A stretch of DNA of 64,000 nucleotides from positions 620,001 to 684,000 of the forward strand of contig NZ_BMGA01000001.1 in assembly GCF_014639535.1 (NCBI RefSeq). Direction: 5' to 3'. How positions within the stretch are numbered: the stretch's first letter is position 1; each line of letters opens with the position of its first letter. A model generated the notes under the pieces. That model saw only the letters and a list, made by a program, of their open reading frames with translations, did not search any database and was not told the origin of the DNA. This document shows positions 1 to 64,000 of this stretch, one piece after another. The position numbers and the translations under genes were made by a program. The DNA comes from Flavobacterium palustre. GTDB lineage: Bacteria; Bacteroidota; Bacteroidia; Flavobacteriales; Flavobacteriaceae.

Positions 1-354
1 ACGCTTGAACCTCGGTATTATTACAATTTAGTCAAAAGGAATTCTAAAGGAAGAAATACCGTCAATAACAGCGGGAACTACATTTCGATTAAAACAAGTT
101 ACCATCCGGATTGGTTTGTGATTAATTTAGACGATAATGTAACCAAAACAGCCGATTTGGCAATTGTTCCTACTTGGGGTATCAAACGCCAAATAGGGAA
201 TCATTTTACATATGAAACCGCTTTAGGATTAGGATACAGAGTAGTATATTTGAAAGCCAATTATACGAATGGTAATGTTCAAAATGTAGATGGTGCCCAA
301 AAAAGAAACCAATATATTCCTTATTTACGTGTAGGGATTGGATACACTTTTTAA
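1..354 (+). CDS. C-terminal part of an outer-membrane beta-barrel protein (partial)
   Basis: The frame is open from the first base, so the start lies outside the window; 117 codons are visible. The visible part alternates polar and aromatic residues (YISIKTSYHPDWFVI, TALGLGYRVVYLKANY, PYLRVGIGYTF) and ends in a phenylalanine after an aromatic-rich strand, the usual end of a BamA-inserted beta-barrel. There are no catalytic motifs. It is convergent with the GH43 gene, and a strong bidirectional terminator follows at 392-429. An outer-membrane location is inferred from this pattern. The exact family cannot be named from the fragment. Confidence 0.6.
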   Translation, partial: TLEPRYYYNLVKRNSKGRNTVNNSGNYISIKTSYHPDWFVINLDDNVTKTADLAIVPTWGIKRQIGNHFTYETALGLGYRVVYLKANYTNGNVQNVDGAQKRNQYIPYLRVGIGYTF

Positions 355-391
355 TAAAAATCAATGTGTTTTATGGGGTCAAATCCAATAC

Positions 392-429
392 AAAAAGGGT
401 CTTCTCAGCATAATGAGAAGACCCTTTTT
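392..429. terminator. Bidirectional intrinsic terminator
   Basis: A perfect 16-bp stem (392-407 with 414-429) encloses a 6-nt loop. The arms begin with five A and end with five T, so it works in both directions. It lies between the convergent genes ending at 354 and 462. Confidence 0.9.
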
Positions 430-461
430 ATATTCCAATAAATAAAAAATTCTATTTTTTC

Positions 462-1517
462 TTAGTTTTTTTTCGGCTGTTTCAACGCCATTTCATTATC
501 ATCTAATTCCTGACCAAAATCAGGCATACCCTCTTTAGTCCATTTCAATACTCTGGCTCGGGTGTGACGGTTAGGATCGGATAAAGCGTCTCCTTTTATT
601 TTTTCGTAATCACGGGCGTGGTAAATCATGATATCAGTCTTTCCGTCTTCAGCTACGGTAAAACTATTGTGTCCGGGTCCATAGCGTTTGAATTTTTCAT
701 TGGTAAAGAAAACCGGTTTGTCTAATTTGTTCCATGATTTTGGATCCAGTAAATCAGCTCCTTCTTTTGCCCAAAGCAAACCTAAACAATAAGTTGCATC
801 AGTTGCGCTGGCGGAGAACGTCAGGAAAACTTTTCCGTTTCTAATTAACACCGACGGACCTTCATTTACTTTGTAAGTGTGCATTTCCCAGTCGTAATCC
901 GGCTGGCTAATCACCACCTGCTTATCGTCAACTTTAGTTGGACTTGTCATTTTGGCAATGTACAAACTGGTATTAACCACATTTCCGGGACCTCTGTCAA
1001 CCCAAATAAGGTAACGCTGTCCTTTGTGTTCAAAAGTAGTTGCGTCTAAAGCAAAAATGTCTTTTTTAGTTACAATTTGACCTTCTTCTTTCCATTCGCC
1101 TTTGGTTGGATCTTCAGAAGGGTTTGATAATGCATACATGCGGATTTTCCATTTGTCCTCGGCTGATCCGGCAGCAAAATAAACATACCACTTGCCGTCA
1201 ATTCGATGCAATTCAGGAGCCCAAATATGGTTGCCCATTGGCCCTTTGTCGTGTTTACGCCATACCACAACTGCTTTTGCATCTTTGATTCCATTAATGG
1301 TTTTAGAACTGCGAATTTCTATGCGATCATACTCCGGAGCTGTTGCAATAAAATAGTAGGTTCCATCAGCCGTTTTGGTTACAAAAGGATCAGCGCGCTG
1401 AAGCGCCAATGGATTATTGAATTGATTTTTTTTCAGTTTTTGCGAATACGCCGATATTCCGACAGCTATAAAAGCCAATAGAAAAGTCAGCTGTAAAAAG
1501 TTCAAATTCTTGTTCAT
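462..1517 (-). CDS. Secreted glycoside hydrolase family 43 protein
   Basis: A 351-residue protein with a Sec signal peptide (hydrophobic residues about 7-25, ending AYSQ). It has the GH43 five-bladed propeller signature. RADPFV holds the predicted catalytic base Asp43, FALDATTF the pKa-modulating Asp158, and VNEGPSV the predicted general acid Glu219. The HIWAPELH motif is also typical of the family. GH43 enzymes cleave alpha-L-arabinofuranosyl or beta-D-xylosyl linkages in plant polysaccharides; the exact substrate cannot be read from the sequence. No SusC/SusD pair is adjacent, so it appears to stand alone. A periplasmic or exported location is inferred. Confidence 0.88.
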   Translation of the reverse strand: MNKNLNFLQLTFLLAFIAVGISAYSQKLKKNQFNNPLALQRADPFVTKTADGTYYFIATAPEYDRIEIRSSKTINGIKDAKAVVVWRKHDKGPMGNHIWAPELHRIDGKWYVYFAAGSAEDKWKIRMYALSNPSEDPTKGEWKEEGQIVTKKDIFALDATTFEHKGQRYLIWVDRGPGNVVNTSLYIAKMTSPTKVDDKQVVISQPDYDWEMHTYKVNEGPSVLIRNGKVFLTFSASATDATYCLGLLWAKEGADLLDPKSWNKLDKPVFFTNEKFKRYGPGHNSFTVAEDGKTDIMIYHARDYEKIKGDALSDPNRHTRARVLKWTKEGMPDFGQELDDNEMALKQPKKN

Positions 1518-1849
1518 TTTAATAAAAATTGGATAGTCGTCAGTTTAAATGTAAAATATACATTTTTAACAAAGATAGCAATAATGTTGATTGACTGCGA
1601 GTTTTTATAAATTTTGATTACAAATCGTAAACAATTGATTACAAGTTTGCTTTTTGTAAATAAAATAATTCAAACAATTGAAAATCAGGTATTTTATCCA
1701 ATAAAAATGCGTTACATCGAAAATTTAGTTAGTTGCTTTTATACAATTAAAAATAGCTGTAATTTTATAGAAGCAAACCCAATCTATCGCTACTTGACTT
1801 TTCTTAATCAATGGTTTAAGTTAAAAACTAACATTAAATATACATTATT

Positions 1850-1927
1850 ATGAAAAAGTTATTCAACATGATTTACGACAGGATTTCCCGCTTTTTATTC
1901 GGAGACGAAACTATGGCGAGATATTAA
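1850..1927 (+). CDS. Candidate 25-residue membrane-associated peptide
   Basis: This short ORF starts MKKLFNMIYDRISRFLFG and ends ETMARY. It has a Lys/Arg-bearing amphipathic N-terminal helix with Phe and Ile on one face. It is the only clear ORF between the start of the GH43 gene (opposite strand) and the plus-strand terminator at 2001-2038, which has no other gene to serve. That suggests a real short transcript, carrying either a small protein or a non-coding RNA. No family is recognised. The peptide reading is inference; the terminator is directly visible. Confidence 0.35.
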   Translation: MKKLFNMIYDRISRFLFGDETMARY

Positions 1928-2000
1928 CAAAACTATGTATCAGTAAAAAAAGAGCGTATGCAAAAAACATTACTTTAAGTTTGGGTCATCCAACAACAAG

Positions 2001-2038
2001 CCATTTCTGAATTAATTTTAATTTAGAAATGGTTTTTT
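2001..2038 (+). terminator. Orphan plus-strand intrinsic terminator
   Basis: A 13-bp stem (2001-2013 with 2020-2032, one G-U pair) has a 6-nt loop and is followed by six T (2033-2038). No annotated plus-strand gene lies upstream, which implies a short transcript ending here. Confidence 0.8.
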
Positions 2039-2091
2039 GTTCTTAGGAGATTCTAATCATTGGGGATAAACTAATAACTCTGTTTTTTTAG

Positions 2092-2099
2092 TATTTTTG
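2092..2099 (+). promoter_or_regulatory. -7 box of the hydroxyacid dehydrogenase gene
   Basis: TATTTTTG matches the Bacteroidota TAnnTTTG element 23 bases before the ATG at 2122. No clear TTG -33 element sits at the usual spacing. Confidence 0.5.
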
Positions 2100-2121
2100 A
2101 AAGCTCAACATAAAAATACTT

Positions 2122-3069
2122 ATGGATATTAAAATTCTTCACATCGATAGTAATAACCCAATAATGATGAACCAATTACAGCAATTGGGTTTTATCAATC
2201 ACGAAGACTTTACTTCGTCAAAGGAAGAAATCGAAAATAAAATTCAGGATTATCATGGAATTGTCATCCGTAGCCGATTTAAAATCGATAAAACTTTTTT
2301 AGACAAGGCTACCAATTTACAATTTATAGCCCGGGTTGGCGCAGGTTTGGAAAGTATTGATTGTGATTATGCTACTTCTAAAAATATTGCACTGATTGCC
2401 GCTCCCGAGGGTAACCGAAACGCAGTTGCCGAACATAGTTTAGGAATGATTTTATCGCTTTTTAACAATTTAAACCGCGCCGACAGAGAAATCCGTTCCG
2501 GTCATTGGAACAGAGAAAGCAACCGTGGGCATGAACTGGACGGAAAAACCGTGGGTATTATCGGTTATGGGAATATGGGAAAATGGTTTGCCAAAAAATT
2601 AAGAGGGTTTGATGTAGAAGTACTTTGCTATGATATTCAGGAAAATGTAGCCGATGCCAATGCGAAGCAGGTTTCTTTAGCCGAATTACAACAAAAAACG
2701 GATGTATTGAGTTTACATATTCCCTGGACTCCGGATACCGATAAAATGGTCAATGCCACATTTATCAATGCTTTTGCAAAACCGTTTTGGATTTTGAATA
2801 CCTCCAGAGGAAAAAACATTGTAACAGCCGATTTAGTAGCTGCTTTAAAATCGGGAAAAGTCTTAGGTGCCGGACTGGACGTTTTAGAATATGAAAAATT
2901 ATCTTTTGAAACCTTATTTCAGGACAAAACTACTCCGGAAGCTTTTCAGTATTTATTAGAAGCCGATAATGTACTATTATCACCCCATGTGGCCGGCTGG
3001 ACATTTGAAAGTCACGAGCGATTAGCACAGGTAATTGTCGATAAAATTAAGCAGTTGTACTTTAATTAA
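2122..3069 (+). CDS. D-2-hydroxyacid dehydrogenase, phosphoglycerate dehydrogenase-like
   Basis: A 315-residue NAD-dependent dehydrogenase of the SerA family. The Rossmann motif GIIGYGNMG (residues 145-153) is intact. The catalytic set is Arg229 (NTSRG), Glu258 and His289 (LSPHVAGW), with the same 29-residue Arg-Glu spacing as E. coli SerA. There is no ACT or ASB regulatory domain, so this is the short form. It would reversibly reduce or oxidise a 2-keto/2-hydroxy acid, most simply 3-phosphoglycerate for serine synthesis. The substrate is uncertain because no other serine genes (serC, serB) are nearby. Confidence 0.85.
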   Translation: MDIKILHIDSNNPIMMNQLQQLGFINHEDFTSSKEEIENKIQDYHGIVIRSRFKIDKTFLDKATNLQFIARVGAGLESIDCDYATSKNIALIAAPEGNRNAVAEHSLGMILSLFNNLNRADREIRSGHWNRESNRGHELDGKTVGIIGYGNMGKWFAKKLRGFDVEVLCYDIQENVADANAKQVSLAELQQKTDVLSLHIPWTPDTDKMVNATFINAFAKPFWILNTSRGKNIVTADLVAALKSGKVLGAGLDVLEYEKLSFETLFQDKTTPEAFQYLLEADNVLLSPHVAGWTFESHERLAQVIVDKIKQLYFN

Positions 3070-3120
3070 AGTAAATCAGATGGTGTCGCTTTAGTATTTG
3101 GATAAAAATTCATAAATTTA

Positions 3121-3432
3121 ATGATTGATAATCAGCTAAATATTATGATTATGGAAAATTCAAAACACGAACACTGGAATCAACCGCAATCTTTTGAAGA
3201 AGACAATAAAAGACTGGCTGCCGGTTTACTAGCCATCATTCTGGGACCTTTGGGAATTCATAAATTTCTATTGGGTTACACCAAAGAAGGAGTTATTTGG
3301 CTTTTTCTGAGTCTGATTAGCTTTGGAGCATTAACCGGTCTTTTGGGGCTTATAGAAGGCATAATCTATTTGACCAAATCAGAAGATGAATTTTTTAGAA
3401 CTTATCAACTAGGACGAAAACCCTGGTTTTAA
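3121..3432 (+). CDS. TM2 domain membrane protein
   Basis: About 103 residues (93 if the in-frame ATG at 3151 is used; the weak upstream sequence does not decide). After a polar N-terminus comes the TM2 domain: a first helix (LAAGLLAIILGPLGIHKFLLGY) joined by a Gly-rich turn to a second (IWLFLSLISFGALTGLLGLIEGI). The GxHKFLLG signature between the helices is intact. The function of TM2 proteins is unknown. It stands alone and is convergent with ssb, sharing the terminator at 3443-3479. Confidence 0.8.
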   Translation: MIDNQLNIMIMENSKHEHWNQPQSFEEDNKRLAAGLLAIILGPLGIHKFLLGYTKEGVIWLFLSLISFGALTGLLGLIEGIIYLTKSEDEFFRTYQLGRKPWF

Positions 3433-3442
3433 ATAAAAATAC

Positions 3443-3479
3443 AATTCCGCAAAGCCAGTTGACTTTGCGGAATTTTTGT
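3443..3479. terminator. Bidirectional intrinsic terminator
   Basis: A perfect 12-bp stem (3443-3454 with 3463-3474) has an 8-nt loop followed by T-rich sequence. It lies between the convergent TM2 and ssb genes. Confidence 0.85.
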
Positions 3480-3524
3480 TTACTCTCCGTTTTTTACAAA
3501 ACACTTACTACTTGTAATCCGTTT

Positions 3525-3860
3525 TTATTGCTTACCTAATAAAAGCAAATCAGAAACCACTACTTCGGTCACATAACGTTTTTCTCCGTTTTTATCTTCA
3601 TAACTGCGGTGGGTTAATTTACCTTCAATGGCAATTTCCCTTCCTTTAGTAACATATTTTTCTATGATTTCGGCGGTTTTCCCCCAGGCAATTAAACGAT
3701 GCCATTGGGTTTCTTCTACTTTTTCACCTTTATCATTTTTGTAAACTTCGTTAGTTGCCAAGGTGAAATTGGCTAACTTTTTACCTCCGTCAAAATTTTT
3801 GATTTCTGGTTCATTTCCTAAATGACCGATCAACTGTACTTTGTTTCTTAATGCATTCAT
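3525..3860 (-). CDS. ssb: Single-stranded DNA-binding protein, short form
   Basis: A 111-residue protein that is essentially only the OB fold. The start (NKVQLIGHLGNEPEI), TQWHRLIAWGKTAEIIEKYVTKG and IAIEGKLTHRSYEDKNGEKRYVTEVV are all standard SSB blocks. It stops at LLLLGKQ right after the fold and lacks both the flexible linker and the acidic tip (DDDIPF type) through which SSB recruits repair and replication proteins. It can bind ssDNA but probably not the usual SSB interactome. It may be a second SSB used in a special role; a full-length paralogue is not in this window. Confidence 0.9.
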   Translation of the reverse strand: MNALRNKVQLIGHLGNEPEIKNFDGGKKLANFTLATNEVYKNDKGEKVEETQWHRLIAWGKTAEIIEKYVTKGREIAIEGKLTHRSYEDKNGEKRYVTEVVVSDLLLLGKQ

Positions 3861-4057
3861 GGCGTATAAAATTTAAATTGTTAATGAATAAAATGATATT
3901 AGAATTGTCGTTGCTATTCTTGCTTTTCGACAGTACAAAGTTGCAACCAACGCAAACATTTATTCGGTTAGCATCTATTTACTTTCGACTATAAATATTT
4001 GTAAACGTTTGTAAACGGATACTTTTTTTTCGTATCTTTCAGCAAATCAATCCTTTT

Positions 4058-5587
4058 ATGCAAGCAGAAATCAACAAAGTCGAACTACGAAATCTGAAAA
4101 TTCAAGACTATAAAGAATTAAAAAATTCGATGATTGAATCTTATCCGGAAATGGTTGACGACTACTGGAGAGAAGCCGATATTAAAAAATTACTCAAAAT
4201 ATTTCCCGAAGGACAGCTGGTTATTTTAGTCGATGATATTGTAGTAGGCGCAGCATTATCGATTATTGTACCGGAAGATTTAGTAGATCAGAACCATGAT
4301 TACGCTAAAATTACAGGCAATTATACTTTTTCTACCCATACTTCCAAAGGCGAAATTTTATACGGAATTGATGTTTTTGTGGTGCCCAAATACCGTGGTT
4401 TACGCTTAGGACGTCGTTTGTACGATGCCCGAAAGGAAATTTGCGAACAGCTCAATCTAAAATCTATTGTGTTTGCCGGCAGAATTCCGAATTATGCCAA
4501 ATATGCCCATGAGATTAATCCTAAAACCTATATTGATAAAGTTAAAAGAAAAGAAATTCACGATCCCGTACTATCGTTTCAATTGAGCAATGATTTCCAT
4601 ATCATGCGGGTGATGAAAAACTATCTGGAAGGCGACAGAAAATCCAAAGAATTTGCCGTTTTATTAGAATGGAATAACATCTATTACATTGAAAGTCCTA
4701 GTATTATTAATACCGAAAAAACAGTTATCCGACTGGGTTTAATTCAGTGGCAAATGCGCCCTTTGAAAAACCTGGAAGCGCTGTTTGAACAATCCGAATT
4801 TTTTATTGATGCCGTTTCGGGCTACGGCAGTGATTTTGCGGTTTTTCCTGAATTATTCATAGCTCCCTTAATGGCCGATTACAATCATTTATCTGAAGCC
4901 GACGCCATTCGGGAATTAGCAAAATATGCCGAACCCATCCGTAAAAGATTTCAGGAATTAGCCATTTCGTACAACATCAATATCATTAGCGGAAGCATGC
5001 CTAATTTAGTTGACGGAGTGCTATACAACAGTGGTTTTCTTTGCAAAAGAGACGGTACTTTCGAAACCTACACTAAAATCCACATCACACCAAACGAAGT
5101 TTTTCACTGGGGAATTACAGGTGGCAATACCATTCAGACTTTTGATACCGATTGCGGAAAAATAGGAATCATGATTTGCTATGATGTAGAATTCCCGGAA
5201 CTTTCCCGATTAATGGCCGATGAAGGCATGAATATCTTATTTGTTCCTTTTCTTACCGATACTCAAAACGGATACACCAGAGTAAAACACTGCGCACAGG
5301 CAAGAGCCATAGAAAACGAATGCTATGTTGCCATTGCCGGTTGTGTGGGAAATTTACCAAAAGTGAACAACATGGACATTCAATATGCGCAAACAGCTGT
5401 TTTTACACCTGCCGATTTTGCTTTCCCAAGCAATGGTATCAAAGCCGAAACCACTCCAAATACCGAAATGACCCTGATTGTTGATGTCGATTTAGATTTA
5501 TTAAAAGAATTACACGAACACGGCAGTGTTAAAATATTAAAAGACCGTCGTCACGATTTGTATCGAATTAAAAAACTAAAACATTAA
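4058..5587 (+). CDS. Fusion of GNAT acetyltransferase and nitrilase-type amidohydrolase
   Basis: A 509-residue two-domain protein. Residues about 8-190 form a GNAT domain with the acetyl-CoA loop RGLRLG (113-118). Residues about 222-505 form a carbon-nitrogen hydrolase with the complete catalytic triad: Glu265 (FPELF), Lys340 (TKIHITP) and Cys374 (MICYDVEFPE). Such fusions are known but have no firm substrate. The hydrolase half would cleave an amide or nitrile and the GNAT half acylate an amine, suggesting coupled work on one metabolite (inference). It is the first gene of a plus-strand run and is followed after 2 bases by the DinB-like gene. Confidence 0.87.
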   Translation: MQAEINKVELRNLKIQDYKELKNSMIESYPEMVDDYWREADIKKLLKIFPEGQLVILVDDIVVGAALSIIVPEDLVDQNHDYAKITGNYTFSTHTSKGEILYGIDVFVVPKYRGLRLGRRLYDARKEICEQLNLKSIVFAGRIPNYAKYAHEINPKTYIDKVKRKEIHDPVLSFQLSNDFHIMRVMKNYLEGDRKSKEFAVLLEWNNIYYIESPSIINTEKTVIRLGLIQWQMRPLKNLEALFEQSEFFIDAVSGYGSDFAVFPELFIAPLMADYNHLSEADAIRELAKYAEPIRKRFQELAISYNINIISGSMPNLVDGVLYNSGFLCKRDGTFETYTKIHITPNEVFHWGITGGNTIQTFDTDCGKIGIMICYDVEFPELSRLMADEGMNILFVPFLTDTQNGYTRVKHCAQARAIENECYVAIAGCVGNLPKVNNMDIQYAQTAVFTPADFAFPSNGIKAETTPNTEMTLIVDVDLDLLKELHEHGSVKILKDRRHDLYRIKKLKH

Positions 5588-5589
5588 CT

Positions 5590-6141
5590 ATGAACAACCA
5601 ATTGTATGACATAGAAAATTTACGGTTTCCTATAGGAGAATTTCTAAAACCGAATGCTATAACTCAGGATCATTTGGACAAATGGATTTCAGCTATTGAA
5701 AGTTTTCCTCAAAAAATAGATGAACTGACTAAAAACCTTTCGATAAAAGAGTTAAACTGGATTTACAGACCCGATGGCTGGAAAATAAAACAAGTAGTAC
5801 ATCATTGTGCCGATAGTCATATCAATAGTTTTGTTCGTTTTAAATTGGCACTCACTGAAGAAAATCCAATAATTAAACCTTATGAGGAAGACCGATGGGC
5901 TGAACTTATCGATGGAGTTTCGGATGATGTAACAGCTTCGCTGCAAATAATTCGGGGCGTTCATGCGCGTTGGGTTTTGCTATTAAAATCATTGGGAGAA
6001 AAGGAATTAAAAAGACTATTTATCCATCCGGCAACAAATAAAACCTTAAGCTTAGAGGAAGTTATAGGTATTTATGCATGGCACTGCAATCATCATTTAG
6101 CACATATAGAACAAGCCTTGTTGTACAAGGGACAATTTTAA
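5590..6141 (+). CDS. DinB/YfiT-like metal-dependent transferase
   Basis: A 183-residue four-helix-bundle protein of the DinB_2 family, closest in layout to YfiT bacillithiol transferases. The predicted metal ligands are a histidine in VVHHCADSH (71 or 72) and the H-x3-H pair His165/His169 in AWHCNHHLAHI, matching the three-His metal site of YfiT. Family members transfer thiol cofactors or hydrolyse small molecules. It starts 2 bases after the GNAT-nitrilase stop, so the two are almost certainly co-transcribed and perhaps co-functional. Confidence 0.82.
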   Translation: MNNQLYDIENLRFPIGEFLKPNAITQDHLDKWISAIESFPQKIDELTKNLSIKELNWIYRPDGWKIKQVVHHCADSHINSFVRFKLALTEENPIIKPYEEDRWAELIDGVSDDVTASLQIIRGVHARWVLLLKSLGEKELKRLFIHPATNKTLSLEEVIGIYAWHCNHHLAHIEQALLYKGQF

Positions 6142-6146
6142 AATTT

Positions 6147-6497
6147 ATGGTAAAGAACTGTTTAGAATGCGGTGAAAAAATTATCGGTCGCGAAGACAAG
6201 AAGTTTTGCAGTGATGGCTGTCGCAATGCCTACAACAACAAAATGAATAAAGACAGTAACAACTTTATGCGCAATGTCAACAACAAATTGCGCAAGAATT
6301 ACCGTATCCTCAGCGAACTCAATACCGAAGGAAAATCAAAAACGACTAAAACCAAATTATTAAGTAAAGGCTTCGATTTTGATTTTTTTACCAATATTTT
6401 AAAAACTAAAACCGGAAACACATACTATTTCCTATATGATCAGGGTTATATGTTATTAGAAAATGATTTATACATTCTTGTCAAAAAAGACAATTAG
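6147..6497 (+). CDS. Small zinc-ribbon protein
   Basis: A 116-residue protein starting at the ATG at 6147, five bases after the previous stop; an earlier in-frame ATG inside that gene is not needed. The N-terminus has a treble-clef-like zinc site: Cys5 and Cys8 (CLECGEK), then Cys21 and Cys25 (FCSDGC). A Lys/Asn-rich basic helix (RNAYNNKMNKDSNNFMRN) follows, suggesting nucleic-acid binding. The remainder is a small alpha/beta segment ending LYILVKKDN. No precise family or function is recognised. Confidence 0.75.
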   Translation: MVKNCLECGEKIIGREDKKFCSDGCRNAYNNKMNKDSNNFMRNVNNKLRKNYRILSELNTEGKSKTTKTKLLSKGFDFDFFTNILKTKTGNTYYFLYDQGYMLLENDLYILVKKDN

Positions 6498-6521
6498 TCG
6501 CCCACCCCAAACCTAACCAAA

Positions 6522-8924
6522 ATGAAAAAAGACCTGTCTTCTGTAATTTACACCTTATTTTTTATAGCCGTTCTGAGCCTGATTTATCTCAGCATAATGC
6601 CCCGATGGACTTTTACAGACGAAGAAACCCTAACAGAATTTTCGACAAAAAGAGCTTTGACTCATGTAAAAACCATAAGCCAAAAACCTCATTATGTAGG
6701 TTCGGAAAACCACAATCAGGTAGCCAATTATCTGCAAAACGAACTGACAAAATTAGGTTTAAAACCAAGCATTCAGGAAGGATACACCTTAACCGATTGG
6801 GGAAATTTAACTAAATCCAAAAACATAATCGCCCGAATTGAAGGAAGTAAAAACACTAAAGCCTTAGTATTATTATCGCATTATGACAGTGCTCCACATT
6901 CGGCATCACCCGGAGCCAGTGACGATGCTTCCGGAATTGCAACTATTTTAGAAAGCCTTCGTGCTTTTTTACATAATAAAACTCCGCATCAAAATGACAT
7001 TATTATTTTATTTACCGATGCCGAAGAATTAGGTCTCAACGGTGCCGCTCTTTTTGCAACTCAGCATCAATGGGCAAAAGATGTGGGTTTAGTACTTAAC
7101 TTTGAAGCTCGCGGAAGCTCAGGTCCAAGTTATATGTTGATGGAAACCAACAATGGAAACGCGGGAATGGTTCAAAATTTCGCCGCCGCAAATCCTACTT
7201 TTCCGGTATCTAATTCATTAATGTACAGCATTTACAAAATGCTGCCTAACGACACCGACTTGACTGTTTTTAGAGAACAAGGCAATATTCAGGGATTTAA
7301 TTTTGCTTTTATCGACGGACATTACAACTACCACACTGCGCAGGACAACTACAATAATTTAGACCCAAATTCCTTGGCTCATCAGGGTTCTTACCTGATG
7401 CCTTTGTTGAATCATTTTTCTAATTCTGATTTGAATACTACCAAATCCGTTGAAGATTATGTCTATTTTTCGATTCCTTTTAGTTTTATCAATTATCCTT
7501 TTAGTTGGGTAATTCCAATGGTAATCATTGCTTTCGGTCTTTTCTTTTTCTTTATTTTCTTAGGAATTGCCAAAAGAATTCTAACATTCCCAAAAATGCT
7601 TCAAGGATTCATTCCGCTATTGGGTGCCGTTTTTTCGGCTGGATTAATTACTTTTTTGGGCTGGAAAATACTATTACAAATCTACCCGCAATACAATGAT
7701 TTACTAAATGGCTTCACCTACAACGGACACGCTTATATTGCCGCTTTCGTTTTATTAAGCATTGCCATTTGTTTTGCTTTTTACCATTTTTTCACACCTA
7801 ATAAAATTACTGCCAATCATTTTGTAGCTCCTATTTTCATTTGGTTACTCATCAATACCGGCATTGCTTTTAATTTACAGGGAGCCGGATTTTTAATTAT
7901 TCCTGTTTATTTTGGCATTTTTATGTTTGGTTTTTACATCCTTACCCAAAAATACAGCCCTGTTTTCAACCTTATTTTAAGTATTCCGGCCTTATTAATC
8001 ATTGCTCCCTTTATCGAAATGTTTCCGGTAGGATTAGGACTAAAAGTATTGTTTGGTAGTGCCGTTTTAACCGTTTTATGTTTTGGGTTACTATTACCTA
8101 CTTTGGGTAATTATGTTCAAAAAGGAAGCTGGTCTATTCTTTTCTTATTGGCTGCTATTGGCTTTTTTGCCAAAGCACACTCTAATGCTGATTACGAAAA
8201 AGGAAAAGCAAAATCAAACAGCCTGGTTTACCTTTATGATGCCGATACCAATAATGCGCAATGGTTAACTTATGATAAAAACCTGGATTCCTGGACGAAA
8301 AACTATTTGGGCGAAGACCCAAAAACTCCCAAAAACATTAGTGATATTCCGCTTTTTAGCAAATACGATTCGCAATTTACCTTTGCAGCTCCAGCGCCTA
8401 TACAAAGGATTCCGCAGCCTACTATCGAATTCCTGACCGACAGTATTGCTGATAATCTGCGCTATTTAAAGATTCGAATTTCACCGAATCGAAAAGTCAA
8501 TCGCTATGATATTTTTGCCAATGAGAAAATGGATATATACAATATCAAAACCAATGGCGTTTCGCATTTAGAACAAAACGGAAAGATATTTAAAAGAGAG
8601 GGCAAAAAATTACTCAGCTATTATGTAGTCGATAACGAACCTTTACTTCTGGAATTCAACATCAATGTAGCCACAGTTTTTGACATGAAACTACTGGAAA
8701 GCTCCTTTGATTTAATGCAAAATCCTTTATTCAACATGAAAAAACGTGCCGACTGGATGATGCCAACACCATTTGTACTGAATGATGCCGTGGCAATTAA
8801 AAAGACTATTCGTCCGGGCTCAAGAGTAGTTCAAAAACCGACACCAATTACAGAACAGCAATCAACAGTTCGAAATTCATACAAAACCGTTAACACTTCG
8901 GTTGATAGCACAATAATCGAGTAA
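6522..8924 (+). CDS. Membrane-anchored M28 family metallopeptidase
   Basis: An 800-residue protein. An N-terminal membrane anchor (about 8-26) precedes an M28 aminopeptidase domain (about 45-300). The predicted two-metal ligands are His120 (LLSHYDS), Asp134 (GASDDASG), Glu169 with catalytic Glu168 (FTDAEELG), Glu195 (NFEARG) and His271 (YHTAQD). About eight more transmembrane helices (320-560) and a C-terminal soluble domain follow. The architecture resembles the eukaryotic ER metallopeptidase 1/Pff1 group. The peptidase domain probably faces the periplasm and trims peptides. It is the last gene of the run starting at 4058. Confidence 0.87.
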   Translation: MKKDLSSVIYTLFFIAVLSLIYLSIMPRWTFTDEETLTEFSTKRALTHVKTISQKPHYVGSENHNQVANYLQNELTKLGLKPSIQEGYTLTDWGNLTKSKNIIARIEGSKNTKALVLLSHYDSAPHSASPGASDDASGIATILESLRAFLHNKTPHQNDIIILFTDAEELGLNGAALFATQHQWAKDVGLVLNFEARGSSGPSYMLMETNNGNAGMVQNFAAANPTFPVSNSLMYSIYKMLPNDTDLTVFREQGNIQGFNFAFIDGHYNYHTAQDNYNNLDPNSLAHQGSYLMPLLNHFSNSDLNTTKSVEDYVYFSIPFSFINYPFSWVIPMVIIAFGLFFFFIFLGIAKRILTFPKMLQGFIPLLGAVFSAGLITFLGWKILLQIYPQYNDLLNGFTYNGHAYIAAFVLLSIAICFAFYHFFTPNKITANHFVAPIFIWLLINTGIAFNLQGAGFLIIPVYFGIFMFGFYILTQKYSPVFNLILSIPALLIIAPFIEMFPVGLGLKVLFGSAVLTVLCFGLLLPTLGNYVQKGSWSILFLLAAIGFFAKAHSNADYEKGKAKSNSLVYLYDADTNNAQWLTYDKNLDSWTKNYLGEDPKTPKNISDIPLFSKYDSQFTFAAPAPIQRIPQPTIEFLTDSIADNLRYLKIRISPNRKVNRYDIFANEKMDIYNIKTNGVSHLEQNGKIFKREGKKLLSYYVVDNEPLLLEFNINVATVFDMKLLESSFDLMQNPLFNMKKRADWMMPTPFVLNDAVAIKKTIRPGSRVVQKPTPITEQQSTVRNSYKTVNTSVDSTIIE

Positions 8925-9029
8925 TTGATTACCGTAATATTTTTGATTTTTTAATCGGTTTGGGTATGAATTACTTCAGTCTCGCTTTTGCCAATACCTT
9001 ATTAGCAGTTGCTCATTTGTTTTTGGTTA

Positions 9030-10085
9030 TTATTTCAAATGCGTTTTGAAGAAAGTTTCTAATTTGTCAAATGGGATAATGTTAACATTGTCGTATAAAT
9101 CTACATGAACCACATTTGGAAGAATCATTAATTCTTTAGGCTCGTTAGCATTCATAAAGGCTGTTTCACTAAAATAGCGTGAATGTGCTTTTTCACCTGC
9201 TATTAATAACATCGGACGTGGAGATATTTCTTTGATGTACGTTAATATCGGCATATTCATAAATGAAAGAGCATTTGTTAATCGCCAACCTTTTGTTGAA
9301 TTTAATGAACGTTCATGATATCCTCTTACGGTTTTATAATAGTCAAAATAGTCTTTCACAAATTGTGGTTCACTGCCTGTTAATTTTCCCGGAAGATGAG
9401 TAGTTGGATATTCAAAATCGCCACTTTCTGCATCTTTCCATCGCTGTTGTCCCAATTGTTCCAATGTTTTGGTGCGTTGTTCAAGTGTTACTATATCGTT
9501 GTACCCTTTGGATATTACCCTTGTCATATCGTACATACTTGTTGCGGCTACAGCTTTTACTCTTTTGTCGATAGCCGTTGCATTTAGTGCAAATCCAGCA
9601 AAACCACAAATTCCTATGATGCCGATTTTTTCTCTATGCACATTTTTTTGTAATCCTAAAAAATCTACTGCTGCACTAAAATCTTCGGTGTTAATATCAG
9701 GCGATGCTACATTTCTTGGTTCGCCACTACTTTCGCCTGTGTAAGATGGGTCAAAAGCAACCACTGCAAAACCACGTTCTGCCATTTGATTAGCGTATAA
9801 ACCTGATGATTGCTCTTTTACCGCACCAAATGGTCCGCTAATTGCCAATGCAGCTAACTTTTCTGTTCCTACATTTTTGGGTAAATACAAATCACCTGAA
9901 AGTGTGATTCCATAACGGTTTTTGAAACTTACTTTTTGTCTGGTTACTTTATCACTTAATTGAAAGGTGTAATGTTCTGTTGCTGTCATTTTATTTTGAT
10001 TTAAATTAACTTCTTTATTTTGTGCAAATACTTGTCCAATAAATAAAAAGGAAAGTATCATTACTACTGTTTTTAATTTCATCAC
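9030..10085 (-). CDS. Secreted alpha/beta hydrolase with cysteine nucleophile
   Basis: A 351-residue protein with a Sec signal peptide (about 1-21, ending VFAQ). The alpha/beta-hydrolase core is clear: oxyanion region ISGPFGAVKEQ, strand AVVAFDPSYTGES, and a nucleophile elbow GICGFAG in which Cys160 replaces the usual serine, as in dienelactone-hydrolase relatives. The acid/His end is LMILPNVVHVDLYD. The substrate is unknown. The AraC-type gene just upstream on the same strand (83-bp gap) is the obvious candidate regulator. Confidence 0.83.
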   Translation of the reverse strand: MMKLKTVVMILSFLFIGQVFAQNKEVNLNQNKMTATEHYTFQLSDKVTRQKVSFKNRYGITLSGDLYLPKNVGTEKLAALAISGPFGAVKEQSSGLYANQMAERGFAVVAFDPSYTGESSGEPRNVASPDINTEDFSAAVDFLGLQKNVHREKIGIIGICGFAGFALNATAIDKRVKAVAATSMYDMTRVISKGYNDIVTLEQRTKTLEQLGQQRWKDAESGDFEYPTTHLPGKLTGSEPQFVKDYFDYYKTVRGYHERSLNSTKGWRLTNALSFMNMPILTYIKEISPRPMLLIAGEKAHSRYFSETAFMNANEPKELMILPNVVHVDLYDNVNIIPFDKLETFFKTHLK

Positions 10086-10168
10086 TAATTTGTTTTAAAT
10101 TACAGAGGCAAAATTAGAACAGATCAATAAGGCGTTGTTAATAAAAATCAAATTGAAAATTAAGAATT

Positions 10169-11047
10169 TCAAACAAATTTTTCTCTAAGAGTTTTTGGAT
10201 TTGTTCCTGTAATTCTTTTAAAAAAATTATTAAAATAAGTTGGATACTCAAAACCAAGTGCGTAGGCAATTTCAGAAATATTCCAATCGGTATGTTGAAG
10301 CAAAGCTTTTGCTTCCGCCACAACTCGTTCAGTAATATGTGCAGTAGTTGGCTTACCGGTAACTTCTTTTACAGAACGGTTTAAATGATTGACATGGATA
10401 TTAAGCTGTTGAGCATAATCTTGTGCTGATTTCAATTTTAGCGGTTGGTCGGTTGTTTCAATTGGAAATTGCCTTTCCAATAATTCAAAAAATACGTTTG
10501 TAATTCTTGCCGATGAATTTTTATTTTGATTCATATTTTCAGCAGGCTGCAACTTCAATGATTCATGTATTATCAAATTGATATAGTTGCGAATAAGTTC
10601 GTCCTTGTATGTGTAATCACTTTTTTGCTCTTCAATCATTTTTTCAAAAAGTGTATTCAAAAACAACCGCTTTTCGTCCGAAATTTTTAGAACAGGCGTT
10701 CCTCCAATTTTAAAAAATGGAGAATTGTGTAAACTTTCAGAACGTTCGGATTGTTTTAAAAATTCTTCCGAAAAAAGTATGGTATAACCCACATAATAAG
10801 TAGTTAATGTTTCCCAAGAATAGGGAATATGTGGGTTACCAAAAAACAAAATACTTCCTTCTTGCTCAAAACTTTTGTCTGCATAATGAATTTTACTTTT
10901 ACCTGTTGTTAGGCATATTTTATAAAAATCCTTTCTGCTATAAATCCGAGTTGCACTACTGTCGTCATCAATCTTAAATGCCCGAAAGCCTTTCAATTTA
11001 AGTTCGTTATTAAATTCCGACAATACTCTTATCTGTTTTTCTTTCAT
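10169..11047 (-). CDS. AraC family transcriptional regulator
   Basis: A 292-residue protein. The N-terminal cupin-like sensor half includes IHYADKSFEQEGSILFFGNP. The C-terminal double helix-turn-helix (about 190-290) contains the conserved ends NHLNRSVKEVTGKPTTAHI and ISEIAYALGFEYPTYFNNFFK. Such AraC proteins with an N-terminal cupin usually activate a neighbouring enzyme gene. Here that would be the downstream alpha/beta hydrolase, 83 bases away on the same strand. Confidence 0.88.
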   Translation of the reverse strand: MKEKQIRVLSEFNNELKLKGFRAFKIDDDSSATRIYSRKDFYKICLTTGKSKIHYADKSFEQEGSILFFGNPHIPYSWETLTTYYVGYTILFSEEFLKQSERSESLHNSPFFKIGGTPVLKISDEKRLFLNTLFEKMIEEQKSDYTYKDELIRNYINLIIHESLKLQPAENMNQNKNSSARITNVFFELLERQFPIETTDQPLKLKSAQDYAQQLNIHVNHLNRSVKEVTGKPTTAHITERVVAEAKALLQHTDWNISEIAYALGFEYPTYFNNFFKRITGTNPKTLREKFV

Positions 11048-11201
11048 TCAGCAAAATTAAGAGATTCAAACAATAACACATCACATTTATTTAAAACTTT
11101 CTTCACAATTATATGTCGGTTTTTTTTATTGGTATCGGTTTTAGAGTTTCCACTAACATTATTAGTATTATTTCGATGCAGTTGGCCTAAAATATTACAT
11201 C

Positions 11202-12059
11202 CTACAAAATATCCGCACAAGAAAAAACCTCCGATAATCGCACGCCTTTTTCGGTATGTTTCACGGTGATAATCTCGTTGTGCGCATCATGTTCCAGAAA
11301 CAAATAGTAGTTATTATCGGCAGCAGCGTTCATGAACTTTGTTTTTTCGTCCATGGTCAATAATGGTCTGGTATCATATCCCATCACATAAGGAATAGGG
11401 ATATGTCCGGCTGTAGGCAACAAATCGGCACAAAAAACAATGGTTTTCCCTTGATATTGAATATGCGGAATCATCTGCTTCTCAGTATGACCATCGACAA
11501 AGAAAATCCCAAAATCCAACTCGGATCTTTCCACAAAATCACCTTCGGCTCTTTTTATAAAATGTAGATGACCACTTTCTTGCATTGGCAAAATGTTTTC
11601 AGACAGAAAAGAAGCTTTTTCACGGGAATTAGGCTCGGTAGCCCATTTCCAATGATTTTCATTGGTCCAAAATTTGGCGTTTTTAAACGCAGGTTCAAAT
11701 CCTGTTCTGTCCTTATTCCATTGAATCGCTCCACCACAGTGATCAAAATGAAGATGAGTCAAAAAAACATCGGTAATATCATCCCGATGAAAACCATATT
11801 GAGCCAAAGACTGATCCATAGAATGCGTTCCCCACAGTGAATAATACCCAAAAAACTTCTCGGATTGTTTGTTACCCATTCCGGCATCAATCAATATCAG
11901 GCGATTGCCTTCTTCAATCAACAAACAACGGGCGGCTATATCAATTAAATTATTAACATCGGCCGGATTGGTTTTGTTCCAAATGGTTTTTGGCACTACA
12001 CCAAACATTGCTCCTCCGTCTAATTTAAAATTTCCTGTTTCTATAGGGTAAAGATTCAT
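11202..12059 (-). CDS. MBL-fold metallo-hydrolase
   Basis: A 285-residue protein from the ATG at 12059 (MNLYPIETGNFKL). A longer frame reaches 12086, but that start lies inside the terminator hairpin of the upstream gene. The zinc motif HLHFDHCGG (H-x-H-x-DH) is intact, with later ligands in VDGHTEKQ and FCADLLPTAGH. The ordering resembles the lactonase/AiiA-like branch of metallo-beta-lactamase-fold hydrolases, with no sign of true beta-lactamase activity. The protein is predicted cytoplasmic because no signal peptide is seen. The substrate is unknown. Confidence 0.85.
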   Translation of the reverse strand: MNLYPIETGNFKLDGGAMFGVVPKTIWNKTNPADVNNLIDIAARCLLIEEGNRLILIDAGMGNKQSEKFFGYYSLWGTHSMDQSLAQYGFHRDDITDVFLTHLHFDHCGGAIQWNKDRTGFEPAFKNAKFWTNENHWKWATEPNSREKASFLSENILPMQESGHLHFIKRAEGDFVERSELDFGIFFVDGHTEKQMIPHIQYQGKTIVFCADLLPTAGHIPIPYVMGYDTRPLLTMDEKTKFMNAAADNNYYLFLEHDAHNEIITVKHTEKGVRLSEVFSCADIL

Positions 12060-12073
12060 TGCAGTATCAAATA

Positions 12074-12119
12074 AAAAATTCAACAATAAAACTACTAAAT
12101 AATTGTAGTTTCATTGTTG
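12074..12119 (-). terminator. Intrinsic terminator of the M48/DUF898 operon
   Basis: On the minus strand a 15-bp stem (12105-12119 with 12081-12095, one non-Watson-Crick pair) is followed by AATTTTTT. It lies just after the stop of the M48 gene (12149) and before the MBL start. Confidence 0.75.
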
Positions 12120-12148
12120 AATCCGTATGCTTTTTTATAACAAAAGTT

Positions 12149-13216
12149 TTATTCCTTTAATTGGGCAAATAAACTTTCCAATTGAGGATGAGCTATTGTT
12201 TGAAATTTTTTATTTTTAATCATTGTATTAATAAAATCTATTCGGTTTTCGGTCACCGGATGTGAACTTAAAAACTCTGGTATTGTATAAGAATGTTGCT
12301 GTTGCAATCGTTTGAACAAATTAGCCATTCCCTGAGGATTAACTTTGTTTTCCAACAATATTTTAAAACCATCAGCGTCGGCCTGATGTTCAAATTCTCT
12401 CGAAAAAGACAAAGATTGCAAGCTGTTTACATTGTCTCCTATAGTTGCCATAATTCCGTTAGCATCTCCTAAAATTACCGAAATAAACAAATAACCCGAC
12501 AAACTGCGACAAAGCATTTTCATCGAATGACGGTTATTAACATGGGAAGCTTCGTGACCTAACAAACCTACTAATTCATCATAATTTTTCATCTCTTGGA
12601 GAATGCCAGTAAAAACAACAATACTTCCGTTAGGTAAGGCAAAAGCATTTATTTCATTAGATTTTACAACGGTAAATTTGAGCTTCTTTGTGTTATGTAG
12701 CTTCAATTCCTTTGCAAAATCATTTAGTAATTTTGTTTTTGTCGAATCAACATTCATAAAATATTGATTTCCTACCCAAGCCGAATTTCCTAATTCATTA
12801 TCATACTCTTCAGGAATTAAACTCACCGATTGTTCAGCCGCCCAAGGAATAATATAGACATAACACAAACCTATAAGCGCCATAATAACTACAGCTATAC
12901 CCATATGTGCCGCAAAACCGATATCAATCAACTTTTGATACCAGCCAATTTGTCCATTAGCTTTTCTGAAATTTTGAATTAAATGAATAAAATTGGCATC
13001 CTGGATTTTAATATGCTGCAAAACTTCTGCTCCATGTTCCAAGTGTAATCCTGAAGAACGCTTTTCAAACGTTATGTCTGCAACAAGCCATTTACATGTT
13101 GAACCATCAGCTGACTGAAATTCCAATGTTCTGTTAAAACTGTTCAATGTCAATGTTATCTGTTGTGGAACAGACGAATTTCCGTCATAAAAAACAGCTG
13201 TTGTTGTATTATTCAT
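12149..13216 (-). CDS. M48 family zinc metalloprotease
   Basis: A 355-residue protein. An N-terminal beta-rich domain (1-95) is followed by a transmembrane helix (about 103-125) and the M48 peptidase domain. The zinc site is HEASH (His221, Glu222, His225), with third ligand Glu276 in SREFEHQADADGF. M48 proteases (HtpX/BepA/LoiP) degrade misfolded envelope proteins. The start is 4 bases after the stop of the DUF898 gene, so the two form an operon. This pairing recurs in other bacteria, suggesting a membrane quality-control module. Confidence 0.88.
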   Translation of the reverse strand: MNNTTTAVFYDGNSSVPQQITLTLNSFNRTLEFQSADGSTCKWLVADITFEKRSSGLHLEHGAEVLQHIKIQDANFIHLIQNFRKANGQIGWYQKLIDIGFAAHMGIAVVIMALIGLCYVYIIPWAAEQSVSLIPEEYDNELGNSAWVGNQYFMNVDSTKTKLLNDFAKELKLHNTKKLKFTVVKSNEINAFALPNGSIVVFTGILQEMKNYDELVGLLGHEASHVNNRHSMKMLCRSLSGYLFISVILGDANGIMATIGDNVNSLQSLSFSREFEHQADADGFKILLENKVNPQGMANLFKRLQQQHSYTIPEFLSSHPVTENRIDFINTMIKNKKFQTIAHPQLESLFAQLKE

Positions 13217-13220
13217 AACA

Positions 13221-14180
13221 TTACATTATGGTGTCAAGATTTAAAAAATCACTTAAATCTTCGCCAGTTGCATCTTTATAATTTTCTTCTGTTTGAGTTA
13301 AAGCGTCCAAATTAATATTGCCTTCGGCCTCAATGTTTTCAAAAATAAATTTTATGGTGCGGGTTGCAACCCAGGCATAAGCCAATCCTAAAGTAAAGAC
13401 TAACAACAGAATATTAGTTACAATTAGCTTGAAAAAACCACCAGCCGTTGCTGTTGAATTAAGATAAATCTTAGCATCGCCTCTTTTTAAACTTAAATTA
13501 TTTACATAATACTCAAACAACTCTTTTTGCCACCAGAAACTATAAATACCTAAAGTAACAATCGTTAATAAATAACCTTTAATGTTAAGAGCAAAATACT
13601 CTGCACCGTCGCCATCATATTGAAATTCAACATCTCCAAAACGAACATTTCCTAGTAAATAATTTCGCATATTCATAGCCATCCAGGGTCCGTAAATCCC
13701 TAAAGTAATGATGGTAAAGAAAATCCATTTAAAAAACAACAATGTAAATTCTTTTCTATCGCCCCGGTATCCAAAACGAATTCCTCTCCAGGAACTGCGA
13801 GACATTCTGTAACGATATGAACCATGAATTGCAATTGGAAGTATAGCAATTAAACCTATGTAAAACACCAACAAACCAAGTCCGGGCATTTGTTGAACAA
13901 TACACAAAAAAAGCACCCCATACAATATTAAAAACACCAAAATCGCTTTTAAAAACCCTTTAAACATTTCTTTACCAGTGCCATGAAAAGCAAATGAATC
14001 TTCATTAAGAGAAGTAGAATTATAAACATACTGCAGCTGTTTGGCTTTTGCCCAGGGATAATAAAATCCTAAAGTAATTACTGTCAATAACCAATTGACC
14101 ATTATAATTCCAAAAAAATCACTTCCCTTTCCATTGTAATTTAATGAGTACGCTACTCTTTTTTCTAAAGATTCTTCCAT
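13221..14180 (-). CDS. DUF898 (YjgN-like) multi-pass membrane protein
   Basis: A 319-residue protein with about six hydrophobic helices. Four internal repeats of the form TLGxYxPW followed by a basic stretch and a Tyr/Asn turn are visible (ITLGFYYPWAKAKQ, ITLGIYGPWMAMNM, VTLGIYSFWWQKEL, FTLGLAYAWVATRT). The repeat pattern defines DUF898. The function is unknown. It is the first gene of the two-gene operon with the M48 protease, which suggests a shared envelope role. Confidence 0.85.
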   Translation of the reverse strand: MEESLEKRVAYSLNYNGKGSDFFGIIMVNWLLTVITLGFYYPWAKAKQLQYVYNSTSLNEDSFAFHGTGKEMFKGFLKAILVFLILYGVLFLCIVQQMPGLGLLVFYIGLIAILPIAIHGSYRYRMSRSSWRGIRFGYRGDRKEFTLLFFKWIFFTIITLGIYGPWMAMNMRNYLLGNVRFGDVEFQYDGDGAEYFALNIKGYLLTIVTLGIYSFWWQKELFEYYVNNLSLKRGDAKIYLNSTATAGGFFKLIVTNILLLVFTLGLAYAWVATRTIKFIFENIEAEGNINLDALTQTEENYKDATGEDLSDFLNLDTIM

Positions 14181-14295
14181 AATTATTTATTGTTTTTCTG
14201 ATTAAAAAATAGATTATAAAAATATACTATTTTTTTTACTAAACGAAAAAAATAACTATTATCTATTTCCTTATTAGTTATAAAAATGTTATCTG

Positions 14296-14327
14296 TTGTA
14301 GAATACGGTTTTTATGCCTTATCTTTG
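14296..14327 (+). promoter_or_regulatory. Promoter of the SUF operon
   Basis: TTG (14296-14298), then 21 bases, then TATCTTTG (14320-14327), fits the Bacteroidota promoter (TTG, about N19, TAnnTTTG). The first SUF gene starts at 14356. Confidence 0.7.
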
Positions 14328-14355
14328 CAGTTAATTTAGACAAAATCAACACACA

Positions 14356-14685
14356 ATGATAAAGGTTTCTGATACTGCCAAAAAGAAAATCATCGACTTG
14401 ATGACAGAAGATGGTTTTGATGCCGCCACAGATTATGTAAGAGTAGGTGTTAAAAGCGGCGGATGCTCGGGCTTATCTTATGATTTAAAGTTCGACAAAC
14501 AAAAAGACGAAAACGACAAAATATTTATAGACAACGGTATAACTATTGCTGTAGAAAAAAAGTCTTTTCTATATCTCGCTGGAACTATTTTAGAGTTTTC
14601 AGGAGGATTAAACGGAAAAGGATTTGTTTTTAACAATCCAAACGCAACCAGAACTTGCGGATGCGGAGAAAGTTTTTCTCTATAA
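14356..14685 (+). CDS. A-type iron-sulfur carrier (SufA/IscA-like)
   Basis: A 109-residue HesB/IscA-family protein. The three conserved cysteines are Cys37 (SGGCSGLSY), Cys101 and Cys103 (TCGCGESF), which bind the Fe-S cluster or iron. It is the first gene of the SUF locus, 111 bases before sufB. It would carry clusters from the SufBCD scaffold to target proteins in the cytoplasm. SufA and IscA are difficult to tell apart by sequence; the operon context favours SufA. Confidence 0.92.
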   Translation: MIKVSDTAKKKIIDLMTEDGFDAATDYVRVGVKSGGCSGLSYDLKFDKQKDENDKIFIDNGITIAVEKKSFLYLAGTILEFSGGLNGKGFVFNNPNATRTCGCGESFSL

Positions 14686-14715
14686 ATCTTTTGAATCGAA
14701 TAAATGATTAAAACC

Positions 14716-14743
14716 AATTTAAAGAACTTTTAGTCTTTAAATT
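14716..14743 (+). other. Hairpin between the A-type carrier gene and sufB
   Basis: A perfect 10-bp stem (14716-14725 with 14734-14743) has an 8-nt loop but no T-run, so it is not a standard terminator. It may act in mRNA processing or attenuation. Just after it, CCTGAGCTTGT (from 14750) resembles one half of the dispersed Bacteroidota repeat also seen at 18448-18464. Confidence 0.4.
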
Positions 14744-14795
14744 ATTCACCTGAGCTTGTAAAGCGAATGGACGAAATAATCTTTAAATAAACAAA

Positions 14796-16244
14796 ATGAG
14801 TAAATATACTGAAGACGATTTAAAAATCGAACTCGAAAACAAAGAATACGAATACGGATTTTATACCAATCTTGAATCGGAGACGTTTCCTGTTGGTTTA
14901 AATGAAGACATTGTTCGTGCCATTTCTCAGAAAAAAGGCGAACCTCAATGGATGACCGACTGGCGTATTGAAGCCTTCAGAGCTTGGGAAGAAATGATTG
15001 AACCGGAATGGGCTAATGTACGTTATGAAAAACCGGATTTTCAGGCCATTTCCTATTATTCAGCTCCTAAAAAAGCCGATCCAAATAAAACACTGGACGA
15101 TGTAGATCCGGAATTATTGGAAATGTATAAAAAATTAGGTATCTCAATCGATGAGCAAAAAAAGCTGAACAATGTAGCCATGGATATTGTAGTTGACTCG
15201 GTTTCGGTAGCTACAACATTCAAAAAAACATTAGGCGAAAAAGGAATTATCTTCATGAGTATTTCTGAGGCTATCAAAGAACATCCGGACTTAGTACGTA
15301 AATATTTAGGAACAGTGGTTCCTCAAAGAGACAACTTTTATGCTGCATTAAATTCAGCTGTTTTCTCTGACGGATCTTTTTGTTACATCCCAAAAGGAGT
15401 AAAATGCCCAATGGAACTTTCTACTTATTTCCGTATCAATCAGGCAGGAACAGGACAATTTGAAAGAACCTTAGTTATTGCCGACGAAGGAAGTTATGTT
15501 TCTTATCTGGAAGGTTGTACTGCCCCAAGTCGTGACGAAAATCAATTACACGCTGCGGTTGTCGAGCTAATTGCTCTGGACGATGCAGAGATTAAATATT
15601 CTACAGTTCAAAACTGGTTTCCTGGAAACAAAGATGGAAAAGGTGGTGTTTTCAACTTTGTAACCAAAAGAGGTTTATGCGAAACAAACGCTAAAATTTC
15701 ATGGACTCAGGTAGAAACAGGTTCTGCCGTAACCTGGAAATACCCTTCTTGCGTATTAAAAGGAGATAACTCGGTAGGTGAATTCTATTCGATTGCCGTT
15801 ACTAATAATTTCCAACAAGCGGATACCGGAACAAAAATGATCCATTTAGGTAAAAACACTAAATCGACTATTATTTCCAAAGGTATTTCAGCCGGAAAAT
15901 CACAAAATAGCTACAGAGGATTAGTTCAAATTAGCCCACGTGCCGAAAATGCCCGTAACTTTTCTCAATGTGATTCCTTATTAATGGGTAACAATTGTGG
16001 GGCACATACTTTCCCTTATATCGAAAGTAAAAATCCATCAGCTAAAATTGAACACGAAGCAACAACTTCTAAAATTGGTGAAGATCAGGTTTTCTATTGC
16101 AACCAACGTGGTATTCCTACTGAAAAAGCCATTGCGTTAATTGTAAACGGTTTCAGTAAAGATGTACTGAATAAGTTACCAATGGAATTTGCGGTAGAAG
16201 CTCAAAAATTATTAGAAATCTCATTAGAAGGTTCAGTAGGATAA
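14796..16244 (+). CDS. sufB: Fe-S cluster scaffold protein SufB
   Basis: A 482-residue protein, the usual length for SufB. Characteristic blocks include [60 protein letters not shown] and the cysteine-bearing C-terminal [18 protein letters not shown]. SufB pairs with SufD and two SufC to assemble Fe-S clusters from sulfur delivered by SufSE. It starts 110 bases after the A-type carrier gene and is followed after 35 bases by sufC. Confidence 0.97.
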
Positions 16245-16279
16245 AAATTAGTTTAAAGTATAAAAAACACATTCAAAAA

Positions 16280-17026
16280 ATGTTAAGCATAAAAAATCTA
16301 CAAGCCTCAATAGGCGATAAAGAAATTCTTAAAGGAATTAACCTTGAAGTAAAAGCAGGTGAAGTTCACGCCATAATGGGCCCTAATGGAGCAGGAAAAA
16401 GTACCCTTTCTGCAATTATTGCCGGAAACGAAAACTATGAAGTAACCGAAGGAGAAATCTTATTAGACAATGAAGATATCTCAGAATTAGCTCCTGAAGA
16501 AAGAGCGCACAAAGGTGTATTCCTTTCTTTCCAATATCCGGTAGAAATTCCGGGAGTTTCGGTAACGAACTTCATGAAAACCGCTATCAACGAAACCCGT
16601 AAAGCTAATGGTCAGGAAGAAATGCCAGCCAACGAAATGCTAAAAGTAATTCGTGAAAAATCAGAATTGTTAGAAATCGACCGTAAGTTTTTATCTCGTT
16701 CTCTTAACGAAGGTTTTTCTGGTGGAGAGAAAAAACGTAATGAAATCTTCCAAATGGCTATGTTGGAGCCTAAATTAGCTATCCTTGACGAAACCGATTC
16801 AGGATTAGATATCGACGCTTTAAGAATTGTTGCCAATGGTGTTAACAAATTGAAAAGTGATAAAAACGCTATCATCGTTATCACACACTACCAAAGATTA
16901 TTAGATTACATCGTTCCTGATTTTGTTCACGTTTTATACAATGGAAAAATTGTAAAATCTGGCGGAGCTGAATTGGCACATGAATTAGAAGACAAAGGAT
17001 ACGACTGGATTAAAGCAGAAAATTAA
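16280..17026 (+). CDS. sufC: SUF ABC-type ATPase SufC
   Basis: A 248-residue soluble ATPase. Walker A is GPNGAGKST (34-42), the signature is [11 protein letters not shown], and Walker B plus catalytic Glu are in [16 protein letters not shown]. The SufC-specific segment [29 protein letters not shown] is present. It binds SufB and SufD and its ATP cycle drives cluster assembly. An imperfect inverted repeat lies between it and sufD. Confidence 0.97.
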
Positions 17027-17031
17027 AATTT

Positions 17032-17094
17032 GTTTATAGTTTATAGTTTGTTGTTCAGGCAAGAACGATAAACAAAAAACCATAAACCATAAAC
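17032..17094. repeat. Doubled-word inverted repeat between sufC and sufD
   Basis: The left arm is GTTTATAGTTTATAGTTTG (17032-17050). The right arm is the near-complement, with the word ACCATAA written twice (17079-17094). Two A-C mismatches separate the arms. The word-doubled arm design recurs at other gaps in the window. Confidence 0.6.
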
Positions 17095-17103
17095 ATTGTA
17101 AAA

Positions 17104-18420
17104 ATGGAATTAAAAGAAAAATTACTATCGTCTTTTATGGCTTTTGAAGAGCGCGTTGATGTTCATTCTGAACTGCATGATGTTAGAACTTCAGCTATAA
17201 AAAACTTTGAAATAAAAGGTTTTCCAACTAAAAAAGAAGAAGCCTGGAAATATACTTCGCTAAATGCCATTCTGAAAAATGACTTTACCGTTTTTCCTAA
17301 AAAAGACAGCGCTATAGAATTCAATCAGGTAAAAAAATACTTTATTCACGAAATTGATACTTATAAAGTTGTTTTTATCGACGGTATTTTTAGCTCACAC
17401 CTATCATCAACCACACACGACGGAATTGATGTTTGTTTGATGTCTTCGGCATTGACAAAACCAAAATATAAAATGGTTATTGATAACTATTTTAACAAAA
17501 TTGCAAGCAAAGACGACAGCTTAACTACATTAAACACTGCTTTTTCTTTAGAAGGAGCTTACATTAATATCCCAAAAAGTAAGGTTGCCGACAAACCTAT
17601 TGAGATTATGTATTTCTCAACAGGAAATGAAGCTGCTTTGATGGTTCAGCCAAGAAACTTAGTCATTGTAGGCGAGAATTCACATGTGCAAATTATTGAG
17701 CGTCACCAAAGTTTAAGCGAAAATCCTGTCTTGACCAATTCAGTTACGGAGATTTTTGCTCAAAAACGCGCTATTGTGGATTATTACAAAATCCAAAATG
17801 ACGACCTTGAAGCTAATTTAATCGACAATACTTACGTTTCACAACAAAAAGAAAGTCACGTATCTGTTCACACTTTCTCTTTTGGAGGAAACCTGACCCG
17901 AAACAACCTGAATTTCTACCATTTCGGCGAAAGATTGACGAGTACACTGAACGGAATCACAATTATTGGCGAAAAGCAACACGTAGATCATTATACTTTA
18001 GTAAATCACGCGCAACCAAATTGCGAGAGTTTCCAAGACTACAAAGGAATTTTCTCTGATCGTTCCACAGGAGTTTTCAACGGAAAAGTATATGTGGAGA
18101 AAGAAGCACAAAAAACCAATGCGTTCCAAAAAAGCAACAACATTGTTTTGAGCGACAAAGCTAGTATTAACGCCAAACCACAATTGGAAATTTTTGCCGA
18201 TGATGTAAAATGTTCTCACGGTTGTACTGTGGGTCAATTAGACGAAACAGCTTTATTCTACATGCAACAACGCGGAATCCCTAAAAAAGAAGCCAAAGCC
18301 TTGTTGATGTATGCTTTCTCTAACGCAGTTATCGAAAACATCAAAATACCGGAATTAAAAAAACGAATCACTACTATTATCGCCAATAAATTAGGTGTGA
18401 AATTAGGATTTGATTTGTAG
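17104..18420 (+). CDS. sufD: Fe-S cluster assembly protein SufD
   Basis: A 438-residue paralogue of SufB with the SufBD beta-helix core. Typical blocks are KKEEAWKYTSLN near the N-terminus, HVQIIERHQSL, HVDHYTLVNHAQPNCESFQDYKG and ADDVKCSHGCTVGQLDETALFYMQQRGI. The conserved His and Cys of the SufB-SufD interface are in the last block. It completes the SufBC2D scaffold and is followed by a 244-base gap with a repeat before sufS, which has its own promoter. Confidence 0.96.
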   Translation: MELKEKLLSSFMAFEERVDVHSELHDVRTSAIKNFEIKGFPTKKEEAWKYTSLNAILKNDFTVFPKKDSAIEFNQVKKYFIHEIDTYKVVFIDGIFSSHLSSTTHDGIDVCLMSSALTKPKYKMVIDNYFNKIASKDDSLTTLNTAFSLEGAYINIPKSKVADKPIEIMYFSTGNEAALMVQPRNLVIVGENSHVQIIERHQSLSENPVLTNSVTEIFAQKRAIVDYYKIQNDDLEANLIDNTYVSQQKESHVSVHTFSFGGNLTRNNLNFYHFGERLTSTLNGITIIGEKQHVDHYTLVNHAQPNCESFQDYKGIFSDRSTGVFNGKVYVEKEAQKTNAFQKSNNIVLSDKASINAKPQLEIFADDVKCSHGCTVGQLDETALFYMQQRGIPKKEAKALLMYAFSNAVIENIKIPELKKRITTIIANKLGVKLGFDL

Positions 18421-18427
18421 TTTTTTT

Positions 18428-18536
18428 AACCACAAAGTTAAATGAGTCCTTCGACAGACTCAGGATGATACGCAAAGGGCACAGAGTTTTACCGAACTTT
18501 GTGTCCTTTGTGATTTTATTTTGTGTGCTTTGTGGT
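18428..18536. repeat. Nested inverted repeats after sufD
   Basis: The outer arms are AACCACAAAG (18428-18437) and CTTTGTGGT (18528-18536). A second nested hairpin (about 18471-18512) uses related words (CGCAAAGGGCACAGAG versus CTTTGTGTCCTTTGTG). Inside the outer arms lies CCTTCGACAGACTCAGG (18448-18464), which resembles a repeat common in Bacteroidota intergenic DNA. No ORF is present. Confidence 0.6.
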
Positions 18537-18630
18537 CAATTTATAACTATAAAAATCGCTCCTATAGATTAAACTGATATCACAATCAATCAAAACAAAT
18601 AATTGCAGTTAAAAACAATTTTAGTTTTAG

Positions 18631-18638
18631 TACTTTTG
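18631..18638 (+). promoter_or_regulatory. -7 box of the sufS promoter
   Basis: TACTTTTG matches TAnnTTTG, 27 bases before the sufS start. A TTG at 18603-18605 is slightly too far upstream (N25) to be a good -33. This suggests sufS and the following genes can be transcribed separately from sufBCD. Confidence 0.55.
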
Positions 18639-18664
18639 TAAAGTAGATTTTTTCTAAATAAGTT

Positions 18665-19879
18665 ATGTTAGACATTCAAAAAATAAGAGCCGATTTTCCG
18701 ATTCTGAATCAAAAAGTGAACGGAAAACCCTTAGTATATTTCGACAACGGAGCCACTTCGCAAAAACCTCAGGTAGTTATTGATGCTATATCAAAATATT
18801 ATCAGGAAATAAATGCTAATATTCACCGCGGTGTTCACACCCTTAGTCAATTAGCAACCGATGCCTACGAGATTGCCCGTGGCAAAGTGCAAAATCACAT
18901 TAATGCCAAACACGCTCATGAGGTGCTCTTTACTTCAGGAACTACTTTTGGAATCAATTTGGTTGCCAATGGTTTTGCTGCGATTTTAAAACCGGGCGAC
19001 GAAGTTGTTGTTTCACATTTAGAGCATCATAGCAATATTGTGCCTTGGCAAATGCTTTGCGAAAAAACCGGAGCTAATCTAAAGGTCATTCCTATGAATG
19101 AAAACGGCGAATTGATTATGGCCGAATATGACAAATTACTTTCTGATAAAACTAAAATCGTTGCAGTAAATCATATTTCTAATGCTTTGGGAACTATCAA
19201 TCCTATCAAATACATGATTGATAAAGCACACGTAGTGGGTGCTGCAATCCTGATTGACGGAGCACAATCGGTACCGCATTTAAAACCGGATGTTCAGGCT
19301 TTGGATTGTGATTTCTATGCTTTTTCAGGACATAAAATGTGTGGTCCAACAGGAACCGGAATTTTATACGGAAAAGAAGTATGGTTGAACAAATTACCTC
19401 CTTATCAGGGTGGTGGCGAAATGATTAAGGAAGTTACTTTCGAAAAAACTACTTACGCCGAACTACCTCATAAATTTGAAGCCGGAACACCGCATATTGA
19501 AGGAGGAATTGTACTGGGAACAGCTATCGATTATATGAATGAGGTAGGTTTTGAAAACATTCAACAACAGGAATTAGAATTGTTAGCCTATGCTACCCAA
19601 AAACTTTCAGAAATTGAAGGTTTACGCATTTATGGAAATTCTAAGAATAAAACCTCGGTAATTTCGTTTAATATAGAAGGAATTCATCCTTATGATATTG
19701 GTAGTATTATTGATAAATTAGGAATAGCTGTAAGAACAGGTCACCACTGTGCGCAACCGATTATGAATTTCTTTGGTATTCCGGGAACCATAAGAGCTTC
19801 GTTTTCTTTTTATAATACAAAAGAAGAAATCGATGCTTTGGTAGAAGCTGTTAAAAAAGCCCAAATGATGTTATCATAA
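18665..19879 (+). CDS. sufS: Cysteine desulfurase SufS
   Basis: A 404-residue type II cysteine desulfurase. The PLP lysine is Lys224 (SGHKMCGPTG), and the sulfur-accepting cysteine is Cys362 (RTGHHCAQP), in the short-loop form typical of SufS/CsdA rather than IscS. It converts cysteine to alanine and holds a persulfide that passes to SufE, encoded two genes downstream. Confidence 0.97.
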   Translation: MLDIQKIRADFPILNQKVNGKPLVYFDNGATSQKPQVVIDAISKYYQEINANIHRGVHTLSQLATDAYEIARGKVQNHINAKHAHEVLFTSGTTFGINLVANGFAAILKPGDEVVVSHLEHHSNIVPWQMLCEKTGANLKVIPMNENGELIMAEYDKLLSDKTKIVAVNHISNALGTINPIKYMIDKAHVVGAAILIDGAQSVPHLKPDVQALDCDFYAFSGHKMCGPTGTGILYGKEVWLNKLPPYQGGGEMIKEVTFEKTTYAELPHKFEAGTPHIEGGIVLGTAIDYMNEVGFENIQQQELELLAYATQKLSEIEGLRIYGNSKNKTSVISFNIEGIHPYDIGSIIDKLGIAVRTGHHCAQPIMNFFGIPGTIRASFSFYNTKEEIDALVEAVKKAQMMLS

Positions 19880-19888
19880 AATCAAAAC

Positions 19889-20326
19889 ATGAAACTACTA
19901 TCGTTATTATTCCTAACCATTTTTCTAGGCAAAGGCTGCGAAGGAGTTTCTCAACAAAATATAGAAACGGCTCAACTTATCTATACCGCTAACAGCAGAG
20001 GATTTTTTCAGGAAATTAGCATCGAAAAACATACTGTCAGTGTAAAAAAAGACAGAAAAGGAAAAGCAGTTCAATCAAAAATCTCTGATACCGACTGGAA
20101 AGAACTAATTGTTCTTTTTAAGAAAGTCGATTTAGAAGAAATAAAAAATTTAAAATCGCCAACTGAAAAACGCTTCTACGATGGTGCGGCTATAGCGAAT
20201 TTGAAGATAAATTATGGAGGAAAAAGCTATGAATCACAAAGTTTTGACCATGGATTTCCGCCCAATGAAATAAAAAAAATAGTGACTAAAATAAATTCAT
20301 TTGCAAAACAAAACAATGAAAATTAA
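19889..20326 (+). CDS. Putative lipoprotein within the SUF operon
   Basis: A 145-residue protein starting 9 bases after sufS. The N-terminus MKLLSLLFLTIFLGKGCEG gives a short hydrophobic segment and a lipobox-like cysteine (Cys17), so it is probably a lipoprotein. The rest (SRGFFQEISIEKHTVSV, LKINYGGKSYESQSFDHG) is a small beta-rich domain of unknown family. Its last 11 bases overlap the sufE start, so the two are translationally coupled. An envelope protein in an Fe-S assembly operon is odd; its role is unknown. Confidence 0.75.
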   Translation: MKLLSLLFLTIFLGKGCEGVSQQNIETAQLIYTANSRGFFQEISIEKHTVSVKKDRKGKAVQSKISDTDWKELIVLFKKVDLEEIKNLKSPTEKRFYDGAAIANLKINYGGKSYESQSFDHGFPPNEIKKIVTKINSFAKQNNEN

Positions 20327-20735
20327 AGATATACAAGACGAAATTGTTGACGAATTCTCGATGTTTGACGACTGGATGCAGCGTTATGAATACATCATCG
20401 AATTAGGAAAAAACCTTCCATTAATCAAAGAAGAATTTAAAGTTGACGAAAATTTAATTAAAGGTTGTCAATCCAAAGTTTGGTTACAAGGAGAACAAAA
20501 TGATGACAAAATTATTTTCACTGCAGATAGCGACGCCATATTAACCAAAGGAATCATTGCGATTTTAATTCGTGTGTTTTCAAATCAGACTCCAAAAGAC
20601 ATCATTGATGCAGACATGAGTTTTATTGATGAAATAGGATTAAAAGAGCATTTATCGCCTACCAGAGCCAATGGTTTGGTTTCGATGATTAAGAATATTA
20701 AGATGTATGCTTTGGCATTTAATGTAAAAAATTAA
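20316..20735 (+). CDS. sufE: Sulfur acceptor protein SufE
   Basis: A 139-residue protein from the ATG at 20316, which overlaps the end of the lipoprotein gene; an upstream in-frame ATG at 20301 would add five residues and is less likely. The persulfide-accepting Cys51 is in the conserved loop IKGCQSKVWL. SufE takes sulfur from SufS and delivers it to SufB. The family C-terminal block (LSPTRANGLVSMI) is present. Confidence 0.95.
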   Translation: MKIKDIQDEIVDEFSMFDDWMQRYEYIIELGKNLPLIKEEFKVDENLIKGCQSKVWLQGEQNDDKIIFTADSDAILTKGIIAILIRVFSNQTPKDIIDADMSFIDEIGLKEHLSPTRANGLVSMIKNIKMYALAFNVKN

Positions 20736-20743
20736 TTTTTTTT

Positions 20744-20880
20744 AACCATAAAGAACATATAAGTCAAACTCTTATAAACTTATATGGTTCAAAAAAAGCC
20801 ACGCTAACTTATATTAACTTTTAAAAAATAAATCAAAAACTTAAATGACTTATATGTTAAAAAAACAAGTCATATAGTTT
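20744..20880. repeat. AT-rich multi-arm inverted repeats between sufE and the sufT-like gene
   Basis: The words AACATATAAGT, ACTTATATGGTT, GACTTATATGTT and AAGTCATATAGTTT alternate in opposite orientations and can form two nested hairpins. No ORF is present. The left end AACCATAAAG parallels the AACCACAAAG end of the repeat after sufD. Confidence 0.5.
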
Positions 20881-20898
20881 AACAAAAATAGAAATAAA

Positions 20899-21222
20899 AT
20901 GGAACAAGAAATAGATACCAACGAATTAGGAGAATCAATTGTAAAAAAATTAAAAACCATTTACGATCCGGAAATCCCTGTAGATATTTACGAATTAGGA
21001 TTAATTTATGATGTAATGGTAAACACTGATTACGAAGTAAAAATCCTGATGACACTTACTTCTCCAAACTGTCCTGTAGCGGAAAGTTTACCAAGAGAAG
21101 TAGAAGAAAAAATTAAATCCATTCCGGGTGTAAAAGGTGCTGAAGTAGAAATTACTTTCGATCCGCCTTGGAGCAAAGACTTAATGAGCGAAGAAGCTAA
21201 ATTAGAATTAGGAATGCTTTAA
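20899..21222 (+). CDS. SufT/MIP18-like (DUF59) Fe-S assembly protein
   Basis: A 107-residue DUF59 protein. It has the family motifs DPEIPVDIYELGLIYDV and the active cysteine Cys58 in TLTSPNCPVAESLP. DUF59 proteins assist maturation of some Fe-S proteins. This gene sits in the SUF locus between sufE and the DUF2480 gene, as commonly seen in Bacteroidota. Confidence 0.92.
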   Translation: MEQEIDTNELGESIVKKLKTIYDPEIPVDIYELGLIYDVMVNTDYEVKILMTLTSPNCPVAESLPREVEEKIKSIPGVKGAEVEITFDPPWSKDLMSEEAKLELGML

Positions 21223-21249
21223 AAAAGAGTGTTCAGTGAACAAGTTTTT

Positions 21250-21290
21250 AGTATTCAGTTATTTTACTGACCACTAAAAAGCTGAATACT
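21250..21290. repeat. Inverted repeat between the sufT-like and DUF2480 genes
   Basis: Arms AGTATTCAG (21250-21258) and CTGAATACT (21282-21290) pair perfectly. The surrounding words TTCAGT, ACTGACCACT and TGACCACTTAA are repeated, matching the doubled-word style of the other gaps. Confidence 0.55.
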
Positions 21291-21310
21291 GACCACTTAA
21301 TATTAAAAAA

Positions 21311-21823
21311 ATGGAAGAAATAATTAACAAAGTAGCTAACAGTGCCTTGGAAGTATTCGATCTCGAAGATTACTATCCAAAAGGCATTCGTACGCAAATT
21401 GATATTTCGCAATGGTTACTCGAAGGATTTTTATTAAAAGAAAAAGACTTTAGAGAGCAACTTAAAAATCATGATTGGACGCAATATCAGGATCATTATG
21501 TTGCTATCTATTGCAGTACCGATGCTATCGTTCCGGCTTGGGCATCCATTTTAGTTGCCATACAACTGGCTCCTTTTGCCAAAAAAATCATCAATGGAAA
21601 CAAAGAAGATTTAGAGGCAGCATTGTATGAAGAATTACTTCCTAAACTGGATTATACCACTTACACCAACAAATCGGTGATTATTAAAGGCTGTTCTAAG
21701 AAACCGGTACCTATGCGTGCTTATGTTTTGGCGGCACATCATTTACAGCCTTTTGCCAGAAGTATTATGTATGGTGAAGCTTGTTCGGCAGTTCCGCTGT
21801 ACAAAGCGCCTAAAAAAGCCTAA
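21311..21823 (+). CDS. DUF2480 family protein
   Basis: A 170-residue protein of the Bacteroidota-specific DUF2480 family (start MEEIINKVANSALEVFDLEDYYP, then ISQWLLEGFLLKEKDFR and YVAIYCSTDAIVPAWASIL). The function is unknown. It closes the SUF locus and is followed by a strong terminator. Its constant place in the locus suggests a link to Fe-S biogenesis (inference). Confidence 0.9.
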   Translation: MEEIINKVANSALEVFDLEDYYPKGIRTQIDISQWLLEGFLLKEKDFREQLKNHDWTQYQDHYVAIYCSTDAIVPAWASILVAIQLAPFAKKIINGNKEDLEAALYEELLPKLDYTTYTNKSVIIKGCSKKPVPMRAYVLAAHHLQPFARSIMYGEACSAVPLYKAPKKA

Positions 21824-21842
21824 AAGCTATATTTATTGAATC

Positions 21843-21872
21843 AAATGCTACTTTACCAGTAGCATTTTTTTT
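21843..21872 (+). terminator. Terminator of the SUF locus
   Basis: A 10-bp stem (21843-21852 with 21858-21867) with a 5-nt loop is followed by a T-run. It lies 20 bases after the DUF2480 stop. Confidence 0.88.
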
Positions 21873-21901
21873 ATATTTACTATTCAAAAATCACTTTAAA
21901 T

Positions 21902-22753
21902 ATGAAAAATCTACTTCTAATATTCGTATTTACATTTTCTGTTTTTTATACAAAAGCCCAAGAAACCATAAAAGACACCACTAAACTTTGGACAAAAAAA
22001 GGCAATATGTCGTTATTATTAAGTCAGTCAGCTTATAACAGGCAATGGCTGGGCGGCGGAACTTCTAATGTAGCAGGGAATTTTAATTTAAACTACGATT
22101 TTAATTACAAAAAAGGGGATGTGGTTTGGGACAACAAATTTATTCTGGCTTACGGACTAAGTAAAATAAAAGGAAACGAGAGAACAGCCAAAACCGATGA
22201 CCGTCTTGAATTAAATTCACTTTGGGGTAAAAAATCAACCGCTAAAAACTGGTATTATTCGATGTATTTTAACTTTAGATCCCAGATGGACACCGGAGTT
22301 GACAAAAACAACTTAAAAATATCTCACTTTTTCTCTCCAGCTTATTTTCAGCTTGGTCCCGGTTTTTTATGGAAAAAAGACGATAATTTAAGTGTTAACA
22401 TTGCTCCTGCCGCAGGAAAATTAATTTTGGTACACAAACATTTTACCGAACTCGGCTCTTCTTTTGGAGTTTTACAGGGAGATAATTCCCGGGTAGAGTT
22501 TGGAGCAAGTGTTTCGGCTTATTTTAAATTCAATGCCATTACTAATGTGTCCATCGAAAATCGTTTGAATATGTATTCAAATTATTTGGAAGACCCACAA
22601 AATGTGGATATCGACTATCAAATGAATGTGGTGATGAAAATCAACAAATACCTCTCGGCAAATATTGCCTTGCAAACCATCTACGATGATAACGCCATCA
22701 AAGCAGTTCAGGTAAGAGAAATATTTGGATTAGGCGTAAATTATGGTTTTTAA
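21902..22753 (+). CDS. DUF3078 outer-membrane protein
   Basis: A 283-residue protein with a Sec signal peptide (about 1-20, ending YTKAQ). The family start TTKLWTKKGNMSLLLSQSAYNRQWLGGG and repeated amphipathic beta-strands (WDNKFILAYGLSKIKG, YYSMYFNFRSQM) identify DUF3078, a Bacteroidota beta-barrel family of unknown function. It ends in a Phe after an aromatic strand (GLGVNYGF), consistent with outer-membrane insertion. Confidence 0.87.
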   Translation: MKNLLLIFVFTFSVFYTKAQETIKDTTKLWTKKGNMSLLLSQSAYNRQWLGGGTSNVAGNFNLNYDFNYKKGDVVWDNKFILAYGLSKIKGNERTAKTDDRLELNSLWGKKSTAKNWYYSMYFNFRSQMDTGVDKNNLKISHFFSPAYFQLGPGFLWKKDDNLSVNIAPAAGKLILVHKHFTELGSSFGVLQGDNSRVEFGASVSAYFKFNAITNVSIENRLNMYSNYLEDPQNVDIDYQMNVVMKINKYLSANIALQTIYDDNAIKAVQVREIFGLGVNYGF

Positions 22754-22773
22754 ATTTTCATAATTATACATCA

Positions 22774-22815
22774 AAAAAATCCCTTTTTAGAACTGAATCT
22801 AAAAAGGGATTTTTT
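22774..22815. terminator. Bidirectional intrinsic terminator
   Basis: A perfect 18-bp stem (22774-22791 with 22798-22815) with a 6-nt loop, flanked by A and T runs. It separates the convergent DUF3078 and hflX genes. Confidence 0.93.
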
Positions 22816-22832
22816 GTAATTTAAAAAAAGTA

Positions 22833-24062
22833 TTATTCCTCTTCTTTTTCAACAACATCCTTATAATCCGGATACAGGAATTTATTGTATGGAAAACGAG
22901 TAATATGAATTTGCCTTACAGCCTCATAAACTCTTTCTCTGAATTCTTCAAAATTCTGCTTATTAGTAGCCGAAATAAACAAAGCATTTTGCTCTCCTAC
23001 ACGACTCATCCAGGTCGATTTCCATTCGTCAAGCGTATAATGTTTGGTGGTTTTTTCAGTCATTAAATCATCTTCATCGATAGTTAAATGACGGTAGGCA
23101 TCAATTTTATTGAACACCATCAAAGTAGGTTTATCGCTGGCTTTAATGTCCACTAAAATCTGATTTACCGAAGCAATATGATCCTCAAAATCAGGATGTG
23201 AAATATCGACTACGTGTAATAACAAATCGGCTTCGCGAACCTCATCCAGTGTACTTTTGAAAGATTCAACCAATTGTGTTGGTAATTTTCGAATAAATCC
23301 TACTGTATCCGAAAGCAGGAACGGAAGATTCTTAATCACCACTTTTCGAACCGTAGTATCCAACGTGGCAAACAATTTATTTTCGACAAAAACATCACTT
23401 TTCCCAATGGCGTTCATCAAAGTAGATTTACCCACATTGGTATAACCCACCAAAGCCACACGAACCATAGCACCGCGATTGCTGCGTTGGGTTCCCATTT
23501 GCTTGTCGATAACTTTGATTTTTTCTTTCAACAAAGAGATTCTGTCACGTACAATACGACGGTCGGTTTCAATCTCAGTCTCTCCGGGACCACGCATCCC
23601 GATTCCTCCTTTTTGACGCTCCAAGTGTGTCCACAATCCAGAAAGTCGTGGTAATAAATATTGACATTGTGCCAATTCCACCTGGGTACGAGCATAAGAA
23701 GTTTCGGCGCGTTGCGCAAAAATATCCAGAATCAAATTGGTTCTGTCCAAAATTTTACAATCGATAATTTTGGAAATATTCTTTTGTTGCGAAGGCGTTA
23801 ATTCGTCATCAAATATAATTGTGGAAATACCATTTTCTTTTACATAATAATGAATCTCCTCAATTTTTCCTGTACCTAAAAAAGTTTTAGGATTCGGTTT
23901 ATCCATTTTTTGCGAAAAACGTTTCACCACCTGTCCTCCTGCGGTAAAGGTCAAAAACTCCAGTTCATCCAAATACTCATTAAGTTTCTCCTCGCTCTGG
24001 TTTTGGGTCACAATACCTACAATGACCGATTTTTCAAAATTTATTACTTCTTTTTCTAACAT
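22833..24062 (-). CDS. hflX: Ribosome-associated GTPase HflX
   Basis: A 409-residue protein. The HflX N-terminal domain is followed by the GTPase domain: G1 GYTNVGKST (206-214), G3 in LSDTVGFIRKLP and G4 FNKID. The linker holds the family signature GGIGMRGPGETEIETDRR. HflX rescues stalled or heat-damaged 70S ribosomes and may aid rRNA handling. It stands as a single gene on the minus strand. Confidence 0.95.
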   Translation of the reverse strand: MLEKEVINFEKSVIVGIVTQNQSEEKLNEYLDELEFLTFTAGGQVVKRFSQKMDKPNPKTFLGTGKIEEIHYYVKENGISTIIFDDELTPSQQKNISKIIDCKILDRTNLILDIFAQRAETSYARTQVELAQCQYLLPRLSGLWTHLERQKGGIGMRGPGETEIETDRRIVRDRISLLKEKIKVIDKQMGTQRSNRGAMVRVALVGYTNVGKSTLMNAIGKSDVFVENKLFATLDTTVRKVVIKNLPFLLSDTVGFIRKLPTQLVESFKSTLDEVREADLLLHVVDISHPDFEDHIASVNQILVDIKASDKPTLMVFNKIDAYRHLTIDEDDLMTEKTTKHYTLDEWKSTWMSRVGEQNALFISATNKQNFEEFRERVYEAVRQIHITRFPYNKFLYPDYKDVVEKEEE

Positions 24063-24389
24063 GTCTTTAAATAAGGCTACAAATTTAATGATTTGGCGGA
24101 TATAGTATTAGAAATTATATTTTTATAAAAACATAATTCTTCATTATAACAATCAAAAAGCTTTTTATCAATACTAATTGCATCCATTTTTATCCATTTA
24201 TTAACCAATTCAGCTTTTTCTTGTTCTACAACCACTACTTTTTTACCTATAGAAAACAACACAAACCATTGATTATATTAACTTTATAATTAATTAAACC
24301 TACTTTCTTATAACAACAAAAATCACACAGCAATAAAGGCTTTAATTTTATTAATCCAATTTTTCAACCTTAAAATACATAACCAAAAG
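24063..24389. other. 327-base gap between hflX and the GH13 gene
   Basis: The gap is AT-rich. A minus-strand reading frame (24077-24262) encodes a plausible but unrecognised 61-residue peptide (IGKKVVVVEQEKAELVNKW). It has no ATG start, only a GTG, and could be a gene remnant. No terminator, repeat or TAnnTTTG promoter is clear. Confidence 0.4.
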
Positions 24390-26123
24390 ATGAAACTACA
24401 ATTTTTAAAATGCTTTGCCTTTACCGCTGTTTTCTTAGGCTTGCAACAAACCAGCCAAAGCTTTGCGCAAGAAAACAAATCAATCCCTGACCAGAAATGG
24501 TGGAAAGAAGCGGTAGTTTATCAAATTTATCCCAGAAGTTTCAAAGACAGCAATGGTGATGGAATAGGAGATTTAAAAGGGATTATATCAAAACTCGATT
24601 ATATAAAGAGTTTAGGAATAGATGCTGTCTGGCTTAATCCAATATACGCTTCACCAAATGATGATAATGGTTACGACATAAGCAACTACCGTGAAATCAT
24701 GCCTGATTTTGGAACTATGGAAGATTTTAATGTATTGCTAAAAGAAATGCACAAACGCAATATTAAGCTTATCATGGATTTAGTGGTTAACCACAGTAGT
24801 GATGAACATGAATGGTTTAAACAATCCCGAAGTTCGAGGGACAATCCTTATCGAAACTATTACCACTGGTGGCCAGCCGAAAATGGAAAACCTCCTTACA
24901 GATGGAGTTTTTTTGATGTTAACAGTGATGCCTGGAAATATGATGCACAAACCAATTCCTATTACCTGCATTATTTTTCACAAAAACAACCTGATTTGAA
25001 TTGGGAAAATCCTAAAGTAAGACAGGAGGTATATGACATTATGCGTTTTTGGCTCGACAAAGGAATCGACGGATTTCGAATGGACGCTTTTCAATTTGCT
25101 TCCAAAGACACCACTTGGCCTGAATTGCCAAAAGGATTTGAAAAAAACATCATCAAATATTATGGTGTAGGTCCTCATTTGCACGAATACCTGCAAGAAA
25201 TGAATAGAGAAGTTTTTAGTAAATACGATATAATGACCGTTGCCGAAGGTGCTGGTAGTTCTCCTGATGATGCTTTACTATTTGTAGATCCAGACCGTAA
25301 AGAACTTAATATGGCCTATCACTTTGAAAGTGTTGACATTGGTAAACATGTTAAGGATTTTGGATTAGTTAAATACAAAGAAATTTTCTCCAGATATGAC
25401 GAAAAATTCAAAGACAAGGGATGGTTATCCATTTTTATTGCCAATCATGACCAACCCAGAATGGTCAGTAAATTTGGAAATGATACACCTGAATTCAGAG
25501 AAATATCATCCAAAATGCTTTCAACCTTTGTCATGACCATGAGAGGAACACCCTATTACTATAATGGTGATGAATTGGGAATGATTAACATTCGCTTTGA
25601 TTCCATTAATGATTATCACGATGTTGATACACGAAATAAATATTTTGGACTTAAAAGCCGCGGTGGAGATGTAAAAGCCTTTTTAGAAGAACAAAAACAA
25701 ACGGCAAGAGAAAATGGAAGAACTCCTTTTCAATGGGATGATTCTTTAAATGGCGGATTTACAACAGCAATTCCATGGCTAAAAGTAAATCCAAACTACA
25801 CTCTAATCAATGCAGCAGCACAGGAAAAAGATCCCAATTCGGTTTTAAATTATTTTAGAAAACTGATTCAAGTCCGAAAAGCAAACCCAATTTTAATTTA
25901 TGGCAAATACACTTTATTAGATAAAGAAAATCCGGATGTTTTTGCCTATACAAGAGAATTAGAAGGAAAAAAAGTACTGGTACTACTCAATTTTTCAGAA
26001 AAAAATACGAAGGCGAATATTAATTTGAACATCAAAAAAGCAAAAGTCCTGATTGCAAATTATGGTAACGTCACTAAAGATGGCTCTTTAAGACCTTATG
26101 AAGCCGTTCTGTACGAATTATAA
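24390..26123 (+). CDS. Secreted GH13 alpha-glucosidase / oligo-1,6-glucosidase
   Basis: A 577-residue GH13 enzyme with a signal peptide (about 1-26, ending QSFAQE). All GH13 regions are present: catalytic nucleophile Asp232 (GFRMDAF), general acid Glu286 (VAEGAG) and transition-state stabiliser Asp354 (ANHDQPR). The N-terminal motif WWKEAVVYQIYPRSFKDSNGDGIGDL and the C-terminal beta-sandwich match the GH13 oligo-1,6-glucosidase/alpha-glucosidase subgroup. It would act on malto- or isomalto-oligosaccharides in the periplasm. No Sus operon is adjacent. Confidence 0.93.
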   Translation: MKLQFLKCFAFTAVFLGLQQTSQSFAQENKSIPDQKWWKEAVVYQIYPRSFKDSNGDGIGDLKGIISKLDYIKSLGIDAVWLNPIYASPNDDNGYDISNYREIMPDFGTMEDFNVLLKEMHKRNIKLIMDLVVNHSSDEHEWFKQSRSSRDNPYRNYYHWWPAENGKPPYRWSFFDVNSDAWKYDAQTNSYYLHYFSQKQPDLNWENPKVRQEVYDIMRFWLDKGIDGFRMDAFQFASKDTTWPELPKGFEKNIIKYYGVGPHLHEYLQEMNREVFSKYDIMTVAEGAGSSPDDALLFVDPDRKELNMAYHFESVDIGKHVKDFGLVKYKEIFSRYDEKFKDKGWLSIFIANHDQPRMVSKFGNDTPEFREISSKMLSTFVMTMRGTPYYYNGDELGMINIRFDSINDYHDVDTRNKYFGLKSRGGDVKAFLEEQKQTARENGRTPFQWDDSLNGGFTTAIPWLKVNPNYTLINAAAQEKDPNSVLNYFRKLIQVRKANPILIYGKYTLLDKENPDVFAYTRELEGKKVLVLLNFSEKNTKANINLNIKKAKVLIANYGNVTKDGSLRPYEAVLYEL

Positions 26124-26151
26124 ACGAATTGTATCTGACTTTTATTCCATA

Positions 26152-26189
26152 AAAATGCCCCAAAAAGTTAATGTTCTTTGGGGCATTTT
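26152..26189. terminator. Bidirectional intrinsic terminator
   Basis: A perfect 13-bp stem (26152-26164 with 26177-26189) with a 12-nt loop. It separates the convergent GH13 and FKBP genes. Confidence 0.87.
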
Positions 26190-26214
26190 AATTGTTTTAT
26201 GTTTTTTTAATAAA

Positions 26215-26703
26215 CTAATTTACCGAAATCAGTTTTACTTCAAAAATCAGTACCGAACCTCCCGGAATACTACCATAATCACTTCCGCCATATCCTAGTT
26301 TGGCAGGAATAACTAATAAAGCACTTCCGCCTTCTTTTAAATAAGAGATTCCTTCTGTCCAGCCTTTAACCACCTGACTCAAACCAAAAGAAATTCCTTT
26401 GTCATCACTTTGATCAAATACTTTTCCGTCCATAAAGTAGCCTTTGTATGCTACAGTTACATTAGAGGCCGGAGTGGCTTGTTTTCCTGTTCCCGGATTA
26501 TTGATCACATAGTATAATCCAGACTCCGTTTTAGTTCCTTTTAATCCTTTTTTAGCAACATAGTCTTCAATTTCTTTTTCATTTTTAGCAATGTAAGGAA
26601 TCTCGCTTGGAGCTACACTACTACTTTCGCTAGTTTCACTATTTTCTTTTTTACAAGAAATAAAAAGTGTCATAATCAATAGTGCCGATAATAAATGTTT
26701 CAT
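26215..26703 (-). CDS. FKBP-type peptidyl-prolyl isomerase lipoprotein
   Basis: A 162-residue protein from the ATG at 26703. A longer frame from 26778 would add 25 residues and overlap the upstream gene, and it would bury the lipobox. The N-terminus MKHLLSALLIMTLFISCKK gives a lipoprotein signal with acylated Cys17. The FKBP domain (about 60-160) shows VTVAYKGYFMDGKVFDQS, the proline-binding core GWTEGISYLKEGGSALLVIPAKLGYG and FEVKLISV. It would help fold exported proteins at the membrane. It follows the DUF5689 gene by 49 bases and is probably co-transcribed with it. Confidence 0.9.
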   Translation of the reverse strand: MKHLLSALLIMTLFISCKKENSETSESSSVAPSEIPYIAKNEKEIEDYVAKKGLKGTKTESGLYYVINNPGTGKQATPASNVTVAYKGYFMDGKVFDQSDDKGISFGLSQVVKGWTEGISYLKEGGSALLVIPAKLGYGGSDYGSIPGGSVLIFEVKLISVN

Positions 26704-26752
26704 AATTAAATTATTTTTTAAGAGAAGCCAAATATAATAAAATAATGAAAAC

Positions 26753-28090
26753 CTAATCTCCATAAACCTGAACATCATCCACTAAAAAAGCACCATCTAA
26801 AGCTAAATTTCTACCCGAACCAATATATTTAAAAGCAATATTGATTTTTCCTGTATAACTGGACAAATCAATCGCCCCCGAACCAATAAACTCATTCCAG
26901 GGTGTAGCCTGAGTTGGAATTCTTGCCGCAACTTTAGTCCAGGTAGCCGTTTTAATATCAAGCCCGTCAAAATTAGTGGAAACATAAACTTCAAGCGTAT
27001 TTAACGGAGAGTCCACATCGAGATGATGTTGCGCCGTTCTAAACGAAAGACTTTCATTAGTATGCAAATCCATATCTATTTTAGGCGAAATCAACCAAAC
27101 AATATTCGACACAACCTTAGTTCCCGTTATTGCAAATTCGGCATAACCGTTAGTGGATGAAATTCCGCCTTTCCAGACTATGGCTCCTGCTTGTATGATG
27201 TTATTCCAACCCGGCAAACTCAAATTTGTCCCATCAGAAACCGATTGAAAATCTTCCACAAAAAAAGGAATATTTCGTTTTCCCGACATTTGAACATCGG
27301 CTTCCTTTCTGGCAATTAATTGGTAATCGGTCGCATATTTAGTTAGAACGCCCCGCACTTTTCCGCTTCCGTTTGGCACCGTATTTTTTGAAAAATCAGC
27401 AAAACTGCTCGTCCTGAAAATAAGCTGATTTCCACTTTTGTCCACTAAATTCCAATTGGTCGCACCACCTACATCATTCGTTTCCTCATAATAATGTCGC
27501 CCGATTGCCGGCTCGGTAAACTGCACATCCGATAATTCAATCAGTGTGTTCAAATGACTATCGTTAATTTCACTTAAACCAATCGACCGAACCAATTGCT
27601 CTTCTTTCACAGTAGTACAAGAAGCATTTAATATCTTTTTATAATCGTTTTGCGAAAGTCGCCCCACACCACCCTGATTAAAAGCATTTACATACAAACT
27701 CCCAATTCGCAAACCACCATAATACAAATCGGTGTATTGATCTTTTAATTTTACATACACCTTATTCCCGATCCGATAATCCACATACAAATTAGTCGCA
27801 TCAATTGGAACACTAAACCCAATTGAAGGAGTTGTAGCGGTAGCCAGAGTTTGAAACGAAATTGTTTTAAAGAAATTCCCGTTTTCATCACTGGAAACCA
27901 CATAGCCTTCTATCACATCGTCATAAGGATATTGGACAACAATTTCAGCTGAAGTTTCTTTGATATTCGCTACGGTTTTGTTTACTGTAAAATCGGGCTG
28001 ATTGCACACTAACTTCGGAATTTCCGTTGCATCATTGGCACAAGCACCCAAGACTAGTATCAAAAATAATCGAAAAGTAAAATTTTGCAT
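26753..28090 (-). CDS. DUF5689 / choice-of-anchor J lipoprotein
   Basis: A 445-residue lipoprotein (signal MQNFTFRLFLILVLGACAN, acylated cysteine at residue 17). An N-terminal DUF5689 beta-domain (about 40-260) is followed by a C-terminal choice-of-anchor J lectin-like domain (FFVEDFQSVSDG to GAFLVDDVQVYGD). It lies 18 bases after the TonB-dependent receptor on the same strand, so the two probably form a receptor-lipoprotein pair analogous to SusC/SusD. The ligand is unknown; DUF5689 proteins often sit near secreted nucleases, so nucleic acid or protein is possible (inference). Confidence 0.85.
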   Translation of the reverse strand: MQNFTFRLFLILVLGACANDATEIPKLVCNQPDFTVNKTVANIKETSAEIVVQYPYDDVIEGYVVSSDENGNFFKTISFQTLATATTPSIGFSVPIDATNLYVDYRIGNKVYVKLKDQYTDLYYGGLRIGSLYVNAFNQGGVGRLSQNDYKKILNASCTTVKEEQLVRSIGLSEINDSHLNTLIELSDVQFTEPAIGRHYYEETNDVGGATNWNLVDKSGNQLIFRTSSFADFSKNTVPNGSGKVRGVLTKYATDYQLIARKEADVQMSGKRNIPFFVEDFQSVSDGTNLSLPGWNNIIQAGAIVWKGGISSTNGYAEFAITGTKVVSNIVWLISPKIDMDLHTNESLSFRTAQHHLDVDSPLNTLEVYVSTNFDGLDIKTATWTKVAARIPTQATPWNEFIGSGAIDLSSYTGKINIAFKYIGSGRNLALDGAFLVDDVQVYGD

Positions 28091-28108
28091 AACTTCTAAA
28101 ATTTTAAA

Positions 28109-30955
28109 TTAGAAACTGAGATAAAGATTCACAAAATAGGTTCTGTCATAGCCATAAAAATATTTGTTCCCAAACGAAGGAGTACCGCTGGAAACATCCT
28201 GATTGAGCTGCCTGAAATTAGCATTTCGAGCTTGTTCGTAACCACCCGTTTTGTATTTGCTGTCAAGCAGATTATTAACACTTACAAAAAGCCCAAGATT
28301 CTTTCCTTTAATCCGCCAGGATTTTCCACCAATTAAGTTGAGCAAAATCACAGGATCCAATTTTTCCTGTTTCAATAATTCCGCCGCTCTTTCTTCGGTA
28401 GCTTCCGGAAAAGAAAAGCCACTGGCGGGATTGATATAAAACCGACTGGTTCTGGAAATTGGTGAAACATCAATATAAGTGTCAGCCAAATAATTCATAT
28501 TAGTTCCAATCCACCAATATTTTGGGTCGCGGTATTCCAAACCCAAACTATAAGCCTGTTGCGGCATTCCCGCCTGTTTGTAATTTTTTAAAAATGCTGT
28601 ACCAAAATCATACGATGGATTGGTGTTTTCTACCGTAGCCACCGCATCGTTGTTAATGCTCACATTCGGATTACTGTCATAAGTATATCGCCCATAAGCC
28701 GCCGAAAAAGTAGTTTTTAAAGTTGGACTCATTTGGTATTCCAGGCTCAATTCGACTCCTAAATTCTTCCGGTCCAAAAGCGTTAAAGTCTGACTCACAA
28801 AAGCATTCGTATTGGTATATCCTGCTTCATTATCAAAAATTCCTTCGGCATAGAAAAACGATATTTTAGTGGCATTTTTTATCGTCGAATAATAAGCTGT
28901 TATTCGGGTTTTAATTTTTGGTGTCCTAAAAACATAAGTCGCATCAAGGCTGTTCAGCGTTTCACTTTCCAAACCATCAACTATGGTATTATTCAATCGC
29001 ACATTCGAAAAACTGTTTCTCAAATTAGGCGCTTTGGTCAAATATGCCGCATTAAAATGCAACGATTGTTTACCCGAAATCTTAAAAAGCATTCCGCCTT
29101 TAAAACCAAAATTCTCAAAGTTCAGTTTTGGGCTTTCGCCAAAAGAAATCGTCGGATAAATTCCGTTTCTATACAAGCCATTTCGTTGATAATTGGTTCT
29201 GGAAAAAGATTGAGCCAGATAAAAATCGATTTTATCATAAGAAAACTTAAACTGTGTAAACGCCTCCAAAACCCGAGCCGAAAGCTTATAATTATATCCG
29301 TAACTATCGCCAACCTTGACCTGACGATTGGGATGATTCAAATCCGATTGCGCCTGAGTTCCGCTATAAAAACCGTCAATATCTTCAAAAAAAGCACCGC
29401 CTAATAAATCCAATAATTTTTGGTAATTATGCGATTGCAAATTGCGATATGCAATACCCGCATTGACAATCAAATTCTCGTTTAACTGCGAATTAAAGTT
29501 AGAATTCACTGCGATTGTTTTATCATCATTTCGGTCTTCGTACAACACATAATGACTTTGGGCAGCTTCGTAACCAATTATATTTGAATTATTATCGACA
29601 ATTGGATTTTGATTTGCCCGATACATCGCTTCCCAATCTATTTGCGGATTCGCTAAAAAAGTAATTCTGTTTTTCCCGGCATTATCATAATCAGGAGTGA
29701 AATCGCCTGAGAATTCTCCGTTATCTGCCGCATACATCGAACTGTAGTAGCTGGGCATTTTCCTAAAGTAAGTAGGATCAGGACTATTGGCATTTTGATA
29801 ATCGATATTGCTGTTACCTATTTTTCCAAACTGATACATCAATCCCGAATTCAGGTTGCTGTGATCGTTTATTTTAAAATAATGATTCAGCATCACAATA
29901 GGTTCTTCGACCGTTCTTACTCTCGAATTCCTGATTTCACCATTTTGATAACCCCAATAGGAATTGTAGGTTTCGCTGGTTAAATTAGTTACTTCAGCGG
30001 TATTGGGCGAATTTTTCCCGCGTTCGTTTGGCGTATAAAACCCGGTGAGATTAATCGAATGTTGGTCGTTCAATTTCTTTTCGACACTTATAAAAAGTGA
30101 ATTGGCATCATAAGTTGTTCCGTCAAAATAGCCTTCTTCTGCATAACGTTTCCCTGCCGAAAGAACGTAAGCCCAACCCGAATTACTCATGCCCGAAGCA
30201 TAATTAGCCATCATCCGCCAACTATAATTAGTATTGGTTCCCGCAAAACTAATCCGGCTTCCTGATCGATAAACAGAAGCCCGGGTATTAATTTGCTGTG
30301 TTCCCAGAATCCCTCCAAAAGTATAATCGGACGGAGTGCTTCCAATTGAAAATTCCTGATTTCGCGTGGCATCATTGAGTCCGCCCCAGTTGTTCCATTG
30401 TGGCCTTCCGTCATAGAGTTTGTTCATCGCAATTCCGTTAATCATCGTAACAGCATTTTCGCTGTCTAAACCACGAATTCTAAAACGCGCCTGTCCCCAA
30501 TTGAAGGCAGCAGCCTGCTGAAAAGCATCTTTGGAAGATTGCAATAATCCCGAAGTACTTTCGGAGCTGCTGTTGTCATCGGTTAAATCGTCTTCAAATA
30601 GCTGAATTACGGAAACCTGCTGATCCGAAATTTGATCTAATTCTAACAAAACAGCTCCTAAATCCAGTGACAGAGTATTTTGTACACTCACCGGAAACAA
30701 AGCATCTTTGTAACCCTGACTGTGAAAAAGCACTAAATAATCGGCTGATGGAATAGCTTCAAAAACAATAATTCCCTCTGAATTAGTCAACTGTGTAAAA
30801 TTGGTATTCTGAATTGAAACCACCACAGCAACTAAAGGTTTTAGTGTTTTGGCATCTAAAACTCTGGCCGAAATTCGAGCCTGATTTTGTGCCAATACCA
30901 AATTGACGGACACAATGCAGAAAAGTAAACCCAAAAAACACTTCATAAACTCCAT
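28109..30955 (-). CDS. TonB-dependent outer-membrane receptor
   Basis: About 948 residues from the ATG at 30955; the ATG at 30946 (MKCFLGLLFCIVSVNLVLAQ) is an equally good start. The frame stays open to 31141, but the extension is not signal-like. After the signal peptide come a carboxypeptidase-regulatory-like domain (about 25-105), the plug (RFRIRGLDSENAVTMINGIAMN) and a 22-stranded barrel ending YDRTYFVNLYLSF. It imports a large nutrient across the outer membrane using TonB-ExbBD energy. Its partner lipoprotein is encoded immediately downstream. The substrate is unknown. Confidence 0.92.
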   Translation of the reverse strand: MEFMKCFLGLLFCIVSVNLVLAQNQARISARVLDAKTLKPLVAVVVSIQNTNFTQLTNSEGIIVFEAIPSADYLVLFHSQGYKDALFPVSVQNTLSLDLGAVLLELDQISDQQVSVIQLFEDDLTDDNSSSESTSGLLQSSKDAFQQAAAFNWGQARFRIRGLDSENAVTMINGIAMNKLYDGRPQWNNWGGLNDATRNQEFSIGSTPSDYTFGGILGTQQINTRASVYRSGSRISFAGTNTNYSWRMMANYASGMSNSGWAYVLSAGKRYAEEGYFDGTTYDANSLFISVEKKLNDQHSINLTGFYTPNERGKNSPNTAEVTNLTSETYNSYWGYQNGEIRNSRVRTVEEPIVMLNHYFKINDHSNLNSGLMYQFGKIGNSNIDYQNANSPDPTYFRKMPSYYSSMYAADNGEFSGDFTPDYDNAGKNRITFLANPQIDWEAMYRANQNPIVDNNSNIIGYEAAQSHYVLYEDRNDDKTIAVNSNFNSQLNENLIVNAGIAYRNLQSHNYQKLLDLLGGAFFEDIDGFYSGTQAQSDLNHPNRQVKVGDSYGYNYKLSARVLEAFTQFKFSYDKIDFYLAQSFSRTNYQRNGLYRNGIYPTISFGESPKLNFENFGFKGGMLFKISGKQSLHFNAAYLTKAPNLRNSFSNVRLNNTIVDGLESETLNSLDATYVFRTPKIKTRITAYYSTIKNATKISFFYAEGIFDNEAGYTNTNAFVSQTLTLLDRKNLGVELSLEYQMSPTLKTTFSAAYGRYTYDSNPNVSINNDAVATVENTNPSYDFGTAFLKNYKQAGMPQQAYSLGLEYRDPKYWWIGTNMNYLADTYIDVSPISRTSRFYINPASGFSFPEATEERAAELLKQEKLDPVILLNLIGGKSWRIKGKNLGLFVSVNNLLDSKYKTGGYEQARNANFRQLNQDVSSGTPSFGNKYFYGYDRTYFVNLYLSF

Positions 30956-30971
30956 AGAATTATCGGCAGTA

Positions 30972-30991
30972 TTTCTTTTGATTAAAAGAAA
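30972..30991 (-). promoter_or_regulatory. Inverted repeat upstream of the TonB receptor gene
   Basis: TTTCTTTT-gatt-AAAAGAAA lies 17-36 bases before the preferred ATG of the receptor gene. The symmetry and location would suit an operator, but no regulator is linked. Confidence 0.3.
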
Positions 30992-31305
30992 ACGACCAGC
31001 TAACATAACATGAAAAAGCATTGCTGAACACAACAAAATATCCCGAAAAAGGAATATTTTTGGTAACAATTTAGGATTGCTGTTTTTGGAAATAGATTTA
31101 AAAACCGAAAGTGGTGGTATTAAATAACTTATCAAAGTCAAATAGCACTTCCGATAAAATAAAAGTAAGAAAAACTTTTAACAAAAAAACCATTAATAAT
31201 TGTTTTTTTGTGAGTATTACATTAAAAATTCGGTGAGAATATTTTCTGTTATGGTAAAATTGGATTATAATGCCTTTAAAAACTACTGTTTTTCGAGTTA
31301 TGAGA
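30992..31305. other. Non-coding stretch upstream of the TonB receptor
   Basis: This stretch is AT-rich. It holds the upstream part of the receptor's open frame but no convincing gene or terminator. No clear TAnnTTTG promoter for the receptor is visible. Confidence 0.4.
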
Positions 31306-31479
31306 TTATTTTTCGAAGGTAGATTCATCAGCATTCTTTGACTGATTCATTTTAGTAACTATCGCTTTCAAACGCAAGGCTCTTTCTTTTTTCTCTTCCA
31401 GCAATTTAGCTTTTTTCCTGTTCAATAACTTGGTATGTAAAGCCTTGTTTTTGGTGTTTTTTTCAGGTCCTTTGGGCAT
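31306..31479 (-). CDS. Small highly basic protein (57 residues)
   Basis: The ATG at 31479 opens a 58-codon frame ending at a TAA (31306-31308). The protein begins MPKGPEKNTKNKALHTKLLN and continues with a Lys/Arg/Glu-rich helix (RKKAKLLEEKKERALRLKA), ending ADESTFEK. Heptad-like charge spacing indicates one long helix. The codon use is protein-like, with no rare-codon clusters. No family is recognised with certainty; it looks like a nucleic-acid or ribosome-associated small protein (inference). It is below the length cut of many gene finders. Confidence 0.65.
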   Translation of the reverse strand: MPKGPEKNTKNKALHTKLLNRKKAKLLEEKKERALRLKAIVTKMNQSKNADESTFEK

Positions 31480-31529
31480 GATTTATTTTTATTGGATACA
31501 AAACAACTTCCTCTATTACAATGTAAATT

Positions 31530-32545
31530 TTATCGTTTTGTTTCTTTATCTTCTTCGAAATTTTGCAATTCTTTTTTTACTTCTTCTAATAATTGTTTTT
31601 CGGTTGGTAAGTATAAATTATATTGACTGGCTATAATATTTTTATTGTTTTCGGGCAATGTAAATTTAACCACACTATCATTTTTATTGGCACAAAGCAA
31701 GATTCCAATAGTTCGGTTTTCGTTGTCATTTTTCTCCATTCGGTCGTAATAGTTAACATACATCTGCAACTGACCAATATCTTGATGAGTCAATTTTTCG
31801 GTTTTGATTTCGATGATTACAAAGCATTGCAATAAACGATTGTAAAAAACCAAATCCACGAAAAAATCATCGCCATCGATATGAATGCGTTTTTGTCTGG
31901 CAATAAAGGTAAAACCATTCCCCAACTCCAACAAAAAATCTTGTAAGTGCGTAATAATAGCCGTTTCTAAATCTCTTTCATAGTAAGAAGCCTCCCGTTT
32001 TAACTCCAAAAATTCTAAAACCATTGGGTCTTTTATAATTTGTCTGGCATCCGAGGGCAATTTTTCGTTTCTAGCCACTGCCAAAACATCCTGTCTATCT
32101 CTACTAATCAAAAGACGTTCCCAAAGACTGCTATTGATTTGACGTTCCAACTGTCTTGATGTCCAGTTATTTTTTACACTTTCGGCAATATAAAATTCTC
32201 TTTTGTCTTCATTATCAAGTGAAAGAACAACTTATATTGTGTCCAATTCAATTGTGTCCGCAGTGCAGACACAATTGGGAAGGTGCGATAAAACTGGCGA
32301 TACCAATTTAATTGACGGTATGAAAAACCACTGCCATATTCTGGTTGCAATTGTTCAGCAAGAAATTTTATCAAGTAGGTTCCATAATCGGCGCGGTCTT
32401 TTCCTTGTTGTTGTTCTTCAAAAATACGTTTGCCAATTGTCCAATACATAAGCGTTCGTTCGTTATCCACGATTCTAATTGCTTTGTCTCGTGCAGTAGC
32501 AATAATTGCCTTTATATCTGGAATTATAGATTGATTTTGAAGCAT
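31530..32545 (-). pseudogene. Frameshifted PDDEXK nuclease gene, YhcG/DUF1016 family
   Basis: Two frames encode the halves of one YhcG protein. The N-terminal DUF1016_N part (32545-32174) runs through YGSGFSYRQLNWYRQFYRTFP and goes off frame after TQYKLFFHL. The other frame continues as LSLDNEDKREFYIAESVKNNWTSRQLERQINSS and on to the stop at 31530, including the PDDEXK core DLVFYNRLLQCFVIIEIKTEKL. A single-base deletion near 32220-32232 restores the family alignment. YhcG proteins are suspected DNA nucleases often found near mobile or restriction genes. The gene seems inactivated here, unless the break is a sequencing error. Confidence 0.85.
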
Positions 32546-32750
32546 TTGAAATGAATTATGGATGTGTTACAAACATACTAAAAAAGGATGGAGATTTTTA
32601 GTTGATTTATATTGTGAAACAGAATTGCATCAGCAGTGAGGACGTAATTGTAAAATTCATTGTAATTTATAAATCCTTAACAAAAAAACATGAAACCTTT
32701 ATATACTTATATTTTGCCTTAAAAAACACAAATAATATCCCATTCTGTAT

Positions 32751-32770
32751 GGACAGCTCGCGAGCTGTCC
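32751..32770. repeat. Perfect 20-bp palindrome upstream of metG
   Basis: GGACAGCTCGCGAGCTGTCC is an exact palindrome and markedly GC-rich for this genome. It lies about 22 bases before the metG -7 box. It is likely a dispersed REP-like element of Bacteroidota, or a binding site. Confidence 0.6.
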
Positions 32771-32791
32771 CTTCGTTATGATAAAATTCCT

Positions 32792-32799
32792 TATTTTTG
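32792..32799 (+). promoter_or_regulatory. -7 box of metG
   Basis: TATTTTTG, a TAnnTTTG match, 20 bases before the metG ATG. The region where the -33 element should be is occupied by the end of the palindrome and following bases. Confidence 0.6.
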
Positions 32800-32818
32800 C
32801 ACGCAATAAAATTGAATC

Positions 32819-34876
32819 ATGATACAAAATCCAGAAAGATATACGATTACGGCGGCTTTGCCTTATACTAACGGACCTATTCATATTGGGCATTTGGCGG
32901 GAGTTTATGTTCCTGCTGACATTTATTCGCGTTACCTGCGTTTGCAAAACCGCGATGTGTTGTTTGTGTGCGGAAGCGACGAACACGGAGTTGCCATCTC
33001 AATGAAAGCCAAAAAAGAAGGCATTACACCGCAACAAGTAATCGATAAATACGACGGAATTATCCGTAAATCGTTTTCTGATTTTGGAATTGCATTTGAT
33101 AATTATTCCAGAACTTCGGCTAAAATTCACCATGAAACGGCTTCGGACTATTTTAGAAAATTATACGAAAACGGTGATTTCATTGAAGAAGTAACCGAAC
33201 AATTATATGATGTCAAAGCTGACCAATTCTTAGCCGACCGTTTTGTAACGGGAACTTGTCCAAAATGTGGCAACGAAGAAGCTTACGGTGACCAATGCGA
33301 AAAATGTGGTTCGACTTTGAATGCTACCGATTTGATTAATCCAAAATCGACCATTACGGGGGAAACTCCTGTGTTGAAATCAACCAAACACTGGTTTTTA
33401 CCATTAGATCGATACGATGCTTTTTTGAGAGAATGGATTTTGGAAGGTCATAAAAACGACTGGAAACCGAATGTGTACGGACAGGTAAAATCCTGGATCG
33501 ACGGCGGATTAGAACCTCGTGCGGTAACCCGTGACTTAGACTGGGGAATTGATGTTCCGGTTGAAGGTGCCGAAGGAAAAAAATTATATGTATGGTTTGA
33601 TGCGCCAATTGGATACATTTCGTCAACTAAAGAATGGGCTCAAAGAGAAGGAAAAGACTGGACTCCTTACTGGAAAGACAAAGGGACTAAACTGGTTCAC
33701 TTTATCGGAAAAGACAATATTGTGTTCCATTGCGTCATTTTCCCTGCGATGTTAAAAGCCGAAGGAAGTTATATTTTACCGGACAATGTGCCTGCAAATG
33801 AGTTCCTGAATTTGGAAGGAAATAAATTATCGACTTCTAAAAACTGGGCAGTTTGGTTACACGAATATTTGGAAGAATTCCCAAATCAGCAGGACGTGTT
33901 GCGTTATGCTTTAACATCGAATGCTCCGGAAACTAAAGACAACGATTTTACCTGGAAAGATTTTCAGGCGAGAAATAATAATGAATTGGTAGCCATTTTT
34001 GGAAATTTCATCAACCGTGTGGTGGTGTTAACCAATAAATATTACAATGGTGTTGTTCCAACTCCAAACGAACTTTCGGAAGTGGATGAGCAAACTTTAG
34101 CGGAATTACAGGCTTATCCTGCCGTAATTTCAAGTTCTATCGAAAGATACCGTTTTAGAGAAGCTTTAGGCGAAATGATGAATGCAGCTCGTTTAGGAAA
34201 CAAATATCTGGCTGACGAAGAGCCTTGGAAAATGATCAAAACTGATCCGGAACGCACCAAAACCCAAATGTATGTGGCTTTGCAAATTGCCGCTGCTTTA
34301 AGTACGCTTTGCGAGCCTTTCCTTCCGTTTACTTCTAAGAAATTGTTGAAAATGTTAAACATCAAAATCAACAATTGGAATTTGGAATTTGAAGATTGGA
34401 ATTTATTACCAGCCGGTCACCAAATTGGCGAAGCTGAATTATTATTTGCTAAAATTGAAGACGAAGCCATTCAAAAACAAATAGACAAATTGGAAGCCAC
34501 TAAAACGGCGAACCTTGCCGAAAATAAAAAAGCTGAACCACAGAAAGATTTGATTCAGTTTGAGGATTTTGCCAAAATGGATTTGAGAGTTGGAACGATT
34601 TTAGAAGCTGAAAAAATGCCAAAAGCCAACAAACTTTTAATCCTAAAAGTCGATACAGGTATTGATGTTCGTACGATTGTTTCGGGAATTGCTGAAAGTT
34701 TCAAACCCGAAGATATTATTGGAAAACGTGTTACTGTTTTAGCAAATTTAGCTCCAAGAGCACTTCGTGGTGTTGAAAGTCAGGGAATGATTTTAATGAC
34801 CAACAATGCCGAAGGAAAATTGGTTTTTGTAAATCCAGATGCGGATGGTGTTGGGAACGGAGAGACGATCAACTAA
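32819..34876 (+). CDS. metG: Methionyl-tRNA synthetase
   Basis: A 685-residue class I aminoacyl-tRNA synthetase. HIGH is at 22-25, KLSTSK (KMSKS equivalent) at 336-341, and a zinc knuckle uses Cys147, Cys150, Cys160 and Cys163. The C-terminal EMAP-like OB fold (about 580-685) binds tRNA ([24 protein letters not shown]). It charges tRNA-Met. The length and domain order are those of the dimeric form. Confidence 0.97.
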
Positions 34877-34880
34877 TAAA

Positions 34881-34941
34881 TTACCGCAAATTCGCAAATT
34901 TTATTTTGAAGTTCTGAAAGAATAATTCGCGAATTTGCGGT
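34881..34941. repeat. Inverted repeat after metG
   Basis: Arms TACCGCAAATTCGC (34881-34894) and GCGAATTTGCGGTA (34928-34941) pair perfectly. The word CGCAAATT is written twice in the left arm. A closely related copy lies at 54542-54585. Confidence 0.7.
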
Positions 34942-35015
34942 AAAAAAATAAGCCTAAGTTTTGCCTTTGAGATGAATGACTACTAATTGTAAGCACAACT
35001 GTTTTCTGTGAAAAA

Positions 35016-35894
35016 ATGAAAAATGCAAAACCCAAATTAGCTTTAGCACTTGGAATACTTTGTATTTCTATCTTCCCTGTTTTGGTTCGGTTGCAATTGA
35101 CTAACGGATTGATTTCGGCATTTTACCGAATGTTTATTGCAGCTATTCTGTTATTACCTTATGTCATTTTTAGCAAAAAATTCAAACTACCACCCACCAC
35201 TATTACATTACTAGCTGTAGTCAGCGGAATTGTATTTGCAACGGATATTGCAATCTGGAATATTGCCATCCAAAAATCAAGTGCTACACAGGCTACCTTA
35301 TTGGCTAATTTATCTCCGGTTTGGGTGGGTATCGGCTCTTTTCTGGTTTTAAAAAACAAACCATCGATTAATTTTTGGATTGGAACAGTCATCGCTCTTT
35401 TAGGAATGGTTATTTTGGTTGGTTTTGAAACTTTCAGGCAGCTCAACTTCGACTTGGCTTTTGTTCTCGCGCTTTTGTCCGGAATGCTGTATGCTACTTA
35501 CATCTTAATCAGTAAAAACATATTGTCTAAAATAGACATACTCTCTTTTATGAGCATTGTCCTGGTTTCTTCCAGCTTATTTTTAGGTTTGATTTGTGGA
35601 ATTACAGGAGAAAGTTTTATCGGTTTTTCAAACACAGCCTGGCTGGTTTTGTTTATTCAAGGCGCAGTTTGCCAACTGACTGCCTGGTTATTAATCAGCT
35701 ATGCTACCCAACATTTACAAGCCACCAGAGTTTCACTGAGTCTATTAGGACAAGCGGTTTTAGCTACACTACTCGCCTGGTTATTTTTAGACGAAAAAAT
35801 GAGTTGGCTTCGGATTATGGGTGCTGTTTTTCTACTTTTAGGAATACGAATCACTTTTTACACACAATCCATTGGGTTAAGAAAAAATAGATAA
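35016..35894 (+). CDS. EamA family (DMT) transporter
   Basis: A 292-residue membrane protein with ten predicted helices in two EamA repeats. The first ends near VGFETF and the second includes FIQGAVCQLTAWLLISYATQHLQATRVSLSLLGQAVLATLLAWLFLDEKM. It belongs to the drug/metabolite exporter family, probably exporting a small metabolite at the inner membrane. The substrate is unknown. Confidence 0.88.
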   Translation: MKNAKPKLALALGILCISIFPVLVRLQLTNGLISAFYRMFIAAILLLPYVIFSKKFKLPPTTITLLAVVSGIVFATDIAIWNIAIQKSSATQATLLANLSPVWVGIGSFLVLKNKPSINFWIGTVIALLGMVILVGFETFRQLNFDLAFVLALLSGMLYATYILISKNILSKIDILSFMSIVLVSSSLFLGLICGITGESFIGFSNTAWLVLFIQGAVCQLTAWLLISYATQHLQATRVSLSLLGQAVLATLLAWLFLDEKMSWLRIMGAVFLLLGIRITFYTQSIGLRKNR

Positions 35895-35963
35895 ACCAAT
35901 CATTTTTATAATCGGTTTTTTGAAATAAATCATCAAAATAATTTTTTAATTTAAGAAAAATAA

Positions 35964-35971
35964 TACTTTTG
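35964..35971 (+). promoter_or_regulatory. -7 box of the gene at 36005
   Basis: TACTTTTG fits TAnnTTTG, 34 bases before the ATG. No good -33 element is visible. Confidence 0.5.
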
Positions 35972-36004
35972 TAAGCATATTAACTATCTTATCAAAACCG
36001 AAAA

Positions 36005-36640
36005 ATGAAAAAAATTATTTTATTTGCCTGTATCCTTTCAACAGCATTGTTTCAGGCGCAAACCAAACAAATTTTTGAATCTCCAAAATTAAAAGAAGAG
36101 ATTACTACGCACAAAACAATAGCAGTACTACCTTTCAAATCTACTATTTCGTACAAAAGACTGCCAAAAAATTTCAATCCGGAGACAAATGCTCAGGAAG
36201 AAAAAAAATCGGCACTTAGCCTTCAATCAGGATTATATACTTATTTATTAAGAAAGTCATCTGATTATTCTGTTACTGTACAGGATCCAGAAAGAACAAA
36301 TGTTTTATTGAAACAAAGCGGGAATTTTGATAAAGTTGATGACCTAACTCCAGATGCTTTGGCTAAAATTTTAGGCGTTGATGCTGTTATCAAATGTACC
36401 TATGCTTACCAAAAAACAGGTAGCGAAGGTGGTGCAATTGTAAAAAGTTTACTAATAGGTTTTGGAACCGGAAAAGTAGCCACTTCCGATTTAACAATGA
36501 ATATCTACAATGCAAAAGACGGCGATTTATTATGGCGTTTTTACAAACAAATGGATGAAGATGTAATGAGTAATCCTCAGGCTATGATGGAACACATGAT
36601 GCGAAAAGTGGGACGTAATTTTCCTTACGAAAAAAGTTAA
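36005..36640 (+). CDS. Secreted CsgG/TolB-like protein
   Basis: A 211-residue protein with a Sec signal peptide (ending ALFQAQ). The segment TIAVLPFKSTISYK resembles the first strand of CsgG/LpoB/TolB-N-like domains, and SALSLQSGLYTYLLRKSSDYSVTVQDPERTNVLLKQSG continues that alpha/beta pattern. It ends with a Met-rich stretch (DEDVMSNPQAMMEHMMRKVG). Such proteins act in envelope assembly; this family link is tentative. It is followed by its own terminator. Confidence 0.65.
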   Translation: MKKIILFACILSTALFQAQTKQIFESPKLKEEITTHKTIAVLPFKSTISYKRLPKNFNPETNAQEEKKSALSLQSGLYTYLLRKSSDYSVTVQDPERTNVLLKQSGNFDKVDDLTPDALAKILGVDAVIKCTYAYQKTGSEGGAIVKSLLIGFGTGKVATSDLTMNIYNAKDGDLLWRFYKQMDEDVMSNPQAMMEHMMRKVGRNFPYEKS

Positions 36641-36662
36641 TTTATTTTTTAAATACACACCG

Positions 36663-36692
36663 AAAGAGGCTCATTGGGCCTCTTTTGTTTTT
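36663..36692 (+). terminator. Intrinsic terminator
   Basis: An 8-bp stem AAAGAGGC/GCCTCTTT (36663-36670 with 36678-36685) with a 7-nt loop is followed by a T-rich tract. Confidence 0.82.
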
Positions 36693-36751
36693 TAAGAAAT
36701 GGTTTCTTTAAAAGAAAATAAATCCCGAATTTGCAATAAAAAATAAATACT

Positions 36752-37441
36752 ATGTCCTTTAAAGTAATTGCCTTCGATGCCGATGATACCTTATTTGTTA
36801 ATGAAACCTATTTTTCAGAAACAGAAGAAAAATTTTGCGAATTAATGAGTGACTATCTGTCCCAGCAAGGTCTTTCGCAAGAGCTTTTCAGGATAGAGAT
36901 TGCTAATTTAAAAATTTATGGCTACGGCATTAAGGCCTACATTCTTTCGATGATTGAGGCAGCAATGACTATTTCTAACAATACGATTTCGGTTGAAGTT
37001 ATCGAAAAAATAATACAGTACGGCAAAGAACTGCTTGAAAAACCTATAGTGCTTTTAGACGGTGTTGAAGAAACTCTGGCAGCTTTACATGGAAAATACA
37101 AATTAGTTGTAGCTACCAAAGGCGATTTACTGGACCAAAGACGCAAATTGCATAACTCCGGATTGGGAAAATATTTCCACCATATCGAAGTGATGTCCGA
37201 TAAACAGGAACAGGATTACCTGGATTTAATTAAACGTTTAGAAATCCAGCCTTCTGAATTCTTTATGATTGGAAATTCTTTAAAATCCGATGTTTTACCG
37301 GTATTAGCTATTGGCGGGCATGCCGCTCATGTACCGTTTCATACCACTTGGGCACATGAAAAAATTGATCATGAAGTGAAACACCAAAACTTTAGTACTA
37401 TTGAAAAAATTACTGATATTTTAAAAAAAATAGAACATTAA
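36752..37441 (+). CDS. HAD family hydrolase
   Basis: A 229-residue haloacid-dehalogenase-like phosphatase. Motif I is FDADDTLF (nucleophile Asp9, acid Asp11), motif II Thr is in LVVATKG, motif III Lys is in LLDQRRKLHNSG, and motif IV is FMIGNSLKSDVLPVLAIGG. The cap domain is helical (subfamily IA-like). It would dephosphorylate a small metabolite; the substrate is not evident. Confidence 0.88.
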   Translation: MSFKVIAFDADDTLFVNETYFSETEEKFCELMSDYLSQQGLSQELFRIEIANLKIYGYGIKAYILSMIEAAMTISNNTISVEVIEKIIQYGKELLEKPIVLLDGVEETLAALHGKYKLVVATKGDLLDQRRKLHNSGLGKYFHHIEVMSDKQEQDYLDLIKRLEIQPSEFFMIGNSLKSDVLPVLAIGGHAAHVPFHTTWAHEKIDHEVKHQNFSTIEKITDILKKIEH

Positions 37442-37474
37442 AAAATCTGGAATGGTTTTTGAAAGTAAAAACTC

Positions 37475-38977
37475 ATGAAAAAATCATTCCTTTTTTTATT
37501 CCTGTTTTGCTCCTCTGTACTGTTTAGTCAAACAGTACTCACCTCTTATACTATTAGTTTAAACAATCCTAAAGGAAATGATAAAGAATCAAATTTTGAG
37601 CGCCTAAGATCACTAGATCAAATCGTTGTCTCTGCCACATCTAATTACTCCAAAAAAAACAATCAAATTCTGCATGTTGAAAATGAAAATACCCACGAAG
37701 TATTTGTTTTTATAAAGGACAGCGAGAAAATTACGATTCTAAAATACAATCGTGCCTTATTTTTAAATAGTAAATATGTATTTCCGCTACAAAATTTAGA
37801 AGACGTACAATTAACCGGATGTAGTTTTAGCAAAAATGGAAATCCAAACCTTTATCTATCGCCTAATTTACCTAGCAATAAAGCTTCATTAGCTTTCATT
37901 TTAACCTTAAAATTTGATTTAGAAAATAAAACGCATACACTTTACAGCACTAAACTACCTCCTACCGATGTTGTTGTAACAACTTTCCAAATGAATAATT
38001 CCTTTCATATTTTGGCACAGCATCGCATTATGCAGGCATTGATTGTCTACAGTTTTGAGGAACCTAAAGTCGCTAAGAAAGTTTTTGATTTATCCTCTTT
38101 TACTTTTGAGAATAAAAATGGTAAAATGCAAAACTTTAATAACCTTACAAATGCTTATCCAATTGAAAAAATGGACGTTAATGACTATAATATTTTGGAT
38201 AAAACGGCTCAGAAAAGTAAAATTTACATCCAGGATAATCACATTATCCTCACCTTAGATTACACCCCTAAAAATACGCAGGCATTTGATCTTAATTTGG
38301 AAAATGGTCATTTAACTGAAAAGAACTTCCCCCAATCTGTTCTTCAGGATGCAAAGAAAAAGAGTAATTCCTTTTATCACCTCGGAAAACTGTATCAGAT
38401 TAATGCAAGCGAATCAGAACTCACTTTGGAAATAAAAGATTTTAACTCGGGCCAAATTCTAAAAAAGAATAGTGTTTTAAACGAAAGTGATCAAGACTTT
38501 AACAACATTCCCCTTTTCATTCAAAAAGATTCCCGAAAACCGAAAGACATTAAAAAACCAAAACAATTTTTACAGCATCTGAACGATTTAGATGTAGGAG
38601 TGACCGTTTATAATGCTAAAAGAAATACTTATATTTCTATAGGCGGAATTCCAATGACAGAAGATAGAGGAAAACTTATTCAGTCTAATAGGTTTCATAA
38701 CAGTTTCCTTGATGACGAGTTTTCTGATATAGATTTCCCGGCAATTTATCATTTTAAATATGCTTATTTTGAGGGTATTCTGAATCAAAACCTGGAGCTT
38801 GTTGTCCGTAATCAATCGCCACTTGCACTTGATAAACTGTCTTATTTTTTAAGTAAAAACAAAAAAATAGTTTTAAGCAACAGCTTTAAACTTAAAGACT
38901 ATTATGTTTTAGGCTATTATGATGCAAAAGCAAAAAAATATGTGATGCGAAAATTCACAGATGGTTTTGATTTCTAA
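37475..38977 (+). CDS. Secreted protein of unknown function
   Basis: A 500-residue protein with a Sec signal peptide (MKKSFLFLFLFCSSVLFSQ). The remainder is mostly beta-strand with repeated blocks of the type LNLENGHLTEKNF and FNSGQILKKNSVL, suggesting a propeller or large beta-sandwich. There are no catalytic motifs, lipobox or T9SS sorting domain. It starts 33 bases after the HAD gene, so the two may be co-transcribed. No family is recognised. Confidence 0.6.
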   Translation: MKKSFLFLFLFCSSVLFSQTVLTSYTISLNNPKGNDKESNFERLRSLDQIVVSATSNYSKKNNQILHVENENTHEVFVFIKDSEKITILKYNRALFLNSKYVFPLQNLEDVQLTGCSFSKNGNPNLYLSPNLPSNKASLAFILTLKFDLENKTHTLYSTKLPPTDVVVTTFQMNNSFHILAQHRIMQALIVYSFEEPKVAKKVFDLSSFTFENKNGKMQNFNNLTNAYPIEKMDVNDYNILDKTAQKSKIYIQDNHIILTLDYTPKNTQAFDLNLENGHLTEKNFPQSVLQDAKKKSNSFYHLGKLYQINASESELTLEIKDFNSGQILKKNSVLNESDQDFNNIPLFIQKDSRKPKDIKKPKQFLQHLNDLDVGVTVYNAKRNTYISIGGIPMTEDRGKLIQSNRFHNSFLDDEFSDIDFPAIYHFKYAYFEGILNQNLELVVRNQSPLALDKLSYFLSKNKKIVLSNSFKLKDYYVLGYYDAKAKKYVMRKFTDGFDF

Positions 38978-39118
38978 AAAAGCATCATTTTATTTTAGTT
39001 TTGAAAGACACAGAATAAATTAAAACTACTGTTAAATAAAAATCAAATTGGGTTTTACCGCTTATTTTTATACGCTTTTTAGTAACTTTACCTTACGTTT
39101 AACAAAAAACTTACGATT

Positions 39119-39637
39119 ATGTTGTCAAAAAATATAGAAACTGCATTAAACAAACAAATCCGCATTGAAGCGGAATCTTCACAGACTTATTTATCAATGG
39201 CTTGTTGGGCAGAAGTAAATGGATTGGAAGGAATTGCTCAATTTATGTACGCCCAATCTGACGAAGAACGCGCTCACATGCTGAAACTAATTAAATATGT
39301 GAATGAACGCGGCGGTCATGCACAAATTACCGATTTGAAGGCTCCAAAAACTACTTATACTACCTTTAAAGAAATGTTTGAAGCTTTGTACCAACACGAA
39401 ATTTTCGTTTCTGATTCCATTAACGAATTGGTTCATATTACTTTTTCTGAAAAAGATTATGCAACACATAATTTCTTACAATGGTATGTGTCTGAGCAAA
39501 TTGAAGAAGAAGCAACAGCAAAAACTATTTTAGATAAAATCAACCTGATTGGGGACGACAAAGGAGGATTGTACTTATTTGATCGTGATATTCAGCAATT
39601 AACAGTAACAAGTTCTGTTGCTATAAACCCAAAATAA
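39119..39637 (+). CDS. ftnA: Non-haem ferritin
   Basis: A 172-residue FtnA-type ferritin. The ferroxidase ligands Glu17, Glu50 and His53 (QSDEERAHMLKL) are in place, with further acidic positions in QHEIFVSDSINEL and YVSEQIEEEATA. It stores iron as ferrihydrite in a 24-mer cage. The neighbouring small Lys/Cys-rich gene has its own promoter. Confidence 0.95.
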   Translation: MLSKNIETALNKQIRIEAESSQTYLSMACWAEVNGLEGIAQFMYAQSDEERAHMLKLIKYVNERGGHAQITDLKAPKTTYTTFKEMFEALYQHEIFVSDSINELVHITFSEKDYATHNFLQWYVSEQIEEEATAKTILDKINLIGDDKGGLYLFDRDIQQLTVTSSVAINPK

Positions 39638-39684
39638 AAACGTTAAATTTTATTTAGAATATATAAAAATAACATTTTTCTTTT

Positions 39685-39692
39685 TATATTTG
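39685..39692 (+). promoter_or_regulatory. -7 box of the Lys/Cys-rich mini-gene
   Basis: TATATTTG matches TAnnTTTG 25 bases before the GTG at 39718. A start site near 39700 would leave a leader too short for any earlier start, which supports the GTG start. Confidence 0.6.
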
Positions 39693-39717
39693 CCTCAGTT
39701 TTAAAGCAAAAGCAAAG

Positions 39718-39903
39718 GTGAGCAAGAAGGATAAAGAGAAAGACAAGAAAAGCAAGAAGAAAGACAAAAAGAAAAAAGAAGCTCTTAATGTCATCAAGAA
39801 AGTAGAAAACTGTAAATCTTCCTGTTGTGAAAAATTCAAAAAATCAGAAAACAAACGTTGTAAACGTTGTCCTATGTATGATTTGATTCAAAAAGTAGCC
39901 TAA
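39718..39903 (+). CDS. Lys-rich mini-protein with a Cys cluster, GTG start
   Basis: A 61-residue protein starting at GTG. No ATG lies upstream in frame, and the promoter leaves no room for one. Residues 1-22 are almost all Lys, Asp and Glu (KKDKEKDKKSKKKDKKKK). Residues 29-53 hold five Cys in CKSSCCEKF and RCKRCPMYDL, a likely metal site or disulfide core. It follows ferritin but has its own promoter and terminator. No family is recognised; metal binding is inference. Confidence 0.7.
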   Translation: MSKKDKEKDKKSKKKDKKKKEALNVIKKVENCKSSCCEKFKKSENKRCKRCPMYDLIQKVA

Positions 39904-39914
39904 TTTTATATATA

Positions 39915-39949
39915 AAAACCCATCGAGCAATTGATGGGTTTTCTGTTTT
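39915..39949 (+). terminator. Intrinsic terminator of the mini-gene
   Basis: A perfect 10-bp stem (39915-39924 with 39933-39942) with an 8-nt loop, then T-rich sequence. Confidence 0.83.
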
Positions 39950-39978
39950 TAATAACCAGCTGCACCCTGATGATCATA

Positions 39979-40019
39979 AAAAAAATCGCTTACTATTTTA
40001 AATAATAAGCGATTTTTTT
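39979..40019 (-). terminator. Intrinsic terminator of olsF
   Basis: A perfect 14-bp stem (39979-39992 with 40006-40019), whose arms are A- and T-rich at the ends, lies 17 bases beyond the olsF stop on the minus strand. Confidence 0.83.
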
Positions 40020-40036
40020 GTCTGTAACGAGAGCAA

Positions 40037-41842
40037 CTACAACTCTCCTTTTTCATTAAGTTTCCGTTCCAGTTCAGCCTGAAATTCTTCCATAACCGGC
40101 TTCATGGTACTTTCGGGAATATCAGCAATTCTAATATACATTAATCCATCTACAGCATTATTGAATAATGGATCAACATTAAAAGCAACCACTTTTGCAT
40201 TTTGCTTGATATACTTTTTAATCAATACCGGCAAACGCAAAATACCCGGCTCTAATTCGTCAATAATTTTATCAAATTTATTCAAATCAGCTTCTGTTTC
40301 ATTAAAAATGAAATCTTTGTCGGCATCTTTCAGTTTTACTTTATATGCTTTCTTTGGATGAATGTATTGCGCAATATAAGGATCGTAATAGTTTGATTTC
40401 ATGAATTCAATCATCAGTGATTTTGAAAAATCAGAGAATTGATTGCTAATACTCACACCTCCAATAAGGTATTTGTGCTCCGGAAAACGCAATGTAGTAT
40501 GGATAATTCCTTTCCAAAGCAGGAATAATGGCATTGGTTTTTGCTGGTATTCTTTGATAATGAAAGCACGCCCCATCTCGATAGATTGGTGCATCGTTTC
40601 AAACAATTCCGGTTCAAAACGGAAGAGTTCGTTCAGATAAAAACCTTCTATTCCATGCTTAGGATAAATTTCTGAACCCAATCCCATTCTATAAGCACCT
40701 GCAATTTTTTTTGCTTCATCATCCCATAAAAAAAGATGATGGTAATATTGATCAAATTTGTCTAAATCTATAGATTCATTGGTTCCCTCTCCTACTTCTC
40801 TAAAAGTAATTTCGCGCAAGCGACCTATTTCATGTAAAATACTCGGGATTTTGTTAGCCTGCGTAAAGAAAACTTCATAGTTCTTACTTTGCAACAATCG
40901 GCAATCAGTATCTCTCAAAGAATTTACTTCTGAAATAATTTTTTCACCATTAGCAGGTGTTGCAATTTCTTTAGGATTTCGGGTAATTTTTAAATTAGGT
41001 GTTGTAATTAATTTGCTTTCTTTTTCAAAAGGATTCGCCAGCATATAGGTTTTCTTTCTCAGGAATTCCGAATAAGCTTCAATACTTTCGTATTCATTTT
41101 GTTCAGCTACTGAAATAGGTTTTCCAATACGAACTTTAATCACACGGTTTTTTTGACTAAATAATTCCGAAGGCAATTTAGCCGTACGCAAAGTCCCACT
41201 AATTTTAGAAAGAATGTAAAAAAGACGACTGTTTTTGGCGTGGAAATAAATCGGTACAACAGGAACCTGTGCTTTTCTGATTACTTTAATAGCACCTTCT
41301 TCCCAGGGTTTGTCAACAACAAGTTGTCCGTCTTTGTAACTGGAAACTTCTCCGGCCGGAAACATTCCAAGCGGTTTTCCATCACTTAAATGACGCAATG
41401 TTTCTTTGATTCCTAAAACACTGGATTTGGCATCCTTATGATTTTCAAAAGGATTTACCGGCATGATATATTGCTTTAAAGGCGCAATTCGATGCAATAA
41501 AAAATTAGCAATAATCTTGAAATTAGGCTCTCTTTCGAGCATTAATTTCAACAACAAAATCCCATCTATTCCTCCCAGCGGATGATTAGAAATGGTAATA
41601 TAAGCTCCGTCTTTAGGCAAACGTTTGTAATCTTCTTCAGGAATTTCAAATTTTATTTGCAAGTCATCAACAATTCCATTTAAGAAATCAATTTCTTTTA
41701 AATGTTTGTTGCGATTATACACTTTATTTAAAGTAGAAATCTTCAGCACTTTCATTAATAGCCAACCTGAAAAAGTCCCCAAGGCTCCGTATTTCTCAAC
41801 ATTGATTGCTTTTGCAACTTCTTTGGCGGTAACTAAACCCAT
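40037..41842 (-). CDS. olsF: Bifunctional aminolipid acyltransferase OlsF
   Basis: A 601-residue protein of two fused parts. Residues about 60-280 are a PlsC-like O-acyltransferase; its catalytic motif reads NHPLGGIDG (His87, Asp93), a variant with one extra residue between His and Asp, and FPAGEVSSY is the phosphate-binding block. Residues about 310-560 are a GNAT-like N-acyltransferase of the OlsB/hemolysin type (REITFREVGEG, AGAYRMGLGSEI). This order matches OlsF, which makes ornithine lipids in F. johnsoniae, and the GlsBA pair that makes glycine lipids in Bacteroides. It acts at the inner membrane. Confidence 0.87.
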   Translation of the reverse strand: MGLVTAKEVAKAINVEKYGALGTFSGWLLMKVLKISTLNKVYNRNKHLKEIDFLNGIVDDLQIKFEIPEEDYKRLPKDGAYITISNHPLGGIDGILLLKLMLEREPNFKIIANFLLHRIAPLKQYIMPVNPFENHKDAKSSVLGIKETLRHLSDGKPLGMFPAGEVSSYKDGQLVVDKPWEEGAIKVIRKAQVPVVPIYFHAKNSRLFYILSKISGTLRTAKLPSELFSQKNRVIKVRIGKPISVAEQNEYESIEAYSEFLRKKTYMLANPFEKESKLITTPNLKITRNPKEIATPANGEKIISEVNSLRDTDCRLLQSKNYEVFFTQANKIPSILHEIGRLREITFREVGEGTNESIDLDKFDQYYHHLFLWDDEAKKIAGAYRMGLGSEIYPKHGIEGFYLNELFRFEPELFETMHQSIEMGRAFIIKEYQQKPMPLFLLWKGIIHTTLRFPEHKYLIGGVSISNQFSDFSKSLMIEFMKSNYYDPYIAQYIHPKKAYKVKLKDADKDFIFNETEADLNKFDKIIDELEPGILRLPVLIKKYIKQNAKVVAFNVDPLFNNAVDGLMYIRIADIPESTMKPVMEEFQAELERKLNEKGEL

Positions 41843-41954
41843 TTATTTTTTTATTTTTTTGAGAGAAAAACAAAGATAGAAAAAAACTCCATTATCCGAC
41901 TATGAGCCTAATTTGATTTTAAAGTTTTTATAGTCCGGCCGATATATTTTTTAG

Positions 41955-41962
41955 TATTTTTG
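41955..41962 (+). promoter_or_regulatory. -7 box of the exonuclease III gene
   Basis: TATTTTTG (TAnnTTTG) lies 22 bases before the ATG at 41984. Confidence 0.55.
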
Positions 41963-41983
41963 GGAATCAAAAAAAGAAAATAA

Positions 41984-42748
41984 ATGAGAATTGTATCTTA
42001 TAATGTCAATGGAATTCGGGCGGCAATTTCAAAAGGATTTATCAATTGGTTAGAACAGGCAAAACCCGATGTGGTTTGTCTTCAGGAAATTAAAGCCACA
42101 CCGGATCAACTTCCGTTAATGGATTTTGAAATGGCAGGATATCCTTATCATTATTGGTTTCCGGCTACAAAAAAAGGCTACAGCGGTGTTGCTATTTTAT
42201 CAAAAACAAAACCTAAAAATGTAATTTATGGCACAGGAATTGAGCACATGGACTTCGAAGGACGAAATGTTCGTGTTGATTTTGATGATTTCTCAGTTAT
42301 GAGCCTTTATTTGCCATCAGGGACTAATATTGAAAGACTCAACCATAAGTTTCAGTTTATGGATGATTTTCAAAATTATATCAATGATTTGAAAAAGGAA
42401 ATTCCAAATCTTATCATTTGTGGTGATTACAACATTTGTCACGAAGCCATAGATATTCATGACCCAATTAGAAATGCAAAAGTCTCCGGTTTTCTTCCCG
42501 AAGAACGTGCCTGGCTGGATGCTTTTCTTAAAAATGGATTTATTGACAGTTTCCGGTTTTTAAACAAAGAACCCGGCAATTATTCCTGGTGGACAGTACG
42601 TGTAAAAACTGCCAGAACAGATAATAAAGGCTGGCGTATTGATTATTGTTTGGTTAGCGAACCTTTGAAAGACCGAATTAAAAAAGCACTTATTTTGCCC
42701 GAAGCAAAACATTCTGACCATTGTCCCGTTCTTGTAGATATAGAATAA
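41984..42748 (+). CDS. xth: Exodeoxyribonuclease III / AP endonuclease
   Basis: A 254-residue XthA-family enzyme. Motifs: N-terminal SYNVNGIRAAISKG, metal-binding Glu in CLQEIK, catalytic GDYNICHEAIDIHDP, WWTVR substrate-contact block and C-terminal HSDHCPVLVDI. It cuts at abasic sites and trims damaged 3' ends in base-excision repair. It has its own promoter. Confidence 0.95.
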   Translation: MRIVSYNVNGIRAAISKGFINWLEQAKPDVVCLQEIKATPDQLPLMDFEMAGYPYHYWFPATKKGYSGVAILSKTKPKNVIYGTGIEHMDFEGRNVRVDFDDFSVMSLYLPSGTNIERLNHKFQFMDDFQNYINDLKKEIPNLIICGDYNICHEAIDIHDPIRNAKVSGFLPEERAWLDAFLKNGFIDSFRFLNKEPGNYSWWTVRVKTARTDNKGWRIDYCLVSEPLKDRIKKALILPEAKHSDHCPVLVDIE

Positions 42749-42816
42749 ATTAATACCAATTGCAATATCAATGACAATGTCAAAAAACAATTAGGTTCCA
42801 ATAAAATTAAATAAAA

Positions 42817-43758
42817 ATGATAAAAAAAATTTCCTTAGGCTTGTTAGTTTTAGCGCTTTCAACCTCTTGTGTTTCTAAAAAAATCTACACCGATTTAGAA
42901 AACAAATACACCGATTTAAAGAAAGAAAACAGAAGTTTATCGGATGAAAATGAGGCGCTTTTGAAAGATAAAAATCAATTGGAATTAGAGCGTGATGCTT
43001 TGAAAAACGATTTGGCGAAATTGAAATCCGAACGTGATAAATTAACCACCGATCAAAAAGCATTAAACGAAAAAATAGCCCGTTTGCAGGATTCTTACAA
43101 TGCTTTGGAAAAAAACAGCAACGATGCTTTGCAATCTAACTTGAAAAAGAATCGTGATTTATTAGCAGAATTGGAAGCCAAACAAAAAGCGCTGTCTATT
43201 GAACAGGAACGCTTAAGCAAAAGTGCACAACGCCTGAAAGAATTAGAAGACATGATTGCGGCTAAAGAAGCTACGATGCGAAAACTAAAAGAAACCTTAT
43301 CCAAAGCCTTAAACGGTTTCGAAGGCAAAGGTTTGACAGTAGAACAAAAAAACGGAAAAGTATATGTCTCTATGGAGAACAAATTGCTTTTTAATTCCGG
43401 TAGTTGGGCAGTGAGTTCAGAAGGTAAAAAAGCAGTAGTTGAATTAGGAAAAGTACTAGCTGACAATCCGGATATTGCCGTACTTATTGAAGGTCATACC
43501 GATAACGATCCTTATGGCGGTTCAGGACCAATTGCTGATAACTGGGATTTATCAACTAAAAGAGCCACTGCAATTGTGGGGATTTTGAGCGAAAACAAAG
43601 GAATCGACAAAAAGAATTTGACTGCCGCCGGAAGAGGGGAATTTTCGCCTTTGGCTACTAATGAAACGGCTGACGGAAAAGCGAAGAATCGCAGAATCGA
43701 GATTATTTTAACACCAAGGTTAGACGAAATTGCCGAGATGTTGAACGAAATCAATTAG
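42817..43758 (+). CDS. OmpA-like lipoprotein with coiled coil
   Basis: A 313-residue lipoprotein (MIKKISLGLLVLALSTSCVSKK, acylated Cys18). A long coiled coil (about 25-165, dense in Lys/Glu/Leu heptads) is followed by an OmpA C-terminal peptidoglycan-binding domain (about 185-305). The domain contains IEGHTDNDPYGG, DLSTKRATAIVGIL, AAGRGEFSPLATNETADGKA and KNRRIEIIL. It probably tethers the outer membrane to peptidoglycan across the periplasm. A strong terminator follows. Confidence 0.92.
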   Translation: MIKKISLGLLVLALSTSCVSKKIYTDLENKYTDLKKENRSLSDENEALLKDKNQLELERDALKNDLAKLKSERDKLTTDQKALNEKIARLQDSYNALEKNSNDALQSNLKKNRDLLAELEAKQKALSIEQERLSKSAQRLKELEDMIAAKEATMRKLKETLSKALNGFEGKGLTVEQKNGKVYVSMENKLLFNSGSWAVSSEGKKAVVELGKVLADNPDIAVLIEGHTDNDPYGGSGPIADNWDLSTKRATAIVGILSENKGIDKKNLTAAGRGEFSPLATNETADGKAKNRRIEIILTPRLDEIAEMLNEIN

Positions 43759-43779
43759 AGATTTATTAAAATAAAAGCT

Positions 43780-43814
43780 AAAAAGGTTCGAAGTACTGCT
43801 TCGAACCTTTTTTT
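43780..43814. terminator. Intrinsic terminator
   Basis: A perfect 14-bp stem (43780-43793 with 43799-43812) with a 5-nt loop and flanking A/T runs. It follows the OmpA-like gene. Confidence 0.9.
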
Positions 43815-43859
43815 GTTAAAAATATAAAAAGGGCAATCGTAATCAGAATAACTAATTTT

Positions 43860-43867
43860 TATATTTG
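43860..43867 (+). promoter_or_regulatory. -7 box of the aldo/keto reductase gene
   Basis: TATATTTG lies 46 bases before the ATG at 43913. Confidence 0.5.
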
Positions 43868-43912
43868 TTTTCAATTAACTTAGTCCCTTAGAAACTTAGC
43901 ATCTAAAAAAAA

Positions 43913-44950
43913 ATGATATACACAAACTTACCTGATACGAATATAAAAGTGAGCAAAATATGTTTGGGAACAATGACTTTTGGCGAACAAAACACAGAAG
44001 CCGATGGTCATGCCCAAATGGATTATGCTCTGGAAAAAGGAGTTAATTTTTTTGACACCGCCGAGATGTATTCGGTACCGGCGCGTCAGGCAACTTATGG
44101 AAGTACCGAAAAAATTATCGGAACCTGGTTTAAAAAATCAGGAAAAAGAGAGGAGATTGTTTTGGCTTCAAAAATTGCCGGACCTAATCCAAACTTTGGT
44201 TACATGCGTGAAAAGAATGATTTTTCGCCTGCCAGCATCAAATACGCTTTAGATAAGAGTTTGCAGCGTTTACAAACGGATTATATCGATTTGTACCAAT
44301 TGCACTGGCCGGAGCGAAAAACCAATTTCTTTGGGCAACGCGGTTTTAAAGTTCAGGATGATGTTTGGGAAGACAACATCCGATTGGTGCTGGAAACTTT
44401 AGAAGGATTCATCAAAGAAGGGAAAATCAAACACATCGGACTTTCGAATGAAACACCCTGGGGAATCATGCGTTTTCTGGAAGAAAGTAAATACAAACAT
44501 TTGCCAAAAATTAAAACGGTTCAAAATCCGTATTCTTTACTAAACCGCCTTTTTGAAGGAGGTTCAGCCGAAATCTGCATGAGAGAAAATGTAGGTTTAC
44601 TGGCTTATTCTCCATTGGCTTTTGGAGTTTTGTCCGGAAAATTTTTAACCGGATTTGATCATCCTAATGCCCGAATCAGACTCTTTCCTCAATTTTCAAG
44701 ATATAATAGTGCCGAATGTACTGAGGCAACTAAATCCTATAGCCAGATTGCAAAAAAACACGGCATTTCATTAGCACAAATGGCTCTGGCTTTTGTAAAC
44801 CAACAGGCATTTGTAAGCAGTAATATTATTGGAGCGACTAATTTGGCACAACTGAAAGAAAACATCACTTCAATTGATGTGGTTTTATCAGAGGAGATTA
44901 TCAACGAAATCAATGCCGTTCATGCTGTAATTCCTGATCCGGCACCTTAA
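43913..44950 (+). CDS. NADP(H)-dependent aldo/keto reductase, Tas-like
   Basis: A 345-residue TIM-barrel AKR. The catalytic tetrad is visible: Asp and Tyr in FFDTAEMYSV, Lys in VLASKIAG, and His in LYQLHWPER. The NADP-binding end is in AFVSSNIIGATNLAQLKENI. The length and sequence style match E. coli Tas and Mg2+-regulated KCH-beta-like AKRs. The aldehyde or ketone substrate is unknown. Confidence 0.9.
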   Translation: MIYTNLPDTNIKVSKICLGTMTFGEQNTEADGHAQMDYALEKGVNFFDTAEMYSVPARQATYGSTEKIIGTWFKKSGKREEIVLASKIAGPNPNFGYMREKNDFSPASIKYALDKSLQRLQTDYIDLYQLHWPERKTNFFGQRGFKVQDDVWEDNIRLVLETLEGFIKEGKIKHIGLSNETPWGIMRFLEESKYKHLPKIKTVQNPYSLLNRLFEGGSAEICMRENVGLLAYSPLAFGVLSGKFLTGFDHPNARIRLFPQFSRYNSAECTEATKSYSQIAKKHGISLAQMALAFVNQQAFVSSNIIGATNLAQLKENITSIDVVLSEEIINEINAVHAVIPDPAP

Positions 44951-44956
44951 TTTTTT

Positions 44957-45073
44957 AACCACAAAGGGCACCAAGTCTTTACGCAAAGACACACCAATTT
45001 TTTAAACAAACCATTAAGAAATTAAGATTGTTAAGAAAAACTCTTCTTCATAAACTTAATTTCTTAATGGTTT
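44957..45073. repeat. Two repeat blocks between the AKR and the transglycosylase
   Basis: A perfect 19-bp inverted repeat (45008-45026 with 45055-45073) has arms reading AAACCATTAAGAAATTAAG, with ATTAAG written twice; it may also terminate both converging genes. Left of it, AACCACAAAGGGCACCAAG (44957-44975) is close to the words of the repeat after sufD. Confidence 0.7.
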
Positions 45074-45108
45074 ATTTTATCAAATTTTTTGAATGTTTCA
45101 AACAAAAA

Positions 45109-47070
45109 TTAAAACTCAAATTCTTCATCAATTTTCAGAGAATCAACAACAGCTGTATCTTTTACTTTTATGCGAAGTAGTGATTTAGCGGGACCGGTTA
45201 AAACCGTTTGTTGTTTTTTGAAAATAGTATCATCAACCGTAAGCAATCCGCGTTTTATCATCAGATTAGTCAGGAAAGAAACCTGATTCATTGCCGATGC
45301 TTTCAAATTGCCTTCGTCATTAAACTGATACATGAATTTTTTCGGACTTGGAATAACACGTGCCAGAAACAAACATTCGTTAAAAGTCAAATCAATCGGC
45401 ATTTTTTGGAAATAATACTGTGCTGCTTCACCTATTCCATACACATTTGGCCCCCATTCGATAATGTTAAAATACACTTCCAACATACGGTTTTTGCTCA
45501 CAATTCGGTTGTTTTCCAAGATGTAAACCAATAAAATTTCTTCCAGTTTTCTGGACAGCGTTTTTTCTCTGGTCAGAAAAACATTTTTAATCAATTGCAT
45601 ACTAATGGTACTTGCTCCCCGACTAAATTTTCTGGTTCTGATATTTTTAGCAATTGACTGTTTGAAGGCTTCGTTTATAAAACCACGATGCGAAAAGAAT
45701 GAAGGATCTTCGGTAGTCAGAACACATTTTTGCAAATAAGGCGAAATTTGGTCAAGTGGCGTATAATTCGCATTGGCTGTACCCACTAAAACCGGACGCT
45801 GCAACACACCATTAATGATGGCTCTATAAGCAAATTCGCCGTTGAGTTTAGTTAAATTGGCTTCGCCATACTTTGTAATTCTGAGATTTTCTTTCTTTAA
45901 ATTACTGTCAAAAATCAAACGGTTGGGTTTGTTTTTATTGTATTCAAAATCCAGATTATAATTAAAAGTTCCTTCGGCTTCCATGCCTTGAAAATGCGTA
46001 AACAAACCATCAGGCAGCGAAGTGATAAAATCCTGCGCTTTCATTTTCGGGATATTGACTTTGAGCTTATAAATAGTATCTTCTTCTGTTTCGTAAGCCA
46101 GATAAGGATGAAATTTTACTTTATTAAATTGCACCGTAGAACTGCTGTCCACCGAAACAAAATCAGAACCTAAAAGCAGGCGATAATCAAAACGGGCATT
46201 TTTAATCAGTACATCTTTTTGAGCAATTCGTTTATGATTGATTTTTAAATTGGTTATCGAGCTAAAGCCGTCAATATGGAGCTCGCCTCCGCTTTTATCT
46301 ATATTTTCAATATTTAACCGAATGGAATCAAAGCTCGAAATCAAATTGTATCGTTCGTCAAAATAAGGTACTTTAATGGCACCTGTATCGATGTTAAAAA
46401 ATCGAATATCCGCTTTTTTGCGTCTTGGGTCGGCAAAACCTTTTATTTTCCAGCGTTGAGCAAAAGTATTGGTTTTTACATGTATCGAAGTTTCTAATTC
46501 TTTATTCGCCAATACTAATTTTTTGATGTCGATAGTCGCTTTTTTCCCGTTGTCGTTGAGTTTGAATTTTAAATTTTCAACGTCCATATCAGTGGGAATC
46601 AAATTGAGTACTCTGGAAATAATACGATAGGCAAAAGCGGCATAATCTTTTTTATCGGTACTTTGTTCTTCATCTTTATTCCTTTTTAAAAAAGCAGCAA
46701 AATTTTTGACTTTTCCTTTTTTGGTTAACTGAACATAACCGTTTTTAATTTCTAAAGTTCCTAATTGAACGTCGCCAAATATTAATCGCCAAATATTAAC
46801 AGACGTTCTGATTTTTTGGATATTAAACAAGGTATCAGCATTTCTGGGAACCAAAGTAATATCGGTAAGATTGATACCCGAAAGTCCTTCGAAAGCAGCT
46901 TTTTTTACTACAAAACGGCTGTTGTAATCCACTTCCATCTTGTTAGCCGTTTTAGTGATAATTTGCTGCAAAAGCATTTCTCTGAAACTAAAAAGTCCAA
47001 TGATGGTAATGAATAAAAAAGCAACAAGAATTTTAGCAACTAAGATTATTTTTTGTCTTCGGGTTTTCAT
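45109..47070 (-). CDS. GT51 transglycosylase with AsmA-like N-terminus
   Basis: A 653-residue protein. A membrane anchor (about 9-30) and a long beta-rich region (about 40-430) with AsmA/YhdP-like strand patterns precede the GT51 domain (about 440-600). The catalytic glutamate is Glu454 (TTEDPSFFSHRG), with the family motifs SRGASTISMQLIKNVFL and NRMLEVYFNIIEWG; a second Glu lies at 510/511. There is no transpeptidase domain, so it is a monofunctional glycan polymerase like MtgA, but with an unusual large extension facing the periplasm. Adding disaccharide units to peptidoglycan is the expected role. Confidence 0.88.
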   Translation of the reverse strand: MKTRRQKIILVAKILVAFLFITIIGLFSFREMLLQQIITKTANKMEVDYNSRFVVKKAAFEGLSGINLTDITLVPRNADTLFNIQKIRTSVNIWRLIFGDVQLGTLEIKNGYVQLTKKGKVKNFAAFLKRNKDEEQSTDKKDYAAFAYRIISRVLNLIPTDMDVENLKFKLNDNGKKATIDIKKLVLANKELETSIHVKTNTFAQRWKIKGFADPRRKKADIRFFNIDTGAIKVPYFDERYNLISSFDSIRLNIENIDKSGGELHIDGFSSITNLKINHKRIAQKDVLIKNARFDYRLLLGSDFVSVDSSSTVQFNKVKFHPYLAYETEEDTIYKLKVNIPKMKAQDFITSLPDGLFTHFQGMEAEGTFNYNLDFEYNKNKPNRLIFDSNLKKENLRITKYGEANLTKLNGEFAYRAIINGVLQRPVLVGTANANYTPLDQISPYLQKCVLTTEDPSFFSHRGFINEAFKQSIAKNIRTRKFSRGASTISMQLIKNVFLTREKTLSRKLEEILLVYILENNRIVSKNRMLEVYFNIIEWGPNVYGIGEAAQYYFQKMPIDLTFNECLFLARVIPSPKKFMYQFNDEGNLKASAMNQVSFLTNLMIKRGLLTVDDTIFKKQQTVLTGPAKSLLRIKVKDTAVVDSLKIDEEFEF

Positions 47071-47310
47071 GAATTGGATAACATTTTGGCAAAAAGCTAA
47101 AATAGCAACTTTTTTTATTGGATTCAGAAACTTAACTTAAAGTTTAGGAAATGCTTTGTATTGGAGACAAATTTAGAAACAAAAAAATCTAAAAATTTTT
47201 AGTTTCTAAGTGTCACAACTGCTATTTTACGAATAAAACACTGTGACTCAACAAGCTATACAAATATGTTAAAACCCCCGAAAACACTGGGGTTAATGAG
47301 TGTTTTTATC

Positions 47311-47318
47311 TAAATTTG
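47311..47318 (+). promoter_or_regulatory. -7 box of the beta-barrel gene
   Basis: TAAATTTG lies 28 bases before the ATG at 47347; a typical TAnnTTTG element. Confidence 0.6.
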
Positions 47319-47346
47319 CACACTCAAAAAAAAATTAAAAATAAAC

Positions 47347-47922
47347 ATGAAAAAAGTTATTTTATCGGTAGTAGCCGTTCTAGCATTTGCATTTACAAAT
47401 GCTCAGGAAACAAAAGAAACTGTAAAATTAGGAGTTAAAGCAGGAGCTAATTACGACTGGTTATCAACAGGAAGCCAATCTGTTTATGATTTACGTCCCG
47501 AAGTAGGATACCATGCAGGATTAGTTGCTGAATTCAAATTTTGTGATGCTTTTGCTATCCAACCTGAGATTTTGTATTCTTTTTCTAAATATAGTTTTGA
47601 CGGAAATGGAAACAACAGTGGCAACGAATTAGAAATTAGCGAAATCGCTGTGCCGGTTATTGCTAAATTTTACCTTGTTAAAGGTTTGTCTTTGGAATTA
47701 GGACCACAAGCGGGTGTTATTGTAAAATCTGACATAAACGGAGAGGATGCTAATGATATTTTAAGAAAATACAACATTGCTGCTGTTTCAGGTTTAGCTT
47801 ATGATTTTAACTCCGGAATTTTTATTCAGGCAAGATACAACTATAATTTCTTAGACTTACAAAACGGTCCAAAAGGAAATAATCGTTTTGGAATCCAGGC
47901 TTCTGTAGGATATAAATTCTAA
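47347..47922 (+). CDS. Small outer-membrane beta-barrel protein
   Basis: A 191-residue protein of the outer-membrane beta-barrel (OMP_b-brl_2) type. The signal peptide is MKKVILSVVAVLAFAFTNAQ. About eight amphipathic strands follow (KLGVKAGANYDWL, VGYHAGLVAEFKF, GIFIQARYNYNF), ending SVGYKF. Expression is likely strong, judging from the promoter and the terminator close behind. A structural or porin-like role is inferred. Confidence 0.87.
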   Translation: MKKVILSVVAVLAFAFTNAQETKETVKLGVKAGANYDWLSTGSQSVYDLRPEVGYHAGLVAEFKFCDAFAIQPEILYSFSKYSFDGNGNNSGNELEISEIAVPVIAKFYLVKGLSLELGPQAGVIVKSDINGEDANDILRKYNIAAVSGLAYDFNSGIFIQARYNYNFLDLQNGPKGNNRFGIQASVGYKF

Positions 47923-47943
47923 TTTTTTATAGAAATACTGATT

Positions 47944-47973
47944 AAAAACCACGCCAATCGCGTGGTTTTTTTT
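47944..47973 (+). terminator. Intrinsic terminator
   Basis: An 11-bp perfect stem (47944-47954 with 47960-47970), loop CAATC, T-run following. Confidence 0.88.
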
Positions 47974-48045
47974 ATGCTTAGTTACAGCTAAGTGTTTTAA
48001 AATCAAAAACAAAGGCTTATCTTTCATAACTAAACTACACCATCC

Positions 48046-48675
48046 ATGAAAGATATCAATAGCATTAACAGAAATACAAAAGCGGCAGCAGTGCTGATTT
48101 TTGTAACCATTTTGCTTTTAATAAGCAATTATTTCATGGGATTGAATTCCAAAAAAACCAATGAAACGATTCAGGCAATCTACAATGATCGCTTAATGGT
48201 TAGCCATTATATTCTTCAATATACTCATGCAATTTATCAAATTAAAGAAACGGTAAGCAGCTTAAAAACAATCGATTCGGATAAGCAGCAATTGGTTCGG
48301 AACCGTTTAAAAACAATCCATGAAATTGACAAAAAATACCTGAAAACGATTTTAACTCCGGAAGAAAAAAAACAATTTCGGATTTTTCAAAATCAATGTA
48401 TTGCTATACAAAACCAAAATAAAGACAAAAACTGGCAAAAAATAATCCAATTAAACCAACAAACTTTAGCTAGTTTAGAAATTTTAGCCCGAATTCAGGT
48501 TGATGAAGGCAAAACGGCACTGATAATAGCCAATGCCCTGCATGATGGCAATCGGTTTTTTGCGCAATTTGAGATTGCATTGTATATCATTCTAGCCTGT
48601 CTTTCGGCTTATTTACTCGTGCTGAAAAAAATGAAAGTCAAAATAAAAATCCCCGAAGAACCAAGCATGAATTAA
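48046..48675 (+). CDS. Four-helix-bundle sensor-like membrane protein without output domain
   Basis: A 209-residue protein with one transmembrane helix near each end (about 14-32 and 176-197) and a periplasmic helical region between, in the style of the MCP four-helix-bundle ligand domain (NDRLMVSHYILQYTHAIYQIKETVSSL). There is no HAMP, kinase or methyl-accepting domain, and only a short basic tail after the second helix. It may work with a separate partner or be a relic of a sensor. No ligand is implied. Confidence 0.7.
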   Translation: MKDINSINRNTKAAAVLIFVTILLLISNYFMGLNSKKTNETIQAIYNDRLMVSHYILQYTHAIYQIKETVSSLKTIDSDKQQLVRNRLKTIHEIDKKYLKTILTPEEKKQFRIFQNQCIAIQNQNKDKNWQKIIQLNQQTLASLEILARIQVDEGKTALIIANALHDGNRFFAQFEIALYIILACLSAYLLVLKKMKVKIKIPEEPSMN

Positions 48676-48798
48676 GACCAACTTCCCGTTTTGAAAAAAC
48701 GCATTATAATCAAAATTTCCTGCATGTTTTTCTTTTGAACATATCTTAATCTAGTGTTAATCCCGCTATTTTTAGAATAGAAAAATTATTTTTTAATC

Positions 48799-48806
48799 TA
48801 TATTTG
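48799..48806 (+). promoter_or_regulatory. -7 box of the S8 peptidase gene
   Basis: TATATTTG overlaps the first in-frame ATG (48804). The transcript must therefore start after it, which fixes the true start at 48831. Confidence 0.65.
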
Positions 48807-48830
48807 AAATGGACTAAAAATGCGAATTGT

Positions 48831-50453
48831 ATGAATACGATAAAACCCCTCTTTCTTTCACTATTGTCGGCCTTGGTTTTAGCCGGATGTGGAGCTCAAA
48901 AACTACCTAATTACAAATCGTTTACAGCGATAACCGAAACAGGAGGTATTACTAAAAAAAAGCCTTTAACTGAAACCGAATTAAAGCGTTGGAGTCATTT
49001 TGACATTATAAAAGATACTGTTCCGGGGATGAGTGTGGACAGAGCTTATGCCGAATTATTACAAAACAGAAAAGCAAAAAAAGTAATTGTTGGCATTATC
49101 GATTCAGGCGTAGATATTGAACACGAAGATTTAAAATCGGTCATTTGGACCAATCCAAAAGAGATTCCGGGAAACAATATTGACGATGATAAAAACGGCT
49201 ATGTTGACGACATTCACGGATGGAATTTTTTAGGCGATATTACCAAAGAAAATTTAGAATACGAAAGAATTGTTAAAGACAAAAGCATTACTGACGAAAC
49301 AACCTATCAGGCAGCCAAAAAATTTAACGACAAAGTTGTAGCCGAAGCTCCTTTGTATAAAAACCACTACGCCAATCTCTTGAGCGAAATGCAGGAAGCC
49401 GATAAGGTTATCGCACAACAATTATCGAAAAATGTTTATACCGCAGCAGAATTGGACGCAATAGAATCGCAGGATGATTTGGTTCAAAAAAGCAAAGCCG
49501 TCATGAAAAAGATGTTTGCTTACGGCATGAGTACAAAAGCTTTGGAAGACTTTTTCAAAAAAGAAATCGAAAAAAATGAATCCATCATAAACGGCGACAA
49601 CCTAAAACCGGATTACAGAAAGGTACTTGGTGACAATCCAAATGATATTTCGGATACTAAATATGGTAACAATAATGTAATAGGGCCTGATAAAGAAGAA
49701 GCACTTCACGGAACTCATGTGGCGGGAATTGTTGCTCAGGCAAGAAATAACAATATAGGAGGTGACGGAATTGCCGACAATGTGGCCATTCTTACCGTGC
49801 GCGCTGTTCCTGACGGAGACGAATACGACAAAGACATTGCTCTGGCCATTCGCTATGCGGTAGATAATGGCGCAAAAGTAATCAACGGAAGTTTTGGAAA
49901 ATCCTTTTCGCCACACAAAAAATGGGTATTTGATGCCATAAAATACGCAGCCGAAAAAGATGTACTCATCATTCACGCCGCAGGAAATGACGCTAAAAAC
50001 ATTGACTATTTTGACAATTTCCCTAATGATTCTGAAGATAAAAAAATCGAGTTTTCAGACAATCTGATTACAGTAGGCGCCTTAAATTTTGAATATGGAA
50101 CTAACATTATAGCCGGTTTTTCTAACATTGGAAAAATCAATGTGGATGTTTTTGCTCCGGGAGTAAAAATTTATGCTTCTATTCCAAATAACGAATATAA
50201 ATTTTTAAAAGGAACATCAATGGCTGCGCCTAATGTAGCCGGAGTTGCAGCATTAATCCGTTCTTATTATCCTAAATTAAAAGCAGCTCAGGTAAAACAG
50301 ATTATAATGGAATCGGGGGTGGCAATTAATAAAGAAGTAATTGTAGGTGGAAATGCAAAAGACATTCGTCCGTTTAATGAATTATCTAAAACAGGAAAAA
50401 TAGTAAACGCCTACAATGCCATTTTAATGGCTAATACAATGGCAAAAAAATAA
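48831..50453 (+). CDS. Subtilisin-like (S8) lipoprotein protease
   Basis: A 540-residue protein from the ATG at 48831, chosen because the promoter overlaps the earlier ATG and because this start begins a lipoprotein signal with LAGC (acylated Cys20). The catalytic triad is Asp91 (GIIDSGVD), His293 (LHGTHVAG) and Ser463 (GTSMAAPN). A large insertion of about 150 residues, rich in charged helices, lies between the Asp and His blocks. It is anchored at the envelope and would cleave extracytoplasmic proteins. Confidence 0.92.
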   Translation: MNTIKPLFLSLLSALVLAGCGAQKLPNYKSFTAITETGGITKKKPLTETELKRWSHFDIIKDTVPGMSVDRAYAELLQNRKAKKVIVGIIDSGVDIEHEDLKSVIWTNPKEIPGNNIDDDKNGYVDDIHGWNFLGDITKENLEYERIVKDKSITDETTYQAAKKFNDKVVAEAPLYKNHYANLLSEMQEADKVIAQQLSKNVYTAAELDAIESQDDLVQKSKAVMKKMFAYGMSTKALEDFFKKEIEKNESIINGDNLKPDYRKVLGDNPNDISDTKYGNNNVIGPDKEEALHGTHVAGIVAQARNNNIGGDGIADNVAILTVRAVPDGDEYDKDIALAIRYAVDNGAKVINGSFGKSFSPHKKWVFDAIKYAAEKDVLIIHAAGNDAKNIDYFDNFPNDSEDKKIEFSDNLITVGALNFEYGTNIIAGFSNIGKINVDVFAPGVKIYASIPNNEYKFLKGTSMAAPNVAGVAALIRSYYPKLKAAQVKQIIMESGVAINKEVIVGGNAKDIRPFNELSKTGKIVNAYNAILMANTMAKK

Positions 50454-50467
50454 AAACATAATAATCT

Positions 50468-50500
50468 AATGGAAGAACGACAACATTCTTCCATTTTTTT
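50468..50500 (+). terminator. Intrinsic terminator after the S8 gene
   Basis: A perfect 10-bp stem (50468-50477 with 50486-50495), 8-nt loop, then a T-run. Confidence 0.85.
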
Positions 50501-50543
50501 ATTGGATACAAATGAAATCGGGAAAGAATAATTTTTTACATCT

Positions 50544-52418
50544 ATGAGAACAATCCTTTTAACAGCTTGTATTGTATGGAATAGTTTTTCACTTTTTGCC
50601 CAAAACACAACGTATTGGCAACAAAAAGCAGATTATAAAATGGATGTTGTTATGGACGTAAATAACTTCCGTTATCAAGGGAAACAGCAATTAATTTATA
50701 CCAATAATTCTCCGGATACTTTAAAAAAAGTATATTACCATTTGTACAATAATGCTTTTCAACCGGGAAGTGAGATGGATTTCAGAGTCCGAAACATCAA
50801 AGATCCCGATGCCCGAATGATAACTAAAACCAATATTGATGGCGTTGAAGTAAAAGAAAGCCGCTTAAAAAATTTAAAAGCTGATGAAATAGGTTATTTA
50901 AACATCCGAAATTTTAAACAAGACGGTATTGCAACGGGAATAAAAACAACAGGAACAATTTTAGAAGTCGTTTTGGCTAAGCCCATTTTACCCCATTCCA
51001 AAACTACTTTCACTTTGGATTTTGACGGACAGGTTCCGGTTCAAATTCGCCGTTCGGGCAGGAATAATTCCGAAGGTGTGGCACTTTCTATGACGCAATG
51101 GTATCCTAAAATAGCCGAATTTGATTTCGAAGGCTGGCATACCGATCCTTATATTGCAAGAGAATTTCACGGAGTCTGGAGTGATTTTGATGTAAAAATC
51201 ACCATTGACAAAGACTATGTTTTGGGAGGCACCGGTTATTTGCAAAATCCTAACCAGATAGGTCATGGTTATCAGGACAAAGGAGTTCAGGTAGTATATC
51301 CTAAGAAAACCAAAAAACTAAGCTGGCATTTTATAGCTCCTATGGTCCATGATTTTAGCTGGGCTGCCGACAAGGAATACCTGCATGATATAGTCAAAGG
51401 TCCTAACAATGTGGATTTGCATTTTTTATACAAAAACAACCCAAAAATAATTGAAAACTGGAAAAAACTGCAACCACTAATGGTGAAAGCAATGGATTTG
51501 TACAATAAAAATATTGGCAATTATCCCTACAAACAATATTCATTTATTCAGGGTGGTGACGGCGGAATGGAATATGCCATGTGTACTTTGATTCTGGGAA
51601 ACGGTACACTGGAAGGAATTTTTGGTACCGCAACGCACGAACTGGGACACTCCTGGTTCCAGCATATTTTAGCATCTAATGAATCCAAACACCCCTGGAT
51701 GGACGAAGGTTTTACCACTTATGTCGAAAATTTAATTAAAAATGAAATGGCGGTTGTAAAAGCACCAAATCCCTTTAAACAAAATTACCTTCTTTATACT
51801 AATTTAGTAAACTCAGGCAAGGAACAGCCGCAAACCACCCATAGCGACAGATACGACGAGAACCGACCTTACAGTATTTCGTCTTATATCAAAGGAAGTA
51901 TTTTCCTGTCGCAATTAGGCTATTTAATAGGTCAGGATAAATTAGCAGAAACTATTAAACGTTTTTACAGGGATTTCAAATTCAAACATCCTACACCCAA
52001 TGATATTAAACGAACTGCCGAACGAGTTTCGGGAGCGGAACTCGATTGGTATTTAACCGACTGGACACAAACCACCAATACCATCGATTACGGAATTACA
52101 GCAATTACAGAAAATGGCCAAGAAACAATTGTAAATTTAGAACGAATTGGCAGAATACCCATGCCAATTGACATACAGCTCGAATATGTGGATGGAACGA
52201 TAGAAAGTTTTTACATTCCGCTGCGCATGATGTATTTTGAAAAAGCCAATCCTAATCCGGCCATCAAAAGAACCGTTTTAAATGATTGGACCTGGGCAAA
52301 TCCAAAATATGAATTCACGATTCCAAAACCTAAAAACAGCATCAAAAAAATCACCATTGACCCCAGCGGTTTAATGGCCGATGTTAAATTAGAAAATAAT
52401 AGTTTTGAAGTGAAATAA
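50544..52418 (+). CDS. M1 family zinc aminopeptidase, secreted
   Basis: A 624-residue protein with a Sec signal peptide (ending LFAQ). The zinc motif HELGHSW (His365, Glu366, His369) with third ligand Glu388 (MDEGF) is intact. The substrate N-terminus loop reads GGMEY where GxMEN is usual, a small variation. The C-terminal part includes a beta-sandwich. It would trim peptides in the periplasm. It follows the S8 protease gene, but an intervening terminator suggests separate transcription. Confidence 0.92.
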   Translation: MRTILLTACIVWNSFSLFAQNTTYWQQKADYKMDVVMDVNNFRYQGKQQLIYTNNSPDTLKKVYYHLYNNAFQPGSEMDFRVRNIKDPDARMITKTNIDGVEVKESRLKNLKADEIGYLNIRNFKQDGIATGIKTTGTILEVVLAKPILPHSKTTFTLDFDGQVPVQIRRSGRNNSEGVALSMTQWYPKIAEFDFEGWHTDPYIAREFHGVWSDFDVKITIDKDYVLGGTGYLQNPNQIGHGYQDKGVQVVYPKKTKKLSWHFIAPMVHDFSWAADKEYLHDIVKGPNNVDLHFLYKNNPKIIENWKKLQPLMVKAMDLYNKNIGNYPYKQYSFIQGGDGGMEYAMCTLILGNGTLEGIFGTATHELGHSWFQHILASNESKHPWMDEGFTTYVENLIKNEMAVVKAPNPFKQNYLLYTNLVNSGKEQPQTTHSDRYDENRPYSISSYIKGSIFLSQLGYLIGQDKLAETIKRFYRDFKFKHPTPNDIKRTAERVSGAELDWYLTDWTQTTNTIDYGITAITENGQETIVNLERIGRIPMPIDIQLEYVDGTIESFYIPLRMMYFEKANPNPAIKRTVLNDWTWANPKYEFTIPKPKNSIKKITIDPSGLMADVKLENNSFEVK

Positions 52419-52498
52419 ATTCAACCTTGCAATATGTTTTTTGGTAAACTGAAATTTAAAACTTTTAAAATCCGTAACTTAGTATTCCGCTAAACTTT

Positions 52499-53131
52499 AT
52501 GATTATGAGAGTTTTATTTTTCTTTATCCTGGCTCTGACACTGCAATCCTGTGCTACAAAAAAGTACATTAAAACACAGCTGCTACCCGAAGGCCTACAA
52601 TCGGCAACGGAAGAAACATACAAAGTAGTCGATAATCAGCAACAACTTTTGCAAAAAAAAGAAATGACTTTTACTGCAAATGGTCGCATCAAACATTCTA
52701 AAACGATGGATATCAACGGCAATGTATTGCAGGAAACCAAAAAGAAATTATGGTTTATTGTCGAATTATACCCCGGTAAGGAAACCTATTATTGCAAAAC
52801 ACGATGGAAACCCGGTCAACGGGAACGCATTAGCTGCTATACCCGAAAACAATACAAGGAAAACGAAAGCATATATCATTACAATACTGACGGAACCATC
52901 AATAAAATAGCAGATAATTTTACAACTTTCTACACCCGTTATTTTTATTACACCAATAATGAACTTTCCAGAATTGTTGTCAAAGACAAAAACAACCAAC
53001 TTATTGATGAAATCTTAGTACGTTGTGAAACCAAAGATGAAAAAGGAACCTGCCTGAAACAAACCCGTATTTCGGTTATAACAAAGAATAAAGAAGAGAT
53101 ACGCTTCTCACCCAATTATGACCGCAAATAA
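52499..53131 (+). CDS. Putative lipoprotein of unknown function
   Basis: A 210-residue protein (or 208 if the ATG at 52505 is used). The N-terminus MRVLFFFILALTLQSCATKK carries a lipobox with acylated Cys. The body has repeated beta-type blocks (GRIKHSKTMDINGNVLQETKK, YNTDGTINKIADNF, YYTNNELSRIVVKDKNNQLIDEI), resembling a MORN- or toxin-antidote-like beta repeat. No family is named with confidence. Confidence 0.65.
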   Translation: MIMRVLFFFILALTLQSCATKKYIKTQLLPEGLQSATEETYKVVDNQQQLLQKKEMTFTANGRIKHSKTMDINGNVLQETKKKLWFIVELYPGKETYYCKTRWKPGQRERISCYTRKQYKENESIYHYNTDGTINKIADNFTTFYTRYFYYTNNELSRIVVKDKNNQLIDEILVRCETKDEKGTCLKQTRISVITKNKEEIRFSPNYDRK

Positions 53132-53154
53132 AATGATTATAAATTAGCTCAATT

Positions 53155-54369
53155 TTATTGAATTACCTTGATTCTTGGCACTAAAAAGGCAATCAGAATT
53201 CCGAAAATTCCAATAAAAGCAAATGAAAATCGGAGGCCCATCAATTCGGCGATGTAACCAATTACGGGAGGCCCCATTAAAAACCCAAGGAAACTCACAC
53301 TGGAAACCGCCGTTAAAGCTTCGCCGGGAGGAATTGTTGGGTGTTTTCCGGCCAAACTATACAATGTAGGTACAATAGTCGAAACGCCTAATCCTACCAA
53401 CATAAAACCTATGGTTGAAGGAATTAAAAACGGCAAAAATACAGCTGTAAAAAGTCCGGTTGAGATTAAAATCCCACCTGTTTGTAATACTGTTTTTCTG
53501 CCAAATTTATTGATCATCCCGTCACCAAGAAAACGTCCGGTAGCCATCATAATCATAAAAGAAGTATAACCTAAAATGATTAAAGGTCCTGGTGCCTGAA
53601 CAATATCTTTAAAATACAGTCCGCTCCAATCGAACATAATTCCTTCACTGGCCATCGAACCAAAACCAATGATTCCCAGCCAGATTAAAGCCGAATCCGG
53701 TTTTGAAAACAATTTTTTCTTCTCGGCAATTTTTCGTTTTTCTTTGGCTTTGACCAAATATTTATAATTGAAAATAATAAGCAATGCCGTGATAATTGCC
53801 ACAATAATAAAATGATGATACGGAGTCATATTCAAAGCCAACATTCCCAGTCCAACCAAAGCTCCGGTAAAACCGGCAAAACTCCAAACGCCGTGAAACG
53901 AAGCCATAATAGTTCTTTTAAAAAGCTGTTCAGTATAAACGCCCTGAGTATTTACGGCAATGTTGTTCATGTTACCAAACATCCCAAAAACATACAATCC
54001 CAAAGCCAATTGCCAGGCATTGGTTGCCAAACCTAAATTCGTCAGACAAAAAGCATACATACTCAATGATAACACCACCAAACGATGACTGCCGTAACGA
54101 GTAACCAATTTTCCCGAAAAAGCCATCATGGTCAACTGCCCCACCGGTAAAGCAAAAAGAATAGATCCCAAATCGGCATCACTAAGATCAAGTGCTACCC
54201 TAATATCCGGAATCCTACTCGCCCAAGTGGCAAAACACAATCCCATTCCGAAATAAAAAGAAGCCACGGCAAAACGGACTCTGTTCAAATAAGAAAGTTT
54301 CGCATTTCTAAAACTCTTTTTGATTTTTCCTTGTGCTCTGAAGCTTCCTATAAAATTTAATCGTAACAA
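53155..54369 (-). CDS. MFS transporter
   Basis: A 404-residue major facilitator protein with about 12 helices. The N-terminal domain includes GMGLCFATWASRIPDIRVALDLSDADLGSILFALPVGQ, and the loop-2 type motif is in SGKLVTRYGSHRLV. It resembles the YbjJ group of putative sugar or drug transporters. The substrate is unknown. It ends 23 bases from the converging lipoprotein gene. Confidence 0.87.
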   Translation of the reverse strand: MLRLNFIGSFRAQGKIKKSFRNAKLSYLNRVRFAVASFYFGMGLCFATWASRIPDIRVALDLSDADLGSILFALPVGQLTMMAFSGKLVTRYGSHRLVVLSLSMYAFCLTNLGLATNAWQLALGLYVFGMFGNMNNIAVNTQGVYTEQLFKRTIMASFHGVWSFAGFTGALVGLGMLALNMTPYHHFIIVAIITALLIIFNYKYLVKAKEKRKIAEKKKLFSKPDSALIWLGIIGFGSMASEGIMFDWSGLYFKDIVQAPGPLIILGYTSFMIMMATGRFLGDGMINKFGRKTVLQTGGILISTGLFTAVFLPFLIPSTIGFMLVGLGVSTIVPTLYSLAGKHPTIPPGEALTAVSSVSFLGFLMGPPVIGYIAELMGLRFSFAFIGIFGILIAFLVPRIKVIQ

Positions 54370-54541
54370 AGGCTTTGTGTTTTAGGGATTGAACTGCAAA
54401 AATACGAAAAGCAATTTTGACAGCCTGTTAATTTGACTGAAGCAGGCAATAATACATCGTTATCGTTTATAAGTTTATGCTCAGATGGAACGCAGATGAA
54501 ACGGATTTTAGCAGATTAGCACAGATTTCAATAAAAACAAA

Positions 54542-54585
54542 AACCGCAAATTCGCAGATTTCATTTAATTTGCGAATTTGCGGTT
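54542..54585. repeat. Inverted repeat between the MFS and Gfo/Idh/MocA genes
   Basis: Left arm AACCGCAAATTCGCAGATT (54542-54560) and right arm (54567-54585) pair with one mismatch. The word CGCAAATT occurs in both this copy and the one after metG. Left of it, words such as AACGCAGATG, AGCAGATT and CACAGATT (54489-54528) form a second related block. Confidence 0.65.
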
Positions 54586-54606
54586 ATAAATTGTAACTGA
54601 AATATT

Positions 54607-55647
54607 TTATAAATCGACTACTCTTTTTTCCTTATTACTCTGGATGGCAGCTTCAATAATTTGCATCACTTTTGCGCCATCTTCAGCGGTTACAGGCTCG
54701 GCTGTATCATTAACAATCGAATTGTAAACCCCATCAAAAAAGTCGTAGTAATTCCCTTTAAGCGTAGGTATTTTTCCGTGCATGATTCTGCCGTCAATTT
54801 CAGTGTGTAAAAAACCTTCTTTGTCCAACGGTTCTGTTCCCCAGGAATCCAAATTTGGTTTTTTCATTACTTTCAAATCGTCTTCCTGAACATCACCACG
54901 CGGTTTTAAGAACGAACCTTTTTTACCGTGAATCACATAAGCAGGATTCGGTTCGCGCACAAAGAAACTCGCTTTCAGGCGAACTCTCAAATCATCATAA
55001 TACAATAATAAATCTACCCAATCATCTACTACCGAGTTTTCACGGGTAGTTCTGATATCAGCGAAAACAGCTTTTGGAAAACCAAACAAATACAAAGCCT
55101 GATCAATTAAATGCGGACCCAAATCTTTCAAAATTCCGGAACCTGAATTCACGGTTTCCTTATGTGCTTTAGGACTCAAAAGCGGATTGTAACGGTCAAA
55201 ATGGAATTCGGCTTCCACAATTTCGCCCAGAGCCCCATCTAATAAAATTTGGCGTACCATTTTCAAATCACTGTCCCATCTTCTGTTTTGGAAAACAGCT
55301 AACTTTAATCCTTTTTCTTTAGCTAAAGCATCCAATTCCTGCGCTTCGGCTACAGTTGTCGTAAAAGCTTTTTCGACAATCGCGTGTTTTCCTGCTTCAA
55401 GGACTTTTTTTGCATATTCAAAATGAGTATCAATTGGCGTATTTACCACTACCAAATCCGCATCTGAAGCTAATATTTCGTCAATAGACGCATAGCTTTT
55501 TACCTCAGGATAATCTTCCTGAATTAATTTTTTACTTCTTTCCCAGGAACCTAATAATTCAAAACCCGGATGCAATTCTAAAAAAGGTGCCTGAAACACT
55601 TTCCCCGACATCCCATAAGAAAGTAAGGCTGCTTTTATTTTTTTCAT
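54607..55647 (-). CDS. Gfo/Idh/MocA family oxidoreductase
   Basis: A 346-residue NAD(P)-dependent dehydrogenase. The N-terminal Rossmann fold carries the variant motif SYGMSGKVFQAP, and the EKAFTT block follows DLVVVNTPIDTHFEYAKKVLEAGKHAIVEK, the Gfo/Idh/MocA hallmark. The C-terminal domain includes the catalytic-region residues DLGPHLIDQALYLFG. It probably oxidises or reduces a sugar or inositol derivative. The substrate is not evident. Confidence 0.9.
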   Translation of the reverse strand: MKKIKAALLSYGMSGKVFQAPFLELHPGFELLGSWERSKKLIQEDYPEVKSYASIDEILASDADLVVVNTPIDTHFEYAKKVLEAGKHAIVEKAFTTTVAEAQELDALAKEKGLKLAVFQNRRWDSDLKMVRQILLDGALGEIVEAEFHFDRYNPLLSPKAHKETVNSGSGILKDLGPHLIDQALYLFGFPKAVFADIRTTRENSVVDDWVDLLLYYDDLRVRLKASFFVREPNPAYVIHGKKGSFLKPRGDVQEDDLKVMKKPNLDSWGTEPLDKEGFLHTEIDGRIMHGKIPTLKGNYYDFFDGVYNSIVNDTAEPVTAEDGAKVMQIIEAAIQSNKEKRVVDL

Positions 55648-55684
55648 AGTTTTTTATTTGTAAAACATTAAAAATTATTTTTTC

Positions 55685-55744
55685 ACCATTAAGCGATTAA
55701 GAAAAATTAAGCTTAAGTCTTAAAAAACTTAATGTCTTAATGGT
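55685..55744. repeat. Inverted repeat between the Gfo/Idh/MocA and OYE genes
   Basis: Arms ACCATTAAGCGATTAAG (55685-55701) and its near-complement (55728-55744) pair except for two bases. The word ATTAAG is written twice per arm. The centre holds TTAAGCTTAA. It is akin to the block at 45008-45073. Confidence 0.6.
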
Positions 55745-55757
55745 TTCAATTATTAAA

Positions 55758-56831
55758 TTATTCTTGTTTCGCTCTTTCATATTGTGGAGGCCAAACCACA
55801 TCATCTCCTAATGCTCTCGCAAAATCCAATCCCAAATTAGGATTTCGCAACGATTCCCGGGCAAATAAAACCAAATCAGCTTTTTCGCTTTGCAAAATTG
55901 CCTCTGCCTGAATTGCTTCAGTTATCAAACCAACGGCTCCGGTTAAAATCCCTGTTTCTTTTTTAATTTTTTCAGCAAAAGAAACCTGATAGCCCGGCTC
56001 CAACGGAATTTTTTGGTGCGAAACCAAACCTCCCGAAGAAACATCGATTAAATCCACTCCTTTTTCTTTTAAAATTTCAGAAAATTGAATGGATTCTTCG
56101 ATATTCCAGCCTCCTTCTGCCCAATCGGTAGCTGAGATTCGAACAAATAAAGGCAAATCAACAGGCCATTCGGATTGTACTGCTTCGAGAACTTCCATTG
56201 TAAAACGGATTCGGTTTTCAAAACTACCACCGTATTCATCGGTTCTGCTATTCGATAAAGGCGATAAAAACTGATGATTCAAATAACCATGAGCGGCATG
56301 AATTTCCAATACTTCATAACCCGCCTCGACAGCTCTTTTGGTTGCCGATTTAAAATCGGAAATTAGTTTTTGGATTCCGTTTTTGTCCAAAGCTTCCGGA
56401 AGAAAAGCTTCGGTATCATGGTAAGGAATCGCAGATGGAGCTATAGTTTGCCAACCACCTTCTGAAGACTGGAGTTTTTTATTGCCTTTCCAGGGCGACG
56501 AAACACTGGCTTTTCGTCCGGCATGCGCTAATTGAATGCCCGGAACAGCATTTTGACTTTTGATAAAAGCGGTAATGGCTTTCAATTTTTCTATATGTTC
56601 GTCCTTCCAAATTCCTAAATCTTCAGGTGAAATCCGTCCTTCGGGAGCAACAGCCGTTGCTTCCTGAATAACTAACCCCGCTCCGCCGCTGGCTCGGCTG
56701 CCTAAATGCACCAAATGCCAATCGTTAGCAAAACCATCAATTGATGAATATTGGCACATTGGAGAAATCACAACTCTGTTTTTTAGCGTAATACTTTTTA
56801 TCGACAGTGGAGAAAATAATAAAGATGCCAT
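55758..56831 (-). CDS. namA: Old-yellow-enzyme-type NADH:flavin oxidoreductase
   Basis: A 357-residue FMN-dependent TIM-barrel enzyme of the YqjM/NamA group. The start block (LKNRVVISPMCQYSSIDGFANDWHLVHLGSRASGG) and the AHAGRKAS loop with substrate-binding histidines match YqjM. The C-terminal YERAKQ also fits. It would reduce activated C=C bonds of enones or nitro compounds and may respond to oxidative stress. The gene name is assigned from the family. Confidence 0.87.
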   Translation of the reverse strand: MASLLFSPLSIKSITLKNRVVISPMCQYSSIDGFANDWHLVHLGSRASGGAGLVIQEATAVAPEGRISPEDLGIWKDEHIEKLKAITAFIKSQNAVPGIQLAHAGRKASVSSPWKGNKKLQSSEGGWQTIAPSAIPYHDTEAFLPEALDKNGIQKLISDFKSATKRAVEAGYEVLEIHAAHGYLNHQFLSPLSNSRTDEYGGSFENRIRFTMEVLEAVQSEWPVDLPLFVRISATDWAEGGWNIEESIQFSEILKEKGVDLIDVSSGGLVSHQKIPLEPGYQVSFAEKIKKETGILTGAVGLITEAIQAEAILQSEKADLVLFARESLRNPNLGLDFARALGDDVVWPPQYERAKQE

Positions 56832-56983
56832 ACTATTTATTTTTAGAGAAACGTAAAGTTACGCTTCGCAAAGCAAAATGAAAATTATTAACAAACATTT
56901 ATTACCCAAGCTAATTTTAAATTTTTGCCACTAAAACAGAAAATGTTACTTTAGCCGAATATATTAAGAACCGAAATTAAAAA

Positions 56984-58327
56984 ATGGAAATAATTATCAA
57001 GCTTTCTCAATTTTTATTGAGTTTATCATTATTAATTATATTACACGAGTTAGGACATTTTATTCCTGCTAAATTATTTAAAACCAGAGTCGAAAAATTC
57101 TATTTGTTTTTTGACGTAAAATATTCGCTGCTAAAAAAGAAAATTGGCGAAACCGAGTACGGAATTGGATGGTTACCACTGGGTGGTTACGTGAAAATTT
57201 CGGGAATGATTGACGAAAGCATGGACAAAGAGCAAATGGCTTTGCCTCCACAGCCTTGGGAATTTCGTTCTAAACCGGCCTGGCAACGTTTGATTATTAT
57301 GTTGGGCGGAGTTACAGTAAACTTTATTCTGGCTTTTATCATTTACATCGGGATGGCATTTGCTTATGGCGATACTTATATTGCGAATGCTGATTTAAAA
57401 GACGGACTTTTAATTGAAAACCCTGCCATGATTAAAGCCGGTTTTAAAACGGGAGATAAAATTCTGGCTGTAGATGGAAGTGAAATTGCAAAATTTGACA
57501 ATGATATCAACATGAAAATCATAATGGGTAAAGAAGTTCTGATTGAAAGAAACGGAGTTCAACAAACGATAACAATGCCTAATGATATTGTTGACCAATT
57601 ATCTAGACATGAAAAAAGTCCTATTGTTTCTATCCGTATGCCACTTGTAATTGGTGCTGTCACCGAAGAATCTAAAAACACCGCTTTAGAACCTAAAGAC
57701 ATTGTACTTTCATTGAATGGTCAAAAAACAAAATACTTTGATGAGGCCAAAACTATTTTAGAGAGCAACAAAGGAAAAACAATTCCAGCTGTTGTTTTGC
57801 GTGACCAAAAAGAAACACAAGTTCAGGTTATAGTGAACAAGGAAGGAAAACTAGGTGTTAAAACAGCACGCTTAGGAATCGACTCTCTGGAAAAGCTAGG
57901 CTATTACAAAGTAAGTGTTCAAAACTATGGTTTCTTTGAATCTATTCCTGTAGGAATTGAAAAAGGGAAAAATCAATTAATTGGTTATGGGAAACAATTG
58001 AAAATGATTTTTAATCCTGACACCGGAGCATACAAGCAAGTAGGTGGATTTGCTGCTATTTATAATATTTTCCCAAATACCTGGAGCTGGGAAGTATTCT
58101 GGACTATTACCGCTTTACTATCAATTATGCTTGGAGTAATGAACTTATTGCCTATTCCTGCCTTAGACGGGGGTCATGTGATGTTCTTATTGTACGAAAT
58201 GATTTCAGGCAAAAAACCAAGTGACAAATTCCTTGAAAATGCTCAAATGGTTGGTTTCGTTTTACTTATCACCCTGTTGCTATTTGCTAACGGAAACGAT
58301 ATTTACAAGGCGGTTGTCGGCAAGTAA
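56984..58327 (+). CDS. rseP: Site-2 protease RseP
   Basis: A 447-residue membrane zinc metalloprotease. The zinc motif HELGH is at 21-25 within the first helix, and the third ligand Asp is in NLLPIPALDGGH near residue 390. A PDZ domain (about 130-210) and a second PDZ-like segment lie between. It cleaves anti-sigma factors within the membrane to control the envelope stress response. Confidence 0.95.
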   Translation: MEIIIKLSQFLLSLSLLIILHELGHFIPAKLFKTRVEKFYLFFDVKYSLLKKKIGETEYGIGWLPLGGYVKISGMIDESMDKEQMALPPQPWEFRSKPAWQRLIIMLGGVTVNFILAFIIYIGMAFAYGDTYIANADLKDGLLIENPAMIKAGFKTGDKILAVDGSEIAKFDNDINMKIIMGKEVLIERNGVQQTITMPNDIVDQLSRHEKSPIVSIRMPLVIGAVTEESKNTALEPKDIVLSLNGQKTKYFDEAKTILESNKGKTIPAVVLRDQKETQVQVIVNKEGKLGVKTARLGIDSLEKLGYYKVSVQNYGFFESIPVGIEKGKNQLIGYGKQLKMIFNPDTGAYKQVGGFAAIYNIFPNTWSWEVFWTITALLSIMLGVMNLLPIPALDGGHVMFLLYEMISGKKPSDKFLENAQMVGFVLLITLLLFANGNDIYKAVVGK

Positions 58328-58355
58328 AAAAAATGGAAAAAATTTCGTTTTTTGT

Positions 58356-58385
58356 TTGTCACATTCAAAAAACGTCTTATATTTG
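58356..58385 (+). promoter_or_regulatory. Promoter of tRNA-Asn copy 1
   Basis: TTG (58356-58358), 19 bases, then TATATTTG (58378-58385): an exact match to the Bacteroidota sigma promoter. The same elements with the same spacing stand before the second copy. Confidence 0.85.
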
Positions 58386-58461
58386 CATCCGCTAAGAACA
58401 AACTTTCACAGCTGAAATTTAGCAAACAAACACGTTCCTTACGCATATTAAATATACAGTT

Positions 58462-58535
58462 TCCTCCTTAGCTCAGTTGGTTAGAGCATCTGACTGTTAA
58501 TCAGAGGGTCCTTGGTTCGAGCCCAAGAGGGGGAG
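58462..58535 (+). tRNA. tRNA-Asn (anticodon GTT), copy 1
   Basis: A full cloverleaf is visible. The acceptor stem pairs TCCTCCT with AGGGGGA, the D-arm is GCTCAGTTGGTTAGAGC, the anticodon stem encloses loop CTGTTAA with anticodon GTT (58496-58498), and the T-arm is CTTGGTTCGAGCCCAAG. The discriminator is G58535 and the CCA end is not encoded. A long leader (58386-58461) precedes it and a terminator follows. The mature part is identical to the copy at 59215. Confidence 0.96.
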
Positions 58536-58545
58536 CTTTTTTTAG

Positions 58546-58577
58546 AAAGCCATTCAAGAAATTGAGTGGCTTTTTTT
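58546..58577 (+). terminator. Terminator of tRNA-Asn copy 1
   Basis: A 12-bp stem (58546-58557 with 58562-58573, one G-U) with a GAAA tetraloop is followed by a T-run. It separates the tRNA from the nuclease gene. Confidence 0.88.
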
Positions 58578-58602
58578 GTTTAAACTTATTGACGAGAATC
58601 GT

Positions 58603-58887
58603 ATGCACTTTGTTTACATTATTTATTCTTCAGATAAAGATACTTTCTACATAGGTGAAACTTCAGATACTGAACTTCGATTGCAATGGCACAACTCTGG
58701 TATATTTGAAAACTCATACACTAAAATAGCCAATGACTGGGTATTATTTCATATTATTGAATGTACCGATATTTTTCAAGCAAGAAAAATAGAGCGACAC
58801 ATAAAAGACATGAAAAGCAAAACATACATTTCTAATCTCAAAAAATATCCTGAAATTTCCGAAAAACTACTACTTAAATATCGTTAA
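58603..58887 (+). CDS. Small GIY-YIG nuclease
   Basis: A 94-residue protein from the ATG at 58603; a TTG upstream would give a longer, less typical start. The catalytic core is VYIIYS (first Tyr), FYIGET (second Tyr), an Arg in ELRLQWHNSG and a Glu in QARKIERHIK. It is the minimal UvrC/homing-endonuclease-like fold without DNA-binding extensions. Its TAA stop (58885-58887) lies within the GTTAA of a tRNA-Asn 3' half that follows in the same orientation. Its expression signals are not obvious. Confidence 0.88.
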   Translation: MHFVYIIYSSDKDTFYIGETSDTELRLQWHNSGIFENSYTKIANDWVLFHIIECTDIFQARKIERHIKDMKSKTYISNLKKYPEISEKLLLKYR

Positions 58888-58937
58888 TCAGAGAGTCCTT
58901 GTTCCGATAGCTATCGGAACGAGCCCAAAAGGGGGAG
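58883..58937 (+). pseudogene. Decayed 3' half of tRNA-Asn
   Basis: Starting at the anticodon GTTAATCAGAG, the sequence matches tRNA-Asn to the acceptor end (GGGGGAG) with point changes (GAGGG to GAGAG, AAGAGG to AAAAGG). A 20-bp perfect palindrome, GTTCCGATAGCTATCGGAAC (58901-58920), replaces the T-loop region. It lacks a 5' half, so it cannot be a tRNA. It overlaps the stop codon of the GIY-YIG gene. Confidence 0.8.
58901..58920. repeat. Perfect 20-bp palindrome in the tRNA remnant
   Basis: GTTCCGATAGCTATCGGAAC is an exact palindrome inserted in the T-arm of the tRNA remnant. Palindromes of the CGATAGCTATCG type are frequent REP-like elements in Flavobacterium. Confidence 0.7.
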
Positions 58938-58948
58938 CTTTTTTAAAG

Positions 58949-58982
58949 AAATCCAGTTTATTCATTTAGACTGGATTTTTTG
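58949..58982 (+). terminator. Terminator-like hairpin after the tRNA remnant
   Basis: A 9-bp stem (58949-58957 with 58970-58978) followed by a T-run, in the position of the terminator behind tRNA copy 1. Confidence 0.65.
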
Positions 58983-59000
58983 TTTTAGACATATTCCGAA

Positions 59001-59030
59001 CCAGGTTCGAGTCCGCCGCGGCGGAGAAGC
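59001..59030 (+). pseudogene. Third tRNA T-arm-like fragment with a palindrome
   Basis: CCAGGTTCGAGTCC (59001-59014) has the T-arm look, but the expected acceptor half is replaced by the 14-bp perfect palindrome TCCGCCGCGGCGGA (59012-59025), followed by GAAGC and a T-run as after tRNA copy 1. It may be another decayed tRNA 3' end, less certain than the copy at 58883. Confidence 0.4.
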
Positions 59031-59041
59031 TTTTTTTTTAG

Positions 59042-59074
59042 AAAAGACTATCAGCAATGATGGTCTTTTTTTTT
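59042..59074 (+). terminator. Terminator-like hairpin
   Basis: An 11-bp stem (59042-59052 with 59059-59069, one wobble) then a long T-run. It follows the third tRNA-like fragment. Confidence 0.7.
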
Positions 59075-59119
59075 GCGCTAAACTTTCTGAATTCTATTAG
59101 CAATTAACAACTCTTTTGT

Positions 59120-59149
59120 TTGCCACATTCAAAAAACATCTTATATTTG
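59120..59149 (+). promoter_or_regulatory. Promoter of tRNA-Asn copy 2
   Basis: TTG (59120-59122), 19 bases, then TATATTTG (59142-59149). It matches the promoter of copy 1 almost base for base. Confidence 0.85.
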
Positions 59150-59214
59150 CAACCGCTAAGAGTTAATTGCTCTGGCAAACAAATACGTTCCTTACGCATA
59201 TTAAATATACAGTT

Positions 59215-59288
59215 TCCTCCTTAGCTCAGTTGGTTAGAGCATCTGACTGTTAATCAGAGGGTCCTTGGTTCGAGCCCAAGAGGGGGAG
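59215..59288 (+). tRNA. tRNA-Asn (anticodon GTT), copy 2
   Basis: The mature region is identical to the copy at 58462-58535, including acceptor stem, anticodon GTT and T-arm. The promoter, the part of the leader from GTTCCTTACGCATATT onward and a terminator are also shared, so whole transcription units were duplicated. No CCA is encoded. Confidence 0.96.
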
Positions 59289-59297
59289 CCATATTGG

Positions 59298-59329
59298 AAA
59301 AGCCATTCTTCAGAATGGCTTTTTTTGTT
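59298..59329 (+). terminator. Terminator of tRNA-Asn copy 2
   Basis: An 11-bp perfect stem (59298-59308 with 59313-59323), loop TTCA, and a T-run. Confidence 0.88.
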
Positions 59330-59637
59330 TCCATACTCTCCAAACTACCGCAAATACTGGACATGACGTCGATTACCTCATTACGGGAATTGGTTCGAAA
59401 ACCGTCATTTTCTATAATTAAATTTTCAGGGTAAATTATACTTCAGTCTTTTATTTTTTTTCATTCTTACTAAAATAGTCATTTTTTAAGATGTTTTTTT
59501 CGCTTATTATCATTGTGGCAAAAATCATGTATCATTTGCTGTCGATTTGAAAACATTAATTCCACTATTTACACCTATTAACGAAAATACTAATAGTAAA
59601 GGAAAACATAAGGAGTAGATTTATATTCTGTTCTAAT
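59330..59637. other. 308-base gap before the CE12 gene
   Basis: This stretch is AT-rich. A 24-codon frame without a start (59347-59421) reads DVDYLITGIGSK, which faintly resembles nucleosidases such as MTAN but is too short to call. No promoter, terminator or repeat is clear. Confidence 0.4.
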
Positions 59638-61317
59638 TTATTTGTTTTTAAAACTCATTCCGTCAATTGTAAAATTACTTATACTAATCGATTGATGTTT
59701 TATTGTTTGATTCGTCCATGGGTAAATTCGCACATATAAACTTTGTCCACTTTCAATTTTCTGATTCATTAAATAAGAATACTTTTTCATAGTGTCAGAA
59801 GTAATATTTGTTTCTTCTCCAACTACAATCTCATGACTGAAATCACTATCCGTTGAAGCTATAATTCTAAAATTAGATCCACCACCTATAAAAAAATCTA
59901 CGGATTTCGTTACTACTTTTGCATTTTCAGAAGTTTTAAATCCAAACTGAATATATCGGGAACGAACGAGGTCTATTTCATTATTTGGCCATTTTTCACT
60001 GGTCAAATTGAGGTGTTGGACTTTTGTAGTTTTAAAATTATCCGCTGCATTTTCTAAAACAGCATATTTTCCCAAACTTAATCCTTTCCAGTCTTGAACA
60101 AATCCCAGAATTGGACCGTCCACATTAGGCTTATTATTATTTGAGAGTGTATAAAATAACTTTATAGGCTTGTTGTCTGGCACAGCTAAAACATTCCCTG
60201 ACAACTCAATATATTGAACTTCACTGTTGGGTCCGTATAATTTTATACGATCTTTAAAATCTCCCGTTTGTCTGGGAATTATTCTGATATGCAGCTTAAA
60301 ATCGTTTAAAGAATCTTTATCAAGCAATAGTTCTTTAATTTTGGTAAAACCAATATCTTTTTTAGTGGAAACTTCAAAATCTCCAATCGCTTCAACATTT
60401 ATTTTCCCTTGTATCTTTTTATTTTTTGCTGCATAAATCAAGTCAAAAACACGATATGTTTCTGTTCCCAGATAAATGTCTTTCATGGAAATTACCGATG
60501 TATTTGTAATCAATCCTCCTTCTGGTTTCAGGTAGGTGGTAAGGAGATTATTTTTCCTTAATTCCTTTATAAAAAGTTTTGAAAAAAGTAAAGCGCCATT
60601 CGATCCAAAATGAGTTCCGTCATTAGGTAAAGAATAAATTTGTCGTGCAGCTTCTTTATCGCCAATTGAGTTAACTAACTCCTTGGTGGCACTCGTCATA
60701 TCAATTAAAGGACAGTTCAATTCTTTTGCCACCAAAGCCATATTAACAGAATAATTTAATGCGATGGTATCTTTGACATCAAATGAAGTATTAATATGTT
60801 CTGCATAATATTCGCCTAGATCATGCTTCCCTCTTCTGGTTAACATATGATCTTTTCCAAACATTTTACGTACTACAGGCGTACACAATACAGGGTAGGC
60901 TTTTAATGCTCGGACTTCATTGATATAAAGTCTGAGATAGTGGCGATAAGTTGTACTGGGAACTGTACCTATTTCCCCATCTAACCCGTTATGCTTTTCA
61001 TCATTATGACCAAATTGAATCAACACATAATCGCCTGGCATAATCGCTTTTTTTGCTCGTTCCCAGTAACCTCCATTGTAATAGGATTTTGTACTTGTAC
61101 CTGACTTTGCAGGATTAACCAGTACCAAATTCTCATTAAAAAAATTGGGTAACATCTGAACCCAACCCCTTTGATCTTTTACATTTGGATTTTGTTCCTC
61201 CATTGTTGAATCACCAATTGTATGCAGCCTGACAACTCTTTTTGATTCAATATCTTTATCCATTCCATACATCTGAAACATTAAGAAAAAAGAAACAATA
61301 ATTTTAATTCTATTCAT
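59638..61317 (-). CDS. SGNH hydrolase, rhamnogalacturonan acetylesterase-like (CE12)
   Basis: A 559-residue secreted protein (signal about 1-18). The SGNH blocks are visible: GDSTMEE (nucleophile Ser), block III GHNDEKH and block V DGTHFGSNG (Asp and His). The order fits CE12 pectin/rhamnogalacturonan acetylesterases. A C-terminal region (about 280-559) is beta-rich and of unknown type, perhaps a carbohydrate-binding part. It would remove acetyl groups from pectin and suits the other secreted genes upstream on this strand. Confidence 0.87.
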   Translation of the reverse strand: MNRIKIIVSFFLMFQMYGMDKDIESKRVVRLHTIGDSTMEEQNPNVKDQRGWVQMLPNFFNENLVLVNPAKSGTSTKSYYNGGYWERAKKAIMPGDYVLIQFGHNDEKHNGLDGEIGTVPSTTYRHYLRLYINEVRALKAYPVLCTPVVRKMFGKDHMLTRRGKHDLGEYYAEHINTSFDVKDTIALNYSVNMALVAKELNCPLIDMTSATKELVNSIGDKEAARQIYSLPNDGTHFGSNGALLFSKLFIKELRKNNLLTTYLKPEGGLITNTSVISMKDIYLGTETYRVFDLIYAAKNKKIQGKINVEAIGDFEVSTKKDIGFTKIKELLLDKDSLNDFKLHIRIIPRQTGDFKDRIKLYGPNSEVQYIELSGNVLAVPDNKPIKLFYTLSNNNKPNVDGPILGFVQDWKGLSLGKYAVLENAADNFKTTKVQHLNLTSEKWPNNEIDLVRSRYIQFGFKTSENAKVVTKSVDFFIGGGSNFRIIASTDSDFSHEIVVGEETNITSDTMKKYSYLMNQKIESGQSLYVRIYPWTNQTIKHQSISISNFTIDGMSFKNK

Positions 61318-61375
61318 TCGTTATTATTCTATTTTGTAATAAATATTAAACCAGATGACATACTGATTTTAGAAA

Positions 61376-61424
61376 AATATAAATATAAAGCTATTCGAAA
61401 AATTAATTCCAAATAGCTTTATAT
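61376..61424 (-). terminator. Intrinsic terminator of the FN3 lipoprotein gene
   Basis: On the minus strand a 13-bp perfect stem (61412-61424 with 61383-61395) is followed by a T-rich tract. It ends the 62138/61440 operon before the CE12 gene. Confidence 0.7.
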
Positions 61425-61439
61425 ACTTTTAAAAAGCAA

Positions 61440-62132
61440 TTAATTCTTAACAAATTGCCACACTTGTCCCTTTGATATTCCTCCTTTATTATCTTTAACA
61501 TCTACACTCCAATAAAAAGTACCTGAAGCATTTAAACTTTGAGTATAGGTTTTTAAGCTTTGACCGGAAGAAACTTTTGCTGTAGGCGGATTTGTCGTTC
61601 CAAAATATACATCATAAGTCAGCACGTCATTCGCGTCTACATCAGAAGCAATCCATTCTAACACAACCGAATTATCACTTACAACGGACGACAATTCAGG
61701 TTTGACAAGAGACGGGGCAAAAGGCAAATGATTGGTCAAAGCAGTACCCTCAGTATAAAATTGAAATACAGAAGAATAACTACCTGACAAGTTTTTAGAA
61801 TCTATTGCCTTTACCCTCCAGTAATAACGTACACCTTTTCCCAGTGAAATTGTTTTACCCGGAGTCGTACTGGAATTGGTATAATTAATTTGCGAAAACT
61901 GATTATCTTTTGCTATTTCAATTTGATAAGTAATGGCGTCTGAATCCGGATCAGATGCAGCATTCCATTGAAAAGCAACAGAATTATCAATACATAGTAA
62001 ATTATTTGCCGGAGCAATTAAAGTTGGAATTGAAGGGGCTTTATTTTTTTTAGTAACATCCGAACTATCATCTCCTCCTCCACAAGAAATAAGTAATAAT
62101 CCAATAAACAAGGTCAGTATATACTTTTTCAT
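61440..62132 (-). CDS. Lipoprotein with two FN3/Ig-like repeats
   Basis: A 230-residue lipoprotein (MKKYILTLFIGLLLISCGGGDD, acylated Cys17, followed by an Asp/Ser run resembling a lipoprotein export signal). Two fibronectin type III-like domains follow (about 35-130 and 137-228), each with the block VxFQW or VVLEW, ITYQIEIAKDN or LTYDVYFGTT, and YWRVKAID or YWSVDVKD. It probably binds surface glycan or protein. It starts 5 bases after the larger gene's stop, so the two form one operon. Confidence 0.82.
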   Translation of the reverse strand: MKKYILTLFIGLLLISCGGGDDSSDVTKKNKAPSIPTLIAPANNLLCIDNSVAFQWNAASDPDSDAITYQIEIAKDNQFSQINYTNSSTTPGKTISLGKGVRYYWRVKAIDSKNLSGSYSSVFQFYTEGTALTNHLPFAPSLVKPELSSVVSDNSVVLEWIASDVDANDVLTYDVYFGTTNPPTAKVSSGQSLKTYTQSLNASGTFYWSVDVKDNKGGISKGQVWQFVKN

Positions 62133-62137
62133 TTTTA

Positions 62138-64000
62138 TTATTGTTTTATAATTTTTAAAATCACTAGCTCATCCAAATACACTTTTACAAAATACCCCCC
62201 TGTAGCTCTATTTTCAAGATTCATTTGTACTTTTCCATTATTTACTTTGTAAACATCAGAAGAAATCAGTTGAGAATTAACGTCGAAAACTTCCACTTTT
62301 ACTTTATCCAGGATAACCGGAACAGCTATCTCAAAAAGTCCTTTAGTCGGATTTGGAAATGCAATTACTCCTGATACATCAATTTTTGAATTGATTATTC
62401 CCTCGCAAGCGATAGCTGTTTGTAACTGAACTACATCACCGGGATTTACATCTACAGAAAAAGAAGAAGCAGTGGTTTCCAGAACATTTTTCCCGTTTAC
62501 CAAAACTGTATATGGAGCCGTACCCTGCTCGATATCTACCGAAAGTTTATCTGAAACCATTGTAGTTTTGGCTGAAACATTCGTTCCGCTTTCCACTACA
62601 ACATTAAAACACTGCTTATAAGAATCAGAAGCAACATCAATACAAAAATCATAAATTCCAGGGGGTACATTTTCAATTGTTTTGGCAGTAGTAAAACTAT
62701 ACGTTACTCCGTTAATCACTGTAGTATAATTCAATGCTTTTTTAGCTGTTATGATTATTTTACCGTTCTTTTTACCAGCACAGGTTTCTCCGACAGTTTC
62801 AATGGTAAAATTATCGGAAGGCAATGTAAAACAACCATTAATATCAACTGTTGCACCAGATGTTGTATTTAGACATAGATCTTTATTATTTTTAACTCCA
62901 TCATTGTCATCATCTAACTGACTAGAAGAACAACCAGAAGTAGTAACAGTTTCTCCTGTTGGCGTATTAGGACAAGTATCTAAGTTGTTTTTCACGCCAT
63001 CATTATCATCGTCTAATTGACTTTGAGCACATCCTGAAACATTTACAGTTTGACCTGTTGGAGTATTAGAACAAGTATCTAAGTTGTTTTTCACACCGTC
63101 ATTATCATCGTCTAATTGACTTTGAGCACATCCTGAAGCATTTACAGTTTGACCTGTTGGAGTATTAGGACAAGTATCTAAGTTATTTTTCACCCCGTCA
63201 TTATCATCATCCAACTGACCTGAAGAACAACCCGAGGCATTAACTGATGCTCCTGTTGGTGTATTCGAACATAAATCTAAATTGTTTTTCACTCCGTCAT
63301 TATCATCGTCTAATTGACTTTGAGCACATCCTGAAGCATTAACTGATGCTCCTGTTGGTGTATTCGAACATAAATCTAAATTGTTTTTCACTCCGTCATT
63401 ATCATCGTCTAACTGACTCGCAGAACAACCCGATGCATTAACTGTTTCTCCTGCCGGAGTATTCGGACATAAATCCAAACTATTATTCACCCCGTCATTA
63501 TCATTATCTAAGTTTTGTGCTATAACAACAATCTCTTTTGTTACTGAATTATTACATAATGTATACGTAATTGTAGTAGTTCCTATAGCCAGCCCGCTAA
63601 CTAAACCATTTGCATCTATAGTCGCTTTATCAGTTGCACTACTTGTCCATGACCCACCGGTAATTTCATGTGATAATTGAAGTGTACTGCCCACATTAAC
63701 TTCTGTGCTATTTGCCGCTGAACTGATAGGGTTGGCTGAAGCACCAAAACAGTTAACATTTATTTCATTTGATGCAGTTCCAAGTCCTCCCATGGAATTG
63801 GCAGCTCTAACTTTATAAGTTCCCGTTGCAGTAAAATTATAACTATTGGTAGTCAAGAAATCAACAAAAATATCATTCTTAAAAATTGCCCAACCTAAAA
63901 CGTAGTTATTGTCTGCCCATGTTAATGATGTTGCAGTCTTGGTTACAACTGGTGCCGTGATTTGATCCGTATAAAGATTAGGTTGCCATCCGTCACTCCC
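62138..64000 (-). CDS. Partial T9SS-exported protein with Ig-like domain and TSP3 repeats
   Basis: The frame is open through the window edge, so the N-terminus is missing; about 620 codons are visible. Order from the edge: a domain with TAPVVTKTATSLTWADNNYV, a stretch common behind Bacteroidota pectate lyases; a BIG2-like Ig domain; seven 33-residue thrombospondin type 3 repeats with DDDNDGVKNNLD calcium sites; a linker; and a C-terminal type IX sorting domain (AFPNPTKGLFEI to ILKIIKQ). It is exported by T9SS and held at or released from the surface. The missing part may be a pectate lyase (inference). Confidence 0.85.
   Translation of the reverse strand, partial: GSDGWQPNLYTDQITAPVVTKTATSLTWADNNYVLGWAIFKNDIFVDFLTTNSYNFTATGTYKVRAANSMGGLGTASNEINVNCFGASANPISSAANSTEVNVGSTLQLSHEITGGSWTSSATDKATIDANGLVSGLAIGTTTITYTLCNNSVTKEIVVIAQNLDNDNDGVNNSLDLCPNTPAGETVNASGCSASQLDDDNDGVKNNLDLCSNTPTGASVNASGCAQSQLDDDNDGVKNNLDLCSNTPTGASVNASGCSSGQLDDDNDGVKNNLDTCPNTPTGQTVNASGCAQSQLDDDNDGVKNNLDTCSNTPTGQTVNVSGCAQSQLDDDNDGVKNNLDTCPNTPTGETVTTSGCSSSQLDDDNDGVKNNKDLCLNTTSGATVDINGCFTLPSDNFTIETVGETCAGKKNGKIIITAKKALNYTTVINGVTYSFTTAKTIENVPPGIYDFCIDVASDSYKQCFNVVVESGTNVSAKTTMVSDKLSVDIEQGTAPYTVLVNGKNVLETTASSFSVDVNPGDVVQLQTAIACEGIINSKIDVSGVIAFPNPTKGLFEIAVPVILDKVKVEVFDVNSQLISSDVYKVNNGKVQMNLENRATGGYFVKVYLDELVILKIIKQ
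62828..63508 (-). repeat. Seven tandem 99-bp TSP3 repeats
   Basis: The units are 33 codons each, with near-identical DNA in several neighbours (DDDNDGVKNNLDLCSNTPTG recurs). Variation is mostly in the SGCxxxQ linker. The high similarity suggests recent unequal exchange, so copy number may vary among strains. Confidence 0.85.

Follow-up and report, generated by a model that had tools for sequence, protein, structure and literature searches.

The window analysed in the present study, a 64,000-nucleotide stretch of Flavobacterium palustre DNA, contains an intact tRNA-Asn(GTT) gene called by ARAGORN (no. 1; 58462..58536, plus strand). It is followed on the same strand by a terminator-like hairpin recognised by eye (T1; 58546..58577), a GIY-YIG nuclease ORF of 94 aa with an ATG start and a match to PF01541 (58603..58887), and a partial tRNA-Asn copy running from the anticodon to the 3' end (58883..58938; repeat search, fragment score 27.2). 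This succession of tRNA-Asn, terminator, GIY-YIG gene and 3' copy of the same tRNA had been proposed in a first-pass annotation, and it was confirmed by ARAGORN, the PF01541 match and the repeat search. The TAA stop codon of the nuclease gene (58885-58887) is the TAA of GTTAATC in the tRNA copy beginning at 58883, so the earlier claim that the stop codon comes from the tRNA copy also stands; at the other end of the ORF, a longer form with a TTG start at 58576 is possible. In the repeat search, the partial copy appeared as two 25-nt pieces, with 88% and 96% identity, which are split in the T loop by a perfect 18-bp palindrome, TTCCGATAGCTATCGGAA (58902..58919). The palindrome, unmentioned in the first-pass annotation, replaces T-stem/T-loop nucleotides of the copy. 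Between the window repeats there is no ORF of at least 50 aa other than the nuclease, and no integrase gene in the unit. The neighbouring tRNA genes were called intron-less by ARAGORN, in agreement with the earlier remark that no intron is left at the site.

Behind the partial copy, and also on the plus strand, lie a second terminator-like hairpin (T2; 58949..58981), a second and more decayed partial copy consisting of a T-arm piece with no ORF left (59001..59030), and a third terminator-like hairpin (T3; 59043..59074), all recognised by eye. Inspection of the sequence revealed the palindrome TCCGCCGCGGCGGA inside the second remnant (59012-59025). A second intact tRNA-Asn(GTT) gene called by ARAGORN (no. 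2; 59215..59291, plus strand) has the same 75 nt as no. 1 and is followed by a terminator-like hairpin (59299-59326), without a nuclease behind it. The plus-strand leader of no. 1 (58350..58397) is repeated, with 94% identity, at 59114-59161 before no. 2. Among the 26 perfect loop-less palindromes of at least 12 nt in the 64-kb window, only two contain CCG/CGG, and both are inside its two partial tRNA copies.

The window ORF matched PF01541 with 50.1 bits, the cut-off being 22.6. The putative catalytic residues Y5, Y16, R26, H30 and E64 were invariant in 13 aligned sequences; in 30 sequences, Y5, Y16, R26 and E64 remained invariant and H30 was at least 90% conserved. We presume that the two Tyr and the Arg, His and Glu have the catalytic roles usually assigned to them in GIY-YIG enzymes. 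The structure model of the protein had a pLDDT of 95.6, and its best fold matches were UPF0213 BH0048, Slx1 and I-TevI, with weak E-values of 0.005-0.14, none of them below 0.001. The nearest solved relatives by sequence were UPF0213 proteins, SLX1, UvrC and I-TevI. The likeness to UPF0213 (BH0048, 1zg2; EF2693, 1ywl) was the closest, these being the best sequence matches among solved structures and BH0048 also the best fold; no paper containing "UPF0213" together with "tRNA gene" was found in a search of the open-access literature. A length of 94 aa would leave little room for a separate DNA-binding domain. The nuclease gene is under purifying selection: dN/dS was 0.04-0.2 in most unsaturated nuclease pairs, with exceptions at 0.29 and at 0.53-0.84, the latter being comparisons between the two Pro lineages described below. 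The window protein had no match in phage and plasmid collections (tblastn, E 0.001).

The genome of F. palustre has nine PF01541 matches, seven of them in short open frames, and four of these seven short-frame nucleases are located directly behind a tRNA gene, namely Met, Val, Asn and Phe; on our own reading of its sequence, the tRNA-Met appears to be of the initiator type. At all four loci a partial copy of the same tRNA lies behind the gene, each with a CCG...CGG hairpin. This association of tRNA, nuclease and partial copy in the genome is not a chance one. Among 48 ARAGORN tRNA calls with at least 300 bp downstream, including one pseudo-Val copy and one unassigned call, same-tRNA fragments scoring 15.5-29.5 within 900 bp downstream were found only behind nuclease-bearing genes (two Met with one common fragment, Asn and Phe), and the other calls scored at most 12. 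The Val copy was masked in this test because it is itself called as a tRNA by ARAGORN. The nuclease-flanked tRNA-Phe is the only tRNA-Phe in the 48-call list, and besides the occupied tRNA-Val gene there is another with the same sequence that carries no unit.

A search of 41 genomes of the genus, in which short matches among those listed were taken with their flanking stretches, revealed two kinds of small GIY-YIG genes. Kind A lies behind a same-strand tRNA or tRNA remnants, and kind B is without a tRNA within 1.5 kb; the genus matches listed do not include genes that are weak or decayed, for instance the one in G018. In the genus tree, kind A was split from kind B at 100/98 support, and kind A was grouped by tRNA type, with 7 changes for 8 groups, which is the minimum, and with Pro in two places. 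This tree contains 107 proteins from 119 ORFs, leaving out one long protein, ORFs shorter than 70 aa and all rows of L056, which repeats L084; six loci without an adjacent called tRNA were labelled by hand from their partial copies. The profile A1 matched 91 of 246 genomes of the order and 184 of 296 genomes of the phylum (E 1e-12; the kinds are unsorted in these counts and B is possibly included), and only the best matches of the order and phylum searches were taken on as loci. A scan with the window protein alone gave 63 named loci, from taxa that include Flavobacterium sufflavum, F. pokkalii, Gelidibacter, Winogradskyella, Leptobacterium, Algoriphagus, Pedobacter and Lacinutrix.

When units with an identical gene and identical 60-bp flanks were counted once, ARAGORN called a same-strand tRNA beside the ORF or heading its array for 143 of 172 kind-A ORFs and for none of 61 kind-B ORFs. 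The flank taken was about 1.5 kb per gene, and the absence of a tRNA refers to that flank. The tRNAs of kind A were located within 1.5 kb upstream (132) or within 200 bp downstream (12), one ORF having both, and no opposite-strand tRNA was found near ORFs of either kind. Because the kind-A model was built from tRNA-linked genus loci, only the loci from L197 onward, which were not used for it, form an independent test; a tRNA was present beside 104 of their 122 ORFs and at 81 of the 96 loci. Among the 29 kind-A ORFs without a tRNA, 13 have flanks shorter than 1.4 kb upstream or 0.3 kb downstream, and 16 do not. The anatomy of kind A is thus shared by many families of Bacteroidota and involves at least ten tRNA types, and the earlier description of a unit with a nuclease as its sole gene, lying between an intact tRNA and a partial copy, holds for many relatives. 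GIY-YIG genes without any tRNA fragment, which the first-pass annotation named as evidence against its proposal, do exist in kind B; however, kind B is a separate clade.

Nuclease lineage and tRNA type agree beyond shuffled expectation. A second tree of 122 proteins from 133 loci, one per locus, required 25 label changes for 11 amino acids, the shuffled mean being 82, and this clustering of labels is inflated by near-copies. The second tree excludes identical proteins, proteins shorter than 70 aa or longer than 140 aa, and loci without a label. Its loci without an adjacent tRNA were labelled by a fragment scoring at least 20, so that a few distant ones, such as L221, are probably mislabelled, and L223 was labelled Met by hand.

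The partial copies were scored with the 28 tRNA types of the window's genome as references and the 61 kind-B ORFs as controls. A fragment above every control, the kind-B maximum being 13.0 as compared with 27.2 for the window copy, was found at 105 of the 143 tRNA-linked kind-A ORFs, and 96 of these fragments agreed with the neighbouring tRNA in amino acid. No fragment above control was found at the other 38, partly because distant tRNAs differ from the references used. The overlap of stop codon and tRNA copy that had been noted at the window recurs often, the nuclease stop codon being a tRNA-derived triplet in 36 of 80 loci with a clear copy, though at several tRNA positions and not at one. 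ARAGORN calls the palindrome-bearing partial copies at L004 (1733-1808), L200 and L223 tRNA-Glu, tRNA-SeC or tRNA-Gln. Within a locus, the terminators T1 and T2 had a median identity of 0.82 (n = 68), and for terminators from different loci with the same tRNA the figure was 0.67. Recombination between the repeats would produce such a difference.

The position of the palindrome was expressed in tRNA numbering for those rows in which it was detectable by a search rule that selects paired stems. The palindrome is located at 28/44 in Ala, where it replaces the anticodon arm (8/8 rows), at 29/44-45 in Val (11/14 rows) and at 57/61 in Phe (5/5 rows), and its right edge is at 44 in Arg(TCT) (8/8 rows) and at 45 in Pro(TGG) (5/5 rows). 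At tRNA-Asn there are three positions: 54/56 for TTCCGATAGCTATCGGAA, common to the six rows of its lineage, the window included; 46/50 in another lineage (7 rows); and 15/17, in the D loop, in the mirror form described below (6/7 rows); the Asn rows L236 and L242 fit none of them. At tRNA-Met, 37/48 (8 rows) and 36/40 (9/20 rows) belong to two nuclease lineages. The palindrome thus mostly has one tRNA position per nuclease lineage, so that its address goes with the nuclease lineage and not with the tRNA type; L207, in which the palindrome lies elsewhere than in its weakly supported clade, is an exception. By the search rule, a palindrome was present in the partial-copy region of 103 of 143 ORFs and absent from 40, and the controls gave 3 of 61 for kind B and 19 of 94 for stretches upstream of the neighbouring tRNA. 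The first-pass annotation had placed the junction, and with it the insertion point, in the anticodon loop. However, the start of the copy varies among relatives with the same nuclease type while the palindrome mostly stays put, so the anticodon loop is probably not the insertion point.

The palindrome also occurs away from tRNA genes. The sequence CCGATAGCTATCGG has 47 sites in the window's genome, of which only the window's is within 1 kb of a tRNA match, and it is present in 13 of 118 genomes of the phylum, the window's genome included; in G104, both sites are inside its Asn unit. Some of the dispersed CCGATAGCTATCGG sites cap a terminator-like hairpin, as at L024, or form part of a dispersed repeat, as at L026; L019 is another site. 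Among 20 palindrome-centred regions of other genomes, 18 are without a called tRNA or nuclease, and of these 18 only L329 has tRNA-like copies; only L310, L318 and L329 of the 20 are in tRNA-type units or relic-like. At L329 (1440-2100), tandem units of about 270 bp contain a nearly full tRNA-Leu-like sequence with the palindrome in the T loop, one copy being variant; this stretch has no GIY-YIG match, and the array is perhaps a non-coding derivative. At L318 (1475-1580, minus strand), a partial tRNA-Met copy with two hairpins lies behind two tRNA-Met genes, with no GIY-YIG match there. At L310 (1434-2253), a tRNA-Met tandem array has the palindrome inside each of three nuclease genes, with profile matches in two overlapping frames. 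In G342, the palindrome splits nuclease frames. That the palindrome is a mere random repeat can be rejected only in part, its position being steady and yet its dispersal elsewhere real.

In a mirror form of the unit, a leader is followed by the 5' part of a tRNA with TCCCGATAGCTATCGGGA in the D loop, the gene and an intact tRNA-Asn. In Gelidibacter, Winogradskyella, Leptobacterium and others, the intact tRNA-Asn begins 2-6 bp after the stop codon. Eleven ORFs were assigned to this form, seven at Asn and one each at Pro, Phe, Arg and Cys. A gap of 19-139 bp separates gene and tRNA at the Phe, Arg and Cys loci, and at the last of these the upstream sequence is too short to show the 5' part. Furthermore, arrays of at least three units, each consisting of gene, partial copy and terminator, occur at Pro, Val, Asp, Arg, Phe and Met with a repeat unit of about 0.35-0.4 kb. 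They are mostly headed by one called tRNA, L090 and L106 having only a tRNA 3' end at the head. Judging by the regular spacing of match rows, G202 may have seven units and G079 eight.

The gene beside the window tRNA-Asn is presumably rseP, judged from its HELGH motif, and this rseP/tRNA-Asn neighbourhood is conserved, with a tRNA-Asn at 26 of the 28 loci listed. Of the 26 sites, 22 were unoccupied, as judged from at most 120 nt behind the last tRNA (four sites reach the contig end sooner), those of G000 and G004 were occupied, and those of G018 and G008 were decayed. Empty sites, which the first-pass annotation had suggested comparing in sister strains, exist in sister species, the unit being missing from most of the orthologous tRNA-Asn sites. 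G018 has a broken gene with a decayed copy, and G008 a palindrome-bearing copy without a gene; a fragment without a gene had been named as counter-evidence if found at unrelated places, and the G008 fragment lies at the same site. The rseP/tRNA-Asn sites of G009 and G033 are also occupied. In the occupied G000, G009 and G033, the tRNA-Asn has the same 75-nt sequence as many empty sites, and only the partial copy is altered. In G004, the occupied tRNA-Asn has acceptor-stem changes on both sides, of which the 3' side is common to the partial copy, and the variant also occurs in several empty sites. An altered intact tRNA as a means of self-protection was looked for in the genus loci and was not found. 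With an unaltered intact tRNA, the enzyme would be expected to cut the gene of its own host; the second, identical and unoccupied tRNA-Val of the window's genome points the same way, and there is no obvious self-protection.

Comparison of the terminators with those of empty sites gave a mixed picture. In G004, the 34-nt terminator behind the partial copy is that of the empty G006, as expected if T2 is native and T1 imported, and its other terminator resembles that of G015 (0.91); however, the sequence that follows tRNA-Asn in the empty G005 and G017 is similar to T1 of the window (0.93 and 0.89, respectively). Gain and loss of the unit are thus not distinguishable by terminator likeness.

On balance, we lean towards the view that the window holds one copy of a family of minimal selfish elements living at Bacteroidota tRNA genes. 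The unit would comprise a terminator, a small GIY-YIG gene and a partial tRNA, usually with a palindrome, and an intact tRNA would stand beside it or head the array. By analogy with SegB, the phage enzyme discussed below, each nuclease lineage is predicted to recognise one arm of its own tRNA gene and to cut the DNA there, at the address of the palindrome. A break in an unoccupied tRNA gene would be repaired from an occupied copy, by which the missing tRNA half, the terminator, the gene and the partial copy would be installed and the tRNA left functional. The palindrome at the cut position of the partial copy may block cutting there, a lock that would be needed because a cut in the partial copy would let the repeats of tRNA half and terminator anneal, deleting the gene. 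Recombination between the same repeats would generate the tandem arrays, and a cut in the intact tRNA, which has no such repeat on its other side, could feed array growth. The proposed action is like that of a free-standing homing endonuclease, but we do not file these genes as such, because the occupied target is unaltered and cleavage is a prediction, on which the agreement of nuclease lineage and tRNA type bears only indirectly.

As a tentative proposal with slightly less than even odds of being right, the units could represent a new class of mobile elements, namely phylum-wide, integrase-free, one-gene parasites of tRNA genes. Each lineage would be specialised on one tRNA arm, a 3' or 5' half-tRNA would keep the host gene alive, and the swapped-in palindrome at the cut site would prevent self-excision. 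The same logic may extend to the sister clade, and kind B is possibly the same design at other targets.

Nuclease identity correlated with rseP identity (r = 0.55, 57 pairs) and was the higher of the two in 15 pairs, rseP being one marker; nuclease divergence thus partly tracks the host, suggesting that transfer is not frequent and spread not rapid. This correlation would also fit an account that we regard as unlikely, in which each tRNA type acquired the unit on one or a few occasions, when a tRNA region was duplicated in tandem around a small nuclease gene, the unit was then inherited vertically and often lost, and the palindromes are dispersed repeats collecting in dead tRNA copies. The tandem tRNA copies at the window site, the nuclease-less remnants and the dispersal of the palindrome elsewhere can be read in the same way, but such an account leaves the steady palindrome position across families and the purifying selection on the gene unexplained. 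It also fits poorly with the two distant nuclease lineages at tRNA-Pro, which are 28-42% identical in genomes whose rseP are 66-81% identical, and with the Val nucleases of G000 and G005, which are closer than rseP at silent sites (pS 0.37 vs 0.58). With regard to horizontal transfer, the outcome of the rseP comparison was mixed.

Somewhat less probable again is action at the RNA level, in which the protein, a toxin or a defence nuclease, would attack tRNA or precursor tRNA, and the co-transcribed partial tRNA with its swapped arm would be an uncuttable decoy or autoregulator. The anticodon arm of the Val, Ala, Arg and Pro copies is not lost but exchanged for a different hairpin, so that an RNA hairpin could persist; the rule that picked these palindromes selects paired stems, and at least at L112 the hairpin is imperfect. 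Enzymes that cut tRNA in defence do exist, Septu being an example in the available part of one source (PMC13096335). However, action on RNA does not require a gene beside its own target gene, alike terminators, or empty and occupied alleles, and it explains self-targeting no better. SLX1, UvrC and I-TevI, which are among the nearest solved relatives of the window protein, are DNA enzymes. It is very improbable that the window is the relic of a tRNA-targeting integrative element, with attL and attR left after loss of an integrase island: integration classically leaves a direct repeat of a tRNA 3' half next to the intact gene, but the repeats of the window, to which the integrase check applies, enclose no ORF of at least 50 aa besides the nuclease, and such a relic does not predict a one-gene unit at many tRNA types, the palindrome, the arrays or the mirror form.

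The proposed element family can be compared with several known systems. tRNA genes are docking sites of large integrase-borne islands, and integrative elements use them as attachment sites, restoring the tRNA 3' half. The window unit is like them in being bordered by an intact tRNA and, at the opposite end, by a 3' remnant, and unlike them in its lack of an integrase, its array unit of about 0.35-0.4 kb, the palindrome in the remnant and the mirrored 5' form. REP palindromes with their RAYT transposases and the Rickettsia palindromic elements are short genome-dispersed palindromes, some of them inside genes, whereas the location of the palindrome described here is linked to a GIY-YIG gene and a tRNA arm. 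The closest parallel is SegB of phages T4 and T6, a free-standing GIY-YIG homing endonuclease whose cleavage, according to the available text of a 2026 paper, peaks inside tRNA genes with no favoured isotype (PMC13096335). In an excerpt of a 2010 review, the SegB target is given as the tRNA intergenic region (PMC2988022). According to the same part of the 2026 paper, a tRNA segment is amplified in tandem only if SegB has a working active site, and recombination genes are likewise required (PMC13096335). SegB is thus similar to the present family, as we propose it to act, in being a GIY-YIG enzyme beside tRNA genes that cuts in tRNA genes and is linked to recombination-driven tandem amplification, and its motif as given there, RAWTSGAAC, looks like the T loop read from the other strand, that is, the arm bearing the window's palindrome. 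It differs as a phage gene in a tRNA cluster, and the available text reports no partial tRNA copy, palindrome or mirror form (PMC13096335). The window protein also differs from SegB in its 94 aa and one predicted domain.

No description of the design of tRNA, nuclease and palindromic partial tRNA was found in the open-access literature searched. If the proposed reading is true, few autonomous mobile elements would be smaller than this unit, which has a single-domain nuclease and a length of about 0.35-0.4 kb. The many natural pairs of enzyme lineage and predicted cut site, given by the palindrome position, make specificity, self-protection and the origin of the palindrome family directly testable. 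For genome annotation, the palindrome-bearing partial copies are a source of false tRNA calls.

Long direct repeats without tRNA sequence often border kind-B genes (L034, L045, L110, L002 and others). The flanking repeats of 27 of the 61 kind-B ORFs scored above all 180 cross-locus controls. By eye, the L034 repeat looks like the 3' end of a protein gene, and other kind-B loci have dispersed inverted repeats.
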